Source: Bacillaceae bacterium (GTDB lineage: Bacteria > Bacillota > Bacilli > JACDOE01). Taken from it: 64,000 nucleotides of DNA. Below the pieces are notes generated by a model. The model was not told the DNA's origin and did not search any database. It worked only from the letters and a program-made list of their open reading frames with translations. Shown here piece after piece: positions 1-64,000 of this stretch. Location: assembly GCA_017656255.1 (NCBI GenBank), contig JACDOE010000001.1:1119205-1183204 (forward strand). The letters run 5' to 3'. Position 1 is the stretch's first letter. Each line of letters opens with the position of its first letter. The position numbers and the translations under genes are program-made.

Positions 1-924
1 GCGGCCGTCCTGGAAATGGGGATGAACCATTACGGGGAGATCGACCTGCTGGCGTCACTTGCCCGGCCGACAGCCGGTGTCATCACCAATGTCAATGACG
101 CCCATATCGAATATTTCGGTTCGCGTGAAAATATCGCAAAGGCAAAAGGAGAACTGCTACCCCACGTTCATCCGGATGGCTATGTCCTGTTAAACGGCGA
201 CGACCCTTACGTTACCGGCATGAGTCATTTGTACCCGGGGGACGTGATCTATTACGGGATTGAAGGGGAGAACGAACTCGCAGGAAAGCCGCCGCTTCAC
301 ATATGGGCACGCGGCATTCACCATACGGATAACGGAACGGCCTTTGAAGTGCGGATGGAGGATGAAACACTTCATCTTGAGATGCCGCTGTTCGGGATGC
401 ACAATGTATCCAATCTGCTTCCTGCCATCTGGATTGCACGAAAGGAAGGCTGTAGCCCGGAACAGATACGGGAAGCGGTCCGTACCCTTCATATTTCCGC
501 GATGCGCTTTGAGCTTCTGAAGGGGGACGACGGCAGCCTGATCATCAACGATGCCTATAATGCCAGCCCCGCGTCAATGAAACAATCGATCAGCACGTTT
601 AAAGATCTCTTCCAAAATCGCAAAAAAGTGCTGGTGCTGGGAGATATGTACGAACTCGGCCCGCAGACAGATCAACTTCATGCTGAGATCGGGAGCTTTC
701 TCAATGCGGTATTTCAGGGACAGCCGCTGGAAATGGTGGTGACGGTAGGTGAACACACCGCTCACCTTTCATCCGCCTATGAAGGAAATAAAAAGCACTT
801 TACGGACAAAGCAGAAGCCGTTTCTTTTCTGAAGCGGTACATGAACGGCTCTTATGCCCTGTTGTTCAAGGCTTCAAGAGGAATGGAACTGGAACAGGTC
901 ATCCGTGAATTAAGGGAAGGATGA
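1..924 (+). CDS. murF: UDP-N-acetylmuramoyl-tripeptide--D-alanyl-D-alanine ligase, 5' end missing
   Basis: This cytoplasmic Mur ligase adds D-Ala-D-Ala to UDP-MurNAc-tripeptide, the last soluble step of peptidoglycan precursor synthesis. The frame is open from base 1, so the gene starts outside the window and the N-terminal domain with the ATP-binding loop is not visible. What remains is the end of the central domain ([10 protein letters not shown], then [12 protein letters not shown], both typical of MurF) and the C-terminal domain with [12 protein letters not shown] and VLGDMYELG. About 307 codons of a usual 450 are present. It faces ddl, whose product makes its substrate; in B. subtilis the two genes lie in tandem, so here one has been inverted. 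A hairpin terminator follows the stop codon directly. Confidence 0.95.
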
Positions 925-940
925 GCAAGGCGAATAGATT

Positions 941-976
941 AAAAGGAATCTGTGGCGGGCAGATTCCTTTTTTTAT
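941..976 (+). terminator. Rho-independent terminator of murF
   Basis: An 11-bp perfect stem, AAAGGAATCTG pairing with CAGATTCCTTT around a 7-nt loop, is followed by a T run. It sits 17 bases after the murF stop codon. Confidence 0.85.
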
Positions 977-1079
977 TGTTTAGGCTTTGTTAAACCTCCG
1001 TGTGGGGTGATGTTGAACTAAAATATATCAAAATTCATTCTAACAAGTTTTTCATAATACTTTGCTCAAAAGACACATT

Positions 1080-1438
1080 TTATTTATCTTCGTGTTTTTG
1101 AATATTAAAAAAGTCTCCCTCACTGGTGCTATTAACAGTCATGCCAATAAGCTGCCCGTCTTTTTCAAACACGTAATAGCTACCCATCTGTTCGCGCATT
1201 TTCCATCCCCAATTTTCAATTGCTTTATATAAATCTTCCCTGATACCACCATTGTACCTTTTGCATTGTACAGATATTTCTCATACACACCTTCTTTATT
1301 TTCAACAAGATCAGCTTCGACAGGTACAGGGAAATCAGGAAAAGATGTTGAACCTTTGAAATCACCTTCATTAAGGTTACTACAACTTACAAATATAAAA
1401 ATGACGAAAATAAATAATACAGACAATTTTTTTCGCAT
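1080..1438 (-). pseudogene. Small lipoprotein gene broken by a frameshift
   Basis: The start is placed at 1438 because AAGGAG lies just upstream. The first about 60 codons give a lipoprotein signal (MRKKLSVLFIFVIFIFVSCSN, lipobox VSC-S) and a short extracellular part (KEGVYEKYLYNAKGTMVVSG). Near 1245-1260 the sensible reading moves to another frame, which continues as DLYKAIENWGWKMREQMGSYYVFEKDGQLIG and runs to a stop at 1080. The unshifted frame ends at 1139 in an unrelated tail. The two halves join naturally after one base change, so this was one protein of about 120 residues. Function is unknown. The break could be a real mutation or a sequencing error; base composition is AT-richer than the neighbours. 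Confidence 0.65.
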
Positions 1439-1499
1439 TTTTTCACTCCTTTTAATCATTTGATTATATCTTTTTCCAATTATTGTTTTAATCAATATT

Positions 1500-1790
1500 A
1501 ATAATATAAAACTCCAAGAACTGCATCTACCTTTTTATATGGATCCTTAACAGCCTAGAACCAGAAGGGATTGCAACGATGCCTTGAAAGAGGGGGGATC
1601 GTGTTTTTTGATTCAGCCCTGGGCTTTTTCCATTGCATCTTAGTCAAGGCTATAAACAAATGGACGTTGTTGATTCCAGTATCAAGCCTATTGTTGTGAA
1701 AACTGAACGAGAACAACAGGGTGAACATGTTTCCGGATCTACGGATGCAACAGAATCAGCCATAATGGGATGACAAGAAAGTGGAGTTTT
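1500..1790. other. Gene-free stretch, possibly a degenerate gene remnant
   Basis: No intact gene is visible. On the plus strand an open stretch near 1640-1775 reads HLSQGYKQMDVVDSSIKPIV and goes on with hydrophilic residues to a stop. It has no usable ribosome binding site, and an in-frame stop lies a short way upstream. It looks like the tail of a decayed gene, but I do not recognise a family. Confidence 0.25.
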
Positions 1791-1794
1791 GCGA

Positions 1795-1934
1795 TTGAAT
1801 ACTTCGCATAATATCAGATAGTATTAAGAAGGCAAAATTAGCGGAAATTTTTTCCCCAATTTCTCAAAATAGCAGGATATCCAAAAAAATAGCGAAAAAC
1901 ATTTCCGTTACCTGCGTTGAATACTTCGCATAAT
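1795..1934. repeat. 18-bp direct repeat, two copies 122 bp apart
   Basis: TTGAATACTTCGCATAAT occurs identically at 1795-1812 and 1917-1934. Each copy is followed by an AGCGG-containing imperfect inverted repeat, so the region is a diverged tandem duplication of a unit of about 120 bp. Confidence 0.85.
1839..1910. repeat. Imperfect inverted repeat, AGCGGAAA family, copy 1
   Basis: TAGCGGAAAT at 1839-1848 pairs with ATTTCCGTTA at 1901-1910 (9 of 10). The inside contains another AGCGAAAAA. It follows the first 18-bp repeat. Confidence 0.65.
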
Positions 1935-1947
1935 TTTAAATGAGGCA

Positions 1948-2022
1948 CATAGCGGCAAATTTTTCACCTATTTTTTATATATCCAGAAAAACCGGATAAT
2001 AGCGTCAAAGATTTCCGCTATG
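1948..2022. repeat. Imperfect inverted repeat, AGCGGAAA family, copy 2
   Basis: CATAGCGG at 1948-1955 pairs with CCGCTATG at 2015-2022, with AAA/TTT pairing extending inward after a mismatch. It follows the second 18-bp repeat and resembles copy 1 and the perfect palindrome at 24506-24542. Confidence 0.65.
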
Positions 2023-2061
2023 CCAAACCGACTTTTGATTCTGTTTAACTCTGACCTGGCG

Positions 2062-2093
2062 GAAAAATAAAGAGGCGGCGAAAGCCGCCCCTC
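2062..2093 (-). terminator. Rho-independent terminator of ddl
   Basis: On the minus strand GGGGCGGC and GCCGCCTC form a GC-rich stem around TTTC, followed by TTTATTTTT. It lies directly after the ddl stop codon. Confidence 0.85.
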
Positions 2094-2107
2094 CTGTTCC
2101 GGGTCGA

Positions 2108-3184
2108 TTAATCCAGTTTTTCTGCCTCGACGGCATTCTTATTCTTCTCTTCGTATCTTTCAAAACCGAGCCGGATCAATTCATCGATCAATGCCGTATA
2201 GGACAAGCCCGCTTCTTTCCACAGCATGGGATACATACTGAACGGGGTAAATCCGGGTAATGTATTAATTTCGTTGATATAGACCCGGTCCTCTTTTTCA
2301 TCCCAGAAAAAATCCACCCTGGACAGGCCGGCAGCATCGACAGCCTGATACGCCCTTACCGCCAGTTGTTTAATCTGTTCTTCTACATGAGCGGGAATGC
2401 GTGCCGGGATCTGAAGCTCGGTTCCCGTATCTTTATATTTGGCGGCATAATCATAGAAATCATGGGCCGGCAGGATCTCGCCCACCACCGACGTACGGGG
2501 TTGTTCATTGCCCAGAACGGAGACTTCCAGTTCCCGCCCGTCAATAAACTGTTCTACGACGATTTTACGATCATACCGGGCCGCCTCGATAAGGGCCGCT
2601 CTGAGAGAATCGCGGTCCCCGGCCTTGCTGATCCCCACACTGGAACCCATATTGGCCGGCTTCACAAAACAGGGGTAAGCCAGCCGACTTTCAATGCGGG
2701 ACAGGATGTCATCCATTGCCTCTTCCACTTCAAAACGCTTGATCGCCAGAAAATCCCCCTGTGGCAATCCGTGATAACCGAACAGGGCTTTCATTGCGAC
2801 TTTATCCATTCCCGCCGCTGAACCCAGTACCCCTGATCCCACATAGGGGATATTCAACATTTCCAGAAGTCCCTGGAGGGTTCCGTCTTCGCCGTTGGGT
2901 CCATGGATCACGGGGAACACTATATCGACATGATCCTTAAGTTGAAGCAGGATCGGCGGCATGTCTGATTCTCCGTTCCTGAGCCGGAGTTCATCCACGG
3001 AAGCAGGAAGGCCATCGATGGCATCTCCCTGATGCCATTCACCGTTCAAATTGATATAGATGGGAATGATATGATACTTGGATTGATCAACGGCCTGAAT
3101 AATACTGAAGGCGGTCTTGAGGGACACCTCATGTTCGCTGGATTTCCCGCCGTATATAATCCCCAGATTGATTTTCTTCCTCAT
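2108..3184 (-). CDS. ddl: D-alanine--D-alanine ligase
   Basis: This enzyme joins two D-alanines with ATP in the cytoplasm; MurF uses the product. The N-terminal motif GGKSSEHEVSLKTA is the family signature. The ATP-grasp part carries FVKPANMGSSVGISK, the active-site region INTLPGFTPFSMYP, and INEIN with metal ligands near the C-terminus. Its length of 358 residues is normal. I start at 3184 (MRKKINLG) because GGAGG lies 6 bases upstream; an in-frame ATG at 3205 has no such site. It is a single-gene unit, convergent with murF, with its own terminator. Confidence 0.95.
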   Translation of the reverse strand: MRKKINLGIIYGGKSSEHEVSLKTAFSIIQAVDQSKYHIIPIYINLNGEWHQGDAIDGLPASVDELRLRNGESDMPPILLQLKDHVDIVFPVIHGPNGEDGTLQGLLEMLNIPYVGSGVLGSAAGMDKVAMKALFGYHGLPQGDFLAIKRFEVEEAMDDILSRIESRLAYPCFVKPANMGSSVGISKAGDRDSLRAALIEAARYDRKIVVEQFIDGRELEVSVLGNEQPRTSVVGEILPAHDFYDYAAKYKDTGTELQIPARIPAHVEEQIKQLAVRAYQAVDAAGLSRVDFFWDEKEDRVYINEINTLPGFTPFSMYPMLWKEAGLSYTALIDELIRLGFERYEEKNKNAVEAEKLD

Positions 3185-3387
3185 GTTCTCCTCCCTGTTT
3201 TTCATGTCGCTGATGCGATCTTATTCTCCATTGTATGCAATGGCCTAAACGACAGTTCAGCCGTCATCGATAACAAAAGAGCCCGGGAAAACCTGTCCCG
3301 GATTGCCTGTCATGCCCGTCTACTGTCTGTCATACATATAAAAAAAGGGATCGGGCGATTTACATTCTCTTAACACAGGAGACGGTT

Positions 3388-4329
3388 ATGATACTGAAAG
3401 AAATTTTAATTCCCATTACCGTGGGGTTAACGCTTTTTTTATTCGGAATGCAGTTGATGAAAATCGGACTGCATAACCTGGCCGGAAAACACATAAAATC
3501 CATACTGGCCAGTTTTTCCCGGACACCCCTGCACAGCTTTGTAACGGGGACACTGGCCACTGTCCTCCTGCAGAGCAGCAGTGCAGTCACACTTCTCACC
3601 ATTGGTTTGACCAGTTCCCGCATTCTTTCCTTCCCACAAACGGTCGGCATTATTCTGGGAACGAATGTGGGAACGACCATCACCACCGAGATCATCGCAC
3701 TCAATATTACACAATACGGCCTGACTCTGTTTCTCGCCGGAAGTGTCCTCTGGTTTGTTCCCCACCGGGCCTTACGCTGCTCCGGTCTGGTTGCGGCGGG
3801 ATTCGGTTCTATTTTTCTGGGATTTGACCTGCTGCACTGGGTTGCCCAGCCGCTGAGGGAACTGCATGTGTTTGAACAGGTAATGAATCTGGGAAGTGAC
3901 AACAGTGTGATCGGAGTCTTGTTCGGAACGGTGTTTACCGCTTTGATTCAGAGCAGTACTGCAGTTACCGCGATTACGATGAGCTTTATGGATGAGCATT
4001 TTATTCCTCTGACGACCGGCATTGCCATCATACTGGGAAGCAATATCGGCACCTGTGCCACCGCCTGGCTGGGAAGTCTGGGAGCGGGTACAGAAGCGAA
4101 ACGGGTCGCCTGGGCCCATATTATCCTCAATGTCGCCGGTGTGATCCTGTTCATTCCACTGATCGGGGTGCTTTCCCTGGTCTCGATGGCACTCTCACCA
4201 CATCCGTCCGCCCAGCTCGCACATGCCCAGACGCTGTTCAACATCGCCTGTTCACTTGTGGCACTCCCTTTTGCCCGTCCCTATGCACACCTGATTTCCC
4301 GGATCATCCCGGGGCCGGATCAGGACTGA
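3388..4329 (+). CDS. Na/Pi cotransporter family membrane protein
   Basis: This is a polytopic membrane protein of the PNaS family (Na+/phosphate cotransporter, PF02690), similar in size to B. subtilis YqeW. The two inverted repeats of the family are clear: [15 protein letters not shown] with [11 protein letters not shown] in the first half, and [15 protein letters not shown] with [14 protein letters not shown] in the second. At 313 residues it lacks the C-terminal PhoU-like domain of longer members. AGGAGA sits 6 bases before the ATG. Its last 10 bases overlap the 3' end of the convergent deoC gene. The substrate (phosphate or another anion) is inferred from family only. Confidence 0.85.
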
Positions 4330-4982
4330 CCGGTTACGATGGCCACACTGGCACTGGCACCGATACGGGTTGCACCCGCTTCGATCATTTTTTCCGCATC
4401 CGAACGGGTCCGAATCCCCCCGGACGCCTTGACTTCCATGTGATCACCGACGGTTTCCTTCATCAGTCTGACATCGGCGACTGTGGCACCACCGGGACCG
4501 AAGCCGGTGGACGTTTTGACAAAATGGGCACCCGCATCCCGGCTAATCCGGCAGGCTTTTTGTATTTCATCTTCCGTCAGCATAGCCGTTTCCAGAATCA
4601 CTTTGACGGTGATGTCTTTTCCCTGAACAGCAGCCGTCACCGCTTCAATATCTCTTTTGACATAATCATCATCGTTCGCTTTTAACCGTCCGATGTTAAT
4701 TACCATGTCCAGTTCATCGGCGCCGTTCTGAATCGCCTGAACCGCTTCAAACGCTTTTGCTTCCATGGTCGTGGCCCCCAGCGGAAAACCGATCACCGTA
4801 CAAACCTTGATATCCGTTCCCTTTAACTGCTCCGCACACCGTCTCACCCAGCCGGGGTTGACACAGACGGATGCAAATTGATGCGTTTTCGCTTCTTGAA
4901 CCAGTTGGTCGATCATATCTGAAGTAGCATCGGGTTTTAACAGGGTATGGTCAATCATACCGGCTAACGGATCTCTTGCCAC
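4320..4982 (-). CDS. deoC: Deoxyribose-phosphate aldolase
   Basis: DeoC splits 2-deoxyribose 5-phosphate into glyceraldehyde 3-phosphate and acetaldehyde, in deoxynucleoside catabolism. The N-terminus [11 protein letters not shown], the Schiff-base lysine in [13 protein letters not shown] and the second lysine in VKASGGIRT are all present; 220 residues is the normal length. The start is GTG, with AGGAGG 8 bases upstream. The gene stands alone, without the nupC/pdp genes that often accompany it, and ends inside the convergent transporter gene with no terminator between them. Confidence 0.95.
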
Positions 4983-5016
4983 AGTTCATACCTCCTGTTC
5001 TGTTCAACAAAGACAT

Positions 5017-5451
5017 TTATTCCATAATTGCAGGGGGAATTTTTAACAATTTAAATGCTTTTCGGGTCACCGAATAGTTGTTTTCGTATCCGGTTTTCAA
5101 CTTTTTCCATGCTTCACGGGGAGAAAACCAGGCCACACTGTTGATTTCCTCCAGTTGAGCGGTCAACTCCCCCGACAGCGCTTCTACGAGAAAATAATGA
5201 ACCTCTTTATCAATCTGACCGTGTTCCGGATGATAATACCGGTAATGGATCACTTCCAGGGGTTCTACAATTTTTCCGGTGATCCCTGTTTCTTCTTTGA
5301 TTTCACGAAGGGCCGTTTCCATCAGGGTTTCTCCCTTTTCCACTTTTCCCTTGGGAAGAGAAGCCTTCATGTAACGGTCCTCAATAATCATAATTTTAAG
5401 GTTGTCTCCTTCTCGTTTGTAGACGACCCCCCCTGCCGATATTTCTTTCAT
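5017..5451 (-). CDS. Nudix hydrolase
   Basis: This is a small cytoplasmic hydrolase of nucleoside-diphosphate-linked compounds. The Nudix box is complete (GKVEKGETLMETALREIKEE, residues about 36-55, fitting Gx5Ex7REUxEExGU). The N-terminus SAGGVVYKREG is like that of the Ap4A hydrolase/MutT branch, but the substrate cannot be told from sequence. It has 144 residues. AAGGGTGA precedes the ATG. It lies 47 bases after the methyltransferase gene on the same strand and may be cotranscribed with it. Confidence 0.85.
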   Translation of the reverse strand: MKEISAGGVVYKREGDNLKIMIIEDRYMKASLPKGKVEKGETLMETALREIKEETGITGKIVEPLEVIHYRYYHPEHGQIDKEVHYFLVEALSGELTAQLEEINSVAWFSPREAWKKLKTGYENNYSVTRKAFKLLKIPPAIME

Positions 5452-5498
5452 ATTCAGTCACCCTTTCTTCTTGCAAACTTAAAAATTCAGTTCCCGGA

Positions 5499-6134
5499 TC
5501 AATGACGTGATGAAATCGGTTCGTTGGCTTTGCGGCATACGGCCAGCTGCAACCAGTATTTCTTTCCCGGGACCGGCATTTCAATGGTTTCATTTACCTG
5601 ATGAAAGAACATCACGTCATCAAATCGCTGCATCAGTTCGCGAAACTCTTCCTCGGTGTACTGACAGACGTGGAAGGGATCCGCACAGGGGTGATGGCGC
5701 CCCTTTCCGAACGGCGTGGATATCACAGCGACCCCGCCCGGTTTTAACATCCGGTAAAGGTTGTCGACAAACTGAAAATCCTGTTCAATATGTTCGATGG
5801 TTTCAAAACTGATGATGGTATCAAACATCCCCAGTTGTTGCACAATGGACGGATCAGCTCCGTCTGCGAGTCTCCAATCAATGCGTTCATCATCATAATG
5901 CTCCCGGGCATAACGGATGGCATCCTCTGACACATCGACGGCCACCACCCGTTCGATCCCCGTGCCGTAACGGAGTAGAATCTGCGGTCCGTAACCGGCA
6001 CCAGTGGCGATGTCGAGAACTCGTCCATGTGTATAAGGCACCGCAAAATGGTAACGGGCATAGTGTTCGAGAAGCATTCCATTTTTCGGATTCATCAACT
6101 CCGGGATAACGCGTTCACCTGTATCTTTTAGCAT
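5499..6134 (-). CDS. SAM-dependent methyltransferase (class I)
   Basis: This is a small Rossmann-type methyltransferase. Motif I is VLDIATGAGYGPQIL (residues about 39-53), the post-motif acidic residue is in VVAVDVSEDAIRYA, and motif IV is DTIISFETIEHIE. The fold matches the Methyltransf_11/25 group. The acceptor is unknown. The unit is 211 residues long and precedes the Nudix gene; GGTGG lies upstream of the ATG. Confidence 0.8.
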   Translation of the reverse strand: MLKDTGERVIPELMNPKNGMLLEHYARYHFAVPYTHGRVLDIATGAGYGPQILLRYGTGIERVVAVDVSEDAIRYAREHYDDERIDWRLADGADPSIVQQLGMFDTIISFETIEHIEQDFQFVDNLYRMLKPGGVAVISTPFGKGRHHPCADPFHVCQYTEEEFRELMQRFDDVMFFHQVNETIEMPVPGKKYWLQLAVCRKANEPISSRH

Positions 6135-6219
6135 AGAACCACCAGAATACTTTATTTACTTTATTTTATATGTAATTTCGGCCCGATACAATCACAATCA
6201 AGAAAACGCTGCTTCATAT

Positions 6220-6256
6220 AAAATGACACTGCCGCGTCACAGCAGCAGTGTCTTTA
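6220..6256. terminator. Hairpin terminator downstream of hmgA
   Basis: GACACTGC at 6225-6232 pairs with GCAGTGTC at 6245-6252. T-rich flanks on both sides allow use in either direction; on the minus strand it ends the homogentisate operon. Confidence 0.65.
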
Positions 6257-6310
6257 AATTAACGGCATTAATTATATTTAACACAAATACTGGCGATATA
6301 ACCCCTTCGA

Positions 6311-7486
6311 TCACTCTTTTCGTTGCGGATCCCAGCTGTACATATACCCGTCATCTTCACAGGTACGGGCCTCTTCTGTTACACGAAGCGGTCGGAATGT
6401 ATCGATCATGACGGCCAGCTCCAGCGTTTCCTTCGCACCGATGCTCGCTTCCACCGTACCCGGATGGGGCCCGTGCGGTAGGCCGCTGGGATGAAGCGTA
6501 AATGAGGCCTCATCAATCCCTTTCCGGCTCATGAAATTACCCTCCACATAGTACAGCACTTCATCACTGTCTACGTTGCTGTGATGATAGGGGGCCGGAA
6601 TCGCTTCCGGATGATAGTCAAACAACCGTGGCACAAACGAACAGACGACAAAATTTGCTCCTTGAAAGGTCTGGTGTACCGGCGGCGGCTGATGAATGCG
6701 CCCGGTTATCGGCTCAAAATCTTCGATATTGAAGATGTATGGATAAAGATAACCGTCCCACCCGACCACATCGAGCGGATGAAACCGGAAGAAAAAGGAG
6801 GTCAGCTGCTCCCGTGCTTTGACCCGAACTTCAAATTCCCCTTCTTCCACATGGGTTTCCAGCTTTTCCGGCAGGCGAAAATCCCGCTCACAAAACGGCG
6901 AATGTTCCAGTAACTGACCGTGTTCGTTGCGGTACCTGCGCGGTGTCTCGATGGGAGAACGGGATTCTACCACCAGAAAACGGGGCACCGTCTCCCGGGG
7001 GTCATCCAGTACAATCCGGTAAGTGGTTCCGGTGGGAATCACGATATAATCGCCTTTTCGAAAGGTCAGTGTTCCGAAAACGGTCTCCACCTTCCCGCTG
7101 CCTTCGTGTACGAACAGTAATTCATCTTCTTCCCCGTTGCGGTAAAAATAATTCATCTGCTCCGTGGGTCGGGCGATCCCGATGGCCACATCTTCATTAC
7201 CCATCAAAATACGGCGGGCTTCAAGAAAATCTCCTCCAGAAGCGGCTTCTTTTGTGGCAAAATGACGGTGTCTGAGTGCTCCCTGTTCTTCATAACGACG
7301 TTCCACTTTTGCCTGATGTTCAACTCTCGATACCTGTGTCGGTGGATGGTGATGGTAAAGGATCGATTGAATCCCGGAAAAGCCGCGGGTTCCCATCACC
7401 TGTTCCCAGTAAAGTGATCCGTCCGGTTTACGAAACTGCGTGTGCCGTTTGTGCGGGATCTCACCCATTTTGTGATAAAAAGGCAT
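6311..7486 (-). CDS. hmgA: Homogentisate 1,2-dioxygenase
   Basis: This Fe(II) cupin dioxygenase opens the ring of homogentisate to maleylacetoacetate in tyrosine degradation. The N-terminus MPFYHKMGEIPHKRHTQF is typical of the short bacterial form (391 residues). The C-terminal cupin holds the likely iron ligands in PYHHSNVDSDEVLYYVEG (His and Glu) and in LHPSGLPHGPHPG (His). AAGGAG precedes the ATG by 9 bases. It is the third gene of hppD-FAH-hmgA, 17 bases after the FAH gene, and ends at a hairpin. Confidence 0.92.
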   Translation of the reverse strand: MPFYHKMGEIPHKRHTQFRKPDGSLYWEQVMGTRGFSGIQSILYHHHPPTQVSRVEHQAKVERRYEEQGALRHRHFATKEAASGGDFLEARRILMGNEDVAIGIARPTEQMNYFYRNGEEDELLFVHEGSGKVETVFGTLTFRKGDYIVIPTGTTYRIVLDDPRETVPRFLVVESRSPIETPRRYRNEHGQLLEHSPFCERDFRLPEKLETHVEEGEFEVRVKAREQLTSFFFRFHPLDVVGWDGYLYPYIFNIEDFEPITGRIHQPPPVHQTFQGANFVVCSFVPRLFDYHPEAIPAPYHHSNVDSDEVLYYVEGNFMSRKGIDEASFTLHPSGLPHGPHPGTVEASIGAKETLELAVMIDTFRPLRVTEEARTCEDDGYMYSWDPQRKE

Positions 7487-7503
7487 GACGCTTCACTCCT
7501 TTC

Positions 7504-8499
7504 TTAATCAGCTGACCGTACGAGACGGTTTCGCAGTGTTCCCAGCCGCTCAATCTCTAATTCCACGATATCGCCGACTTTCAGCCAGGGGCGGTTTTCC
7601 GGTCCCAGTTCGAGAATACAGCCGGTACCCACCGTTCCCGACCCGATGATATCTCCCGGTTGCAGCCGGCATGCCTGAGACGCCCGGGCAATCATCTCTG
7701 CAAAACTGAAGTAGATCGATGCAAAATTTCCTTCGGAATAGAGCTCTCCATTGATACGTGCCGTCATGCTGAGATCAAACCGCTCGCCCCGTCGGCGGTC
7801 TTCCAGCTCATCCGGCGTGACCAGATACGGCCCGATTGACGTCGCAAAATCTTTCCCCTTGGCCGGACCGAGTCCCACTTTCATTTCTTCAGCCTGTACA
7901 TCCCGCGCGCTCCAGTCATTTAATATCATGTATCCGGCAATGTGTTGACGGGCTTCTTCCACCGGAATGTTGATGCCGCTTTTGCCGATGACACAGGCCA
8001 TTTCCAGCTCATAGTCCATCTTTTCGGTGTAAAATGGGATCACAACATCCTCATCCGGTCCCCGCAGAGTACGGGGATTGGAGAAGTAAAACACGGGAAA
8101 ACGGTACCACTCGGGAACGACATCCAGTCCCCGGCGCCCCCGGGCATTCTTCACATGTTCTTCAAAGGCATAGAAATCCCGAAACGTTGGCGGATTGGGA
8201 ATCGGCGGATGAAAGGTGATCCGGTTCGTCTCGTAAACAGCGTCGTCTGGCAGATGTGACAGTCCCTCTTTTTCGAGCATGGAGAAGGTGTCCTCCACCC
8301 ATGAGGTAAGGGCGGAATGGCGGTCGGCCTGCTGCAGGTACTCAAGCAGGGTCACAGGCGGTTCCGGCATTCCCTGTTCCACCTGTAATCCGTTTTGTTG
8401 TGACCAGTGAAGCGTCCGGGCCAGATCGACCACCCGTCCATCCTGCAGCCAGCCGGCCCGGACCTCGCCACGGTCGTCGGAATAGGAGACCCACTTCAT
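7504..8499 (-). CDS. Fumarylacetoacetate hydrolase family protein
   Basis: This is probably the last enzyme of the homogentisate route, splitting fumarylacetoacetate (or maleylacetoacetate) to acetoacetate and fumarate. The FAA_hydrolase domain spans about residues 130-325, with metal-site carboxylates in DYELEMACVIG and a conserved LNDWSARDVQ. I start at the ATG at 8499, which overlaps the hppD stop as TGATG; a GTG at 8502 is also in frame, but AGGG is better spaced for the ATG. No maleylacetoacetate isomerase gene lies beside it, so the isomerisation may be encoded elsewhere or bypassed. Confidence 0.85.
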   Translation of the reverse strand: MKWVSYSDDRGEVRAGWLQDGRVVDLARTLHWSQQNGLQVEQGMPEPPVTLLEYLQQADRHSALTSWVEDTFSMLEKEGLSHLPDDAVYETNRITFHPPIPNPPTFRDFYAFEEHVKNARGRRGLDVVPEWYRFPVFYFSNPRTLRGPDEDVVIPFYTEKMDYELEMACVIGKSGINIPVEEARQHIAGYMILNDWSARDVQAEEMKVGLGPAKGKDFATSIGPYLVTPDELEDRRRGERFDLSMTARINGELYSEGNFASIYFSFAEMIARASQACRLQPGDIIGSGTVGTGCILELGPENRPWLKVGDIVELEIERLGTLRNRLVRSAD

Positions 8500-9617
8500 C
8501 ACAGGTTCCCTCTGCGTGCCTGTTCGCGTTCTATTGATTCAAAAAGGGCTTTAAAGTTTCCTTCGCCGAATCCGCGTGCCCCTTTTCGCTGGATGATCTC
8601 GATGAACAGCGTGGGCCGGTCCACAATCGGCCGGGTAAAAATCTGCAGCAGATAACCTTCATCGTCGCGATCCACCAGAATTTTCAGTTCGCGGAGTTTC
8701 TCGATGGATTCATCAATTTTTCCAACCCGATCCGTCAGCATGTCGTAATAGGTATCGGGGGTATCGAGGAACTCGATGCCGTTTGCGCGCAGGGTGGAGA
8801 CGGTGGAGATGATGTCATTGGTCAAAAGGGCGATGTGCTGGACGCCGGCCCCGTTGTAATAATCGAGAAATTCCTGAATCTGAGACTTTTTCTTCCCTTC
8901 CGCCGGTTCATTGATCGGGAACTTGATCCGGCCCCCGTTGTGCATCACTTTGGACATGAGGGCGGAATATTCGGTACTGATATCTTCGTCGTCAAAATGA
9001 ATCATCTGCTTGAAGCCCATCACCTTTTCGTAATAGCGGACCCAGGGCTCCATCTGTTCCACATTTCCCACGACGTGATCAATGCCGACCAGTCCCGCGG
9101 GGTTGTGAGGAATGTTGAGCTCTGTTTTCTGGTATCCCGGCAGGAACGGGCCGCGGTAATGTTTGCGCTCAATCAGGGTATGAATGGTATCCCCGTATGT
9201 TCCGATGATTGCTTTTTTGACGGTGCCGTGTTCATCCGAAACCTCATGGGGTTCTTTGATCGCGATGCCACCGCGGGAAATGGCTTCTTTGTAAACCTTT
9301 TCAACATCGTCCACACGAAGGGCGATGTCTTTGACGCCATCCCCGTGCTTTTTGACAAATTCAGCGATCGGATGGTCTTCCTGCAGCGATCCGGAGATGA
9401 CAAAATAGATCTTGTTTTGTTTCAGGACATAGGACACCTTGCTGCGTTCACCGGTTTCCAATCCGGCGTAGGCTACCGGTTCAAACCCGAATCCGGTGCA
9501 CATAAAATGGGCGGTCTGTCTGGCATTGCCCGCATAATATTCAATGTAATCAACATCCTGAACCGGAAAAAAGTCTTTTTCCGTTTCCTGTTGTTGCATC
9601 ACGTTCTGTTGAGCCAT
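8499..9617 (-). CDS. hppD: 4-hydroxyphenylpyruvate dioxygenase
   Basis: This enzyme converts 4-hydroxyphenylpyruvate to homogentisate, the entry to the operon's pathway. It has two VOC (glyoxalase-fold) halves. The Fe(II) ligands are visible as His in GIDHVVGNV, His in GVQHIALLTNDI and Glu in TLFIEIIQRKGARGFGEGNF, the last also carrying the family's C-terminal motif. Length is normal at 372 residues. AGGTGGG precedes the ATG. A sigma-A-like promoter and a TTTAACGCG direct repeat lie upstream. Confidence 0.95.
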   Translation of the reverse strand: MAQQNVMQQQETEKDFFPVQDVDYIEYYAGNARQTAHFMCTGFGFEPVAYAGLETGERSKVSYVLKQNKIYFVISGSLQEDHPIAEFVKKHGDGVKDIALRVDDVEKVYKEAISRGGIAIKEPHEVSDEHGTVKKAIIGTYGDTIHTLIERKHYRGPFLPGYQKTELNIPHNPAGLVGIDHVVGNVEQMEPWVRYYEKVMGFKQMIHFDDEDISTEYSALMSKVMHNGGRIKFPINEPAEGKKKSQIQEFLDYYNGAGVQHIALLTNDIISTVSTLRANGIEFLDTPDTYYDMLTDRVGKIDESIEKLRELKILVDRDDEGYLLQIFTRPIVDRPTLFIEIIQRKGARGFGEGNFKALFESIEREQARRGNL

Positions 9618-9666
9618 CTGTCATCCCACCTTTTATCAAGATTTCTTAAAGTTTCAACTTATTTAA

Positions 9667-9696
9667 ATTGTACGGAAATGGTGAAAAAGCGTGCAA
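9667..9696 (-). promoter_or_regulatory. Sigma-A-type promoter of the hppD operon
   Basis: On the minus strand TTGCAC (9691-9696) and TACAAT (9667-9672) are 18 bases apart, about 50 bases before the hppD start codon. Confidence 0.6.
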
Positions 9697-9701
9697 GAGT
9701 A

Positions 9702-9734
9702 CGCGTTAAAACCTGAATGCGATATCGCGTTAAA
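9702..9734 (-). promoter_or_regulatory. Direct repeat upstream of the hppD promoter, possible regulator site
   Basis: CGCGTTAAA occurs at 9702-9710 and 9726-9734 (TTTAACGCG on the minus strand), 24 bases apart, just upstream of the -35 box. The outer copy adjoins a GCGATATCGC palindrome. This is a plausible activator site for tyrosine catabolism, by inference only. The rest of the 9618-9939 gap holds a promoter and a terminator but no convincing gene. Confidence 0.45.
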
Positions 9735-9890
9735 GGATGCGACACGTTTTTTTGCGGGTGGAGTTAAACGTGTTGCGGGAATTTATAAGTGGAGAAGTGG
9801 ATAAAGGAACCATTTCGTTACACTCGTTTACGAAAACTTGTTTATGTTTTGACCCTTACGTTACTGGAAGAAAAATAAGAAACCATCATG

Positions 9891-9915
9891 AAAAAGCAGG
9901 ACCGTCCGGTCCTGC
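9891..9915 (-). terminator. Rho-independent terminator of the glutamate-synthase-like gene
   Basis: GCAGGACCG and CGGTCCTGC form a perfect 9-bp stem around two bases; on the minus strand it is followed by TTTTTC. It lies 25 bases after the gene's stop codon. Confidence 0.8.
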
Positions 9916-9939
9916 CTGGATACAAAATCGATCAAGTTT

Positions 9940-11367
9940 TTAGTGCAGCGGATGTTGCGTGTATGACTCCGGTTGTCTGTTCACCTGCTCGTGTGCCATT
10001 TCCGGCAATCCTTCAAAGTACTCCGACTGTTCTTCCGGTGATATAAAAGCCAATTCCACCCCGATTGCCCTGGCCAAAAACGGATCAAGACAGCATAAAT
10101 CCTCCCGGTTCACATCGGAGACAGATGTTTTGCCCAGGGTATAACAAACCAGTTCCATTTCACGTGAAGATGCATTCAGGTAGTTAAACAGACTGGTCGC
10201 CCCCCGTTCCAGATCCAGCTTGTCCGTCATTTTGGCCTGGTAGACGACAAGATCGGTGGGCGGTTCAAAGGGCATGGCCCGGGTCATCTGGTCCCCCACC
10301 AGTGCCATCACAGCAGTCGTTCCAATGTAGACGGCATCGGCTCCGAGAGCCAGCGCCTTGAGGTAATCCCCAGGGGTGACCAATCCACCGGTGGCGATCA
10401 GGCTGACATCACCGGTTGCCCCTTTGCGGGAGAGAAATCGGGCTGCCCTGGAGACGGCATACATGGTGGGAAGGCCCACATCGTCTTCGAGAATGGGGGC
10501 CGCCGCATGGGTACCGCCTTCCGCCCCATCCACGGTAATAAAATCCACTTCCGCTTCCAGGGCGATTTGCAGTTCTTTCTCCAGGTGATGGGTGGCGGCA
10601 ATTTTTAACCCGACAGGAACGCCGGTCTCCTCTTTCAGTTTACGGACCAGGGAGATAAACTGCTCTTTCGTATCCACACCGGGAAGGCGTGAATGAATCA
10701 GGGCATCTTCTCCTTTCGGGATTTCAAATACTTCATGATATTCCCGGCCGATATTTTTGGCCGGGGTCCGCTGGGGAGTCGATCCCTGAGCTCCCTGACC
10801 GAGCTGGATTTCAATGGCGTCCAGTTGCATGTATTTGTCGGGGGTATTCAACCATCCTCCCCGATTATACTGGCCGATGAGCAGATCGGCGGCTTCCCTT
10901 TCCTCTTCCATCAATCCTGCTTCACCTGTATTGGTTGCTGTGCCGATCCGGGTCGCCGCCTGGGCCAGTGCGATTTTCGCTTTTTTACTCAGGGCACCGC
11001 CATATGACATGCCGGCAATCATAATCGGGATGGAAATAGTCAGGGGATTGCGTGCCCGTTTGCCGATGGTCACAGCGGTAGAAATCCCCACATCCTCGGG
11101 AGTAGGAAATCGATAGAGATGAACCGGGTTAAACAATAGTTTGTCCCATGGTGAGAACCGCATGTGGGTTCCGAGTGGGCGTCCCGGTGGCTGTCCCTTG
11201 CGGCTGCGCATTACCAGTTCAATCAAATTGATCGGATTCACTTTTTTACTGACCGGCATCATTTCAAACAGGTTCTCTGTATACTGATCCCGGGCCAGGC
11301 GTTCGATTGCTTTATCTACGGTCTCATTTACCATGCTGCGCATGAAGTTGCTGACGAATTTAAACAT
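9940..11367 (-). CDS. FMN-binding glutamate synthase family protein (YerD-like)
   Basis: This protein has the FMN-binding TIM-barrel of glutamate synthase large subunits (GltS_FMN) without the amidotransferase or GXGXG domains. It resembles B. subtilis YerD. Visible motifs are MIAGMSYGGALSKKAKIALA, VGLKIAATHHLEKELQ and VDGAEGGTHAAAP. The start is placed at 11367 (MFKFVSNF), with AGGTGA just upstream; the frame is open to 11445 but would overlap the preceding gene. About 475 residues. The reaction is not established for stand-alone members. It follows a small coiled-coil gene by 5 bases. Confidence 0.85.
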   Translation of the reverse strand: MFKFVSNFMRSMVNETVDKAIERLARDQYTENLFEMMPVSKKVNPINLIELVMRSRKGQPPGRPLGTHMRFSPWDKLLFNPVHLYRFPTPEDVGISTAVTIGKRARNPLTISIPIMIAGMSYGGALSKKAKIALAQAATRIGTATNTGEAGLMEEEREAADLLIGQYNRGGWLNTPDKYMQLDAIEIQLGQGAQGSTPQRTPAKNIGREYHEVFEIPKGEDALIHSRLPGVDTKEQFISLVRKLKEETGVPVGLKIAATHHLEKELQIALEAEVDFITVDGAEGGTHAAAPILEDDVGLPTMYAVSRAARFLSRKGATGDVSLIATGGLVTPGDYLKALALGADAVYIGTTAVMALVGDQMTRAMPFEPPTDLVVYQAKMTDKLDLERGATSLFNYLNASSREMELVCYTLGKTSVSDVNREDLCCLDPFLARAIGVELAFISPEEQSEYFEGLPEMAHEQVNRQPESYTQHPLH

Positions 11368-11372
11368 TTGAT

Positions 11373-11672
11373 TCACCTGTCGGGAGATTCTTGTTGTTTG
11401 TATTGATTCTTGATGTCTTCGACTTTCTGGACCAGGTTGATGCAAATCTGTTTGACTTCACCCAGCTGTCTTGCCGCATTCTGTTCCTCATTGGCGATCT
11501 GGTTCAGTCTGTCATCCCCCATGTCCGTCAATTCTTTATAATGTTTTGATTCACTGGTGGAAAGTGTTCCGGCAATGGTCTGAACACGATTTAATTCCGA
11601 ATGAATATAAGAGAGGGTATCATTAAGGCTGGTCTGCTGTTTGTCCACTGGATCCTCTTCCTTTCTATCCAT
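11373..11672 (-). CDS. Small coiled-coil protein of unknown function
   Basis: This is a hydrophilic, alpha-helical protein of 99 residues with heptad-like spacing (SYIHSELNRVQTIAGTL, QLGEVKQICINLVQKVEDI). It has no signal peptide or membrane segment, and I do not recognise a family. An in-frame GTG at 11648, with GGAAGAGG 5 bases upstream, is a better-supported start than the ATG at 11672. The tight 5-base spacing to the glutamate-synthase-like gene suggests cotranscription and perhaps a partner role. Confidence 0.65.
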   Translation of the reverse strand: MDRKEEDPVDKQQTSLNDTLSYIHSELNRVQTIAGTLSTSESKHYKELTDMGDDRLNQIANEEQNAARQLGEVKQICINLVQKVEDIKNQYKQQESPDR

Positions 11673-11911
11673 TGTTTTCTAGTCATTCCCCCTTATTTTG
11701 CAACAGGTAAGGGCGACTTATGCACGGGGAACAGAATTTTGATGAGCCGTCTGCGGGTTAAAACGAGGTCAGTTGATGCACCATTTCCTCATTTTTGAAT
11801 ACATGTTAAAAATTTTGTCATAAATTTGTTATAAAATTCTGATAAATTTAGTTAAACAAGTCGTGTACTTGTGATAAAATATAGTTACCAGTTAAAAAGG
11901 AGGTCGATTCA

Positions 11912-12058
11912 ATGGAGCATGACAAGTGCATACGATGTGGAAAAGAACTGGTCACCTGGGAAAGAACCCGCAGTGAATGCTGGAACTGTCGCGAATTAAC
12001 CGTTATCACATACGACGATACGGAGAAAATAAATGAGGATAAAGTAAAAGACCTGTAA
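11912..12058 (+). CDS. 48-residue zinc-ribbon protein
   Basis: A short gene with a strong AAGGAGG site 9 bases before the ATG. The product begins MEHDKCIRCGKELVTWERTR and carries two CxxC pairs (CIRC and CWNC, residues 6-9 and 23-26), the pattern of a one-zinc ribbon, followed by an acidic tail. It could bind RNA, DNA or protein; no function is known to me. It stands alone, with an AT-rich upstream region containing TGTGATAAAAT-like promoter sequence, and ends before a strong terminator. Confidence 0.75.
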   Translation: MEHDKCIRCGKELVTWERTRSECWNCRELTVITYDDTEKINEDKVKDL

Positions 12059-12090
12059 CCGATCCGGTTATTTATACACTTACTGACATG

Positions 12091-12135
12091 AAAAAGCCCC
12101 CGATTCCTTTGCGAATCGGGGGCTTTGCCTTTTTA
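12091..12135. terminator. Bidirectional terminator
   Basis: AAAGCCCCCGATTC pairs with GAATCGGGGGCTTT around a short loop, with A and T tracts on the two sides. It serves both the zinc-ribbon gene and the convergent alpha/beta hydrolase gene. Confidence 0.9.
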
Positions 12136-12154
12136 TGCGGCGATGCATTTCTCA

Positions 12155-13003
12155 TCAGCCGGCTCGCTCCTCTTCAACACGATCCAGCCAGTTGTGAACC
12201 AGATTCTCAAAGAGATCGGGTTGTTCGATCTGAAGATTATGACCGGCCCCATCCATCACGATATAGGAGGAACGGGGAAAATGTTGCAGCAGGCCAAAAG
12301 CATCCTGATACCCGGTTACGGCGTCCTGTCTCCCTGTCACGATCAGGACAGGTTTTTCATAGGGATGAGCATAGTGATCCGGATCACAAGAAAGGGCGTA
12401 TCCCTCTTCTTTGATTCTCTGTAAAAATTGATGATCGGCTATGCTGGATGCTTCTAGTATGTCAGTGTGAAATCGGTTCAACACCTCCTGCGTCTGGATG
12501 ACGGCCAGCGATTTGAAAACATCATACGCTTCCGGTTCAAGCTGTGAGGCCAGGCCCGGTTCCTTTCTCACCACACGATGCGGGGGGAGGATGCGTTCAT
12601 TGACATCGGCTTTTATCATCGGACAAATCAGAGCCATGCCATCGATCCATTCCCGTTTCTTTTTTAAGATTCCCCCGGCCAGATAAGCTCCGTAAGATTC
12701 TCCGGCAATCAGAAAACGCTGATCCGGTATGACCGTATCGATAAACTGAAGAAGCACCTGCAGGATGTCATCTGAGCTTTTGATCCAATCGGCTCCCTTC
12801 GTCTTCCCCATACCCGGCAAATCAATGTAAAGGCGTTGCCACCCCTCTCTTCTCTGAAAAACCGGTTCAAAACAGGTCGCCATCATGCGATGATCCAGTG
12901 AAAAGCCATGAAGCATCAACACCGGCGTTCCCTCACCCTGTATCTCATAGTAAACCGATATATTTTGAAGATCAGCCCACAAGCCAATCACTCCCCTCCC
13001 CAC
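12155..13003 (-). CDS. Alpha/beta hydrolase
   Basis: A serine hydrolase of the alpha/beta fold. The oxyanion region is LMLHGFSLDHRMM, the nucleophile elbow is AGESYGAYL (GxSxG), the likely acid is Asp in VTGRQDAVTG and the catalytic His is in DGAGHNLQIEQPDLF. There is no signal peptide, so it is cytoplasmic. The substrate is unknown. The start is uncertain: GTG at 13003, GTG four codons later, or TTG three codons beyond that all lie near GGGGAGGGG. It runs convergent to the zinc-ribbon gene. Confidence 0.85.
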   Translation of the reverse strand: MGRGVIGLWADLQNISVYYEIQGEGTPVLMLHGFSLDHRMMATCFEPVFQRREGWQRLYIDLPGMGKTKGADWIKSSDDILQVLLQFIDTVIPDQRFLIAGESYGAYLAGGILKKKREWIDGMALICPMIKADVNERILPPHRVVRKEPGLASQLEPEAYDVFKSLAVIQTQEVLNRFHTDILEASSIADHQFLQRIKEEGYALSCDPDHYAHPYEKPVLIVTGRQDAVTGYQDAFGLLQHFPRSSYIVMDGAGHNLQIEQPDLFENLVHNWLDRVEEERAG

Positions 13004-13017
13004 TTCTCCGGGATGAT

Positions 13018-13064
13018 ATAAAAAACCTCTGTTACATCCATACCCATGAGTATGGATGTAACAG
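13018..13064 (-). terminator. Rho-independent terminator of the addBA operon
   Basis: A perfect 16-bp inverted repeat (TCTGTTACATCCATAC and its complement, 13027-13042 and 13049-13064) around 6 bases. On the minus strand it is followed by GGTTTTTATA, 19 bases after the addA stop codon. Confidence 0.85.
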
Positions 13065-13082
13065 AAAGTGTCACATCACCAT

Positions 13083-16000
13083 TCAAACTTCTACCTCATC
13101 CCCGCTGTGGGTAAAAAAGAGTATCCTGCGATCCACCTTCAGGTTCAAGACTTGTTCAACCACTTCTGCATACAGATCCAGCTGTTCCCGGTAATAGTCC
13201 ACCATATCTGTGATGGCATGCCGATCGGTATCATTGGTTTTGTAATCCACCACCACCGCTTTTTGTCCCGGCAACTGATAGATCAGGTCGATCGTGCCGT
13301 TGATCAGCCTGTTCGTCTTCTCCGGGTCCCGGATGACAAACGGAAGTTCCCGCCATATCCTTTCAGCATGCTTCAACTCATCCAGCAATCGCGACCCGGG
13401 TATCCGGTTCAGATGCCGGTGAACTTCCTTAAGCACCGGCTCCGGATCCAAATCAAACCGGCCGGATTCCACCAGCTTTTTGTGGACAATGCGGGCCACC
13501 TGCTCGGATCTGATCTGATCACCATCAAAGGGCCAGCGTTCAAGAACGGCATGAACCAGCGTCCCTCTTTCCGCCGCACTCAACCCATCACGAGCCGGGC
13601 CATCCGCCGCATCGGAGCGGTGGAGATGATACGCAAACGGGCGATCCGAATCTTCGTTTCGCTCTAATTCGTCCGGCGGAATCGCCTCCCCTTTTTTCTC
13701 CTTCACAATTTCACTGACGGATGTCAGTTGCAGCATGTTCGCTTCAACCGTTTCCCGGTCAAATACCATCCCTTCCGGCGGATCATCCGGAACAACGGAT
13801 TTCAGACCGGCGAACGGGTTCGCTTTGTCCCCGTCTGCTTCAGCTGCCTCTTCGTTTGAAGCGGAAGCCTCTTCCAGCCGGATCTCATCCAGGTATTGAT
13901 ACTGAACGGGAACCGGGAATGACTGAAGATTCTCCTCGATCTGCTGAATCTCCCCGTCGGCCATGGCATACACCAGCCAGCTCCACCAGGTGGCCCGATT
14001 CATGTCGTAGACCGTCCTTGTTTTGGGAATCGGGCTGGCGCAGGACAGAATCAGATGATCCCGCGCCCGGGTCATTCCGACGTATAATTTTCGTTTTTCT
14101 TCTTCCCGTTCTTTATCTTTTTCACGTTCCCGGATGTCGGCCGTGATCCCCAGATGTCTGAAATTCTCACCATCGAGGGAGACCGACAGGCCCAGTTCCG
14201 GATCAAAGGCAAACCGCGACATCTGCATATTGAACCGTTTTTGCAAATTAGGAAGAATTACCACCGGAAATTCCAGTCCCTTTGATTTGTGAATGGTCAT
14301 AATTTTAACCACGTCACTGTCAGCGTTTTCCACCTGGGCTTCTTCTTCATCCGCTCCGCTTTCAATCAGGCGTTTCAGATAAGGGACCACCCGGCGCACC
14401 GTGGTATATCCCTGTTTTTCTTTTTCGCCAAGCAGTTCCAGAAACTTGCGCACATTTCCCACCCGCTGGGCACCGGACGGCATCATAAACAGGACCTGCT
14501 CATACCCGGTTGTCTGAATAATCTCACGCAGCAGCCCATAGGGCGTTACGGTACGGGCCCTGTCTCGCCACTCATCGAGGAGTCGCCGGGCGTCCAACAG
14601 GCGGTTGCGCTCGATCCCCCCGACTTCCGGCGGAATATGGCCGGAGGTCCAGTTGTCCAGCAATTGTCCGTCCTGCCCCAGGAGAAAAAGGGTCTCATCC
14701 GACAACTGAAACAGTGGGGAACGAAGCACGGCCATCAATGAGCGTGCATCATCCTCACGGACCAAATAATGCAACAATTCGTAGAGGTCCCAGATTTCCT
14801 GACGGCGAAAGAAGTTGCGGCTGCCCAGGATATAATAAGGAATCCCTTCACGCTGCAGGGCTTTCTCAAATACCGGTACCCGTCCGGTAGACGAAAACAG
14901 CAGGGCAACATCGCCGTAACGGACCCGTCGCAGTTCCATGCCGTTATCCGTCTCCACCGGAATCCGCTCTTCTTCCGTCAATTCGCGGATCCGGCGGGCC
15001 ACCGCAGCCGCTTCATCTTCCACCGACTTGCTGCCGACATGTAGCAACTCAATATTGGCGTGGTGATGATAATCCGGCTGTGTGGCTTTCATCGGAAAAT
15101 CATAAACCGAACTGTACAACGGAAGTCCCTCCGTCTCCGGCAGATGCATCACTTTGCTGAATACCTGGTTGACGGTGGTGATGACGGATGACTGGGAGCG
15201 AAAGTTTTCTTCGAGGTTGATCACTTTCCCCTGCTCTTTTTGAATACGTTGCTGACTTTTCAAAAAGAGTTCCACATCCGCACCGCGGAAACGGTAAATC
15301 GACTGTTTGGAATCTCCTACAATAAACAGGCGCAGATCCGGTAAAATCTGCATCATCTGTGTGATCAGACGGAATTGCACCGGGTTGGTATCCTGAAATT
15401 CATCCACCATCAAGTATTTAAACTTGTTTTTGAGTTCCTTTTGTACGCCCGGATTATCCATTAACGCGGCCGCTTTTGTCTGCAGATCCGTAAAATCGAG
15501 GACATTTTCTTTCTTTTTCCGCTGTTCATAAACCGCGTGCACCCGTGCCAGGCACGTTCCGGTATCGAGAATGGCCTGCTCCAGTTCATGGGCACTGATG
15601 TGCTTTAACAGGGTGTCGAGGGACTCATGAATCGGCTCCAGGTACTCCATGATTTTTTTGGATTTGCCCCAGCGTGAATCCCGCAGGTAGTTAAAAATCT
15701 CAAACACGTCTTCTGTATAGTAAAAATCGGATGATGTCCATGCCTCCCAGACCCGGTTCCAGCCATCCTCCCATTTTTTCTGCAGACGGCGCAGCGCTGC
15801 CTGCGGTTTGGCCGGCAATTCTTCCGGATCGACCCGCAAAAGCCGGTTTAAATAGGGTTCAAACCGCTCCACCATCGGCGGTACCTTCTTGACCGCTTCC
15901 TGCATGCGTGCCACCGTTCGGCGGGCCACGGATTCAAAATCCTCGGTGTATTCACGAATGGACGGATAAAATTGCATCCATTCCGCCACCAGGGTTTCAT

Positions 16001-16538
16001 AGGGAATGGACTGGAGCAGGCGGATCACCGTCTCATCTTCGCCACTCAACCCTTCATCCAGCACCCGGCGAATACTTTCCTCAAGCAGGACCTGGCTGTC
16101 CTCCGGCTCCACCAGCTTAAAATCGGGGTCCGTTTCCGCCTGCAGGGGGAACATGCGGATCAGTTCGCTGCAAAATCCGTGAATGGTGGTGATGACCGCA
16201 TCTTCCAGCTCTTCCATATGTCGTTCGATTAACGCCGCCTGATCCGGTTCTTCATCCTGCCAGTCCCTGAGGCGTTTGCGAATCCGGGTTTTCATCTCCG
16301 TCGCCGCCTCCCGGGTAAACGTGATGGCTACAATCTCAGAAGGGCGTGACGGCGGTCTGCGGGCCGGCATGCTGAAGCCTTCCGGCGCATTGACCAGAGG
16401 CCTTCCGGCCAGCATGGCGGCGTATCGCTCGGTAAGAACCCATGTTTTCCCTGCACCGGCCCCTGCGGTAATGGCAAGATGAGAATCCAGGTCGGAAATG
16501 GCTTTCCACTGATTCGGGGTGGGCGTGACACCACTCAT
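13083..16538 (-). CDS. addA: ATP-dependent helicase/nuclease subunit A (AddA)
   Basis: AddA is the UvrD-type helicase and one of two nucleases of AddAB, which processes double-strand breaks for RecA loading. Walker A is GAGAGKT at residues 26-32, motif II is VDEFQDTNP, then GDSKQSIYRFRGAD. The C-terminal RecB-type nuclease motif is AVVVDYKTND near residue 1105. At 1151 residues it is slightly shorter than B. subtilis AddA. GGGAGGG precedes the ATG. It is the last gene of yhaO-yhaN-addB-addA, 58 bases after addB, and ends at a strong terminator. Confidence 0.95.
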   Translation of the reverse strand: MSGVTPTPNQWKAISDLDSHLAITAGAGAGKTWVLTERYAAMLAGRPLVNAPEGFSMPARRPPSRPSEIVAITFTREAATEMKTRIRKRLRDWQDEEPDQAALIERHMEELEDAVITTIHGFCSELIRMFPLQAETDPDFKLVEPEDSQVLLEESIRRVLDEGLSGEDETVIRLLQSIPYETLVAEWMQFYPSIREYTEDFESVARRTVARMQEAVKKVPPMVERFEPYLNRLLRVDPEELPAKPQAALRRLQKKWEDGWNRVWEAWTSSDFYYTEDVFEIFNYLRDSRWGKSKKIMEYLEPIHESLDTLLKHISAHELEQAILDTGTCLARVHAVYEQRKKKENVLDFTDLQTKAAALMDNPGVQKELKNKFKYLMVDEFQDTNPVQFRLITQMMQILPDLRLFIVGDSKQSIYRFRGADVELFLKSQQRIQKEQGKVINLEENFRSQSSVITTVNQVFSKVMHLPETEGLPLYSSVYDFPMKATQPDYHHHANIELLHVGSKSVEDEAAAVARRIRELTEEERIPVETDNGMELRRVRYGDVALLFSSTGRVPVFEKALQREGIPYYILGSRNFFRRQEIWDLYELLHYLVREDDARSLMAVLRSPLFQLSDETLFLLGQDGQLLDNWTSGHIPPEVGGIERNRLLDARRLLDEWRDRARTVTPYGLLREIIQTTGYEQVLFMMPSGAQRVGNVRKFLELLGEKEKQGYTTVRRVVPYLKRLIESGADEEEAQVENADSDVVKIMTIHKSKGLEFPVVILPNLQKRFNMQMSRFAFDPELGLSVSLDGENFRHLGITADIREREKDKEREEEKRKLYVGMTRARDHLILSCASPIPKTRTVYDMNRATWWSWLVYAMADGEIQQIEENLQSFPVPVQYQYLDEIRLEEASASNEEAAEADGDKANPFAGLKSVVPDDPPEGMVFDRETVEANMLQLTSVSEIVKEKKGEAIPPDELERNEDSDRPFAYHLHRSDAADGPARDGLSAAERGTLVHAVLERWPFDGDQIRSEQVARIVHKKLVESGRFDLDPEPVLKEVHRHLNRIPGSRLLDELKHAERIWRELPFVIRDPEKTNRLINGTIDLIYQLPGQKAVVVDYKTNDTDRHAITDMVDYYREQLDLYAEVVEQVLNLKVDRRILFFTHSGDEVEV

Positions 16539-16596
16539 GTCCGTTCCCTCCCCGTGACATTAGGCGTGCCTTTATTAAGCTTCCACTGGTTCAGAC

Positions 16597-19500
16597 TCAT
16601 TGATCGTCACCTTCCAAATCTCGACTCATCGGGTTGTAACGGCATATTCGGCGATATGGGCAGTAGCGGTTGCAGTGAGTCAGGTCAACCCGCGGGGCCA
16701 CCCGAAAGTCTCCCTGCTGAATCCCGTCCAGGTACCGGGGAATCTTTTCCAGACTCTCTTCCATCAACATCTCCCAGTCTTCTTCTTTTTTGCCGCGGAC
16801 CAGCCCGTCCAGATCCAGTCCTTTCCCTTCCATCCGCTCTTTGTGAAACACAGATTTGGCTGCGTAGTCCCGTTTTTCCACCGAATAGTAGGCCGCTCCC
16901 ACGGCGGAACCCTCCCCGCCCATCAAAAGTTCTTTGACGGCCCTGACATAGACCGGGAGTTGAAAATCATAACCTTCCTTCATATGTTTGACATCTACGG
17001 CACCGCCGCTTGTCTTGTAATCAAAGACTACGAACAGGCCATGACCATCCGTATCGATCCGGTCAATGACACCGCGAAATGGGACGCCCCGGATCAAAAG
17101 TGGTGCTTCCACACTGCCCTGATCCGTGTCCTCGCGTCCACCGCCTCCATGTCGGCTCATGCCGAAGGCCCACTCAAAGTAACGCGGTTTAAACGGTGTT
17201 TCTGTGAGACGTTCCAGGTCAAAACGGATGAATCGTTTCAGTTTGTCCAGCATTCGTTCTTTTTCAATCCGGTTTCGCAGGGATTCCGCTTGATATCTCT
17301 CGGAAAAGATGGCCTGCCACTGTTCATCAAAAAGTTGCTCTGCCCGGGATAAAATCTCCGTCAGCGGAGGAAGTTCCGGGCCAGTTGCATCGCCTGCTTC
17401 TGCGCCCTGCGGGAAAAGTTCCCGGTACAACTGTTGCAGGACAGCGTGATAGATATTTCCCTTTTCCAGATGATCCATATCTTCCGTTTCTTCTTCCGCT
17501 TCATCCAGTTTGACCAGTCGGGACAGAAAGAACTTAAACGGACACTGGCCGTATGTATTGAAATAGGTGACACTGAACGCCCTCGGCAGCTTCGATGTAA
17601 TCCGCTCCCGGATCGATTGAGATGTGATTCTGCCATGATAGGGATGGTCGGTTCCTTCTTCCCGCGCCTGCTCGATCAATGCCCGATGTATCATATCTTC
17701 CCAGTCCACCGGTGCACCTGTTTCACCCGCATGCGGTACAGAAGGAAAAGCACGCACTTTCGAATCCTGCGGCAGCTCCGCTGGCAGAGATTGAGCGAGT
17801 TGAGCAGCGATCCAGTCCCGCCATTCCCGCGGATTGGAAATCTGGTCCCAATCTTCGGGATAGAGCCGGGACCCGTTCAGGTAATCTCCCGTGTTGACTT
17901 CTTCCACCGGAAATTGACGCATCCATTCATCCAGATAACGGGAACGAAGCAAATCCCGACGCCCGGCCAGATAACTGAACGTGCAGGTTTGTTCGGCACT
18001 CTCCACCGCCTGGTAAAAATGGATCTTCTGGAACTGCTCTCTTGCCCGCAGCACCCGGGGAAATTCAATTACTTCCCGCAATTCTTTTTGCAGACGGTCC
18101 GTCACAAACCAGAGTCGGGATGAACCGGCCGGAAACTCGCCTTCGTTCATCCCCACAAAAAACATGTGTGTAAAGGAAAAACCCCGGGCCTGAATCGGTT
18201 CCAGAAACCAGACACCCTGCTTTATTTTCGAGGTGTGAGCCTTGACCCCCTGGCCCGCCTCATTCAAAAAGCGGATAAATTCAGATGGAGTCAATCGCTG
18301 TCTATCCTGAACGTGACGGGAGGTCCGTCTCAACTCCGCCAGCAGTTGCAACATTCTTCTCCCGCTCTCCTCTTTTTTCCAGTTCAGCGTATTGATCATG
18401 TTTTCCATGGCCCGAACATGCTCAATCAATGTTCCCTTCTCCGGTACTCCTGCCACCATCTGTTCCAGTTGTTCCAGCCAACTGCGGAGTCTTTTGAGTT
18501 CTTCATGCTCCTGTCGGGACAACTCCCGGTCCAGTATCTCATACCAGGTGTCGAGGCCGGCATAGATTCCCATTTTTCCTGCCCAGTACGCCACTCTCAG
18601 GGGTCGCCGGGACGGGCTGTCTTCCCCTGGTGCTGCCTCAGCAAAAAGGGGCGAATCGTCCAGATGAGACAGGCTGTCCCGGTCAAACCGGTTCTCACCG
18701 AGGGTGTACAGGACACCGAGATCATCCACTTCCGGTATCTGCATCAGCGGGCGCGCAAATGTATAACGAACCGGGATCTGTTCCTCCTGAATCAACTGGT
18801 GCAAAAAGTCCTGTTCACCGGGTTTACGGTGGGTGACAATCGCAATCTGTTCCGGAGCTGTCCCTTTTTTCAACAGGGACTTGATCTGTTTTAACACATA
18901 AAGCCATTCCTTCTCTTCGGAAGCGGCAGCCGCAGCATAATAGGCAGGACAGAGTTCTTTGTTGCTATTGTCTAACTCCTTTTCTCCGTCTTGAAACTCA
19001 AATCCGTGTTGTCTAAAAAACCGGAACAGCTCCGATGCCTCCTGCTGCACGGCAGAAAGTGGCGCCCACTGCTCCCGAACATAAGGAAAACAGATTTCGA
19101 CCTGGTGGACCTCGAACAATGCCTGCAGAATCAGGCGCTGAATCGGTTCCAGTTCAACGAATGAATCAACATAGACCTTTTCAAGGGACGGGAAAAAATG
19201 GTGAACCCCCTCTTGTTGCAACAACCGGCCCGCTTCCAGATACTGTTCTTCCAGATCCAGCAACTGGCCATCCATACCCGTATTCCCCTGATCATAGGAA
19301 CGAAGTATTTTCTCCTGATAGCCCCGGTACAGGGCAACCAGAATGCGATATTCTTCCGAACTGTCGACCTCCGCCCTGTTGAGATCCTCCGGTTGTACCA
19401 GATGGCGCTTCAGCATGGCGATGACCTGAAGGATACCGTTCAACACGCTTGTAGATGATGCATACGATTCGAGCGGGCGCCCTTCCCAGGTGATCTCCCC

Positions 19501-19815
19501 GTTTTCCGGTCGGGTCATCAATTCTGCCAGAATGCGTTGCTGCAAATGGCGTGGCATCATATAATACCCGCTCTCTGATTTTTCTAGAATCATCCGTGTC
19601 AGCTCGTCAAAGGTTATAAAACGCGGATCGATCAGGCCGGTATCGCTTTTTTGCATCACCCGGCGCCGCAGATTGACGGCCTGGTCCCTTCCGGGAACCA
19701 GCCAGATCCACGAACCTGGTTCCAGCTGTGCGGCCACTTCATCCAGCCACCGTTCCCGGATGGCCCGATGTGCGTTTCCTGTATATAAAATCCGATTGGG
19801 ATGCTTTTCCTTCAC
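16597..19815 (-). CDS. addB: ATP-dependent helicase/nuclease subunit B (AddB/RexB type)
   Basis: AddB is the partner subunit with a degenerate helicase fold, a second RecB-type nuclease and an iron-sulfur cluster. The nuclease motif is VVFDYKTSGGAVD. The Fe-S cysteines are in YGQCPFKFFLSRL and in HCNRYCPYRRICRY at the C-terminus. The N-terminus reads RILYTGNAHRAIRERW where B. subtilis AddB has a GxxGSGKT Walker A loop; no such loop is present, which is the RexB condition. Length is 1072 residues. It lies 36 bases after yhaN. Confidence 0.9.
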   Translation of the reverse strand: MKEKHPNRILYTGNAHRAIRERWLDEVAAQLEPGSWIWLVPGRDQAVNLRRRVMQKSDTGLIDPRFITFDELTRMILEKSESGYYMMPRHLQQRILAELMTRPENGEITWEGRPLESYASSTSVLNGILQVIAMLKRHLVQPEDLNRAEVDSSEEYRILVALYRGYQEKILRSYDQGNTGMDGQLLDLEEQYLEAGRLLQQEGVHHFFPSLEKVYVDSFVELEPIQRLILQALFEVHQVEICFPYVREQWAPLSAVQQEASELFRFFRQHGFEFQDGEKELDNSNKELCPAYYAAAAASEEKEWLYVLKQIKSLLKKGTAPEQIAIVTHRKPGEQDFLHQLIQEEQIPVRYTFARPLMQIPEVDDLGVLYTLGENRFDRDSLSHLDDSPLFAEAAPGEDSPSRRPLRVAYWAGKMGIYAGLDTWYEILDRELSRQEHEELKRLRSWLEQLEQMVAGVPEKGTLIEHVRAMENMINTLNWKKEESGRRMLQLLAELRRTSRHVQDRQRLTPSEFIRFLNEAGQGVKAHTSKIKQGVWFLEPIQARGFSFTHMFFVGMNEGEFPAGSSRLWFVTDRLQKELREVIEFPRVLRAREQFQKIHFYQAVESAEQTCTFSYLAGRRDLLRSRYLDEWMRQFPVEEVNTGDYLNGSRLYPEDWDQISNPREWRDWIAAQLAQSLPAELPQDSKVRAFPSVPHAGETGAPVDWEDMIHRALIEQAREEGTDHPYHGRITSQSIRERITSKLPRAFSVTYFNTYGQCPFKFFLSRLVKLDEAEEETEDMDHLEKGNIYHAVLQQLYRELFPQGAEAGDATGPELPPLTEILSRAEQLFDEQWQAIFSERYQAESLRNRIEKERMLDKLKRFIRFDLERLTETPFKPRYFEWAFGMSRHGGGGREDTDQGSVEAPLLIRGVPFRGVIDRIDTDGHGLFVVFDYKTSGGAVDVKHMKEGYDFQLPVYVRAVKELLMGGEGSAVGAAYYSVEKRDYAAKSVFHKERMEGKGLDLDGLVRGKKEEDWEMLMEESLEKIPRYLDGIQQGDFRVAPRVDLTHCNRYCPYRRICRYNPMSRDLEGDDQ

Positions 19816-19851
19816 CTGATCATCACCTCATTATCCTGATGAAAAGGCCTG

Positions 19852-22800
19852 TTACCGAGAGGGTAACAAAATCTTCTGATGGGTAACGGCTTCTTCCTGA
19901 AACAACCGGGAAATATGCGGATGACAGGTGAAAAAGAAGATCTGCCTTTCTTTCGCTGCTTCCTGCAGGGTTCGAACCGCCCGCTTCATCCGTTCCGGGT
20001 CAAAATTGACGAAGATGTCGTCCAGAATCATCGGTAAAAGGGCCTGTTTTCCATATTCCTCGACCAGAGCGAACCGCATGGCCAGATACAACTGTTCCAC
20101 TGTGCCCCGGCTTAAATAGGCAGGTTCGAGCCGGCGGCCGTCTCCCCGTTCTACTTCAATCTTGTTTTCCCCGAGCGGGGCCAGGATTCGGACGTAACGT
20201 CCATCGGTCATTACCTGCAGATACTTGGACGCCCGCTTTAATACGCCCGGCTGTTTTTCCCGTTCATAAATCTCCATCGCCTTTTGCATCACATGTCGGG
20301 TCATCACGGTAATCGCCCAGTCCCGGGCGTACTCCTGCATTTCCCCCACCAGCCGATGATATCGATAGTTGAGGTCGGACAGTGTTTCGCCCGATGCCAG
20401 ACTGTCCAGGCGGGAGCGAATCCGGCTCCTTTCTTCCCGCAGTTCGTTCTGTTTGGCCTGCCATTCTTTTAACTGCTGGTTCAATTCAGCAAATCGATGA
20501 TTGAGCTGGGTTCGGGATGATTCCTTAAGCGTGTTTAAAAAGCGGGACAATGCCTGTTCATCGTTTGCTGTGATACGGCGAAAAGATTGTCGGATTTCAC
20601 TTATTTTAAACTGAAGCTGTTCCCGTTCTTTATAATAAGCAGCCCGTTTTCTGAAGGTTTCCGGATCCGATGCCCCGCCGGCTGCAAGGAGTTGATCCCG
20701 TGCTTGTTGTTCTTCGTTTAGCCGGTGCTCGATTTTCTGGAGTTGTCCTTCCACCTGTTGCAACTGTTCGGTGATTTTTTGCCGGTCTTTTTCCAGTTGT
20801 CTGTTTTCATCCAGCATTCGTACCAGCTGCCGTACCTGAAATTCCGGTTCCTCCTCTTCCAGACTGATGCCCGTTTCCTGACAGACACGATCGATACGTT
20901 CCCGGTAGGTGTCCATAAATTGTGTAAGCCGGGCCATCTCTTCCGCGATTTCAGATCCACGGCGGAGCCGTTCCCGCAGGGCTTCCACGGTACGAAGCAT
21001 ATCCAGGATCAGGTCCGGAGTGGGTATCTCTTGATGCTGCGGTTGACCGGGTTCCTGCTCGCGGATCCATTCTTTCTGTATCAGCCATTTCTGCCAGTCC
21101 GCCTCTAATTTTCGGGATGCTTCCCGAAGTTGCATGAGTTCCTGTTTTCGGTCGGCCAGTTCCCGTTCCGCCTGCTGAAGTGCTTCTTTTCTTTCTTCTC
21201 TGGTCCTGTTCCAGTCTTTCCATTCCCGAAGGTGATCGCGCATGGTTTCAATATTGGACTCCCACTTTTGCAGTAGTGATTCGTCCAGGGGACCGGTCCG
21301 GTTCCAGTCCAGAAGCAGCCTGTCCGCTTCCTCTAACAGGCGTTCCAATTCTTGATCAACACGGGCAAGCTGCTTTTCAAGCTCCTGCTGTTTCTGTTCC
21401 AGTTCACCGGGTAAAACGGATGAGGCGGGTTGCTGCCCTTTGCGCCAGTCATAAAGGGTTACTCCGGCCAGAAGCACAAAGGTAACGGCCGGAACCCACG
21501 GCGTTCCCAGCAACGCCCAGAGTGTTAACGGAATCAGGATGGTCGCAATCCCCGGGCCCCATTTTCGCATCGCCGACGAGGAAGAGGGAGATGCCTGCCG
21601 GAACATCTGAATCATTTCTGCCTGCTGGCGGACCTGTTCCTGTAACAGATTCCGTTCGCTGTCCGTGTCCCTGATTTGATTCAACAGGGAACGGGCCTGT
21701 TCCACCCCCTGAAGCTGGCGGTCAATCTCCTTCTGATACGCCGATTCCGGGTCAGTCGTCCGGTCCGCAGTTGATTCGTCACGCCCCGGGGCAAACGACG
21801 GTTCTTTCGCCAGCCACTCCTGCAGACGACGGGACCATTTTTCTGTTTCTTTGATGGCATCCTCATGGCGATTTTCTGCGGTTCTGACTTTTTCCCGCAT
21901 CTCTTTAAAACGGTGGGCATAATCGGTAACCGACTGTTTGACGGCCACCGATGTGTCCATGCTTTTCGCCTTATTCCGGGTCCAGTCCGGCCCTAACTGC
22001 GACAGTTTGTCTTCCATATCGCGATCCAGTTGTTTGTTTTCTGTCTCAAGCCGGTTCAACTGTTCCCGGTATTCCCGGTACATGTTCCATTCTTCTTTAA
22101 GCAGTGTGATTTCGTCTTGTTTGTCAAGGATAGCCGAGTTGATCTCAATCTGTTCGTCCTTTTGCAGCAGGTGCTTCCGTTTCTCTTCCAGATTGTTCTG
22201 TTCCCCTTTCAGGGATCGAATGCTTTTCTCCAGCATCTCCAGTCGGGCCACGCCCTCTTCGGGGAACTGGTCGATGTCCGGAATGGTGCCCAACCGGTCT
22301 TCCAGTTCGACGTAAGTCTCATACGCGCCAACCTGCTGGATTAATTTTTCATACCAGGCTGCCTCTTTTCGCGTCTTATCCATCGTCTGGTCCAGCTGAT
22401 CCAGTTCCTCATCCAGTTCTTCAAGGGTCTTCACGAGCTGATCATACTCCGCGTTTTCCTGCTTGAGACGCTGTAACTCCTGCCGGGTTTCTTTGATTTC
22501 ATGCAGGCGGGCATTGATGACGGCGGAATCTTTTTTACGCGCATTCTTTTTAAAGAGCTGCTGTTCCCGCTCATCCAGTTCTTTCCGGGCATCGAGGATG
22601 ACCTGCCCATCCCCGGTTCCCGCTGTATAGATAAACTGGTTGATCTCATCTTCCCGTAGACTGTCCAATTCCTGCAGCTCGGTTAATCCGAAGGAAAATA
22701 TCCGGTTAAATACGTTCTTATTCAATCGGCCCAGGAGTTTTGCCAGCATCTCTTCTCCGGCTTCACCGCCATCCGGTAGGTAAACGGTGACATCTCCCGC

Positions 22801-23076
22801 CACCTTATGCCGCGACACCCGTTCAATTCGATAAGTTCGGCCGTTATCATCGGTGATCTCCAGTATGCCGCCCAACCTGCCACCATCCAGCGGTTCATAA
22901 CGTTTTTCGGGATTGCGCCGGCTTTCAAAACCGAACAACATCGCACGAATAAATGCCATCAGCGTTGATTTTCCTGCTTCATTCATCCCTTCCACAATAT
23001 TGATGCCCTCGTCAAAAGCTAGTTCAACCTCTTTCAAGTGGCCAAACCCGTAGATTTCAATCCGGTCAATTCTCAT
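19852..23076 (-). CDS. yhaN: YhaN-like SMC-type ATPase with membrane-spanning hinge
   Basis: This is a Rad50/SbcC-like ATPase, 1074 residues. The N-terminal half of the ABC head has Walker A GMNEAGKSTL (residues about 35-44); the C-terminal half has the signature YLSRGTVEQLYLAMR and Walker B MILDDIFVNFD. Between them lie long coiled-coil arms. There is no CxxC zinc hook; instead, near the middle (about residues 503-541), two hydrophobic segments (GIATILIPLTLWALL and VPAVTFVLLAGVTLY) form a membrane hairpin. This is the YhaN type rather than SbcC. Its start overlaps yhaO by 4 bases. Confidence 0.85.
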   Translation of the reverse strand: MRIDRIEIYGFGHLKEVELAFDEGINIVEGMNEAGKSTLMAFIRAMLFGFESRRNPEKRYEPLDGGRLGGILEITDDNGRTYRIERVSRHKVAGDVTVYLPDGGEAGEEMLAKLLGRLNKNVFNRIFSFGLTELQELDSLREDEINQFIYTAGTGDGQVILDARKELDEREQQLFKKNARKKDSAVINARLHEIKETRQELQRLKQENAEYDQLVKTLEELDEELDQLDQTMDKTRKEAAWYEKLIQQVGAYETYVELEDRLGTIPDIDQFPEEGVARLEMLEKSIRSLKGEQNNLEEKRKHLLQKDEQIEINSAILDKQDEITLLKEEWNMYREYREQLNRLETENKQLDRDMEDKLSQLGPDWTRNKAKSMDTSVAVKQSVTDYAHRFKEMREKVRTAENRHEDAIKETEKWSRRLQEWLAKEPSFAPGRDESTADRTTDPESAYQKEIDRQLQGVEQARSLLNQIRDTDSERNLLQEQVRQQAEMIQMFRQASPSSSSAMRKWGPGIATILIPLTLWALLGTPWVPAVTFVLLAGVTLYDWRKGQQPASSVLPGELEQKQQELEKQLARVDQELERLLEEADRLLLDWNRTGPLDESLLQKWESNIETMRDHLREWKDWNRTREERKEALQQAERELADRKQELMQLREASRKLEADWQKWLIQKEWIREQEPGQPQHQEIPTPDLILDMLRTVEALRERLRRGSEIAEEMARLTQFMDTYRERIDRVCQETGISLEEEEPEFQVRQLVRMLDENRQLEKDRQKITEQLQQVEGQLQKIEHRLNEEQQARDQLLAAGGASDPETFRKRAAYYKEREQLQFKISEIRQSFRRITANDEQALSRFLNTLKESSRTQLNHRFAELNQQLKEWQAKQNELREERSRIRSRLDSLASGETLSDLNYRYHRLVGEMQEYARDWAITVMTRHVMQKAMEIYEREKQPGVLKRASKYLQVMTDGRYVRILAPLGENKIEVERGDGRRLEPAYLSRGTVEQLYLAMRFALVEEYGKQALLPMILDDIFVNFDPERMKRAVRTLQEAAKERQIFFFTCHPHISRLFQEEAVTHQKILLPSR

Positions 23077-24359
23077 GACGTTTCCTCCTCATTTCTGTAG
23101 AAAAGGCGGACAGCCATGTTCTCCACTTCTCCCAGCCATTCATCCAGTTCGTCGTCGGTGGGAAGTGAGAGATGTTTTTTTCCGTCGCGATGCCGGTACA
23201 AATCCTTCAGGATCTCCTCTTTAATCAACGTCCGTTCATCCGGATTCTGCCGGATTTCATCCACCATCCTGAGGAAGTCCCCGACAAAACCGTGGCTCGC
23301 CAGCAGTTCTTCCCGTGACACCGCCGGCCGGGTACGGATGCGAATGGACTCCGGCCAGACCCAGTTTTCCTGTGCGAAAAATTCTTCAATGTAAGGCTCC
23401 AGTCCTTCCATGAAATCGTCAACGGGGAAAAGCTGTTGGTGGACGGAAGTGACACCGACGAGCTCCAGCCTGATGATGGACGGTCGCCCGGACGATTTAT
23501 CCGAAATGTCCTGAAACAATTCCTGGATCCGGTCAAACACCTGCTGAATCCGGTCCATGCCGGATACATCCACCTGTTCATGATACCAGCGGACATCATC
23601 GGTTTCCCGGAAGGTTAGCGAGATGATGTCTCCGTTGCGGACATCCACGACATAGCATCCTCTTGCACCGGTTTCTTTGATGCTTCGCCCCTGGATGTTC
23701 CCGGCATAGACAATGGCCGGTTCTTTCTCATGGATCACTGCACGCTGATGAATATGGCCCAAGGCCCAGTAATCAAAGTCTTTTTCCAGCAATTCACTGC
23801 GACTGCAGGGGGCATAATTGTCATGGTCGGGATCTCCGTCCAGATTGGTATGCAGGAGGGCAATGGCAAAGGGCACATCCGGTTCCCGTATGTATTGGTC
23901 GATGATCCGTTCCGTAAATTGGGCGGTGGGATAACTGCGCCCGTAAATGCGGGCCGCTTCCTCGCCGTTTTTCACAAATGCAGCGGATTCCACCGCCTGT
24001 GAAGAAAAGAAGGTGGTGTTGTCCGGCCAGGACAGGGAGGCTTTCCCGCCGTCCTCGGGATCGTGATTGCCGTGTATGACGTACACCTGAATGCCTTCCT
24101 GCGCCAGCCGTTTTAACCCTTTTTGAAAATAGGTCTGGGCCCGCAGGCTGCGGTCTCTCAGGTCAAAGACGTCTCCGGCGATCACCAGAAAATCGGCGCG
24201 TTCCTCGATACAGAGCTTGATCAGGTGATCAAAAGCGCGAAATGTCGACTGTTTGATGCGTTGATAGATCTCGTCCGGCATCTTGCTCCTGCTCCCCAGC
24301 CCCCGGAACGGGCTGTCGAGATGCAGGTCGGCTGCATGGACAAAACGAAAGTGAGCCAT
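23073..24359 (-). CDS. yhaO: YhaO-like DNA repair metallophosphoesterase (SbcD/Mre11 family)
   Basis: This is a manganese-dependent nuclease subunit of the Mre11/SbcD family and the expected partner of the overlapping YhaN ATPase. Metal-site motifs appear in order: FVHAADLHLDSPF (D, H), VIAGDVFDLRDRS (D), VIHGNHDPED (N, H), IALLHTNL (H) and ALGHIHQR (H). Its length is 428 residues. GAGGTGA lies 8 bases before the ATG. It is the first gene of yhaO-yhaN-addB-addA, all tightly spaced; no clear promoter was found in the 265-base gap upstream. Confidence 0.88.
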   Translation of the reverse strand: MAHFRFVHAADLHLDSPFRGLGSRSKMPDEIYQRIKQSTFRAFDHLIKLCIEERADFLVIAGDVFDLRDRSLRAQTYFQKGLKRLAQEGIQVYVIHGNHDPEDGGKASLSWPDNTTFFSSQAVESAAFVKNGEEAARIYGRSYPTAQFTERIIDQYIREPDVPFAIALLHTNLDGDPDHDNYAPCSRSELLEKDFDYWALGHIHQRAVIHEKEPAIVYAGNIQGRSIKETGARGCYVVDVRNGDIISLTFRETDDVRWYHEQVDVSGMDRIQQVFDRIQELFQDISDKSSGRPSIIRLELVGVTSVHQQLFPVDDFMEGLEPYIEEFFAQENWVWPESIRIRTRPAVSREELLASHGFVGDFLRMVDEIRQNPDERTLIKEEILKDLYRHRDGKKHLSLPTDDELDEWLGEVENMAVRLFYRNEEETS

Positions 24360-24505
24360 GCTATTTTCACCTCGAGTTGATTGTTGTGGTATCCGATTAT
24401 CTCTATCTATCGGTATTCTACAGGCAGGCTGAAATACCTGCCCCGACAGGCCAAGCTGATGAATGCAAATTATTGAAATGGGTACATTCGGCGGAATGAA
24501 AGAGG

Positions 24506-24542
24506 AGTAGCGGAAAAAATAAGTGATCTTTTTTCCGCTACT
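24506..24542. repeat. Perfect AGTAGCGGAAAAAA palindrome
   Basis: Arms of 14 bases, AGTAGCGGAAAAAA and TTTTTTCCGCTACT, surround 9 bases. It is related to the two imperfect units near 1.8-2.0 kb. It stands in the gap between mtaB and yhaO and could act as a terminator, but its dispersed occurrence points to a repeat family. Confidence 0.75.
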
Positions 24543-24566
24543 TCCGGACCATCTCCTTACACAATG

Positions 24567-24592
24567 TCAAAAAAGACAGCATGCCTGCTGTC
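24567..24592 (-). terminator. Rho-independent terminator of the heat-shock operon (after mtaB)
   Basis: GACAGCA and TGCTGTC form a stem around four bases; on the minus strand it is followed by TTTTTTG. It lies 33 bases after the mtaB stop codon. Confidence 0.75.
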
Positions 24593-24624
24593 TTCTTTAT
24601 CCATTTCAAATTCATTCTCTATTT

Positions 24625-25965
24625 TTATTGAACCACTTTCTCCGAATCGTCCAGCACCCGGGCCAGTGTTCCCCTGCAGGTTTCCGCACCGGATTCATCC
24701 AGCCGTACACGGCATACTTTACCGATCAAATCCTGCGGTCCTTCAAAGACCACTTGCAGGTAATTATCGGAGTATCCCATCAACAGGCCGCTGTCGGGAT
24801 CTTCCTTATACGGCCGCTCCGGAATAACGTCGAGCACCTGCCCGACAAATTGGGATGCGTATTCCTCCGACAGGCGGTTGGACAGCTGGATCAAACGGTT
24901 CACCCGTTCATGTTTCACCTGCTCATCCACCTGGTCCGGCATTCTGGCAGCCGGTGTTCCGCTCCGTTTGGAATACGGGAAAACATGCAGTTCGGCAAAC
25001 TTCATCTGTTCAATGAAGTGATAGCCGTTTTCGAACTGTTCATCCGTCTCACCGGGGAACCCGACAATCACATCGGATGTGATGGCCACACCCGGCAGGG
25101 CTTCCCGAATGGCGGCCAGTTTATCGGCATATTCTTCCACCGTGTATTTACGGCGCATTCTTTTTAAGACCTCATTGTCACCGGCCTGCAGCGGAATATG
25201 CAGGTGGCGGCACATTTTGTCAGAGGCATTGATGACTTCAAGGACTTCATCTGTAATCTGGCTGGCTTCAATGGAGCTGATACGGATGCGGTTGAGTCCG
25301 TCCACTTTATCCAGATCCCACAGCAGATCAGCCAGATTGTAGTCCTCCAGATCTTCGCCGTAGCCCCCGGTATGAATTCCGGTCAGCACAATCTCCTTAT
25401 AACCGGCTTCCACCAGTTTCCGGGCCTGGGCGATGACACTTTCCGGTTTGCGGCTGCGCATCAGGCCACGGGCCCAGGGAATGATGCAGAAGGTGCAGAA
25501 GTTGTTGCATCCTTCCTGGATTTTGAGTGAAGCCCGGGTTCTGTCAGCAAACTCGGGGACGTCCAGTTCCTCAAATTCCCGGGTTTTCATAATATTTTTC
25601 ACGGCATTGACCGGCTGTCGTTCCTGACGGTACTGTTCAATGTAATCGAGCAGTTTATCCCGTCCCTGCGTGCCGACAACCACGTCAACACCGGGGATAT
25701 CCATCACTTCATTGGGGGATGTCTGGGCATAGCAGCCGGTAACGGCTACAATGGCGTCAGGGTTTCGACGGATGGCACGACGGATGATCTGACGGCTTTT
25801 CTTGTCCCCTGTATTGGTGACGGTACAGGTGTTGATCACGTAGACATCCGCCTTGTTTTCAAATTCCACTTTTTCATATCCGGCATTTTTGAACAACTGC
25901 CAGATGGCTTCGGTTTCATATTGATTAACTTTACATCCCAGTGTGTGGAAAGCGACAGTCGCCAT
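24625..25965 (-). CDS. mtaB: tRNA t6A37 methylthiotransferase
   Basis: MtaB is a radical-SAM enzyme that turns t6A37 into ms2t6A in tRNAs reading ANN codons. The N-terminal UPF0004 domain has HTLGCKVNQYETE with cluster cysteines at C10, in NTCTVTN and in GCYAQ. The radical-SAM triad is in EGCNNFCTFCIIPWARG. A TRAM domain ends the protein (QVLDVIPERPYK region). AAGGAGG precedes the ATG; 446 residues is normal. It closes the dnaK operon, as yqeV does in B. subtilis. Confidence 0.93.
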   Translation of the reverse strand: MATVAFHTLGCKVNQYETEAIWQLFKNAGYEKVEFENKADVYVINTCTVTNTGDKKSRQIIRRAIRRNPDAIVAVTGCYAQTSPNEVMDIPGVDVVVGTQGRDKLLDYIEQYRQERQPVNAVKNIMKTREFEELDVPEFADRTRASLKIQEGCNNFCTFCIIPWARGLMRSRKPESVIAQARKLVEAGYKEIVLTGIHTGGYGEDLEDYNLADLLWDLDKVDGLNRIRISSIEASQITDEVLEVINASDKMCRHLHIPLQAGDNEVLKRMRRKYTVEEYADKLAAIREALPGVAITSDVIVGFPGETDEQFENGYHFIEQMKFAELHVFPYSKRSGTPAARMPDQVDEQVKHERVNRLIQLSNRLSEEYASQFVGQVLDVIPERPYKEDPDSGLLMGYSDNYLQVVFEGPQDLIGKVCRVRLDESGAETCRGTLARVLDDSEKVVQ

Positions 25966-26019
25966 CCTTCACCCCTCCTTTCTACTCACAATATGGGCGA
26001 GAGAGGCATGATTTAAACC

Positions 26020-26763
26020 TCATTTTCGCACCTGTTCATAATGATACGATATACAGGATAATCCGTAAAGAGATGCGGTCTCTGTACGGAGTATTCGCCG
26101 GCCGAGTGAGATGGATCGGAACCCGGCAGACAAAGCCTCGTCCACTTCTTTTTCGGAAAATCCGCCTTCCGGGCCGATGAGCAGTAAAATGGAAGATCCT
26201 TCGTCAAGCGGTTGCAGGGCCTCGTAAAGCGTAGCTCCCTGCTCCTGTTCATAGGCCAGAAGCCTTGTATCGAACGCATCCGCCTGATCAAGCAGTTCCC
26301 GCCAGGTATGGATTACCGTGATCTGCGGGATCCGGCTGCGATGAGATTGTTCAGCCGCTTCTTTGGCGATTCGGGACCAGCGATCGATTTTTTTGGCTGC
26401 CTTTTTGCCATCCAAACGAACGATGGTCCTTTCCGAAATGACGGGAAGAAACTGAAAAGCACCTAGTTCGGTGCCTTTCTGGATGATCAGTTCCATTTTA
26501 TCTGCTTTGGGCAGGCTCTGGGCGATGGTGATTTGGACCGGCAACTCCCGGTTGTCATCAAGCTCGCCTATAATGTCACAATGAACCACTTCGCCGGACA
26601 CATGGCGAATCCGGGCCGTTACGTCACGCCCCCTGCCATTGCTGACAATAATCTCATCGCCTTCGCCGTAACGCATCACATTTTTAATATGATGGACGTC
26701 ATCCCCGGTGATGGTCAGGTCGTTCTCTCCCATCTGCGGGGGATCCACAAAATATCTTTGCAT
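26020..26763 (-). CDS. rsmE: 16S rRNA (uracil(1498)-N(3))-methyltransferase
   Basis: RsmE methylates U1498 of 16S rRNA with SAM. It has an N-terminal PUA-like part (MQRYFVDPPQMGENDLTITG) and a C-terminal SPOUT knot with LLIGPEGGFSEKEVD and ISLGRRILRTETA. The start is set at 26763 because the protein then begins like its homologues and GAGG lies 8 bases upstream; the open frame runs on to 26799 inside prmA. It has 247 residues and lies 19 bases after prmA. Confidence 0.93.
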   Translation of the reverse strand: MQRYFVDPPQMGENDLTITGDDVHHIKNVMRYGEGDEIIVSNGRGRDVTARIRHVSGEVVHCDIIGELDDNRELPVQITIAQSLPKADKMELIIQKGTELGAFQFLPVISERTIVRLDGKKAAKKIDRWSRIAKEAAEQSHRSRIPQITVIHTWRELLDQADAFDTRLLAYEQEQGATLYEALQPLDEGSSILLLIGPEGGFSEKEVDEALSAGFRSISLGRRILRTETASLYGLSCISYHYEQVRK

Positions 26764-26782
26764 GGTCAAAACCTCAACTATT

Positions 26783-27727
26783 TTACACTTTTTTCGCAAT
26801 AAAGGCTACCCAGTCTTCCATATTAAATGTTTCCAGTATCTCGAGACCGGCATTTCGCGCGGAGTCTTTGACTTCCGCTTCCTTGTTTTTGATGATGCCG
26901 GACGCAATAAAATATCCCGAGGGAGTGAGGACACGCCCCACATCATCGACAAAGCGAAGGATCACTTCTGCGAGAATGTTGGCGACCACGATATCCGCTT
27001 CCATGTCCACTCCGTCCAGCAGATTGTTCTGCCTTGATTCGGCAATGGCATCAATCCGGTTCAATTTAAAATTAATCCGGCTGGCGCTCACCGCCACATC
27101 ATCCAGGTCCAGGGCCAGAATACGAGAAGCGCCCAGTTTGGCCGCCGCGACACTTAATACGCCGCTTCCGGTGCCCACATCGATCACCCGGTCTCCCGGT
27201 TTCACCGTTTTTTCCAGCGCCCGGATGGCTAACACGGTGGTGGGGTGGGTTCCGGTACCGAAAGCCATACCCGGATCCAGTTCAATCACCATTTCGCCTT
27301 CCCGATCCGGCGGGGTTTCGTAATTTTCCCAGGTCGGCGTGATCGTGAACCGGTCTGAAATGTGAACCGGTTTATAATATTTTTTCCAGGCCGTCGCCCA
27401 TTCTTCCTCGCGGACTTCAGTCAGAGTGACCTGTCCTGTTCCCCTGTCAATGCCATACAAAAACAGGTTGTTGACAGCATCCTTGATTTCTTCCACCGTT
27501 TCCTGCAAACAGCTGTTAATGGGAAGGTAGGCTTTGACGATGACCCCTTCTTCCGGAAAATCGCCGGGTGAGAGTTCATACACTTCCCCGAATTTGCCTT
27601 CCCAGTCTCGGTAAAGAACTTCCGGGTCTTCAATCACCACCCCGCTGGCCCCCGCTTCATGGAGAATGTTGGCAACCGCCTCAATCGCCTCCTGGCTGGT
27701 ATGAATACTGATTTCCGACCATCTCAA
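26783..27727 (-). CDS. prmA: Ribosomal protein L11 methyltransferase
   Basis: PrmA trimethylates ribosomal protein L11. The catalytic domain shows GMAFGTGTHPTT, motif I VIDVGTGSGVLSVAAAKLG, and DIVVANILAEV. I choose a TTG start at 27727: GAGGGGGTGG lies 5 bases upstream, and the product then begins with (M)RWSEISIHTSQEA, matching the MKWSEISIHT start of B. subtilis PrmA. An ATG at 27754 is in frame but has no ribosome binding site. That gives 314 residues, the usual length. It sits between dnaJ and rsmE. Confidence 0.92.
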   Translation of the reverse strand: MRWSEISIHTSQEAIEAVANILHEAGASGVVIEDPEVLYRDWEGKFGEVYELSPGDFPEEGVIVKAYLPINSCLQETVEEIKDAVNNLFLYGIDRGTGQVTLTEVREEEWATAWKKYYKPVHISDRFTITPTWENYETPPDREGEMVIELDPGMAFGTGTHPTTVLAIRALEKTVKPGDRVIDVGTGSGVLSVAAAKLGASRILALDLDDVAVSASRINFKLNRIDAIAESRQNNLLDGVDMEADIVVANILAEVILRFVDDVGRVLTPSGYFIASGIIKNKEAEVKDSARNAGLEILETFNMEDWVAFIAKKV

Positions 27728-27787
27728 TTGTTCCACCCCCTCACCATCCGGCATCTCCGGCTGATCCCCGAGCGCTTCAACGGCGCA

Positions 27788-28915
27788 TTAATCGCCGCGA
27801 AAAGCCCGTTTCATTTTATCAAAAAAGGATTCCTGATCGCCATGAATGGATTCGCCACTCTCTTCGGCAAATTCCTTCAGCAATTCTTTCTGTTTGTCGG
27901 TCATATTGACCGGTGTGACCACCCGCACCTGTACATGTTGATCTCCCCGGCCATATCCTCTCAAACGCGTGATTCCTTTTCCCTTAATTCGAAAATAGGT
28001 TCCGGTTTGTGTCCCCGGCGGGATTTTCAATTTGACTTTGCCGTCCAGAGTCGGGACCTCCACTTCATCTCCGAGGGCGGCCTGCACGAAGGTTAATGGA
28101 ACTTCGCAATAGACATCGTCTCCGTCCCGTTTGAAGAAATCGTGCGGTCTGACACGAATCAGCACGTACAGATCCCCGGGCGGTCCCCCGTTGCGGCCGG
28201 GTTCCCCTTTTCCGGCGACACGCAGGCGGGCGCCGTCGTCCACACCGGCCGGGATTTTCAGGTGAATTTTGCTCCTCACTTTCATATGGCCGCTGCCGTG
28301 ACACTTGCTACATTTTTCACGAATGATTTTACCTGTTCCCTGACAGTTTTGACAGATTCGGCGGTTCACGATACGTCCGAAAGGCGTATTCTGAATCTGC
28401 TCCTGCTGCCCGGTGCCGTGGCAGACCGAACACTCTTCAGGCTGTGTGCCAGGCTTTGCACCAGTTCCGTGGCACTGATCACAGGTTTCTTCACGGGGGA
28501 TTTCAATGTCCTTTTCAATGCCAAATGCCGCATCCTTGAATTCAATCTCAAGGGTGTACTGCAGATCTGCTCCCTGCTGCGGAGCATTCGGGTTTCGCCG
28601 TCTTCCCCCGCCGCCGAAGAACATATCGAAAATATCGCCAAATCCGCCAAAATCCCCGCCGAAGTCGCCAAAACCGCCTCCGCCAAAACCCTGGCCGGGG
28701 TCGGCGTGGCCGAACTGATCATAATTCGCTCGTTTCTGGGAATCACTCAACACGTCATAGGCTTCTTTGACTTCTTTAAACTTTTCTTCCGCATCCGGGG
28801 ACTTGTTGACATCCGGATGATATTTTCGCGCCAGTTTGCGATATGCTTTTTTTATTTCATCGGCACTTGCATCTTTCGATACGCCGAGAACTTCATAGTA
28901 ATCCCGCTTGCTCAT
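27788..28915 (-). CDS. dnaJ: Chaperone protein DnaJ
   Basis: DnaJ is the Hsp40 cochaperone that delivers substrates to DnaK and stimulates its ATPase. The J domain carries HPD ([14 protein letters not shown]), followed by a G/F-rich stretch (residues about 72-115). Four zinc-binding CxxCxGxG repeats follow: [24 protein letters not shown] and CSKCHGSG. Length is 375 residues. GGGAGT precedes the ATG. It lies 175 bases after dnaK; that gap holds a hairpin. Confidence 0.97.
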
Positions 28916-28997
28916 TCAATCAACTCCCAGTATAAGCCTTCATCCAGTCCTGGTCCAGAACGATGCATGATTCCCCTTTAATTTAAGAAAAATGTAA

Positions 28998-29029
28998 AGT
29001 CAAAGCTGGCGGTCACACCAACTTTGACT
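28998..29029 (-). terminator. Intercistronic hairpin between dnaK and dnaJ
   Basis: AGTCAAAGTTGG and CCAGCTTTGACT pair on the minus strand (12 bp with one G-U), followed by TTACATTTTTC. It may be a partial terminator or an mRNA processing site that lowers dnaJ output relative to dnaK. Confidence 0.55.
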
Positions 29030-29090
29030 GCATAAGTCCGGCAGAGCTCCCGATTTATATCGGAGCCCTGCGATGATCAAGTGTTGATTC

Positions 29091-30977
<1,887 letters not shown>

Positions 30978-31004
30978 TTAAAATACTGAAAATGTTGTAT
31001 AGCT

Positions 31005-31625
31005 CTATGAGCTGACCTTCACCATGGAAGGACGAATGACTCGATCTTTCATCATATATCCCTTTTGCAATTCTTCCACCACGACACCGGATTCATGTTC
31101 ATCACTGTCTACCTGCATCACGGCCTGGTGGTAATTGGGATCAAACTTTTTACCCGTTGCTTCGATCGGCTTGACATCTTCTTTCTCGAGAATCTGCATG
31201 AATTGCCGGAATACCATTTCTACCCCTTCCATGAGGGCATCGTTGTCCGATTTTTCCTTTCCGGCTTCGATGGCTCTCTCAAAATTGTCCACCACCGGCA
31301 ACAGCGATTCGATCACATTCATCGACGCATATTTGGCCATCTCTTCTTTTTCCTTCATGGTGCGGCGGCGGTAGTTGTCAAAATCAGCCTGGGCTCTGAG
31401 AAAACGATTATAGTTTTCTTCCACCTGTTTTTTTAATTCATCGATCTGTTGCAGCAATTCCTGTTCACGTTCCGAGAGGGACGATTCTTCCTCCCCTTTA
31501 TTATCCGGTGCTTCTTGCTGAGCTTTCATCGAATCATCTTGTTCCTGTGGCTGTTCTTTCTGCTCCAGGCCTTCTTCCATCTCATCCTGGTTTTCTACCG
31601 ATTGGTTCTTTTCTTCCAAAGCCAT
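31005..31625 (-). CDS. grpE: Nucleotide exchange factor GrpE
   Basis: GrpE releases ADP from DnaK. A charged, disordered N-terminus of about 60 residues is followed by a long helix (EQELLQQIDELKKQVEENYN) and the family motif RAQADFDNYRRRTMKEKEE. The beta domain has FDPNYHQAVMQVDSDEHESG and GYMMKDRVIRPSMVKV. Its length is 206 residues. The ATG at 31625 lies only about 2-3 bases after an AGGTGA, so the true start could be slightly different. It begins 15 bases after the chaperonin gene. Confidence 0.95.
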   Translation of the reverse strand: MALEEKNQSVENQDEMEEGLEQKEQPQEQDDSMKAQQEAPDNKGEEESSLSEREQELLQQIDELKKQVEENYNRFLRAQADFDNYRRRTMKEKEEMAKYASMNVIESLLPVVDNFERAIEAGKEKSDNDALMEGVEMVFRQFMQILEKEDVKPIEATGKKFDPNYHQAVMQVDSDEHESGVVVEELQKGYMMKDRVIRPSMVKVSS

Positions 31626-31640
31626 TCACCTCAAATTCTG

Positions 31641-33176
31641 TTATTCTTCTTCCTTCATGCGAATGATCGTATGAATGCGCAGTATCGCCCGGCTGACTTC
31701 CGCAGCCGCCTGGACCGCCTGGATCTTGACCTGTACCGGATCCACCACACCGACTTCCAGCATGTCAACCGGCGTTCCTGTGTCCAGATCCAGTCCGAAG
31801 GCATGATTGCCGGTTTCAATCTGAGTTGCTTTAACCTGTTCCACTTTTTCCAGCGGGCTGAATCCCGCATTCTGAATCATCTGGGTCAGGGGCCGCCGCA
31901 TGGCGTGACTGACCACTTCCATGCCGAAACTTTCCATGCCTCTTAACGCTGATTTTTGCTTTTCCAGTTCAATGGAAGCTGCCAGTTCAATGGCGCCGCC
32001 TCCCGGTATGTATCCGCTGCGTACGGCAGCCTGAACGGAAGAAGCGGCATCTCTAGCAATCCGTTCCCGTTCCCCGACCAGTTCCGGAGTGGGCGCGCCC
32101 ACAAGAATGGTCGCAGTCGGTGTTCCACTTCCATCCAGGATACGGACATGTTTCATCCGGTGATTCACGACGACTTTACCGGCATTACCCAGATACCGGG
32201 ACAGTTCTTCCACCGGTTTAGCGAGACCGGTCCGTTTCACACTGCGGGCTCCGGTATGTTCCATGACGCGTTTGATTTCTTTTTTGGCTACCCGGTGCAC
32301 AACCATAATCCCCCGGTCGCGACAAAACTCCTCAGCGAGCGCATCCAGGCTGCGATCCACAATCACCAGATTGACGCCCAGTTGTACCAGTTTGTCCAGG
32401 TCCTTTACAAAGGCATCTTTTAATTCCAGGTATCGCTGAAATCCGATTTCAGTGCCCAGTGCTTCATCATCCACTTCTTCCGGAGCAAAGGCATCATCCA
32501 TTACCAGAATCCTGGCCTGATCCAGTTCCGACGGCATATCATCCGCAACGGGCAGTTTGCTAATCAGCACACCGGAGATGACCTCATGCTCACTTCCCGG
32601 GGCAGCGACCACGCTGTCGGCAAAACGGTATGAAGTTTCAACCAGCTTTTCTGCTCCAACTGTGTGCGCGCCCTCCATAATCAGGCGGGCGATATCTTCC
32701 TGTTCTCTACCGGCAATTCTCGCAATCTGATAAAGTACCGGATCATCGAGTGTTTCAATCGGGGACGACTTTGCCCTCATCCATTCAATTGCCAGGCGGG
32801 CCGCCTCCTGGATCCCGGCGATAACCTTGGCCACCGGGACGCCCTGTTCGATCTTTCTCAGGCCTTCTTCGACCATGGCCGAGGCCAGCACCGTTGCCGT
32901 CGTCGTGCCATCCCCCACTTCATCCTGCTGTGATCGGGCGATGTTTATCAACATTCGGGCAGCGGGATGTTTCACCGCCATTTTATCCAGGATCGTCACA
33001 CCATCATTGGTGATCAGCACCTCTCCGGATTCATCCACCAGCATGGTGTCGAGCCCTTTTGGGCCCAGTGTTCCTTCCACGGCTGAAGCCACTGCCCGGA
33101 CGGCACTGGCATTACTCTGAATCACGGAAATCTGATCATCATGTCCATTTCTTTCTTCCCTGTCAGATGCGCTCAT
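31641..33176 (-). CDS. Archaeal-type chaperonin in the Hsp70 operon (group II fold; group III lineage)
   Basis: This is a Cpn60/TCP-1 superfamily ATP-dependent folding ring of the thermosome type, not GroEL. Residues 34-45 EGTLGPKGLDTM, 57-63 NDGVTIL and 88-93 GDGTTT form the nucleotide site. The distal motif has the catalytic-type Asp in RIARDAASSVQAAV and GGGAIELAAS near residue 390. At 511 residues it is shorter than archaeal thermosomes and ends in MKEEE without a GGM tail. No GroES-like gene is nearby, as expected for a built-in-lid chaperonin. Bacterial proteins of this kind were described from Carboxydothermus hydrogenoformans as group III chaperonins, also encoded in the hsp70 operon. 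Control by HrcA/CIRCE is inferred from position. Confidence 0.92.
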   Translation of the reverse strand: MSASDREERNGHDDQISVIQSNASAVRAVASAVEGTLGPKGLDTMLVDESGEVLITNDGVTILDKMAVKHPAARMLINIARSQQDEVGDGTTTATVLASAMVEEGLRKIEQGVPVAKVIAGIQEAARLAIEWMRAKSSPIETLDDPVLYQIARIAGREQEDIARLIMEGAHTVGAEKLVETSYRFADSVVAAPGSEHEVISGVLISKLPVADDMPSELDQARILVMDDAFAPEEVDDEALGTEIGFQRYLELKDAFVKDLDKLVQLGVNLVIVDRSLDALAEEFCRDRGIMVVHRVAKKEIKRVMEHTGARSVKRTGLAKPVEELSRYLGNAGKVVVNHRMKHVRILDGSGTPTATILVGAPTPELVGERERIARDAASSVQAAVRSGYIPGGGAIELAASIELEKQKSALRGMESFGMEVVSHAMRRPLTQMIQNAGFSPLEKVEQVKATQIETGNHAFGLDLDTGTPVDMLEVGVVDPVQVKIQAVQAAAEVSRAILRIHTIIRMKEEE

Positions 33177-33301
33177 GTCTCAACGCCCTTTCCATGCATA
33201 GCGATAGGGGGTTCAGGATCAACCCTACCCCCCTTTTTATCATAACCTGATACACATTCCCTTTTTAACCTGACGAAGATGGATTTATACGAGTGTTGAC
33301 T

Positions 33302-34330
33302 CTAGTCTTCATAAAACTTGTTCAGGGTCTGGGACAGGTCACGGGTCAGATGGTTGAGAATGCGGATGACTTTGGCATATTCCATGCGTGTCGGCCCCAG
33401 GATCCCCACCACCCCGACGGGATTCCCGTGCAGTTCGTAAGTGGCCGTAATCACGCTGCAGTTGTTGACCGCTTCTTCATCCAGCTCCTGACCGATCCGA
33501 ACCTGAAGTCCGCTTTCTGTCTGACCGAGGAGACGTATCACAGCATCATCACGTTCCAGAAGTTCCAGAATGCCTCTTACTTTATCAATATCACGGAATT
33601 CCGGCTGGTTCATGATGTTGGTCGTCCCCTTCAGGTAAATACGATCGGCGGATTGTTCGTCAAATGCGCGGGAAATCATCTCCATCGCCTGATCATAGGT
33701 TTCAAGATGTTGCCGCAGCTCACGGTTGATTTCAGTAAAAATACGGGTCCGGATCTGCGAAAGCGGAACGCCTTTTAATTTATGATTGAACAGATTAACG
33801 AGTTTCTCAATATCAGAAAGTGAAATATCCTCCGGCACCTGGATCGTTTTATTCTCGACCCTTCCGGTATCAGTCACCAGAATAGCCACCGCCGAATGTT
33901 TGGAAATGGGAATAATTTGAATGTGATTTAACTTGGCCTGAAAGACTTCGGGTCCCATCACGATGGACGTATAGTTGGTCAACTGGGACAGGATATCGGC
34001 TGTCTGCTGAATCACCTGTTCCACTTCATAAAACTTCTGATCGAAAAAATATTTGATCCCCATGATTTCCGGGGCCGTCAGTTTTCTCAGCTTGAGCAGG
34101 TGATCCACATAGTAGCGGTATCCTTTCTGGGACGGCACCCGGCCTGCCGACGTATGCGGCTGCTCCAGGTATCCCATTTCCTCCAGGTCCGCCATTTCAT
34201 TGCGGACGGTCGCCGAACTGAATCCGATATCTTTGCGTTTAGAAATCGTTCGCGAGCCGACAGGCTCGGCGGAACGAATATAGTCATCTATGATGGCATT
34301 CAGAATCTTCTTCTGCCGTTCCGTCAACAT
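33302..34330 (-). CDS. hrcA: Heat-inducible transcription repressor HrcA
   Basis: HrcA binds CIRCE and represses chaperone genes. The N-terminal winged helix covers LTERQKKILNAIIDDYI, EPVGSRTISKR and the recognition region FSSATVRNEMADLEEMGYLE; the GAF-like HrcA domain follows. The start at 34330 (MLTERQKK) fits homologues and has AGGTGA 9 bases upstream; the frame is open to 34393 but reaches into the leader. It has 342 residues. It is the first gene of the heat-shock operon, about 105 nt after the predicted transcription start, so it autoregulates. A gap of 125 bases separates it from the chaperonin gene. Confidence 0.97.
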   Translation of the reverse strand: MLTERQKKILNAIIDDYIRSAEPVGSRTISKRKDIGFSSATVRNEMADLEEMGYLEQPHTSAGRVPSQKGYRYYVDHLLKLRKLTAPEIMGIKYFFDQKFYEVEQVIQQTADILSQLTNYTSIVMGPEVFQAKLNHIQIIPISKHSAVAILVTDTGRVENKTIQVPEDISLSDIEKLVNLFNHKLKGVPLSQIRTRIFTEINRELRQHLETYDQAMEMISRAFDEQSADRIYLKGTTNIMNQPEFRDIDKVRGILELLERDDAVIRLLGQTESGLQVRIGQELDEEAVNNCSVITATYELHGNPVGVVGILGPTRMEYAKVIRILNHLTRDLSQTLNKFYED

Positions 34331-34406
34331 GATGTCCATCACCTCACGATTAAGAGGACATGGCGGATCGACCCGACAATCGTCAATCTCCATGTTTTAA
34401 ACCTTA

Positions 34407-34433
34407 TTAGCACTCATGCCCCACGAGTGCTAA
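34407..34433 (-). promoter_or_regulatory. CIRCE operator (HrcA site)
   Basis: A perfect TTAGCACTC-N9-GAGTGCTAA inverted repeat, the full CIRCE consensus. It lies just downstream of the predicted -10 box, so it covers the transcription start and the 5' end of the mRNA. No second copy was found elsewhere in the window. Confidence 0.97.
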
Positions 34434-34444
34434 TCCTTATCTAA

Positions 34445-34474
34445 AACATACCAAATCCGGTCAGCTGTTGTCAA
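34445..34474 (-). promoter_or_regulatory. Sigma-A promoter of the hrcA operon
   Basis: TTGACA (34469-34474) and TATGTT (34445-34450) are 18 bases apart on the minus strand, immediately after the hemW stop codon. CIRCE begins 12 bases downstream. Confidence 0.8.
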
Positions 34475-34484
34475 CAAGACCCGT

Positions 34485-35687
34485 TCATGTCCCAAGGAAT
34501 GCGGCGAATACCTCATTGCCAAGGGGAATCCCCTTTTCTGACAGGCGCACGGAGGAGGTATCCATGACAATGAGTCCCTGTTCCCTTAACCGGCCCAGCG
34601 GCTCCGCAAACACCTCTCTCATGCCCTGTCCGTACCGGTGGTAAAAGCGGTCGAAGCGAACCCCTTCCAGCATACGAAGGCCCATGATCATAAAATCTTC
34701 CATCGATTCCCGCTCCGACACCGCAAATTCCTCTACCCGGGGGAGTCCCTCTGTTTTTACTTTTTCTAAATACATGTTTAAGGGTCCGGCATTGACATGT
34801 CGCCTGCCAGCGACGTAGCCATGGGCGCCTGCCCCGATGCCGTAATAAAATTCATTCAACCAGTAAGTGATGTTATGCCGGCTCTCAAATCCGGGATTGG
34901 CAAAATTACTGATTTCATATTGTTTAAATCTCCGTGCGTTCAATTCATCCATCAGCCACAGGTACATGTCCAGTTCTTCCTGTTCGGAGGGTAGCGGCAG
35001 TTTTCCTTTTTCATACAGATGATAGAAATGTGTATTTTCCTCTACTTTTAGACTGTATGCTGACAGGTGCCGGATTGGTAACTGCACCGCCCGTTCTACC
35101 GCATCTTTGAGATGATCGAGTGTCTGGCCCGGAAGGCCGAACATCAAATCGATTGATATATTATCAAAACCGGCGTTGACCGCATTTTCGATACTTTCAT
35201 AAACCTGGCGACGGTCGTGAATCCGTCCGATTCGTTTTAACAGTTCATCATTAAAGGTCTGCACCCCGAAACTGATCCGATTGACACCGCCTGCTTTCAT
35301 CACATTCAGCTTGGCAGGATCCGTCGTCCCGGGATTCGCTTCCATGCTGAATTCGTAATCCCGTTCCAGCCGGGGAAAATGCCGGGATACAGAGTCAAGA
35401 AAATAGGCCATCTGCTCCGGGCTCAAATATGACGGCGTGCCACCACCCACATAAATGGTAGAAATCTTCTGCGGCGGCACCTGCCTGACCGTTTCTTCCA
35501 TTTCGCGGTCCAGGGCATACAGGTAATCCCAGATGATCTGTTCATCCCGAGTGACAAAGGAGTTAAAATCACAATAATAGCATTTGTTGGTGCAAAAAGG
35601 GATATGAATATAGACCGCCCCGGGCGGGGATTCAAGGCTGATATCCGGTTTTGGTCCTTGTTTCTGTTCTTCCAGCATGGCACTCAC
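34485..35687 (-). CDS. hemW: Heme chaperone HemW (radical SAM, HemN-like)
   Basis: HemW is an oxygen-independent coproporphyrinogen oxidase homologue now regarded as a heme-binding chaperone. The radical-SAM motif is in YIHIPFCTNKCYYCDFNSF (CxxxCxxC, residues about 26-44), followed by YVGGGTPSYLSPEQM. HemW members lack the extra N-terminal cysteine of true HemN, and that is so here. It has 400 residues. Its start overlaps the patA stop as ATGA, giving translational coupling. It precedes hrcA as in B. subtilis, but a CIRCE promoter stands between them. Confidence 0.92.
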   Translation of the reverse strand: MSAMLEEQKQGPKPDISLESPPGAVYIHIPFCTNKCYYCDFNSFVTRDEQIIWDYLYALDREMEETVRQVPPQKISTIYVGGGTPSYLSPEQMAYFLDSVSRHFPRLERDYEFSMEANPGTTDPAKLNVMKAGGVNRISFGVQTFNDELLKRIGRIHDRRQVYESIENAVNAGFDNISIDLMFGLPGQTLDHLKDAVERAVQLPIRHLSAYSLKVEENTHFYHLYEKGKLPLPSEQEELDMYLWLMDELNARRFKQYEISNFANPGFESRHNITYWLNEFYYGIGAGAHGYVAGRRHVNAGPLNMYLEKVKTEGLPRVEEFAVSERESMEDFMIMGLRMLEGVRFDRFYHRYGQGMREVFAEPLGRLREQGLIVMDTSSVRLSEKGIPLGNEVFAAFLGT

Positions 35688-36853
35688 ATTCCTGTCGCTT
35701 TGATTTTTTGTACGAATGACTCCAGCCGGTTCATGCCTTCTGCCAGCACCTCATCGGCATAGGCATAAGAGATACGGACAAATCCCTCTCCGTACCGGGA
35801 AAAAGCGGATCCCGGCACCACCGCCAATTCCTCCTCTTTAAGCAGTTGTTCGGCAAAAGCAAAGGAGGAAAGCCCGAACTGGCGAACAGACGGGAAAATA
35901 TAGAAAGCCCCCTCCGGTTTGACGACTTCGAGTCCCATTTGACGTAACCGGTCATAAACGAAGTCTCGTCTTTTAACATATTCCGCCCTCATCACCTCCG
36001 CATCATCCCGGCCTGCCGTCAGGGCCTCCAGCGCGGCATACTGGCTGATGGAAGAGGCACAGGACACATTATACTGATGCACTTTTAACATATGTTGCAT
36101 GATCGGTTGCGGTCCCAGAGCAAATCCGATTCGCCAGCCGGTCATGGCATGAGACTTGGACACCCCGTTGATCACAATCGTTTTCTCCCGCATGCCCGGC
36201 AAAGACGCAATCGACCGGTGCGTCCGCCCGTAAATCAGTTCGCTGTAAATTTCGTCTGCGAGCACAAAGATTTCCTTATCCTGAAGCAGCCGGGCGATGT
36301 CCTGTAAATTCTGTTCATCAAGCAGACACCCGGTGGGATTGGACGGATAGGGAAGAATGATGCAACGGGTTTTGTCCGTGATACGCTTCTCTATCATATC
36401 CGCCGTGATTTGAAAATCGGTTTCGGTGGTATCCACATAAACCGGCGTTGCCCCGCACATCTGAATCACCGGGGCATAACCGGGGTAAACCGGTGCCGGT
36501 AAAATCACGTCGTTTCCTTCCTGTAAAATGGTTCGCAGGGCAATGTCAATAGCCTGGCTGGCTCCGATGGTCGTAATGATTTCCTGCTTCGGATCGTAAT
36601 CGAGGCCATACCGGGTTTTGACAAAGTCAGAAACAGCCCTTCTCAGTTCGATCAAGCCTGCATTGTGAGTATAGGTGGTCCTGTTTTCCTCAATTGCCCG
36701 GATCCCCGCCTGTTTCACGTGTTCGGGCGTCGCAAAGTCCGGTTGCCCGATTGTCAGCGAAATGGCATTCTGATATTTTGCTACCATATTGGAAAACTGC
36801 CGGATGCCGGAGATTTGAATATTCCGGACCCGGGGATTAATCAGATGTTCCAC
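35684..36853 (-). CDS. patA: PLP-dependent aminotransferase (PatA type)
   Basis: This is a class I/II aminotransferase, closely like B. subtilis PatA, which acts on N-acetyl-L,L-diaminopimelate in lysine synthesis. Motifs are ISLTIGQPDFATPEHV, ITTIGASQAID, LPYPSNPTG, the aspartate of VLADEIYSEL and the PLP lysine in VINGVSKSHAMTGWRIGF. I start at GTG 36853, so that the product begins (M)EHLINPRVRNIQISGI like PatA, with AAGG 9 bases upstream; ATG 36862 is possible. It forms a pair with hemW and diverges from hsp20. Confidence 0.87.
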   Translation of the reverse strand: MEHLINPRVRNIQISGIRQFSNMVAKYQNAISLTIGQPDFATPEHVKQAGIRAIEENRTTYTHNAGLIELRRAVSDFVKTRYGLDYDPKQEIITTIGASQAIDIALRTILQEGNDVILPAPVYPGYAPVIQMCGATPVYVDTTETDFQITADMIEKRITDKTRCIILPYPSNPTGCLLDEQNLQDIARLLQDKEIFVLADEIYSELIYGRTHRSIASLPGMREKTIVINGVSKSHAMTGWRIGFALGPQPIMQHMLKVHQYNVSCASSISQYAALEALTAGRDDAEVMRAEYVKRRDFVYDRLRQMGLEVVKPEGAFYIFPSVRQFGLSSFAFAEQLLKEEELAVVPGSAFSRYGEGFVRISYAYADEVLAEGMNRLESFVQKIKATGM

Positions 36854-37019
36854 TCCTACCATCCTTTCCGTTTCATTACAAAAAGTATAACAGGAATAGA
36901 GATAAAATCCGAGCCGCAAAACCACATGACCACAAGATTTTGTATAAAATTGACCGATTGGAAAAAAATAACGAAGTGCCCTGGTTTAAATATCATGAAC
37001 AAAGGAGGTTGTCCAATCC

Positions 37020-37463
37020 ATGGCCTTGATTCCCTACGAACCTTTTCGGCATCTGGATAATATGAGGCGGGAACTGGACCGTTTTTTCACCACCGGTTTT
37101 CCCTTCAATCCGGGTACGGAAACTGAAATGGGAATGCCCCGTATTGATGTGCATGAAACGGAAAACGAAGTGGTCGCCACCTGCGATCTCCCCGGCCTCG
37201 AGAAAAAAGATGATGTGCATATCGATGTGGATGAAAACCGGCTGACCATCAGCGGCACCATCAACCGAGTCCAGGAAGAGGTAAAAGAAGACCGGGTTCA
37301 CCGCCGGGAAAGGTACACCGGACATTTCCAGCGCACCCTTTCACTGCCGGCGATGGTCAATGCTGATGAAGTCAAAGCCACTTACAAAAACGGAGTCCTT
37401 GAAGTCCGCATGCCGAAGGCAAAACCCGATACCAAACGAAGAATAGACGTAGAATTCCACTAA
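37020..37463 (+). CDS. Small heat-shock protein (Hsp20/alpha-crystallin)
   Basis: This is an ATP-independent holdase of 147 residues. After a variable N-terminus, the alpha-crystallin domain runs from PRIDVHETENEVVATCDLPG to the family motif YKNGVLEVRMPK, with a short C-terminal extension containing RRIDVEF. AAGGAGG precedes the ATG by 10 bases. It lies next to the chaperone operon but is transcribed the other way. No CIRCE or clear alternative-sigma promoter was found upstream. A strong terminator follows. Confidence 0.93.
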   Translation: MALIPYEPFRHLDNMRRELDRFFTTGFPFNPGTETEMGMPRIDVHETENEVVATCDLPGLEKKDDVHIDVDENRLTISGTINRVQEEVKEDRVHRRERYTGHFQRTLSLPAMVNADEVKATYKNGVLEVRMPKAKPDTKRRIDVEFH

Positions 37464-37475
37464 ATAACCCCCATG

Positions 37476-37537
37476 AAAAAATCCGATCCGCTGTCTCCCG
37501 GGCTGAAAAACCCGGGAACATACAGGATCGGATTTTT
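37476..37537. terminator. Large bidirectional terminator
   Basis: An outer stem AAAAATCCGATCC/GGATCGGATTTTT encloses an inner CCCGGG/CCCGGG hairpin. A and T tracts flank it. It separates hsp20 from the convergent acyl-CoA synthetase gene. Confidence 0.88.
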
Positions 37538-37561
37538 ACTGGATGTCAAGCAAATGGGCGG

Positions 37562-39097
37562 TTACGCATTCTGAGTGCGAAGGGCACGGCGCAGAATCTT
37601 GCCGGTGCTGTTCTTGGGCAACTCCTCCAGAAATTCAATGCGGGACGGGATTTTATATCTGGCCAGATGCTCTTTGCAATAGTTGATCAAATCCTGTTCC
37701 GTCAACGTCTCATTCCGGGAGACGATAAAGGCTTTGACGATTTCCCCGTATTCTTCATCCGGTTCCCCAATGACGGCTGCTTCTACCACATCCGGGTGCT
37801 GGTAGAGGACTTCTTCCACCTCCCGGGGATAAACATTGTATCCCCCGACGATCACCATGTCTTTTTTACGGTCTACAATGTAATAATAGTCTTCCTCATC
37901 TTTACGGGCCAGATCACCGGTGTACAACCAGCCGTCTCGCAGTGTCGTCGCCGTTTCTTCCGGCATCCGGTAATAGCCTTTCATCACGTTGGGACCTTTG
38001 ACAATGAGTTCACCCACCTCCCCGACGGGTACTTCGTTACCTGCTTCATCCACAACCCTGCATTCGACATCAGTGACGGCCGTACCGATGGAGCCGGGTT
38101 TCGCCGGACGATCCAGCGGATTGAAACAGACAACCGGTGACGCTTCAGAGAGACCGTAACCTTCCGAAATTTGGACGTTAAACTTGTCCTGAAATTGGTG
38201 AAGCAGTGCCACCGGCATTGAGGCGCCCCCGGAGACACAGACACGAAGCGAGGAAAGGTCTTCGGGCCTGGCGTCCGGATACTGCAGCATAAAGTTGTAC
38301 ATTGTCGGCACCCCGGCAAAAAACGTCGCCTTCTGCTCTTTGATCGTCCGAATCACTTCTTCCGGGCTAAATCTGGGGATAATCAGGAGCGTGGCACCCG
38401 TGGCCAGCGGGGCATTGAGACAAACCGTCAAACTGAACACATGGAACATCGGTAACACCGTGACAACCCGGTCTTCCGGCTTGATTCCCAGATAATCCAC
38501 GGTAGACAGGGCATTGCTGCACAGATTCTTATGGGTCAACATCGCCCCTTTTGGCCGGCCGGTCGTTCCGGAAGTGTACAGGATCACCGCCACATCCTCT
38601 TCGTCGACAACGGGGCCTTCATATGCGGGATCTCCGTTAGCCAAAAGTGTTGAAAGCGCTTTCCAATTAAGCCTGGTATTGCCTTCCGTATGATTCAAGT
38701 CTTCCGCTGCACCCACAAGAATGACATGTTGCAGTGAAGGAACGGATACGGAGACCTTTTCCAGCAATGGTGCCAGCTGTTCCACAGCAATCACGGCTTT
38801 CACATTTCCATTGTTTAATATATAACTAATTTCTTCGGCGGTATAAATCGGATTGATCGGGATCACCGTGGCGCCTATCCGGGTAGCCCCGTAAAGAGAA
38901 ATGACAAATTCCGGACTGTTCCCCAGAAGCAGGCCGATATGATCCCCTTTTTCAAGTCCTAGCCGTTCCAGACTGTCGGCCAGGGATGCCACCTGCCGGT
39001 TTAATTCGTGATATGTAGCCGAGCGTCCTTGAAAATAATAGGCTTCCTTGTCTCCTGCGGCTTCGACTGAACGTAACAGATTCTGATTCAGATTCAC
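37562..39097 (-). CDS. Long-chain fatty acid--CoA ligase
   Basis: An ANL-superfamily adenylating enzyme that activates fatty acids to acyl-CoA. Motifs appear in order: P-loop VILYTSGTTGRPKGAMLTHK, GYGLSEASPVV, GWLYTGDLARKDEE, DRKKDMVIVGGYNVYP and the catalytic lysine in PKNSTGKILRR. It has 511 residues, about the size of B. subtilis LcfB. The start is GTG with AAGGAGG 8 bases upstream. A FadR-like palindrome lies 59 bases before the start codon, which supports a fatty-acid substrate. Chain-length preference cannot be told. Confidence 0.88.
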   Translation of the reverse strand: MNLNQNLLRSVEAAGDKEAYYFQGRSATYHELNRQVASLADSLERLGLEKGDHIGLLLGNSPEFVISLYGATRIGATVIPINPIYTAEEISYILNNGNVKAVIAVEQLAPLLEKVSVSVPSLQHVILVGAAEDLNHTEGNTRLNWKALSTLLANGDPAYEGPVVDEEDVAVILYTSGTTGRPKGAMLTHKNLCSNALSTVDYLGIKPEDRVVTVLPMFHVFSLTVCLNAPLATGATLLIIPRFSPEEVIRTIKEQKATFFAGVPTMYNFMLQYPDARPEDLSSLRVCVSGGASMPVALLHQFQDKFNVQISEGYGLSEASPVVCFNPLDRPAKPGSIGTAVTDVECRVVDEAGNEVPVGEVGELIVKGPNVMKGYYRMPEETATTLRDGWLYTGDLARKDEEDYYYIVDRKKDMVIVGGYNVYPREVEEVLYQHPDVVEAAVIGEPDEEYGEIVKAFIVSRNETLTEQDLINYCKEHLARYKIPSRIEFLEELPKNSTGKILRRALRTQNA

Positions 39098-39155
39098 TGA
39101 TGTGCCTCCTTTTCATGTGATTGGAATGGTTTCTCCGGTATCAGACACCGGTTTT

Positions 39156-39175
39156 ATGAATGAATAATCATTCAT
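39156..39175 (-). promoter_or_regulatory. FadR-like operator
   Basis: ATGAATGA-ATAA-TCATTCAT is a perfect palindrome matching the site used by the TetR-type FadR of Bacillus, which represses fatty-acid degradation genes until long-chain acyl-CoA binds. It lies upstream of the acyl-CoA ligase gene. Confidence 0.75.
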
Positions 39176-39458
39176 TTCCGTGAAAATAAAAAACAAGGTG
39201 CTGCTAACCCTCTTTCCCCTGGATACAGGTTGTTTTGTCACAATTTTTAAGAATCCGGCTTGTCTAACAATTCTCTTTCTCTATCATACCCGAAACACCC
39301 GGCAGCAGGCAAGGAACACCGCCATCATTTTGACGCAATTTGTTCAAAAAACGTTTTCAACCTGTTAAAGATTCTGTCACCTGGAAGAACAGTCGCCCGT
39401 GGCAAAAGGGCTTATGATAAAAATAGAAAGATGATTTTATAACACGGGGGGATAAATT
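39176..39458. other. Divergent intergenic region between acyl-CoA ligase and cydA
   Basis: No gene is visible. The stretch must hold the cydA promoter; a TATGAT box occurs near 39414-39419 without a convincing -35 partner. A short GCCCGTGGCAAAAGGGC hairpin lies just before it. No Rex-like or other recognisable operator was found. Confidence 0.4.
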
Positions 39459-40793
39459 ATGGAGGGTGATACGTTATTAATGTCGCGGATACTCACGGCT
39501 CTCACACTCGGCTTTCATATTATTTTTGCCACCCTGGGCGTGGGTGTTCCTGTGATGATTTCCATTGCAGAATGGCTGGGAATCCGTAAAAAGGACCCGC
39601 ATTATATTTTAATGGCACGCAGATGGACACGGGGATTTGTGATTACGGTTGCGGTAGGTGTGGTGACCGGTACCAGTATCGGGCTGCAGTTGTCCCTGTT
39701 GTGGCCCAGATTTATGCAGGTGGCCGGTCAGGTGATCAGCCTGCCGCTGTTTATGGAGACATTCGCTTTTTTCTTTGAAGCGATTTTTCTCGGCATTTAC
39801 TTATATACCTGGGAAAGGTTTAAAAAACCCATTTACCACTGGTTGCTTTCCATTCCGGTGGTGATCGGCTCATCCGCGTCCGCCTTTTTCATTACGGTGG
39901 TCAATGCCTTTATGAACACACCGCAGGGATTTACCCTTGAAAACGGGGTGATTACGCATATCGACCCGATCAAGGCCATGTTTAATCCGGCTACGCCGAG
40001 CAAGGTGGCGCACGTCCTGTCTTCCGCTTATCTGACTTCCGCTTTTGTGCTGGCAGCTATCATTGCTTTTCTCATTCTGAGAGGCAACCGGACGGATTAC
40101 TATAAAAAAGCGCTTCGTTTCACCATGTCGGCCGCCCTGATTTTCTCTGTGGCAACGGTGCTGATCGGGGACTGGTCCGGCAAATTCCTCGCCGAATACC
40201 AGCCGGAAAAACTGGCGGCGGCCGAATGGCATTTTGAAACGACGGCTCGGGCCGATTTGCTAATCGGTGGCGTGCTGGATGAAGAAACGCTGGAAGTAAA
40301 AAATGCCCTGCGCATTCCCTGGGCACTCAGCATTCTGGCGGGCAGTTCACCGGACACGGAAGTCAAAGGCTTGAACGAATTTGATCGGGAGTTATGGCCG
40401 CCACTCATGGTCCATTATCTGTTTGACCTGATGGTGATGATCGGCATGTACTTAATGGCAGTGGCGATCCTGTTTATCATCGCATGGTTCTGGAAAAAGG
40501 GGAACGAATGGAACCCCTGGTTACTGCGGTTCATTGTCTGGGGCGGTCCGCTGGCCATGTTGGCGATCGAAATGGGCTGGATGTTCGCCGAAATTGGACG
40601 CCAGCCATGGATTCTGAGAGGTTACATGACGACGGCGGATGGGGTGACCACGACCGCCAGTGTGGGCGAGATGCTGATCCTCTTTTCTCTGCTTTACCTG
40701 GCTCTGGCCATCATCAGCACCAGCGTGTTAATTCGCATGTTTAAAAAGAAAACGCCGGAAGCGGAACTGGAAAAGATGAACCTGCCACTCTAA
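39459..40793 (+). CDS. cydA: Cytochrome bd-type quinol oxidase subunit I
   Basis: CydA is the heme-bearing membrane subunit of the cytochrome bd oxidase, which reduces oxygen with quinol. The heme b595 ligand His is in TLGFHIIFATLGVG. ETFAFFFEAIFLGIYLYTW holds conserved glutamates. The periplasmic Q-loop has EYQPEKLAAAEWHFE, and FAEIGRQPWILRG is the family GRQPW motif. It has 444 residues and the short Q-loop usual in Firmicutes. GGGGGG precedes the ATG by about 7 bases. It is followed by cydB after 31 bases. Confidence 0.93.
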   Translation: MEGDTLLMSRILTALTLGFHIIFATLGVGVPVMISIAEWLGIRKKDPHYILMARRWTRGFVITVAVGVVTGTSIGLQLSLLWPRFMQVAGQVISLPLFMETFAFFFEAIFLGIYLYTWERFKKPIYHWLLSIPVVIGSSASAFFITVVNAFMNTPQGFTLENGVITHIDPIKAMFNPATPSKVAHVLSSAYLTSAFVLAAIIAFLILRGNRTDYYKKALRFTMSAALIFSVATVLIGDWSGKFLAEYQPEKLAAAEWHFETTARADLLIGGVLDEETLEVKNALRIPWALSILAGSSPDTEVKGLNEFDRELWPPLMVHYLFDLMVMIGMYLMAVAILFIIAWFWKKGNEWNPWLLRFIVWGGPLAMLAIEMGWMFAEIGRQPWILRGYMTTADGVTTTASVGEMLILFSLLYLALAIISTSVLIRMFKKKTPEAELEKMNLPL

Positions 40794-40824
40794 CAACTCA
40801 TGTTATGAAAGGAGGATGACTCTC

Positions 40825-41839
40825 ATGACACTGGAAATGATCGGGATTACGGTCCTGTGGACCTTTCTCTATGGATATCTGATTGTCGCTTCAGTTGATT
40901 TCGGGGCCGGCTTTTTCTCCTATTACGCCCAGCGAACGGGGAAGGGCCACACGGTCAACCGGGTGATTGAACGCTACCTTTCACCGGTATGGGAGGTTAC
41001 CAATGTGTTTCTTGTTTTCTTCGTAGTCGGGATTATCGGCTTTTTTCCGGACACGGCCTACTATTATGGAACTGCTCTCCTGATTCCGGGTAGCATCGCA
41101 TTGATACTGCTGGCCATTCGCGGTTCTTTCTACGCTTTTTCGCAATACGGTGTGAGGGATAACAAGATCTATCTGTTTTTGTACGGGACAACGGGGCTGT
41201 TCATTCCCGCGTCACTGTCGACGGTGCTGACCATTTCGGAAGGCGGGTTTATTGTGGAAGAAGGTGAACGCGTCACATTCCTTGCCGGGGAACTGCTGAC
41301 CAGTCCCTATTCCTGGGCTGTGGTCAGTCTGGCCATCGTCAGTGTGCTGTTTTATCAGCGCCAGTTTTCTCACCTATTATGCCAGTCGGGCGGAAGATCG
41401 TGAGGCCCTTGACATACTGCGTCGATTCGCCCTGTTCTGGAGCCTGCCCACGATCTTTACCAGCTTTCTTGTTTTTGTGGCGCTGCGTGACCACAATCCG
41501 GAACATTTTAATCGCATGCTGGATGTCAGCTGGATGTTCGTTCTGTCTCTCGGGTTTTTCCTGATCGCCGTCTGGCTGATCGCATCCAGAAAGGCTTATG
41601 GGACGGCGTTCATCATGGTGATGTTGCAGTTTGCCTTTGCCTTTTTCGGCTACGGGGTATCTCATCTCCCGTATCTGCTGTACCCCTATGTGACGATTTC
41701 CTCCGGCGTTACCAATCCGGTGATGGGAAAGGCGCTGGTAATCGCGTTTATCGGGGGGCTGATGCTGTTGATTCCGTCTTTGTATCTGTTGATGAAGCTG
41801 TTTTTGTTTGATGCCCGTTATGTGAAAGGCGTTAAATAA
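40825..41839 (+). pseudogene. cydB: Cytochrome bd-type quinol oxidase subunit II, one-base frameshift
   Basis: CydB is the second membrane subunit of the bd oxidase. AGGAGG lies 9 bases before the ATG at 40825. The first frame reads normally (FLYGYLIVASVDFGAGFFSYY onward) to SPYSWAVVSLAIVSVLF, then is thrown off and stops at 41403. The correct continuation, ISASFLTYYASRAEDREALD to DARYVKGVK, is in the next frame and ends at 41839. Removing one T from TTTT at 41350-41353 restores one protein of about 337 residues. The rest is fully conserved, so this is a very recent mutation, a homopolymer sequencing error, or a slippage site. cydA upstream is intact. Confidence 0.8.
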
Positions 41840-41864
41840 AATGACGGGTTAACAAACGGATGCC

Positions 41865-41912
41865 ATAAAATATCACTTCCCTCTTTTACAACGTCGGGGG
41901 AAGTGATTTTTC
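41865..41912. terminator. Bidirectional terminator after cydB
   Basis: ATCACTTCCC (41872-41881) pairs with GGGAAGTGAT (41898-41907), with AAAATAT before and TTTTTC after. It serves cydAB and the convergent glycosyltransferase-like gene. Confidence 0.85.
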
Positions 41913-43402
41913 TATCGATCGATCCATTCATATAATTCTATCGTATGATACACCGGTGAAAAGAGCGGCGAGGAATGAAATTCACCGACTTTGCGGATTT
42001 TCCCGTCCAGTTCCGCTCCCTGGGCGCGAAAACCTTCGATCACTTGACCGGTTACATAAACATGGTCTTCCGTCCTTTTTTTCATTTCATATAAAAAGAG
42101 GTCATAGGTATAAAGGCGACGATGGGTATAATCAACATCCAGATACTGCAGCACCCGGGTCTCTTCCCAGGTGTAGACCACCACATCATCACCCCATTTC
42201 TCCACTTCCTGCGCCAGTTGATAGGTGGCGGGAAGTTCACGGGTCTGCTGATACGTATATATCATCCCGGCGACACTTTGAACCACGAGCACCAGCACCG
42301 GAAGCATCAGGGCCATGCGTGATCGCGCTACACCCAGAACAGCTGCTGTGGCCATGTAAAAAACGGGTCCGATCAGCGGTGAAATATGCCGGGGCTTCTC
42401 CACATTTTGTGCCAGCAGTACCCAGATCAAATAGACCAGGCACATGATGACCATCCACATATCAAATGATGGCAAAAGCCGGGGGGTACGAGCCCATCCG
42501 TCTCGCCGCCTAAAACTAAGCACGCTCGCCGCAGATGCGAGAAAAAATCCCCCGGTGACAAAGGCGACGATCACTGAATCGGCAAACCAACCCGTCCAGA
42601 TGATATCATCGAACAAAAGTCGGGACAACCGTTCCACAAAGGTTAACGAGGAGGAACTGACCGCCCCGCCCCAGTCTTCAAAATGCCCGGTTACAAAAGC
42701 CAGCGCCAGTTTGACAAAGCCCCGGATACTGCCGGTAACCTGGACCAGTCCGCCGATCCACAGCAGTTGAAAAAAGGTTGCCGCCATCATATAGAAAAGT
42801 AATCGACTGATAACCTGCCGCCGGGGTTTTTCCCAATGGCGGTACGCGTCATAGATCCACAAAAACAGTATCCCCAGCCCGAACGGAAACCAGGAAAGGC
42901 GAACCCCCATCAACAGACCGAACAAAAACAATGGGAGCAACTGAACATACCAAGTTCGATTGTCCAGCGCTTTCGCCAGGCCCCACCAGTACCACCAGAG
43001 GATGGCGAGGGCTGTTCCTTCTGAAACCGGCTGCGCCGTCAGTATCCAGAGATAGGCGGGGGCCTGAACCATCAGACTGATGAAAAGACTGTAAACAGGT
43101 TGAAACCGTCGTCTGGCAAGCAGGTAAACCGGGATCACCGCGGTCATCGCAAGCACCACATTGAGTACCGAAAGCGAGGTCACAGGATCCTCCAGCCAGA
43201 GATGAAACAGGCGCCCGCCCAGGATAAAATAAGGGTACCCGGGGAAATGGGGCTGCATGGACAGGAGGTCAAATCGTTCCAGTGCCAGCACAAAATCCAC
43301 CTGGTCCCAGGTGGATGCATAGGGAGAAATATAAAAGAGTCGCCATGCGAAAGTCATAATGAGAATCGCAAACAATCCGAACCAAACTGTACGTTTCATC
43401 AT
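41912..43402 (-). CDS. GT39/ArnT-like polytopic membrane glycosyltransferase, putative
   Basis: A membrane protein of 496 residues with roughly ten hydrophobic segments. It has the layout of GT-C glycosyltransferases (family 39/ArnT-like): an acidic residue in the first loop (SPYASTWDQVDFVLALERFD) after one membrane span, and a soluble C-terminal part of about 100 residues (VVYTWEETRVLQYLDVDYTH). Such enzymes move sugars from lipid carriers to acceptors outside the membrane. The assignment is by architecture and is not certain. It begins 6 bases after the FTR1 permease gene, so it should share the Fur-controlled transcript. Confidence 0.6.
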   Translation of the reverse strand: MMKRTVWFGLFAILIMTFAWRLFYISPYASTWDQVDFVLALERFDLLSMQPHFPGYPYFILGGRLFHLWLEDPVTSLSVLNVVLAMTAVIPVYLLARRRFQPVYSLFISLMVQAPAYLWILTAQPVSEGTALAILWWYWWGLAKALDNRTWYVQLLPLFLFGLLMGVRLSWFPFGLGILFLWIYDAYRHWEKPRRQVISRLLFYMMAATFFQLLWIGGLVQVTGSIRGFVKLALAFVTGHFEDWGGAVSSSSLTFVERLSRLLFDDIIWTGWFADSVIVAFVTGGFFLASAASVLSFRRRDGWARTPRLLPSFDMWMVIMCLVYLIWVLLAQNVEKPRHISPLIGPVFYMATAAVLGVARSRMALMLPVLVLVVQSVAGMIYTYQQTRELPATYQLAQEVEKWGDDVVVYTWEETRVLQYLDVDYTHRRLYTYDLFLYEMKKRTEDHVYVTGQVIEGFRAQGAELDGKIRKVGEFHSSPLFSPVYHTIELYEWIDR

Positions 43403-43408
43403 GAATCC

Positions 43409-44380
43409 TTACATCTTCGTTGTAAATTTGTTCAGTACTTTGACAAAACCGGCCTGGTAAGAATGATCCCGGCGGGAACGATTTTCCTCTTTAGGAGTAG
43501 ATTCTGCCGCCTCCTCTTCCAGCTCGCGATTCCGTTTTAATAACAGATAGATCACGAAGAAGTAACCCAGGTAAGCGACAATCTCCTCAATCGACGGCAT
43601 CGATGAATAGCCGAACAGCGCTTTGAAGAAGATACCCACATCACCTGAAATCAACGGTTCATGGCCTGTATCTCTCACATAGTGGGCATGGTCAATCGGA
43701 TGTTCCGGCATCAGCCAGGTCAAATCATACACCTGCGGCATGGCACTTCCGATGAGATCAATGTCCTGCATCACGGAAATCCCCTGTACCAGAAGGCCGG
43801 CGGCAATGAACACAATAAATACGCCTGTAACCTTGAAGAAGGTTTTGAGTGGAATACGCATGGTTCCTTTAAAGAAGAAGTAACTGACGACAGCTGCCAG
43901 GACCAGACCCGTCAATGCTCCCCAGTTCTGTATTGCCGCACCGATGTCACCGCCGGAAATGGCGGCAAAGAAGAAGACTGTTTCAATCCCTTCACGCAAC
44001 ACAACCAGATAGGCATGGGCTACCATACCCAGAATATTACCGGTGGTAATGAACTGATCCATTTTGCCTTCCAGTTTCCCCTTGATGTCCCGGCTCTGAC
44101 GGGCCATCCAGAACACCATCTGTGTGAGGAGTATCGAGGAGATCAACATGATTGAGATCTTGAGATACATTTCGCTTCCCATCACTTCAAAACCGGTCAA
44201 CACCACCTGGAACAGAAGCGCAACAAAAAAGCTGGACAGAACAGCAAGCCCCGCTCCACCCCAGACATATTTGGTTAATCTCTGATGACCGATCCTTTTC
44301 AGATAAGAGGTTATGATTCCCACAATCAAAAGGGCTTCCAGTGCTTCACGAAATGTTATCAATAATGCCTGTATCTCCAT
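43409..44380 (-). CDS. FTR1 family iron permease
   Basis: A high-affinity iron permease of the FTR1/EfeU (OFeT) family with about seven membrane segments. The two iron-binding REXXE motifs are present: LITFREALEALLIVGIITSYL in the first helix and VVLREGIETVFFFAAISGG in the middle. It has 323 residues. No EfeO or EfeB (DyP peroxidase) gene is adjacent; the partner upstream is a membrane-anchored helical protein. It lies 37 bases after that gene and is driven by a Fur-box promoter, so it should be expressed when iron is scarce. Confidence 0.88.
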   Translation of the reverse strand: MEIQALLITFREALEALLIVGIITSYLKRIGHQRLTKYVWGGAGLAVLSSFFVALLFQVVLTGFEVMGSEMYLKISIMLISSILLTQMVFWMARQSRDIKGKLEGKMDQFITTGNILGMVAHAYLVVLREGIETVFFFAAISGGDIGAAIQNWGALTGLVLAAVVSYFFFKGTMRIPLKTFFKVTGVFIVFIAAGLLVQGISVMQDIDLIGSAMPQVYDLTWLMPEHPIDHAHYVRDTGHEPLISGDVGIFFKALFGYSSMPSIEEIVAYLGYFFVIYLLLKRNRELEEEAAESTPKEENRSRRDHSYQAGFVKVLNKFTTKM

Positions 44381-44417
44381 GTTGATCCTCCTCTGCTCCC
44401 CCGTTCATATATGTCTG

Positions 44418-45167
44418 CTAGCGTCTTTTTCTCCATGTATAGATCAGAACTGCTACAATAACCAGCACAATCACTAACAATGGCAACCAGTTACTCGTAC
44501 CGCCCTTTGCAACTGGCGTTTTGTTCGGCTGTCCGGTTTCCGCCGGATCTTCTTCTGTAAAGTGGCCGACATCCAGGCTTTCCAGTTGAAAATAATCCTG
44601 AAGTTGAGAAAGAATCCAATCTTTCGTCTCAATGAAAGTATCCGGGTCTGATTCCTTCTGACCCACCCCAAACAAACCGGGGTTTCCTAGGGCTTCCAGC
44701 GCCAGGTCGAACTTTTTCCTGATTTCTTCATCCAGTGCTTTATCCTGCTCCCTGACGTCCAGTGAAAGAGCCTCATAGGTGGAATAAGCCTTGGCAAGCA
44801 GAATTCTGGAAGTATTATAATCTTCAAAATTGGTTTCAACGTTTTCCAGTCGACGCGCGATATTCAATACCAGAATTTTTTGCATCGTTTGAAGGGTCAA
44901 TGCTTTATCTTCATCGGCCAAACCCTGGTTGACTTGCTCGACCCAGTCCGATCCCATATGTAACTGAACCTCTTCTTCGACTGTACGAAAGGCCTCTTCA
45001 GCAGCCTCAAAGTCAGGAGAAGCTTTTTCCAGTTCTTCCGCCATCACCTTGTAGACTTCCGCCACCAGTTCTTCACTGGGGTCACCGTAAGAATAGGCCA
45101 TAGCCTGCTGAATATGAAGGGTAAACAGGATGAATAAGCAGAGCAAGAAGAATATCAACCGTTTCAT
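44418..45167 (-). CDS. Secreted, membrane-anchored helical protein next to FTR1 permease
   Basis: The start is at 45167 (MKRLIFFLLCLFILFTLHIQ), with a GAGG site 9 bases upstream; the frame is open to 45257 but would run through the promoter. A signal peptide ends near QQAMA; the mature part is acidic and helical (EELEKASPDFEAAEEAFRTV, LDVREQDKALDEEIRKKFDL). Near the C-terminus a membrane span (WLPLLVIVLVIVAVLIYTW) is followed by KRR, so the body faces outside. I do not know the family. It is first in the Fur-controlled unit with the FTR1 permease and may hand iron to it; that is inference. Confidence 0.75.
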   Translation of the reverse strand: MKRLIFFLLCLFILFTLHIQQAMAYSYGDPSEELVAEVYKVMAEELEKASPDFEAAEEAFRTVEEEVQLHMGSDWVEQVNQGLADEDKALTLQTMQKILVLNIARRLENVETNFEDYNTSRILLAKAYSTYEALSLDVREQDKALDEEIRKKFDLALEALGNPGLFGVGQKESDPDTFIETKDWILSQLQDYFQLESLDVGHFTEEDPAETGQPNKTPVAKGGTSNWLPLLVIVLVIVAVLIYTWRKRR

Positions 45168-45204
45168 ATGCAAGTTCCTCTCTTTTACCGATGTATTGAT
45201 GTAT

Positions 45205-45241
45205 TGAAAATCATCCTCATTGAAAATGATAATGATTATCA
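45205..45241 (-). promoter_or_regulatory. Fur boxes upstream of the FTR1 unit
   Basis: TGATAAT-G-ATTATCA at 45227-45241 is a perfect Bacillus 7-1-7 Fur box and overlaps the -10 and spacer. A weaker copy, TGAAAATCATCCTCA (12 of 15), lies at 45205-45219 just downstream. Confidence 0.9.
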
Positions 45242-45254
45242 ATGCGGATGTCAA
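45226..45254 (-). promoter_or_regulatory. Sigma-A promoter of the FTR1 unit
   Basis: TTGACA (45249-45254) and TATCAT (45226-45231) are 17 bases apart on the minus strand. The perfect Fur box covers the -10 and most of the spacer. Confidence 0.82.
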
Positions 45255-45267
45255 CAATTAAAGTTTG

Positions 45268-45297
45268 AAATCCGTCAAAAAATGTTCTGACGGATTT
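45268..45297 (-). terminator. Hairpin between the glycosyltransferase gene and the FTR1 promoter
   Basis: AAATCCGTCA and TGACGGATTT form a perfect 10-bp stem around 10 bases. It lies 13 bases upstream of the FTR1-unit -35 box and probably insulates it from the operon before it; the T tract is short. Confidence 0.6.
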
Positions 45298-45386
45298 TGC
45301 AGACATCTTCCATCAAGGCTTTTACTAATGATATATGCCCACCCGTTTTATTTTGCCCGTGGGCACCTGCGGATATTTAGGCGGGA

Positions 45387-46154
45387 TCAGGAAGAGACCG
45401 CCTCTGCCTGATCCGCCGCAAACCGATGGGCCTCTCGGTCTATCTCAACCTTGCGTACGGGCCGGCTCATCTCACGCATGATCGCCGGAATGACAGATGT
45501 GATGTAGGCACGGAACTTGATGAACGATTGCCCTTTTTTGCGAACCTGGTAGCGAATCGGAACTTCCTTCATCCGAAATCCTTTCCGTACCAGATTCAGG
45601 GTCAGGACCTGGGCATAGTTATAATCATGGATAATTTCCGCCTGTTCCATTGCCTGGCGGGAAAAGGCCCGCATACCTGATTGCCCGTCATAAATCCAGG
45701 TTCTCAACAGGATGGACTGAACCAGGGTAAAAAAATAGTTACCGAGCCGACGGTGAAGTTTCATCCCCTGGATCTGCCCCAGAAAACGGGACCCCATCGT
45801 ATAATCCGCCTCTCCTGCAAAAATCGGAGCCAAAATATCCGGAATCTGTTCCGGGGGATACTCGTTGTCCGCATCAATCATAACGGCAATATCGGCACCG
45901 AGACGAACCGATTCCTCAAGCCCCCGTCTCACCGCCGCTCCCAGTCCCCGATTCCACGGATGGGAGACAACATGATCCACGCCCGCTTTTCGAGCCACCG
46001 ACACCGTCCGGTCTGTTGAACCATCATCAATCAGCAACACTTCCACCTGCACCCGCGGATCAAACCGGCGGGGAATCCGGGATATCACGTCTGCAATGGA
46101 TGCTTCCTCATTATGAGCGGGTAAAAATACGATAACCTTCTGCTGTTGTTTCAC
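45387..46154 (-). CDS. Glycosyltransferase family 2 (dolichyl-phosphate mannose synthase-like)
   Basis: A GT-A glycosyltransferase of 255 residues. The N-terminus VIVFLPAHNEEASIADVI, VLLIDDGSTDRTVSVAR and the DxD-like VMIDADNEYPPEQI place it in the DPM1/DpgS group, which transfers sugar from a nucleotide sugar to a lipid phosphate. It has no obvious C-terminal membrane spans, so it acts at the inner face of the membrane. It overlaps the preceding gene by 4 bases. A lipid-linked sugar from it could feed a GT-C enzyme such as the one at 41912-43402. Confidence 0.82.
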   Translation of the reverse strand: MKQQQKVIVFLPAHNEEASIADVISRIPRRFDPRVQVEVLLIDDGSTDRTVSVARKAGVDHVVSHPWNRGLGAAVRRGLEESVRLGADIAVMIDADNEYPPEQIPDILAPIFAGEADYTMGSRFLGQIQGMKLHRRLGNYFFTLVQSILLRTWIYDGQSGMRAFSRQAMEQAEIIHDYNYAQVLTLNLVRKGFRMKEVPIRYQVRKKGQSFIKFRAYITSVIPAIMREMSRPVRKVEIDREAHRFAADQAEAVSS

Positions 46155-47626
46155 GCCTGATTCCCCTCCTTCCGATGTTGTATGGCTTCTGTCAGCACCG
46201 GACCACGGCTACCGGCCGGATAAGGTGCCCCCAGTAAATAGGCAAGTGTAGGTGCCAGCGATATCAGGCTGTGTTTCTGTTCCACTTTCTTCCCCGGCTG
46301 AACGGCGTTTCCGAACATGAAGAAGGGAACATACCGCTCTCCTTCATCGAGATGGCCGTGTCCGCCGATCCCATCCGCCTGTCCATGGTCGGCGCAAACG
46401 ATAAAGGTGGTTTTGTCGCCGATTCCCCTGTCATGGATCCAGTCTACGAAGTCTTCAATCAGACGGTCTGCCTGCTCAATTTTCTCGATGTATTCCGGAT
46501 AAAAGACCCCGCGACTATGTCCGGTCTGATCGGTGGCAATCAACTGTACCACCAACAAATCCGGATCCTGCTCGTTCATGATCAGGCGGGCCCGTTTCAT
46601 GATGTTCTGATCGGCGACATCATTGTGCATCACGGCAGTAACACTTTCCACATCATCGCCCATCGCATCGATCAGGTGGGCGATTCCCAGCAAACGCCCC
46701 TTTTTTCCCACTTTTCTCAGCGAATCAAAAATGGTTTCCGTCCGAACTCCCAGTTTCCAGACCATATTGGAGGTAATGCCGTGTTCACGGGGATAGGCTC
46801 CGGTAAACATGGAAGAGAAACAAACCACCGTCCGGGCGGGATAAACTGTTTCCATTTGGGTATATTCTGTGCCATTTTGACACATTTTGTGTAAAAATGG
46901 CGTGTTGGCCTGCTGAAAACGGTCCTTCCGCATCCCGTCAACCACGATGACCACCACTTTTTCAGAAAGGGGGTTGGCGGGTGGTTCCGGGCGATGGACA
47001 TGACCCCGGATCTCTTCCGGTTTCCAGTCAAACAAATACCGGTGCAAGATGTAGCTGTAGAGCCCGACCGCCACCTGAAACCCGATCAGCCAGAACCAGT
47101 CCAGGCCGGTAAACGGCGTACCGTTTTGCAAAGCCAGGAATTGCGCCTGCCACAGAGCAAGAATCAGCAAAAATTTTGGAATCTGTTCCTGGGCGTTCCC
47201 GCTGGTGGAATCACTGTTTTTGAGGACCAGTTTCCAGAAACGGGTAAAATTCCACCAGGTGGTCCCGATTCGCAGATGATAATAGAGGGTTCCCCAGAAG
47301 AACACCGTGAAGAAAAAATAAAGTGCCAGCGAGAGCGCAACCAGTTTCAGTTCCATCTCCCACCCGATCAACAGGTAAACCACCAGGGGCGCCCAGAGAT
47401 AATTGCGCAGCATGAGTGGAAAATCATAATGATAATAAATGGCTAACAACGGCAAAACGGCAACCAGTCCCAGGGCAGCAGCTGCCCAGAAACCGGGTTC
47501 CGTCCAGTTGCCGATATGATAAAAGAGAAATGTCCCCGTCACAAAAATCGGCGTGAACGGTTTCCCCTCGTTTAACAGATTCCAGGCCCTTGCCGCGATA
47601 ATTTCAAACCAGGAAGCCTTTTTCAT
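46151..47626 (-). CDS. Membrane-bound alkaline-phosphatase superfamily protein
   Basis: About the first 200 residues hold six or so membrane spans; from about residue 220 a type I phosphodiesterase/nucleotide pyrophosphatase-like domain follows. The first metal Asp is in VVVIVVDGMRKD; the likely nucleophile Thr is in ETVYPARTVVCF; later metal ligands are in LIATDQTGHSRG, VCADHGQADG and GHGHLDEGER. The target could be a phospholipid, lipid-linked sugar or phosphodiester at the membrane; this cannot be told. It overlaps both neighbours by 4 bases, showing coupling within a three-gene unit. Confidence 0.8.
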   Translation of the reverse strand: MKKASWFEIIAARAWNLLNEGKPFTPIFVTGTFLFYHIGNWTEPGFWAAAALGLVAVLPLLAIYYHYDFPLMLRNYLWAPLVVYLLIGWEMELKLVALSLALYFFFTVFFWGTLYYHLRIGTTWWNFTRFWKLVLKNSDSTSGNAQEQIPKFLLILALWQAQFLALQNGTPFTGLDWFWLIGFQVAVGLYSYILHRYLFDWKPEEIRGHVHRPEPPANPLSEKVVVIVVDGMRKDRFQQANTPFLHKMCQNGTEYTQMETVYPARTVVCFSSMFTGAYPREHGITSNMVWKLGVRTETIFDSLRKVGKKGRLLGIAHLIDAMGDDVESVTAVMHNDVADQNIMKRARLIMNEQDPDLLVVQLIATDQTGHSRGVFYPEYIEKIEQADRLIEDFVDWIHDRGIGDKTTFIVCADHGQADGIGGHGHLDEGERYVPFFMFGNAVQPGKKVEQKHSLISLAPTLAYLLGAPYPAGSRGPVLTEAIQHRKEGNQA

Positions 47627-48585
47627 CGTGTTGTCTCTCTCCTTCCCGCCTGTTTCATGCGCCCCGCATTCCGTAACGTTTTCCAGCTGACCGGTGACTT
47701 GACCAGTACAATCGCTCCGACCAGATACGCAAATACAAATTTAAATCCGTGGCTGATCAAGGCAATATGATAAGCATCCTGCCAGGGGACCCCCACCGAG
47801 GCCATCGACAGGCTCATGATCCCTTCATAGGTCCCGATCCCGCCGGGAAAAAGATGAAAGATTTGTCCGGCAACCGTGACACTGTTGACCCAGACACTCT
47901 CCCAGAAAGAGAGGCCGGCAGCAAAAGAGCGGGCCACCCCGAACACCACGATTCCTTCCAACACCCAGCTTAAGCCCGATAGAAGCAACAGAGCCAGGCC
48001 ACGCCTGCCCCGAAATCGCTGTTTCACCCGTTTCAGGTGCTTCTGCATAATATGGAACCACTTTTTCCTCATTCCGTAAATCAGAAGTGTCACCAACAAA
48101 ATGAACAGGACCGGTACGGCCCCTCCCACCCACGACACTTCCTGTAAGATCGTACCGCTATAAAAGAGGACACCGAATCCGGCCAACATCGCCAATACAA
48201 GGATATCTACTATTCTCATGACGACAACCGTGTGGATAGCCGTCTCCCATCTCATCTCCCGACGCTCAACCGTCACGAACGCCCGGATCAGATCCCCCAT
48301 TTTGACGGGGAGGAGATGATTCCAGAACATACTGTGAAATACCCCGTACAGGGCGGTAGAAAGGGAAAGCCTGTCCCAGCCAGCATAAAGCCGCCAGGCC
48401 AGCGCCCTCAGGTAAAAAGCCGTCGTATAGACCAGAGCCATCACGGCTAACCAGAGCGGATCAGCCAATAACCGACGGCTCTGCTCCCTGAGAATGTACC
48501 AGTCGAAATATTGAACGGACAAATAGACAAAAAACATAAACAACAGAATGCCTGCGAGTCGCATCAACCACGAACTTTTTTTCAT
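47623..48585 (-). CDS. YbhN/UPF0104-like integral membrane protein (LPG synthase TM domain)
   Basis: A membrane protein of 320 residues with about eight spans, matching the transmembrane (flippase-like) part of MprF-type lysylphosphatidylglycerol synthases, without the soluble transferase domain. The conserved loop AGQIFHLFPGGIGTYEGIMS is present. Proteins of this family often sit with glycosyltransferases of lipid-sugar pathways. AAGGAG precedes the ATG by 5 bases. It is first of the three overlapping genes and lies 89 bases after the Fur-controlled lipoprotein gene. Confidence 0.82.
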   Translation of the reverse strand: MKKSSWLMRLAGILLFMFFVYLSVQYFDWYILREQSRRLLADPLWLAVMALVYTTAFYLRALAWRLYAGWDRLSLSTALYGVFHSMFWNHLLPVKMGDLIRAFVTVERREMRWETAIHTVVVMRIVDILVLAMLAGFGVLFYSGTILQEVSWVGGAVPVLFILLVTLLIYGMRKKWFHIMQKHLKRVKQRFRGRRGLALLLLSGLSWVLEGIVVFGVARSFAAGLSFWESVWVNSVTVAGQIFHLFPGGIGTYEGIMSLSMASVGVPWQDAYHIALISHGFKFVFAYLVGAIVLVKSPVSWKTLRNAGRMKQAGRRETTR

Positions 48586-48625
48586 ATTGACTCCTTACAT
48601 GACAGGGACGGATATAAATTTAAGG

Positions 48626-48649
48626 GAGCCGCATGCAAAAAAGCGGCTC
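48626..48649 (-). terminator. Weak hairpin after the lipoprotein gene
   Basis: GAGCCGC and GCGGCTC pair around 10 bases; on the minus strand the following run is only CCCTTAAATTT. It is probably an attenuator that lets part of the Fur-controlled transcript into the envelope genes. Confidence 0.45.
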
Positions 48650-48674
48650 ACCTTTGTTTAAAAACTTCCGTTTA

Positions 48675-49871
48675 TTATTGTACCATTTGTTTTAAAGCTG
48701 TCGTAATTTCATCGCTATAGGGCTTTGCCTCTTCCCCGTTTTCGTTTTCAATCGCCTTGTACCATTTTTCCGCTTTATCAAATAATTGATCCGTTTCATC
48801 CTGTCCCAGCTTCTCGATTAACGCCAGTTCTATCGCTTTTAAGAAGGTATTGCCTTCCAGCGCACTTCCGCGGGCACCGCGCAAATCTCCCTCTTCCAGC
48901 GCTTTCGGTGCTTTTTCATGGTAGGATAAAATTTTTCCGACAAACGCTTTGACAAACAATTGTGAAACCTGTTCGGCGTTGATGTCTTCCGGATTCGTTT
49001 TGGATAAATCAAACCAGTCGTTCAGCGTGAGTGCAGCTTCCTCATCCCCACCAGACAGCGATCCTTTAATGGCCTGATAGAATCCCCAGGCTTCTGCCTG
49101 CATTTTCTTTAAAGCGGTCGGATCAGCATTTCCTTCCTGTACCGCTTTTTCAATTTTCTCGGCATAGGACTGGGCTGCCAGATAATAACTGCGATAAATA
49201 GATTTGTCTGTAATTTGCTTATATACCGCGAAATCATCAGCATTGCCTTCATTGAGTGCCTGTTCCTGCAGACTCAGCCCATTTTCAATCTGGGTCTGCA
49301 TATCCGTTCCGTAATACTGATCACGTTTGGATGCCGTCGGGATCATGACTTCCTGCACCAGGTATTTCAGTTCTTCAAACTTTTGCTGAGCTGCATCAGT
49401 CTGTTCCTGTTCCATCAGTTCCACGATATCCTTATGCAGTGATTTCTGTTTCTGGTAGAAGTAAGACTGAATCAATTTGTCGATCAATTCTTCCGCTACT
49501 TCCGGCTCCAGCTGGCCTTCTTTTCCACCGGCCATGGCTGCCTGGAGTGCGGCGTCAAATTCATTGCTTTTCGCAGAAACAGCCTGCTTCAATCCCTCCT
49601 CATATGTAGTTGTCAGGTTATCCCAGTCAATTGCTTCTCCCTCTTCAACTTCCAGCAATTCAATAATTTCCTGATAGGCGGCTACCTCGTCACGAACTCC
49701 TTTGTCTTCGGTCGCATTTGATTGATCCTGATTTGTTTCTTCATTGTTCGCCGCCTGTTCCTGTTCGGCCGGCTTATCATTTTCGGTTGCGGCATTTTCA
49801 TTACCACATCCGGCAAGCACGCCACTCAATACAAGCGATGCAGACAATACCATTATTATTTTTTTGTTCAT
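48675..49871 (-). CDS. Fur-controlled helical lipoprotein of unknown function
   Basis: A lipoprotein of about 398 residues: MNKKIIMVLSASLVLSGVLAGC with lipobox LAGC, then an acidic Asn/Gln/Glu-rich linker (residues about 25-60), then an all-helical domain (RDEVAAYQEIIELLEVEEGE onward). The C-terminal half (AEAWGFYQAIKGSLSGGDEE, AFVGKILSYHEKAPKALEEG) may be a second copy of a helical fold. I do not recognise the family and see no HxxE of EfeO-type M75 domains. The start at 49871 has GAGGGGG upstream. Two Fur boxes flank its promoter, so an iron-related role outside the membrane is likely. Confidence 0.8.
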   Translation of the reverse strand: MNKKIIMVLSASLVLSGVLAGCGNENAATENDKPAEQEQAANNEETNQDQSNATEDKGVRDEVAAYQEIIELLEVEEGEAIDWDNLTTTYEEGLKQAVSAKSNEFDAALQAAMAGGKEGQLEPEVAEELIDKLIQSYFYQKQKSLHKDIVELMEQEQTDAAQQKFEELKYLVQEVMIPTASKRDQYYGTDMQTQIENGLSLQEQALNEGNADDFAVYKQITDKSIYRSYYLAAQSYAEKIEKAVQEGNADPTALKKMQAEAWGFYQAIKGSLSGGDEEAALTLNDWFDLSKTNPEDINAEQVSQLFVKAFVGKILSYHEKAPKALEEGDLRGARGSALEGNTFLKAIELALIEKLGQDETDQLFDKAEKWYKAIENENGEEAKPYSDEITTALKQMVQ

Positions 49872-49888
49872 GGTTTCATCCCCCTCAT

Positions 49889-49940
49889 TGATAATCATTT
49901 TCAATTATTACGTGAAACATTATATCGAGAACGATTATCA
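49889..49940 (-). promoter_or_regulatory. Two Fur boxes at the lipoprotein promoter
   Basis: TGATAATCATTTTCA at 49889-49903 matches the 7-1-7 Fur box in 14 of 15 positions and lies downstream of the transcription start. CGAGAACGATTATCA at 49926-49940 (12 of 15) fills the promoter spacer. Confidence 0.85.
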
Positions 49941-49947
49941 ATGTCAA
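49919..49947 (-). promoter_or_regulatory. Consensus sigma-A promoter of the lipoprotein gene
   Basis: TTGACA (49942-49947), a 17-base spacer and TATAAT (49919-49924) on the minus strand: both boxes match consensus perfectly. One Fur box lies within the spacer. Confidence 0.92.
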
Positions 49948-50054
49948 TGATTAAAAGTGTATTTCGTCGAGAAAAATGGGCGTACACATCTTTCACCCAT
50001 TCCCCCCGGGCACATACCCTGTTGTTGAGACTATGAAGGAGGATCACGTCGAGT

Positions 50055-50861
50055 ATGAAAGACAAAAAAAACGTTCTTGATGAACATCGTTTCTGGTTGC
50101 AGATTCTGGGAGACCACGCCCGTTTCATCTATCACGCTTTATCCCCCTCTGAAAAAAACGAGGTGCAAACGGCCCGGTATTTTATCCATACTTTTGATGA
50201 ATTGTGGCATCAATCCCGTCAGAACCTTAATTCGCAGGAGCTTCATGTCCTTAATGATCGAGCATTGCGCCATGCCAGAGAAATCCGCCTGTTTAAGTTA
50301 AAACTGTTACGCCGGCACCTGACCGAAGAAATTTCCATCGGGCTTTCTCCCACTTTTATCAATCACATGGTGAATGAAGTGGAAGAGTATCTCAGGATTC
50401 TGGAGTACTTAGTCGCCGGCAAAGTTCCTCCGCCGGCCCATCCGGTCCACCACCACCTGCTGTGGTTACAGGATGCCGTGGGGCATGCCGCGACCATCAC
50501 CTGTTCCCTGGACTTTACGGAGCAGAAACTGCGAAATAAAAGTGAAACTTTTACCCGCCACTTTCAGGATTTTTATCTCAAAGCCGTGGAATTTGCCGGC
50601 TATCTGCGGACGTCCCTGAAACAGTTTCCCGCTTTGAAACGCTTTAATCACCAGGTGGAGCTGGAGATGAAAATGTTTCAAACGTTTCTGCATGAACTGG
50701 AAGAAATGGAGATGGATGAAACGGTCCTGGGGACGCTTTCTCCCCTGATCGCCGATCATATGTTCCGGGAAGAATGTTATTACCTCACCCGGCTGGCCAT
50801 GGTGTCGGAAGTGGAACAGCCGGACTGCGATCCGGCTCATCCGCGTCCCGAAGAAAAATAA
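50055..50861 (+). CDS. DUF2935 ferritin-like protein
   Basis: A cytoplasmic protein of 268 residues made of two similar four-helix halves (DUF2935). Glu/His motifs of a ferritin-like metal site recur: DEHRFWLQILGDHARFI in the first half and HHHLLWLQDAVGHAATI with ADHMFREECYYLTRL in the second. Function is unknown; metal binding is inferred from the fold. AAGGAGG lies 12 bases before the ATG, a rather long spacing. It diverges from the Fur-controlled lipoprotein gene, whose Fur boxes lie 115-165 bases upstream of it. Confidence 0.82.
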   Translation: MKDKKNVLDEHRFWLQILGDHARFIYHALSPSEKNEVQTARYFIHTFDELWHQSRQNLNSQELHVLNDRALRHAREIRLFKLKLLRRHLTEEISIGLSPTFINHMVNEVEEYLRILEYLVAGKVPPPAHPVHHHLLWLQDAVGHAATITCSLDFTEQKLRNKSETFTRHFQDFYLKAVEFAGYLRTSLKQFPALKRFNHQVELEMKMFQTFLHELEEMEMDETVLGTLSPLIADHMFREECYYLTRLAMVSEVEQPDCDPAHPRPEEK

Positions 50862-50916
50862 AAAACGATTCGGCCCGTCGCAACTGCTCGCCGATGGACC
50901 GAATCGTTTTCTTTTT
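50861..50916. terminator. Bidirectional terminator between DUF2935 gene and lepA
   Basis: AAAACGATTCGGCCC pairs with GGACCGAATCGTTTT with one mismatch; A and T tracts flank it. It serves both convergent genes. Confidence 0.87.
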
Positions 50917-50927
50917 CATCAATCGTA

Positions 50928-52745
50928 TTATTTATTGTTTTCCATTTTCAGTACTGCCATGAACGCTTCCTGGGGAACCTCTACATTCCCCACCGCTTTC
51001 ATCCGCTTTTTACCTTCTTTCTGTTTTTCCAGCAGTTTTCGTTTGCGGCTTACGTCCCCGCCGTAACACTTGGCCAGTACGTTCTTTCTCATGGCACGGA
51101 TTGTTTCCCGGGCAATCACTTTATTGCCGATAGAAGCCTGAACCGGAATCTCAAACATCTGGCGCGGGATTAATTCTTTCAGACGTTCACACAATTGCTT
51201 GCCCCGCTGATACGCACTGTCCCGGTGCACAATCACGGACAGGGCATCCACCTGTTCGCCATTGAGCAGAATATCCATTTTCACCAGGTTGGATGGCTTG
51301 TATCCGATCAGTTCATAATCGAGGGAGGCATATCCCCGGGTACTGGATTTGAGCTGGTCAAAGAAATCGTACACAATCTCCGCCAGCGGGATTTCATAGG
51401 TGATCTGCACCCGGTTTTCATCCAGGTACTGCATATCGATAAAGTCTCCCCGTTTCCCCTGGCACAGCTCCATGACGGCTCCCACAAAATCATTGGGGAC
51501 CATGATCGAAGCCTTGACATAAGGTTCTTCAATATGATCGATTTTTTGCTGTTCAGGCATGTCGGACGGGTTTTCAATCTGAAGCTCACTGCCGTCCGTC
51601 ATGTAGACTTTATAGACCACGCTGGGGGCCGTCGTGATTAAGTCGATATTGAATTCCCGCTCGATCCGCTCCTGGATGATTTCCATATGAAGCAACCCGA
51701 GGAAACCACAGCGAAATCCGAAGCCCAGAGCCTGGGAAGATTCCGGCTCAAATTGCAGGGACGCATCGTTGAGCTGAAGTTTTTCCAGTGCTTCCCGCAG
51801 ATCATTGTAGTCGCTGCTGTCCACCGGATACAGCCCGCTGAACACCATCGGATTTACTTTTCGGTAACCGGGCAGAGGCTCGGCTGCGGGACGGTTCGCA
51901 TCGGTAATTGTATCCCCGACCCGGGTATCGCCGACGGATTTGATGCTGGCCGCCACAAATCCGACGTCTCCGACGGTCAGTTCATCAACGGCCACCGGTT
52001 TGGGAGAAAACGTCCCCAGTTCCGTCACTTCAAAGGTCTTGCCGGTAGCCATCATTTTGATTTTCATCCCTTTGCGGAGCGTGCCGTCCACGACACGGAT
52101 ATAGGCGACAACGCCCCGGTAGGGGTCATACAGGGAATCGAAAATCATCGCCTTAAGCGGAGCTTCAGGGTCTCCATCCGGCGGCGGCACTTTTTCCACA
52201 ATCTGTTCCAGGATCTCTTCGATCCCGATACCTTCTTTGGCTGAGGCCAGCACGGCTTCACTGGCATCCAACCCGATCACATCTTCAATCTCCTGCTTGA
52301 CCCGTTCCGGTTCCGCACTGGGCAGGTCAATTTTATTGATGACCGGAATGATTTCCAGATCGTTGTCCAGGGCCAGATACACGTTGGCCATGGTCTGTGC
52401 CTCAATGCCCTGGGCGGCGTCAACCACCAGAAGCGCCCCTTCACAGGCGGCAAGACTTCGGGATACCTCGTAGGTAAAATCGACGTGTCCCGGTGTATCA
52501 ATCAGGTGCAGAATATATTCTTCTCCATCTTTCGCTTTATAATTGAGGCGGACGGAATTGAGCTTGATCGTAATCCCGCGTTCGCGTTCCAGATCCATCT
52601 GGTCGAGATACTGATCTTCCTTTTCACGTTCCGTCAACGCGCCTGTATATTCCAGAATACGGTCAGCCAGCGTGGACTTTCCGTGGTCGATGTGTGCAAT
52701 GATAGAGAAATTGCGAATCTTTTTCTGTCTTTCTCGCGGATCCAT
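50928..52745 (-). CDS. lepA: Elongation factor 4 (LepA)
   Basis: LepA is a ribosome-associated GTPase that back-translocates or remodels stalled ribosomes. G1 is [18 protein letters not shown]2 is in [10 protein letters not shown]3 is [10 protein letters not shown] and G4 is [10 protein letters not shown]. The LepA C-terminal domain has the basic [20 protein letters not shown]. It has 605 residues. GGAGG lies 9 bases before the ATG. In B. subtilis lepA directly precedes hemW; here about 15 kb separates them. Confidence 0.97.
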
Positions 52746-52842
52746 AAGTTCATACCTCCAGGAGGATCAAAATACACTGCTTTTTATTATAACAGTTTCC
52801 GTCCGAATCCTCCATATCGGGATGAAGTTTGTTCTGTTGCTT

Positions 52843-54138
52843 TTATCCATAACCGATGCCGCGATAAGTAAATCCCATTTCCTTCATCAGGCCGGGACTC
52901 AACATATTGCGTCCGTCAAACAAAAAGGGACTTTTCATGCGCTGTTTAATGAGCCGCCAGTCCAGATCCCGGTACTGGGGCCAGTCGGTACAAATCACCA
53001 CGGCATCCGCATCCCGCGCGGCCTCTTCAGCATGTTTGTATTGCCGGACTCCCTGATGAAGTTTATCCTCTGGCATGGAGGCAACCGGATCATGAACCCG
53101 CACCAGGGCCTTTTCCTTCAGCAGGCGCTCAATGACGGGAAACGCGCGGCTTTCCCGCAAATCATCGGTATGCGGTTTAAAAGCGATTCCCAATACCGCG
53201 ATCACTTTCTGATCAAGCGAACCCAGTTCGTTGACCATTCGGTCCACCAGATACTGCGGCTGAGAATCGTTAATGGCGATTACTTTTTCCAGAATGGACA
53301 GATTAAGCCCGTGTTCCCGTGCCGAAGCCATGAGAGCTTTCACATCTTTGGGAAAACAGGAGCCGCCAAAACCGATCCCGGCCTGCAGAAAATGCTCACC
53401 CACCCGGGGATCCAGTCCCATGCCTCGGGCCACATCTTTAATATTGATCTGCAGTTCATCACACAGTCGGGCAATCTCATTCATGTAGGAGATTTTCATG
53501 GCCAAAAATGAATTGGACGCATACTTGATCAATTCCGCTGTCCGCGGTGTCGTGATGATCATCGGACAATCCATCTCTTTGTAGAGTTCCTTTAAAACCG
53601 CAATGGCGGTTGCACTTTCACTGCCAATGACAATGCGGTCCGGGTGCAGGCCGTCTTCGAGAGCAGACCCTTCCCGCAAAAATTCAGGATTGGACACGAC
53701 TTCTACCGTCTCTCCGGCATTCCGGCTGGACTTGAGAATCCACTTTTTCACTTGTTCCGATGTTTTCACCGGAACCGTACTTTTATTAACGACGATCTTG
53801 TATCGGTTCAGATTCTCTCCGATATCCCGGGCCACCTGCCGTACGTAGGTCAAATCGGCGCTTCCGTCTTCGCGTGAGGGCGTTCCGACGCAGATAAAGA
53901 TCAGGTCATTTTCCCGGATCGCTTTCTTTTTATCGGTGGTAAAACAGATTTGTCCTGTTGCCACATGTTTGTTCAACATCTCATCTATGCCCGGTTCATG
54001 AAAATAAGCTTTACCCTTTGAAAGCATTTCCACTTTTTTCTCATCCGTATCCAGTCCGGTTACCTGATGGCCCAGTTCCGCAAAGACCAGACCAGTTGTT
54101 GTGCCGACATATCCCGTGCCGATCACCAGTATTTTCAT
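52843..54138 (-). CDS. ugd: UDP-glucose 6-dehydrogenase
   Basis: This enzyme oxidises UDP-glucose to UDP-glucuronate with 2 NAD+, supplying teichuronic acid or capsule synthesis. The NAD loop is LVIGTGYVGTTTGLVFAELG, with EGSALEDGLHPDRIVIG, and the catalytic Cys lies in GIGFGGSCFPKDVKAL. The start is at 54138 (MKILVIG), with AGGAGG 6 bases upstream; the frame opens at 54162. It has 431 residues. No polysaccharide genes adjoin it, though glycosyltransferases occur 5-10 kb away. Confidence 0.92.
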   Translation of the reverse strand: MKILVIGTGYVGTTTGLVFAELGHQVTGLDTDEKKVEMLSKGKAYFHEPGIDEMLNKHVATGQICFTTDKKKAIRENDLIFICVGTPSREDGSADLTYVRQVARDIGENLNRYKIVVNKSTVPVKTSEQVKKWILKSSRNAGETVEVVSNPEFLREGSALEDGLHPDRIVIGSESATAIAVLKELYKEMDCPMIITTPRTAELIKYASNSFLAMKISYMNEIARLCDELQINIKDVARGMGLDPRVGEHFLQAGIGFGGSCFPKDVKALMASAREHGLNLSILEKVIAINDSQPQYLVDRMVNELGSLDQKVIAVLGIAFKPHTDDLRESRAFPVIERLLKEKALVRVHDPVASMPEDKLHQGVRQYKHAEEAARDADAVVICTDWPQYRDLDWRLIKQRMKSPFLFDGRNMLSPGLMKEMGFTYRGIGYG

Positions 54139-54240
54139 TGGGATCCTCCTAGCTGTTGTCACGTTGAAATAAGTAACCTCATGACATATCTATACCGGAG
54201 CCTACTGATGCGGCACGGCAGATGCACAGGAGGAAGGAAA

Positions 54241-54318
54241 ATGAAAGCAGGTGTGGAATGTATGAATGTATTGAAAAAACACCCTGAATCGGGTGGTTGT
54301 GTATCGGGAGCAAAATGA
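54241..54318 (+). CDS. Candidate 25-residue peptide gene
   Basis: A short frame begins MKAGVECMNVLKKHPESGGC and ends SGAK. It is preceded by AGGAGG with AAGG immediately before the ATG, a strong translation signal. It has two cysteines and a basic middle, with no signal peptide. It lies between ugd and a lipoprotein gene and could be a leader peptide for the latter. Translation is not otherwise supported. Confidence 0.35.
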   Translation: MKAGVECMNVLKKHPESGGCVSGAK

Positions 54319-54364
54319 TGACATTCGAACTCAACCTTAAGGGAAAGTCATGGGAGGGATTCTG

Positions 54365-54862
54365 ATGAAAAAAATGCTCGTTTTTACAATGATGCTAGCT
54401 ATTATTGCCATTGCCGGTTGTTCTAATTCTTCAGAAACGGATCAGAATGTATTCAAAACAACAAAAGTCAAGGCTGCAAAAATACAGGTGTACGAACAAT
54501 CTTTTTTGGCTGAAGATGTTACTGTCGACCTTGATGGTGATGGCAAAAAGGAAAGTATCAAACTGTATATTGAACCTGCCCCGATCGAAAATAAAGAAGG
54601 TGAATATCTATGGGATGACAGTCATGTCTGGCAACTTATCGTTTTAGCCAATGGTCAAACTTTTCCGCTTTATAACGATCATTTTAACGGCAAATTGAAG
54701 TTCTGGATTGTCAACAATGGCGAGAAAAAGGAGATCATCTTACTTAAAGATGGCATACAATTGTCGCTAGAGACTTATGAATATAACCAAAATGGGTATT
54801 TTGAGAGGAAAGTTCACTATCTCAGTTCAGAAACGTTGATTCGATCATCTGCCATTCATTAG
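54365..54862 (+). CDS. Lipoprotein with an acidic Asp-rich loop
   Basis: A lipoprotein of about 165 residues. The signal MKKMLVFTMMLAIIAIAGCS ends in lipobox IAGC. The mature part begins with a short polar linker and carries DLDGDGKKESIKLYI, resembling a calcium-binding loop as in EF-hand or VCBS-type repeats, followed by a predicted beta-rich region. GGGAGGG precedes the ATG at 54365. Family not recognised. It is AT-richer than the housekeeping genes around it. Its last codons lie close to the convergent gene at 54875. Confidence 0.75.
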   Translation: MKKMLVFTMMLAIIAIAGCSNSSETDQNVFKTTKVKAAKIQVYEQSFLAEDVTVDLDGDGKKESIKLYIEPAPIENKEGEYLWDDSHVWQLIVLANGQTFPLYNDHFNGKLKFWIVNNGEKKEIILLKDGIQLSLETYEYNQNGYFERKVHYLSSETLIRSSAIH

Positions 54863-54874
54863 AGCGGGACTTGC

Positions 54875-55372
54875 TTAAAAACGTTTTTTCTGTAAAAAAG
54901 GCGTAACCACTTCTTGTTGAACACGATATAACTTCTCCCTGATTTTCATCGTACTATCTTCATTCAGGGAAAAGTCAAGGGTCTGCTCAAATTCTTTCAA
55001 AACCCGGATCAACTGCTTGATGTCGCGGACATCCTGATCCTGAAAGTCTCCCCGGGTTGCTTTGTTCAACTTATCCGAGATGGTCTCCTGTAAATACTCG
55101 TTAAATTGATAGAAAGGATAGCTCAGGTCGGCAAGATTACCGATTTGACGATTGGCATATAGAACTTTCTGTACAATGGAAAGTTGTTTTACCCAGTTCC
55201 GATCCCTCTTATTTTGATCCAATACGCCTTCCAGCCGTATCCGAATGTGATTGTGATTCTGCACATAACGGACAAGAATTTCCCGTTCCGTGGAGGCACC
55301 GCGATGATAGCCCCAGTAGAGAAGTACGGCATTTAATAATAACGAAACGATTAAAATATGTTTTATATTCAT
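54875..55372 (-). CDS. Membrane-anchored protein of unknown function
   Basis: A protein of 165 residues with one N-terminal membrane span (IKHILIVSLLLNAVLLYWGY) followed by a charged, helical part (DVRDIKQLIRVLKEFEQTL). The body probably faces outside. The span has no lipobox or clear cleavage site. GGAGG lies 8 bases before the ATG. No family recognised. It has a gap on both sides and is likely a single gene. Confidence 0.7.
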   Translation of the reverse strand: MNIKHILIVSLLLNAVLLYWGYHRGASTEREILVRYVQNHNHIRIRLEGVLDQNKRDRNWVKQLSIVQKVLYANRQIGNLADLSYPFYQFNEYLQETISDKLNKATRGDFQDQDVRDIKQLIRVLKEFEQTLDFSLNEDSTMKIREKLYRVQQEVVTPFLQKKRF

Positions 55373-55477
55373 GACTTTTCCTCCTCCGGTAACCCTTTAA
55401 TACCGTTGTTAATAACGTAATGAAAACGACTGTGATTTTTTTCTATACGTACTCCTCTTTTTCCAGGTGGTGAAATA

Positions 55478-55753
55478 ATGAACAAAAAAATCACCCTGTC
55501 TATCCTATCATTCTGGACCAGCTTAATCCTTGTTTTTGTAAGTGCGTTGATCTATTTGATGCCAGCGGTGACGAACTTTAGCTTTAATGATGCCACTGAA
55601 ATTTTACTATACATAATGGGATTGTTTTCGTTGTTAACTATTCTAATGGCGTTTGTCGGTCTTTTTAAGGACAAAGGCAGTTTAAAGATATTCGGATTTC
55701 TGGATATCGCCATCAATATTGTAGCGATTTTACCCTTTTATGGTTTATGTTAA
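55478..55753 (+). CDS. Small three-span membrane protein of unknown function
   Basis: A protein of 91 residues with three hydrophobic segments: ILSFWTSLILVFVSALIYLM, ILLYIMGLFSLLTILMAFVG and LDIAINIVAILPFYG. AGGTGG precedes the ATG. No family recognised. It is the last of the short AT-rich genes in this interval. Confidence 0.65.
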   Translation: MNKKITLSILSFWTSLILVFVSALIYLMPAVTNFSFNDATEILLYIMGLFSLLTILMAFVGLFKDKGSLKIFGFLDIAINIVAILPFYGLC

Positions 55754-55883
55754 TTGGACTCAATCTCATGAATTAATTTTTTCGAATCCTCCGGGAACAT
55801 AAGGTTTGTCAATCCGCTGTTCTTCTAAAATGAGTTATATGGTAAATTTTCATAAGTATCTCAAACAATCGTTTCCTCACAAC

Positions 55884-55926
55884 AAAAAAGAGCAGCCCCT
55901 TTACCAGATCAGGGCCACCCCCTCTT
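55884..55926 (-). terminator. Probable terminator of the dpp operon
   Basis: On the minus strand GGCCCT and AGGGGCTGCTC form an imperfect stem followed by TTTTTT, a few bases after the peptidase gene's stop codon. Confidence 0.5.
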
Positions 55927-55937
55927 CAAACCTAAAA

Positions 55938-57074
55938 TCACAAAACCGTCCACTGTTTCGGATAGGATGTCAGCACCTCTACACCCTGCTCCGTCACGAT
56001 CACATCATCTTCAATCCGCACACCGCCGATATCCGGAATATATATTCCCGGCTCCACCGTAAACACCATCCCCGGTTCAATCCGATCCTGATTCTCCTGG
56101 TGCATGGAAGGCGGTTCATGGACTTCAATGCCCATGCCGTGACCGACCCGATGGATGAAATTGTCGCCGAAACCCGCTGCTTCGATGTGTTGGCGGGCGA
56201 CACGATCGATCTCACCGATGGCAGCCCCCGGTTTGATCGCCTCAATCGCCTTTAGCTGGGCTTCGAGCACCGTCTGATAAATGGTGCGCATGCGGGAATC
56301 CACAACATCCTCATCCCCCACCACAAACGTACGGGTAATGTCCGAAGCGTAACCGCCGGCAAATGCCCCCATGTCAATCAGAAGAAAATCACCGGGGCGA
56401 AGCTCCGCCATGCCTGGTTTCCCGTGAGGGAGCGCGGTTCGTGTTCCGGTGAGGACAATGGTATCAAAGGCCGGGGCCTCTGCCCCCAGCAGTCTCATTT
56501 GATAATCGATTTCCGCCGCCAGCTCCATCTCTTTGACTCCGGGCTTTACCTTCCTGACCGCAATGGCCAGAGCTTTTTCCATCATCTCAATCGAAGCCTT
56601 GATTTTCTGTTTTTCCAGATCGTCCTTTTTCATGCGGATCCCGTAGGTTACATCCGTCATATCGACAAAGGCGGCTTCCTGAAAAAGGGATTCCAACCCT
56701 TCATAGCGGTCGAGGGATACTACACCTTTTTCCAGACCAATCGTCCGATATCGGTCGAAGCCACCCACTCCCTCTTTTTTCCACAGTTCATAGGGATCTT
56801 CGTGGTCCCGGTAATACAAAATCCGGTCCACACTCGCCTTTTCTTCAGCTTCCTGCTTCTCGAGAAAAGGCACGATCATAAAATCAGATTCGTGTCTAGA
56901 CATAAACAGGGCCAGTAATCGTTCATGGGGATCGCTAAGAAAACCGGTAAAATAAAAAATATTGGCCGGAGACAGCAGGATCACTCCGTCGATCCCGCTC
57001 TCCTCCATCTTTTCTTTTAATTTCGCCCGTCTGAGAACGTACAAGTCCTGTTGTTCCGTATCCAGTTGAGCCAT
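55938..57074 (-). CDS. M24 family Xaa-Pro peptidase
   Basis: A two-metal pita-bread aminopeptidase/prolidase of 378 residues. The metal ligands are in [20 protein letters not shown] (D, D), [15 protein letters not shown] (H), [13 protein letters not shown] (E) and [12 protein letters not shown] (E). The creatinase-like N-terminal domain precedes them. AGGAGG lies 7 bases before the ATG. It is the last gene of the dpp operon, 15 bases after dppC, and probably splits Xaa-Pro bonds in imported peptides; whether it prefers dipeptides or longer substrates is open. Confidence 0.9.
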
Positions 57075-57089
57075 GCCAGCGCCTCCTGA

Positions 57090-57986
57090 TCATTGTTTCA
57101 TTTTGGGGTCCAGGGCATCACGCAGACCGTCCCCCATCAAATTAAATCCTAACACGGTCAACATGATACATAAACCCGGAAAAACCACGGTCCAGGGAGC
57201 TTTCTGGATGTAATCCTTGGACTCCGCCAGCATCGTTCCCCATTCCGGCTGCGGGGGCTGAGCCCCGAGGCCAAGAAATCCCAGTGCAGCGGCCTCCAGA
57301 ATCGCAGTAGCGATCCCCAGCGAAGCCTGAACAATAATCGGCGCCGTGCTGTTCGGCAGAATATGATGAAAAATAATGCGGGCATCTTTCATCCCCTGGG
57401 CCCGGGCCGCCATGATATAATCCTCTTCCTTGATACTCAGCACCGTGGATCGGACCAGGCGACCAAAGGTGGGGATATTGACGATGGCGATGGCCAGTAT
57501 CGCATTTTCCAGAGACGGGCCCAGAATGGCGACGATGGCGATAGCCAGCAGAATACTGGGAAACGCCAGCATGATATCAAAAATCCGGGAAATCAGCATA
57601 TCTACCCAGCGTCCATAATAACCCGCCAGAATTCCCATCAGGGATCCGACCACCATCGAACCCATCACCGCAAAAAAGCCGACAAACAGTGAGATTCGCG
57701 CCCCGTAGATCAGGCGTGTAAACAGGTCGCGCCCCAGTCCGTCTGTTCCCAGCCAGTTTTCGGAAGACGGCGGTTTCAGGCGATTATACAGGTCTTTTCC
57801 GTCCCACGGGTGAGACGTAATCACCGGAGCCAGCACCGCTAAAAGAATAAATAAAAGAATAATCAGTGCACCTGCAATGGCTGATTTATGCCGCCATAAC
57901 CTGCGCCACGCATCACGCCATGGGCCGGATGCCGCAGACGGATCGACCGCTGTTTTCTGTGTTTCCTCAAGCATGACCTGGCTCAT
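57090..57986 (-). CDS. dppC: Dipeptide ABC transporter permease DppC
   Basis: The second membrane subunit of a peptide importer, 298 residues with about six spans. The N-terminal OppC-type segment (WRRLWRHKSAIAGALIILLF) and NWLGTDGLGRDLFTRLIYGAR are typical. The ATPase-coupling EAA loop is DYIMAARAQGMKDARIIFHH. The start is an ATG with GGGGGG upstream. Order dppD-dppF-dppA-dppB-dppC resembles the app operon of B. subtilis, but the binding protein is DppA-like. Confidence 0.9.
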   Translation of the reverse strand: MSQVMLEETQKTAVDPSAASGPWRDAWRRLWRHKSAIAGALIILLFILLAVLAPVITSHPWDGKDLYNRLKPPSSENWLGTDGLGRDLFTRLIYGARISLFVGFFAVMGSMVVGSLMGILAGYYGRWVDMLISRIFDIMLAFPSILLAIAIVAILGPSLENAILAIAIVNIPTFGRLVRSTVLSIKEEDYIMAARAQGMKDARIIFHHILPNSTAPIIVQASLGIATAILEAAALGFLGLGAQPPQPEWGTMLAESKDYIQKAPWTVVFPGLCIMLTVLGFNLMGDGLRDALDPKMKQ

Positions 57987-57997
57987 GGTATCCCCCC

Positions 57998-59002
57998 TTA
58001 TTTATAGTTGATTCTCGGGTCTACTGCTGCATACAGAAGATCCACGATCAGGTTGATGAGTACGAAAATGGTGGCAACCACCAGGATGCCCGACTGAATC
58101 ACCGGGTAATCCCGATAGGTAATCGCATCATAAATGTATCGTCCGATCCCGGGCCATCCGAAAATGGTCTCGGTCAGGACAGCACCGCCTAAAAGCAGCC
58201 CGGTCTGTAACCCCACCACCGTGAGAACAGGGATAAACGCATTTTTAAGGGCATGCTTGTAATTGACCCAGAATTCATTCAGGCCTTTGGCACGTGCCGT
58301 ACGAATATAGTCCTGCTTCATCACTTCCAGCATACTGGAACGAGTCATCCGGGCAATGATCGCCATGGGGATCGTTCCCAGTGCAATACCGGGAAGAATC
58401 AGATGTTTGACTACATCCCACAGGCCGGACCAGTTTCCGGTTATAATCGTATCCAATACATAAAAATGGGTGACCACTTCAATTGGTTCCCGGACGTTAT
58501 ATCTTCCGGTCGACGGCAACAGTTGCAATTCCTTGGCAAACACCCACTGTTCCATCAGTCCCAGCCAGAAGACAGGCATCGACACACCGATCAGGGCGAT
58601 CAGCATACTGATGTAATCAAACCAGGTTGCCTGTTTCCATGCCGCAATAATGCCGGCATTCACACCGACAAAAATAGCGATCAGCATGGCCACGAATGTC
58701 AATTCCAGCGTGGCGGCCAGAAAAGGACCGATTTCTTCCGCAATCTCTGCTCCGGTACGGATGGAAACTCCCAGGTCTCCCCGCATCAGATCGCCGAGAA
58801 AATGAAAATACTGAATGTACCAGGGCTCGTTGAGTCCCAGTTCCTCCCTCAATTGAGCGAGGGCCTCATCCGATGCCTTTTCCCCGAGAATCGCCCGGGC
58901 CGGATCCCCCGGAATCGCCCGGATAATGGAAAAGACAATCAGGGACATTCCGAACAGAACCGGGATCAGCATCAGCAGTCTTCTTGCGATGTATGTCCAC
59001 AT
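57998..59002 (-). CDS. dppB: Dipeptide ABC transporter permease DppB
   Basis: The first membrane subunit of the importer, 334 residues with about six spans. The N-terminus WTYIARRLLMLIPVLFGMS, then IIRAIPGDPARAILG, fits the OppB/DppB family. The EAA loop is DYIRTARAKGLNEFWVNYKH. The start is at 59002 (MWTYIARR), with GGAGGG upstream; an ATG at 59020 is less well placed. It lies 92 bases after dppA, behind a hairpin that may lower its expression relative to the binding protein. Confidence 0.9.
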   Translation of the reverse strand: MWTYIARRLLMLIPVLFGMSLIVFSIIRAIPGDPARAILGEKASDEALAQLREELGLNEPWYIQYFHFLGDLMRGDLGVSIRTGAEIAEEIGPFLAATLELTFVAMLIAIFVGVNAGIIAAWKQATWFDYISMLIALIGVSMPVFWLGLMEQWVFAKELQLLPSTGRYNVREPIEVVTHFYVLDTIITGNWSGLWDVVKHLILPGIALGTIPMAIIARMTRSSMLEVMKQDYIRTARAKGLNEFWVNYKHALKNAFIPVLTVVGLQTGLLLGGAVLTETIFGWPGIGRYIYDAITYRDYPVIQSGILVVATIFVLINLIVDLLYAAVDPRINYK

Positions 59003-59046
59003 TATCGATCCCTCCAGCAAGGCTCACTTGTGATAGAAAGAAGGAA

Positions 59047-59077
59047 GGGCAGTGCCGCCTGTGGAAGAGCACTACCC
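59047..59077 (-). terminator. Intercistronic hairpin between dppA and dppB
   Basis: GGGTAGTGC and GCACTGCCC pair on the minus strand (9 bp with one G-U) around 13 bases, followed by TTCCTTCTTTCT. It is probably a partial terminator giving more binding protein than permease. Confidence 0.6.
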
Positions 59078-59094
59078 TGTCCATTCAAGTCATG

Positions 59095-60768
59095 TTATTC
59101 ACTGAAATAGACGTGGGTAAATTTATCAGAGCCGGTCGGATGCGGTGCAAAATCCTGGATGGTTGCTTTACCGGCCAGAGGAGGCGTCGAGTGTACCAGC
59201 GGTACCCAGGGCGCATCTTCATGGATGATTTCCTGGGCCTGCATGTACAGCTCTGCCCGCTCAGCCTGATCGGAGAGCTGCTGGGCCTGGATTAACAGTT
59301 CATGAAGTTCATCGCTTTTGTAGAAAGCAATGTTTCCGGCGTCCGGACCTTTGGCATTGTCCTTGTCAAGCAGGACATACAGGAAGTTGTCCGGATCTCC
59401 GTTATCCCCGGTCCATCCGAGGAATGCCATGGTGTGCTCCCCTTTACCGGTTTTCTCCAGGTAAGGTGTCCACTCATGGGTAATGATTTCAGCATCGATG
59501 CCGATTTTCTCCAGGTCTGCCTGAACCGCTGCTGCAATTTTTTGTGGTTGCGGCATGTACGGACGCGGGTTAGGCATTGCCCAGAGTTCCGTTTTAAATC
59601 CATTCGGATAGCCCGCTTCGGCCAGAAGTTCTTTCGCCTTTTCCGGGTTATATTCATAGTCTTCGATACTGTCGTTGTAGCCCCACAGAGACGGCGGCAT
59701 CGGATTCTTGGCCGGAACACCCAGACCGCCATAGAATGCATCAATCAGGGCCTGTTTGTTAATCGCCATGTTGATGGCGCGACGAACCTGTACATTGTCA
59801 AACGGTTCTTTCTCTGTGTTCATCGCCAGGTATCCGACGTTCATGGACGGGCGCTTGAACAGTTTCAGATTGCTGTCTGACTCAACCGCTTCCACATCAT
59901 CCGGGTTGAGCCCGATCATCAGATCGATTTCCCCGCTTTGCAGCGCAGTCAGACGTGCACTGTTATCCGGAATCACTTTAAAGATCAGGCGATCCAGTTT
60001 CGGTGCGCCTTCCATCCAGTAGTCCGCATTCTTTTCCAGAGTAATGGTGTCATTTTTCTTCCAGTCCTTGAAGACAAACGGTCCGGTTCCTACCGGGTTT
60101 TCACCGAATTTGTCACCATACTTCTTAACGGCTTCCGGGCTGGCGATTCCAAACGGAGACATAGCCAGGTTATTCAGGAACGGGCCCAGAGGCCGCTTCA
60201 ACTTGAATTCAACGGTGTAATCATCCACTTTTTTGACTTCTTCAATGATGTGGCCTTCGTCTCCCTTATACCCGCCAAACATATAACCGTAGTACGGGAA
60301 GTTCCCCTGGTGATACGGGTGTTCTGGGTCCATCCAGCGTTCAAAGTTGAACACGACAGCGTCCGCATTGAAGTCCGTACCGTCGTGGAACTTGACTCCT
60401 TCACGCAGTTTGAAGGTCCAGGTCAGGCCGTCCTCAGAGTTCTCCCATTCCGTGGCGAGGGCCGGTTCAACCTGTGTGGTCTGTCCTTTATAGTCAAGAA
60501 GTGTGTCAAAAATGTTCTTGGTTACAGCGAGAGATTCACCATCTGTGACCTGAGACGGATCAAGAGATTTGGAGTCGGCACCTCTACCGAACACCATGGT
60601 CCCTCCCTGACCCTCATTTTCACCGGTAGAACCGGTTTCGGTCTCCGAGTTTCCTTCCTGCTGACCGGACTCAGCCGGTGTGCTGCTTTCCTCTGTTGAT
60701 CCACAGCCTACCAGCGCCATGGACATAGCCAGAAAAACAGATAATACTACCAGCAGCCATTTTCGCAT
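59095..60768 (-). CDS. dppA: Peptide-binding lipoprotein DppA
   Basis: The extracellular substrate-binding lipoprotein of the importer (SBP_bac_5, 557 residues). The signal MRKWLLVVLSVFLAMSMALV ends in lipobox LVGC, followed by an acidic Ser/Glu/Gly linker. The body resembles E. coli DppA closely, for example NVGYLAMNTEKEPFDNVQVR, PPSLWGYNDSIEDYEYNPEK and LGWTGDNGDPDNFLYVLL. AAGGGGG precedes the ATG. It lies 143 bases after dppF. Dipeptides are the likely ligands, by similarity. Confidence 0.92.
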   Translation of the reverse strand: MRKWLLVVLSVFLAMSMALVGCGSTEESSTPAESGQQEGNSETETGSTGENEGQGGTMVFGRGADSKSLDPSQVTDGESLAVTKNIFDTLLDYKGQTTQVEPALATEWENSEDGLTWTFKLREGVKFHDGTDFNADAVVFNFERWMDPEHPYHQGNFPYYGYMFGGYKGDEGHIIEEVKKVDDYTVEFKLKRPLGPFLNNLAMSPFGIASPEAVKKYGDKFGENPVGTGPFVFKDWKKNDTITLEKNADYWMEGAPKLDRLIFKVIPDNSARLTALQSGEIDLMIGLNPDDVEAVESDSNLKLFKRPSMNVGYLAMNTEKEPFDNVQVRRAINMAINKQALIDAFYGGLGVPAKNPMPPSLWGYNDSIEDYEYNPEKAKELLAEAGYPNGFKTELWAMPNPRPYMPQPQKIAAAVQADLEKIGIDAEIITHEWTPYLEKTGKGEHTMAFLGWTGDNGDPDNFLYVLLDKDNAKGPDAGNIAFYKSDELHELLIQAQQLSDQAERAELYMQAQEIIHEDAPWVPLVHSTPPLAGKATIQDFAPHPTGSDKFTHVYFSE

Positions 60769-60911
60769 GTGAAAATCCCCCTTTTTTAATAGTCTGAAAG
60801 ATCATGAAAAAAGAAAGCCAACAATGTGAAAGCCTTTCTTTTATATCTTTCTATCAACTCCTTTTTTTCGAGATTTATATCAATTCTTTTTCGTAATGAA
60901 AAAGAAATGAT

Positions 60912-61889
60912 TTAACGGTTGTAAAGATGGCACGACACGAAATGTTCGTTCCCTTCGTCTTTAAAATCGGGACGTGCTTCCTTGCAGATGTCCATGACGT
61001 GAGGGCAACGGGTATGAAAGGCACACCCTCCCGGCGGATTGGCAGGACTTGGTACATCCCCCTGCAGAATGATTTGTTCCCGCTTGAAATCCGGATCCGC
61101 AACGGGTACCGCGGATAAAAGGGCCTGTGTATAGGGATGCATCGGATTTTCAAACAGTTCATCCCGATCGGCCAGTTCAATAATCCGGCCGAGATACATC
61201 ACGCCGATCCGGTCACTGATATGCCGAACGACACTGAGGTCATGAGCGATGAACAGGTAGGTCAGTTGAAATTGTTCCTGAAGGTCCTGAAGCAGGTTCA
61301 ACACCTGGGACTGAATGGACACATCCAGTGCCGATACGGGCTCGTCTGCGACGATCAGCTTCGGGTTCAGCATCAAAGCTCGTGCGATTCCGATACGCTG
61401 TCGCTGTCCCCCGCTGAATTCATGGGGATACCGTTTGGCATGGGAACGGTTCAGCCCGACCACTTCCAGCATTTTCTCCACCCGTTCCTGTCGTTCTTTA
61501 CGGCTCGAAACACCGTGTACTTTAAGCGGTTCGGACAGAATTTTTTCCACTGTATGGCGGGGATTCAAAGAGGCATACGGATCCTGAAAAATCATCTGCA
61601 TATCCCGCCGCAACTTTCTGAGATTTTCCTTCGACAGACGGGTGACATCCACTCCGTCAAAAAGTACTTCGCCTTCCGTCGGTTCCACCAGCCTGAGAAT
61701 GGAGCGCCCGGTGGTCGATTTTCCGCATCCGCTCTCCCCAACCAGCCCGAGTGTTTCTCCTTTACGCACACTGAATGAGACATCATCCACAGCTTTCACA
61801 TAGGCCTGCGTGGTGGAAATGACGCCTCCCCTGACCGGATAATACTTTTTCAGGTGATTGACCTTCAGTAGTTCCTGCGCCTGATTCAA
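60912..61889 (-). CDS. dppF: Dipeptide ABC transporter ATP-binding protein DppF
   Basis: One of two ATPases of the importer. Walker A is [11 protein letters not shown], the signature is [15 protein letters not shown], Walker B is [14 protein letters not shown], and a C-terminal oligopeptide-transporter extension has [16 protein letters not shown]. The DppF-type N-terminus [16 protein letters not shown] fits. The start appears to be TTG at 61889 with GGGAG a rather long 12 bases upstream; no ATG or GTG is available in frame, so translation may be weak. It has 325 residues. Confidence 0.92.
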
Positions 61890-61982
61890 TTTTTCTTCAA
61901 CTCCCGATTCTTGACGTTGGCTGTTGATGTTGCCACTGATTCATCCGTTTTCATGACCACGTAAGTTGTTGACGGTTCACGG

Positions 61983-62981
61983 TTACGGCTGAATCTGGTT
62001 GTGTTTTCCTTCTTCCGTATATAAAAAGCATCGACATGTGTGCTCAACTTCGACTTCCTGAAGTTCCGGCATCTGAGTCCGACAGATATCCATCACTTTT
62101 TCACATCGCGGGGCAAAACGACACCCCTCCGGCATCGATCCGGGTGCCGGCACATTTCCGGGGATCGAATAGAGCCTTTTTTTGGTATCATGGATTTGAG
62201 GGATGGATTTGATCAGCCCTTCCGTATAGGGATGCTTCGGATTCTTGAAAATGGTACGGACATCCCCTTCTTCCACCACTTTCCCGGCATACATCACCAC
62301 GACTCGGTCACACATTTCAGCCACAACACCCAGATCATGGGTAATCATCATAATCGATGTATTAAAATCACGATTGAGATCTCTCATCAGGTTGAGGATC
62401 TGGGCCTGGATGGTCACGTCAAGGGCCGTGGTTGGCTCATCCGCAATCAGAAGTTCGGGATTGCAGGCCATCGCCATCGCAATCATGACGCGCTGGCGCA
62501 TGCCTCCCGACAGTTGATGCGGATATTCATCCAGAATTTCTTCAGCACGAGGGATCCCTACTTTTTTCAACATGTTGAGAGAATGTGCCCGCGCTTTCTT
62601 CTTGTCATATTTGAGGTGAAGACGCACCGGTTCACTCATCTGGTCTCCGATGGTATAAACGGGATTCAAAGATGTCATGGGTTCCTGAAAGATCATGGCG
62701 ATTTCATTCCCGCGGATGGAACGCATACGTTTTTCAGAAACCTGAGTCAAATCTTCATTTTTAAAAAGGATGGAACCCCTTACAATTTTGCCAGGAGGGG
62801 ACGGGATCAACCTCATCACGGAGAGGGAGGTGACACTTTTCCCACAGCCGGATTCTCCCACGATCCCCAGTATTTCTCCCGGTTTGATATGCAGGTTCAC
62901 CCCTTCAACAGCCGGAACAACACCGCGATCGGTGTAAAAATATGTATGCAGATCCTGAATCTCAAGCAAGTGATCGGTCAA
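61983..62981 (-). CDS. dppD: Dipeptide ABC transporter ATP-binding protein DppD
   Basis: The other ATPase of the importer and the first gene of the operon. Walker A is [11 protein letters not shown], the signature is [15 protein letters not shown], Walker B is [14 protein letters not shown], and the C-terminal extension has [16 protein letters not shown]. The DppD-type N-terminus [16 protein letters not shown] fits. The start is TTG with GAGGTG 9 bases upstream. It has 332 residues. A good sigma-A promoter lies about 70 bases upstream. Confidence 0.92.
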
Positions 62982-63050
62982 TGAAGGGACACCTCGTTTC
63001 TATCGTCTATAGACTTGCTGTTGTTGATATATGAAAATTATCCCATTTCT

Positions 63051-63078
63051 ATTATATGAATTCAACACAAAATTGCAA
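63051..63078 (-). promoter_or_regulatory. Sigma-A promoter of the dpp operon
   Basis: TTGCAA (63073-63078), 16 bases, and TATAAT (63051-63056) on the minus strand, in a very AT-rich region. No CodY- or CcpA-like site was recognised with confidence. Confidence 0.75.
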
Positions 63079-63191
63079 ATATTCAACTTTATTGAGTATT
63101 TTAAAAAATATTAATATTTATACATATAAATGTAATATTATTCATTATTTGTTAGGGGGAATTAACAGGACGCCTCCTTTCCCGACCTGTG

Positions 63192-63581
63192 TCAGGATGA
63201 CATTCTTGTAATCAACCATTCCAGCCCCCGTCGTGTATTCGTACTCAACCAGTCTCCCAGCTGATTACCAATCCGGCTCAGCCAGCTGGTTTCACGCGGA
63301 GCGGGTTCCGCCTGTTCCTGCGGGATGACCGGTTCCTTTTTCGGCTCCGTCTGCTCCGTTTCTTGCTGTGAAATCGGATTTCCACTGCGATCGGTTACGA
63401 TGGTCTGGCCGAGGACCTCCAGTTCAATGCGATTCCCATCCACTCTTTTGATATGAAAGGCGCCGGATGCTCCCGGATTCCCGTCGATCCGGCGGATGCC
63501 CTTCTCAGCGGTATCAATGCCCAGAAGCACCCCGAACAGCAGGATGCTGACCAGAAAGAAAAACTGAAATGCCAGTTTCAT
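63192..63581 (-). CDS. yqxA: YqxA/DUF3679 family protein
   Basis: A small protein of 129 residues with one N-terminal membrane span (MKLAFQFFFLVSILLFGVLL) and a polar, Glu/Gln-rich exterior part (SQQETEQTEPKKEPVIPQEQ) ending in an amphipathic segment. It matches B. subtilis YqxA in position (between spoIIP and lepA) and layout (DUF3679). The start at 63581 has GGAGG about 10 bases upstream; the frame opens at 63647. It lies 34 bases after spoIIP and is probably cotranscribed. Function is unknown. Confidence 0.8.
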   Translation of the reverse strand: MKLAFQFFFLVSILLFGVLLGIDTAEKGIRRIDGNPGASGAFHIKRVDGNRIELEVLGQTIVTDRSGNPISQQETEQTEPKKEPVIPQEQAEPAPRETSWLSRIGNQLGDWLSTNTRRGLEWLITRMSS

Positions 63582-63615
63582 CGGCTGTAACCTCCTCCCT
63601 TTTTGTCTGTTGCTG

Positions 63616-64000
63616 TCAGGATGCCTGCTTTTGGTTAGCGGGTGCATTCACTTTTTCCGCATCCCAGTAGATATCGGCAATCACCTGCGCCAGCGCCTCT
63701 GCACTCCGGTATGACTCTTCCAGTGTATTCCCGATGCCGCCGATCTCAACAATCACACTGTTGGGGGAAACCGACTGGTTGTATTCACCGTGCCCCTGAT
63801 TTTCCGCCTTTCCGATAATGCCTTTGGACAGGCCGGGATATTTCTCATTAATCTTCTGATGCAACTGTTCAGCAAATGCAAGATTTTTCTCCCAGTGTGG
63901 ATTGGCTTTCCCGATGACAAAAAAGATCTGGGCGTATGACTGGCCGTTAATGGTAACGGTTGTTTTTTCCCGATCGAGTCCGTCCCGGTGAATATCAAAA
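63616..64000 (-). CDS. spoIIP: Stage II sporulation protein P, C-terminal part (5' end outside window)
   Basis: SpoIIP is a peptidoglycan amidase/endopeptidase that, with SpoIID and SpoIIM, degrades septal wall during engulfment of the forespore. Only the last about 127 residues are visible, running off the window end. Family motifs are FDIHRDGLDREKTTVTING, QIFFVIGKANPHWEKNL and NSVIVEIGGIGNTLEESYRS. Its presence shows that the organism forms endospores or descends from a spore former. In the mother cell it is expected to be under SigE control; the promoter is outside the window. Confidence 0.95.
   Translation of the reverse strand, partial: FDIHRDGLDREKTTVTINGQSYAQIFFVIGKANPHWEKNLAFAEQLHQKINEKYPGLSKGIIGKAENQGHGEYNQSVSPNSVIVEIGGIGNTLEESYRSAEALAQVIADIYWDAEKVNAPANQKQAS

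Follow-up and report, generated by a model that had tools for sequence, protein, structure and literature searches.

The biochemistry of group III chaperonins comes from a single protein, Ch-CPN of Carboxydothermus hydrogenoformans, which passages of PMC5635000 describe as a double eight-membered ring that is driven by ATP and works independently of GroES. The same passages give the defining features of the group, which include a missing nucleotide-sensing loop and a particular arginine, and they locate all group III genes but one in the Hsp70 operon. Sections of a review (PMC5904260) state that type I and type III chaperonin genes of Firmicutes are both regulated by HrcA, the type III gene lying in the dnaK operon. 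In Bacillus subtilis, the activity of HrcA needs the GroE chaperonin (Mogk et al. 1997, cited in passages of PMC8957991). Here, we describe the gene cpn3, found in the window (the whole stretch of DNA analysed, 64,000 nucleotides). We consider it very probable that cpn3 encodes a conventional group III chaperonin, repressed by HrcA through CIRCE within an hrcA-cpn3-grpE-dnaK-dnaJ operon, which folds proteins alongside a retained GroEL.

The cpn3 gene and its operon

The features of the locus, numbered by their positions in the window, were as follows.

34445-34474, minus strand: sigma-70-like promoter, TTGACA-18-TATGTT, with TG before the second hexamer (a match to the consensus only)
34407-34433, no strand assigned: CIRCE operator, TTAGCACTC-N9-GAGTGCTAA, perfect (motif scan)
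33302-34393, minus strand: hrcA, heat-shock repressor, 363 aa as listed (TIGR00331, E 1.4e-116)
31641-33176, minus strand: cpn3, group III (thermosome-like) chaperonin, 511 aa (open reading frame list, Pfam, alignment and tree)
31005-31625, minus strand: grpE, 206 aa (open reading frame list and profile matches)
29091-30944, minus strand: dnaK, 617 aa (open reading frame list and NCBIfam)
27788-28915, minus strand: dnaJ, 375 aa (open reading frame list and NCBIfam)
26783-27754, minus strand: prmA, ribosomal protein L11 methyltransferase, 323 aa, at which the conserved gene block ends (open reading frame list, NCBIfam and synteny)

The open reading frame of cpn3 is intact and starts with ATG. 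Its product carries the motifs TNDGVTIL, GDGTTT and GGGAIE, keeps the ATP-site aspartates D58, D89 and D376 and ends in ...RMKEEE, without a GGM tail, so that the initial sequence-only reading of a 511-residue thermosome-like chaperonin between hrcA and grpE was confirmed. Pfam Cpn60_TCP1 matched the protein with an E value of 1.1e-108. NCBIfam thermosome models gave 290-294 bits against at most 191 bits for the GroEL models, all of these scores lying below the curated cut-offs.

All six genes from hrcA to prmA are on one strand, and the stop codon of cpn3 is separated from the grpE start by 15 bases. The CIRCE at the hrcA promoter, placed just downstream of the sigma-70-like match, has 0 mismatches (0 in 100 shuffles); together with the hrcA gene itself, this operator places the operon in the predicted HrcA/CIRCE regulon. 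The true start of hrcA may be an ATG at about 34330 (MLTERQ...), since the match to the family profile starts only at residue 24. The spacing between hrcA and cpn3 is 125 bases and contains a weak promoter-like match (33268-33239), and the cpn3 transcript may therefore be partly separate from that of hrcA. An RNA processing or attenuation signal in this gap was considered and dropped, because the gap folded no better than its shuffles (minimum free energy -30.7, z -0.33); a search for Rfam families near the gap found none. Between dnaK and dnaJ, a strong terminator-like hairpin of 14 pairs with a T-rich tail was seen (28998-29029, minus strand), which may lower the expression of dnaJ and prmA. 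A gene for a small heat-shock protein of the Hsp20 family lies 2.6 kb past hrcA (37020-37463, plus strand) and has no CIRCE.

Placement of Cpn3 among the chaperonin groups

The top natural match of Cpn3 in the PDB was 5x9u (Ch-CPN), with an E value of 2.9e-139 over residues 13-510, while archaeal thermosomes in the PDB reached about 1e-67 to 1e-64 and CCT about 1e-50. The entry 9rwq, labelled 'Ancestral Group II Chaperonin (ACII)', scored 578 bits to Cpn3 and the same-named 9rwp scored 279 bits; 9rwq is probably the ACIII of PMC12696368, mislabelled.

Residues were compared in an alignment of Cpn3, Ch-CPN, Mm-cpn, four haloarchaeal thermosomes and the GroEL of the same genome. Relative to Mm-cpn and the haloarchaeal thermosomes, Cpn3 lacks the nucleotide-sensing loop, with a gap of 2+4 residues as in Ch-CPN. 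R157 of Cpn3 is aligned to R155 of Ch-CPN, the arginine that contacts the gamma-phosphate, and an equivalent arginine was present in 80 of the 81 group III proteins compared. At the sequence level, the lid segment is clearly similar to that of Ch-CPN and aligns to it without a gap, and Cpn3 is accordingly predicted to have a built-in lid of group III type.

A maximum likelihood tree was built with IQ-TREE under LG+C20 from 60 rows and 523 columns, group II being represented by 5 sequences only. Each of groups I, II and III was set apart from all other rows by a single branch, supported at 100/100, 100/99 and 99/97, respectively, by a bootstrap that was not fully settled. The tree leaves the root and the branching order of the three groups unsettled, and its long branches meet between groups I and II. 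Cpn3 fell inside the group III clade (99/97), apart from GroEL and the archaeal thermosomes. It was nested in starred group III sets of 5, 7 and 10 rows, which a quick tree showed to be members of its own class. By its sequence, Cpn3 belongs to group III and to the type represented by Ch-CPN of Carboxydothermus hydrogenoformans. A Cpn60 phylogeny had been named beforehand as the test of this assignment, and it put the protein in group III and outside GroEL; the broader claim, which places this group III chaperonin in an Hsp70 operon controlled by CIRCE, is likewise backed by the tree, the signature residues and synteny.

An explanation in which the operon of a Bacillales host recently acquired an archaeal thermosome gene would agree with the thermosome-like character of Cpn3 and with the general models, which score thermosome above GroEL. 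This explanation was rejected as very improbable, because Cpn3 nests within the Firmicutes group III clade beside members of its own class, because it shares only about 27-32% identity with the haloarchaeal thermosomes found against 44-58% with its class relatives, and because carriers across the phylum have the same operon context. An old transfer at the base of the clade may still have taken place and is debated in the literature (PMC12696368 and PMC5635000). Even less credible, to the point of being negligible, is a GroEL paralogue that converged on thermosome-like motifs. The shared Cpn60 fold is the one point that speaks for it; the tree separates Cpn3 from GroEL with full support, the GGM tail is absent, no groES partner lies in the operon, the lid region aligns with Ch-CPN, and a standard GroEL is encoded elsewhere in the same genome.

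Carriers of cpn3, GroEL and the control of HrcA

Carriers were searched for with a profile made from eleven group III proteins, matches being accepted at an E value of 1e-120 or better. The gene was present in 59 of 399 sampled genomes of the class (~15%) and in 127 of 398 sampled genomes of the phylum (~32%); the first 61 genomes searched included 11 carriers. A scan of genome contigs gave one true relative, and the prevalence figures were therefore drawn from the genome search. No relative was found in the viral contigs searched. The nearest named relative found was that of Aneurinibacillus, at 58% identity. The closest relatives of the source among the genomes drawn share only its class, so the earlier assignment of the operon to Bacillales could not be established.

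Gene order was compared in 82 loci: that of the window, those of 11 class members and those of 70 further carriers, which were chosen across families rather than at random. The order CIRCE (0 mismatches)-hrcA-cpn3-grpE-dnaK was found in 81 of them, including L187, apparently the locus of C. hydrogenoformans, given that its protein has zero tree distance to Ch-CPN. The direct linkage to hrcA, put forward as the notable point of this DNA, is thus shared with nearly every carrier locus compared, and since many relatives carry cpn3 at the same place, the locus is a further example of the arrangement already described. In the exceptional locus, L158 (4493-8351), hrcA, CIRCE, cpn3 and dnaJ occur without grpE and dnaK between them; the CIRCE sits in the hrcA-cpn3 region and not before hrcA, and about 21 kb separate this locus from groESL on its contig.

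Some variants were observed among the group III proteins. Four of them (L136, L151, L161 and L170) have TNAG where the others have TNDG, the aspartate equivalent to D58, which probably corresponds to D52 of GroEL, being replaced by alanine; in such rings, ATP hydrolysis may be slow or absent. In L140 (genome G293), the equivalent of R155 is glycine (GGEQED versus GREQED); R155 of Ch-CPN is described as completely conserved in passages of PMC5635000. L178 (G727) and L192 (G413), both from one-contig genomes, have shortened cpn3 frames covering profile positions 6-457 and 1-346, which may be either assembly frameshifts or decaying genes.

The copies of groES-groEL and of CIRCE, which had been proposed for checking, were counted in the source genome. 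It has two Cpn60 genes and one groES, with a single groES-groEL operon. With up to three mismatches allowed, it contains exactly two CIRCE sites; the first is that of hrcA and the second, also perfect, lies 5' of groES. None of the 11 class carriers has fewer than two Cpn60 genes or lacks a further perfect CIRCE; in those whose coordinates were compared by eye (e.g. G007, G011, G017, G030, G037, G048 and G050), one such site adjoins groEL. At least two Cpn60 matches were also obtained in 69 of the 70 further carriers. In the remaining genome, G700, groES is cut at a contig end and groEL is therefore probably missing from the assembly only; G700, the only candidate for a carrier with a group III protein in GroEL's place, was not retained as such. 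The carriers checked keep GroEL, and group III has therefore not replaced it.

The sequence-only reading had suggested a feedback loop in which an archaeal-type ring rather than GroEL senses the folding load. In the form considered here, Cpn3 would replace or join GroEL in holding HrcA active, and the operon would encode its own folding-load sensor. The position of cpn3 directly after hrcA in all but one of the loci fits such a loop, as does the dependence of B. subtilis HrcA on a GroE chaperonin (passages of PMC8957991). Against it stand the retention of GroEL in the carriers, with the single exception lying at a contig edge, and the perfect CIRCE kept at groESL. Partial correlations between pairwise divergences, with shared history taken out, gave no excess co-divergence of Cpn3 with HrcA (partial r 0.07 in 58 genomes, a weak test), the value being not above the 0.08-0.18 obtained with GrpE, DnaJ, PrmA and HemW. 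Shared regulation explains the close linkage equally well. A Cpn3-based sensor is thus unlikely and the suggestion found no support; we are similarly doubtful that the group III ring modulates HrcA, alone or with GroEL, and that its place after hrcA reflects a dedicated feedback loop beyond shared transcription.

For the preferred reading, a conventional group III chaperonin under HrcA/CIRCE control, the following sequence of events is proposed. By analogy with Ch-CPN, Cpn3 would form a homo-oligomeric double ring and bind unfolded protein, and binding of ATP would close its built-in lid without GroES. Gene order, strand and CIRCE suggest that the hrcA promoter drives cpn3 together with grpE, dnaK and dnaJ. 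HrcA, predicted to bind CIRCE, would repress the operon, and heat or misfolding would lift this repression together with that of groES-groEL. As in B. subtilis, HrcA most likely still needs GroEL to be active, and the role of Cpn3 is probably added folding capacity beside DnaK, its presumed partner. Shared regulation is the simplest account, in which HrcA kept active by GroEL would repress both chaperonin systems.

Comparison with described systems

The locus adds one more carrier to a family of debated deep origin, either a relic of an ancestral chaperonin or the product of an early archaeal transfer. The near-invariant position between hrcA and grpE across the phylum makes a possible functional link with HrcA or with the Hsp70 system worth attention.

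The hrcA-grpE-dnaK-dnaJ operon of B. subtilis has the same repressor, the same Hsp70 gene order and HrcA control of groESL, but the passages of PMC8957991 that describe it name no chaperonin at the position, between hrcA and grpE, that cpn3 occupies in the window. The archaeal thermosome (group II) resembles Cpn3 in its built-in lid and overall sequence type; it differs in having the six-residue nucleotide-sensing loop, which Cpn3 lacks, and in forming a separate clade. Closer are the group III proteins of Aneurinibacillus terranovensis (L006) and of L044, L045 and L041, which share 55-58% identity with Cpn3 and have the operon and the CIRCE in the same position, while differing in the length of the hrcA-cpn3 gap and in residues of the apical domain. 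Ch-CPN (PDB 5x9u and 5x9v; passages of PMC5635000) is homologous to Cpn3 over the full length and has the same missing loop, gamma-phosphate arginine and lid segment, and L187, its apparent locus, has the identical order of HemW, CIRCE, hrcA, cpn3, grpE, dnaK, dnaJ and prmA. Comparison of sequence and synteny detected no functional difference between Cpn3 and Ch-CPN; the two differ by ordinary sequence divergence, and their hosts belong to different classes of the phylum. The locus in the window is itself nothing unusual within the group III family, and its layout is the usual one for a family that was described in 2010 and whose structure was solved in 2017.
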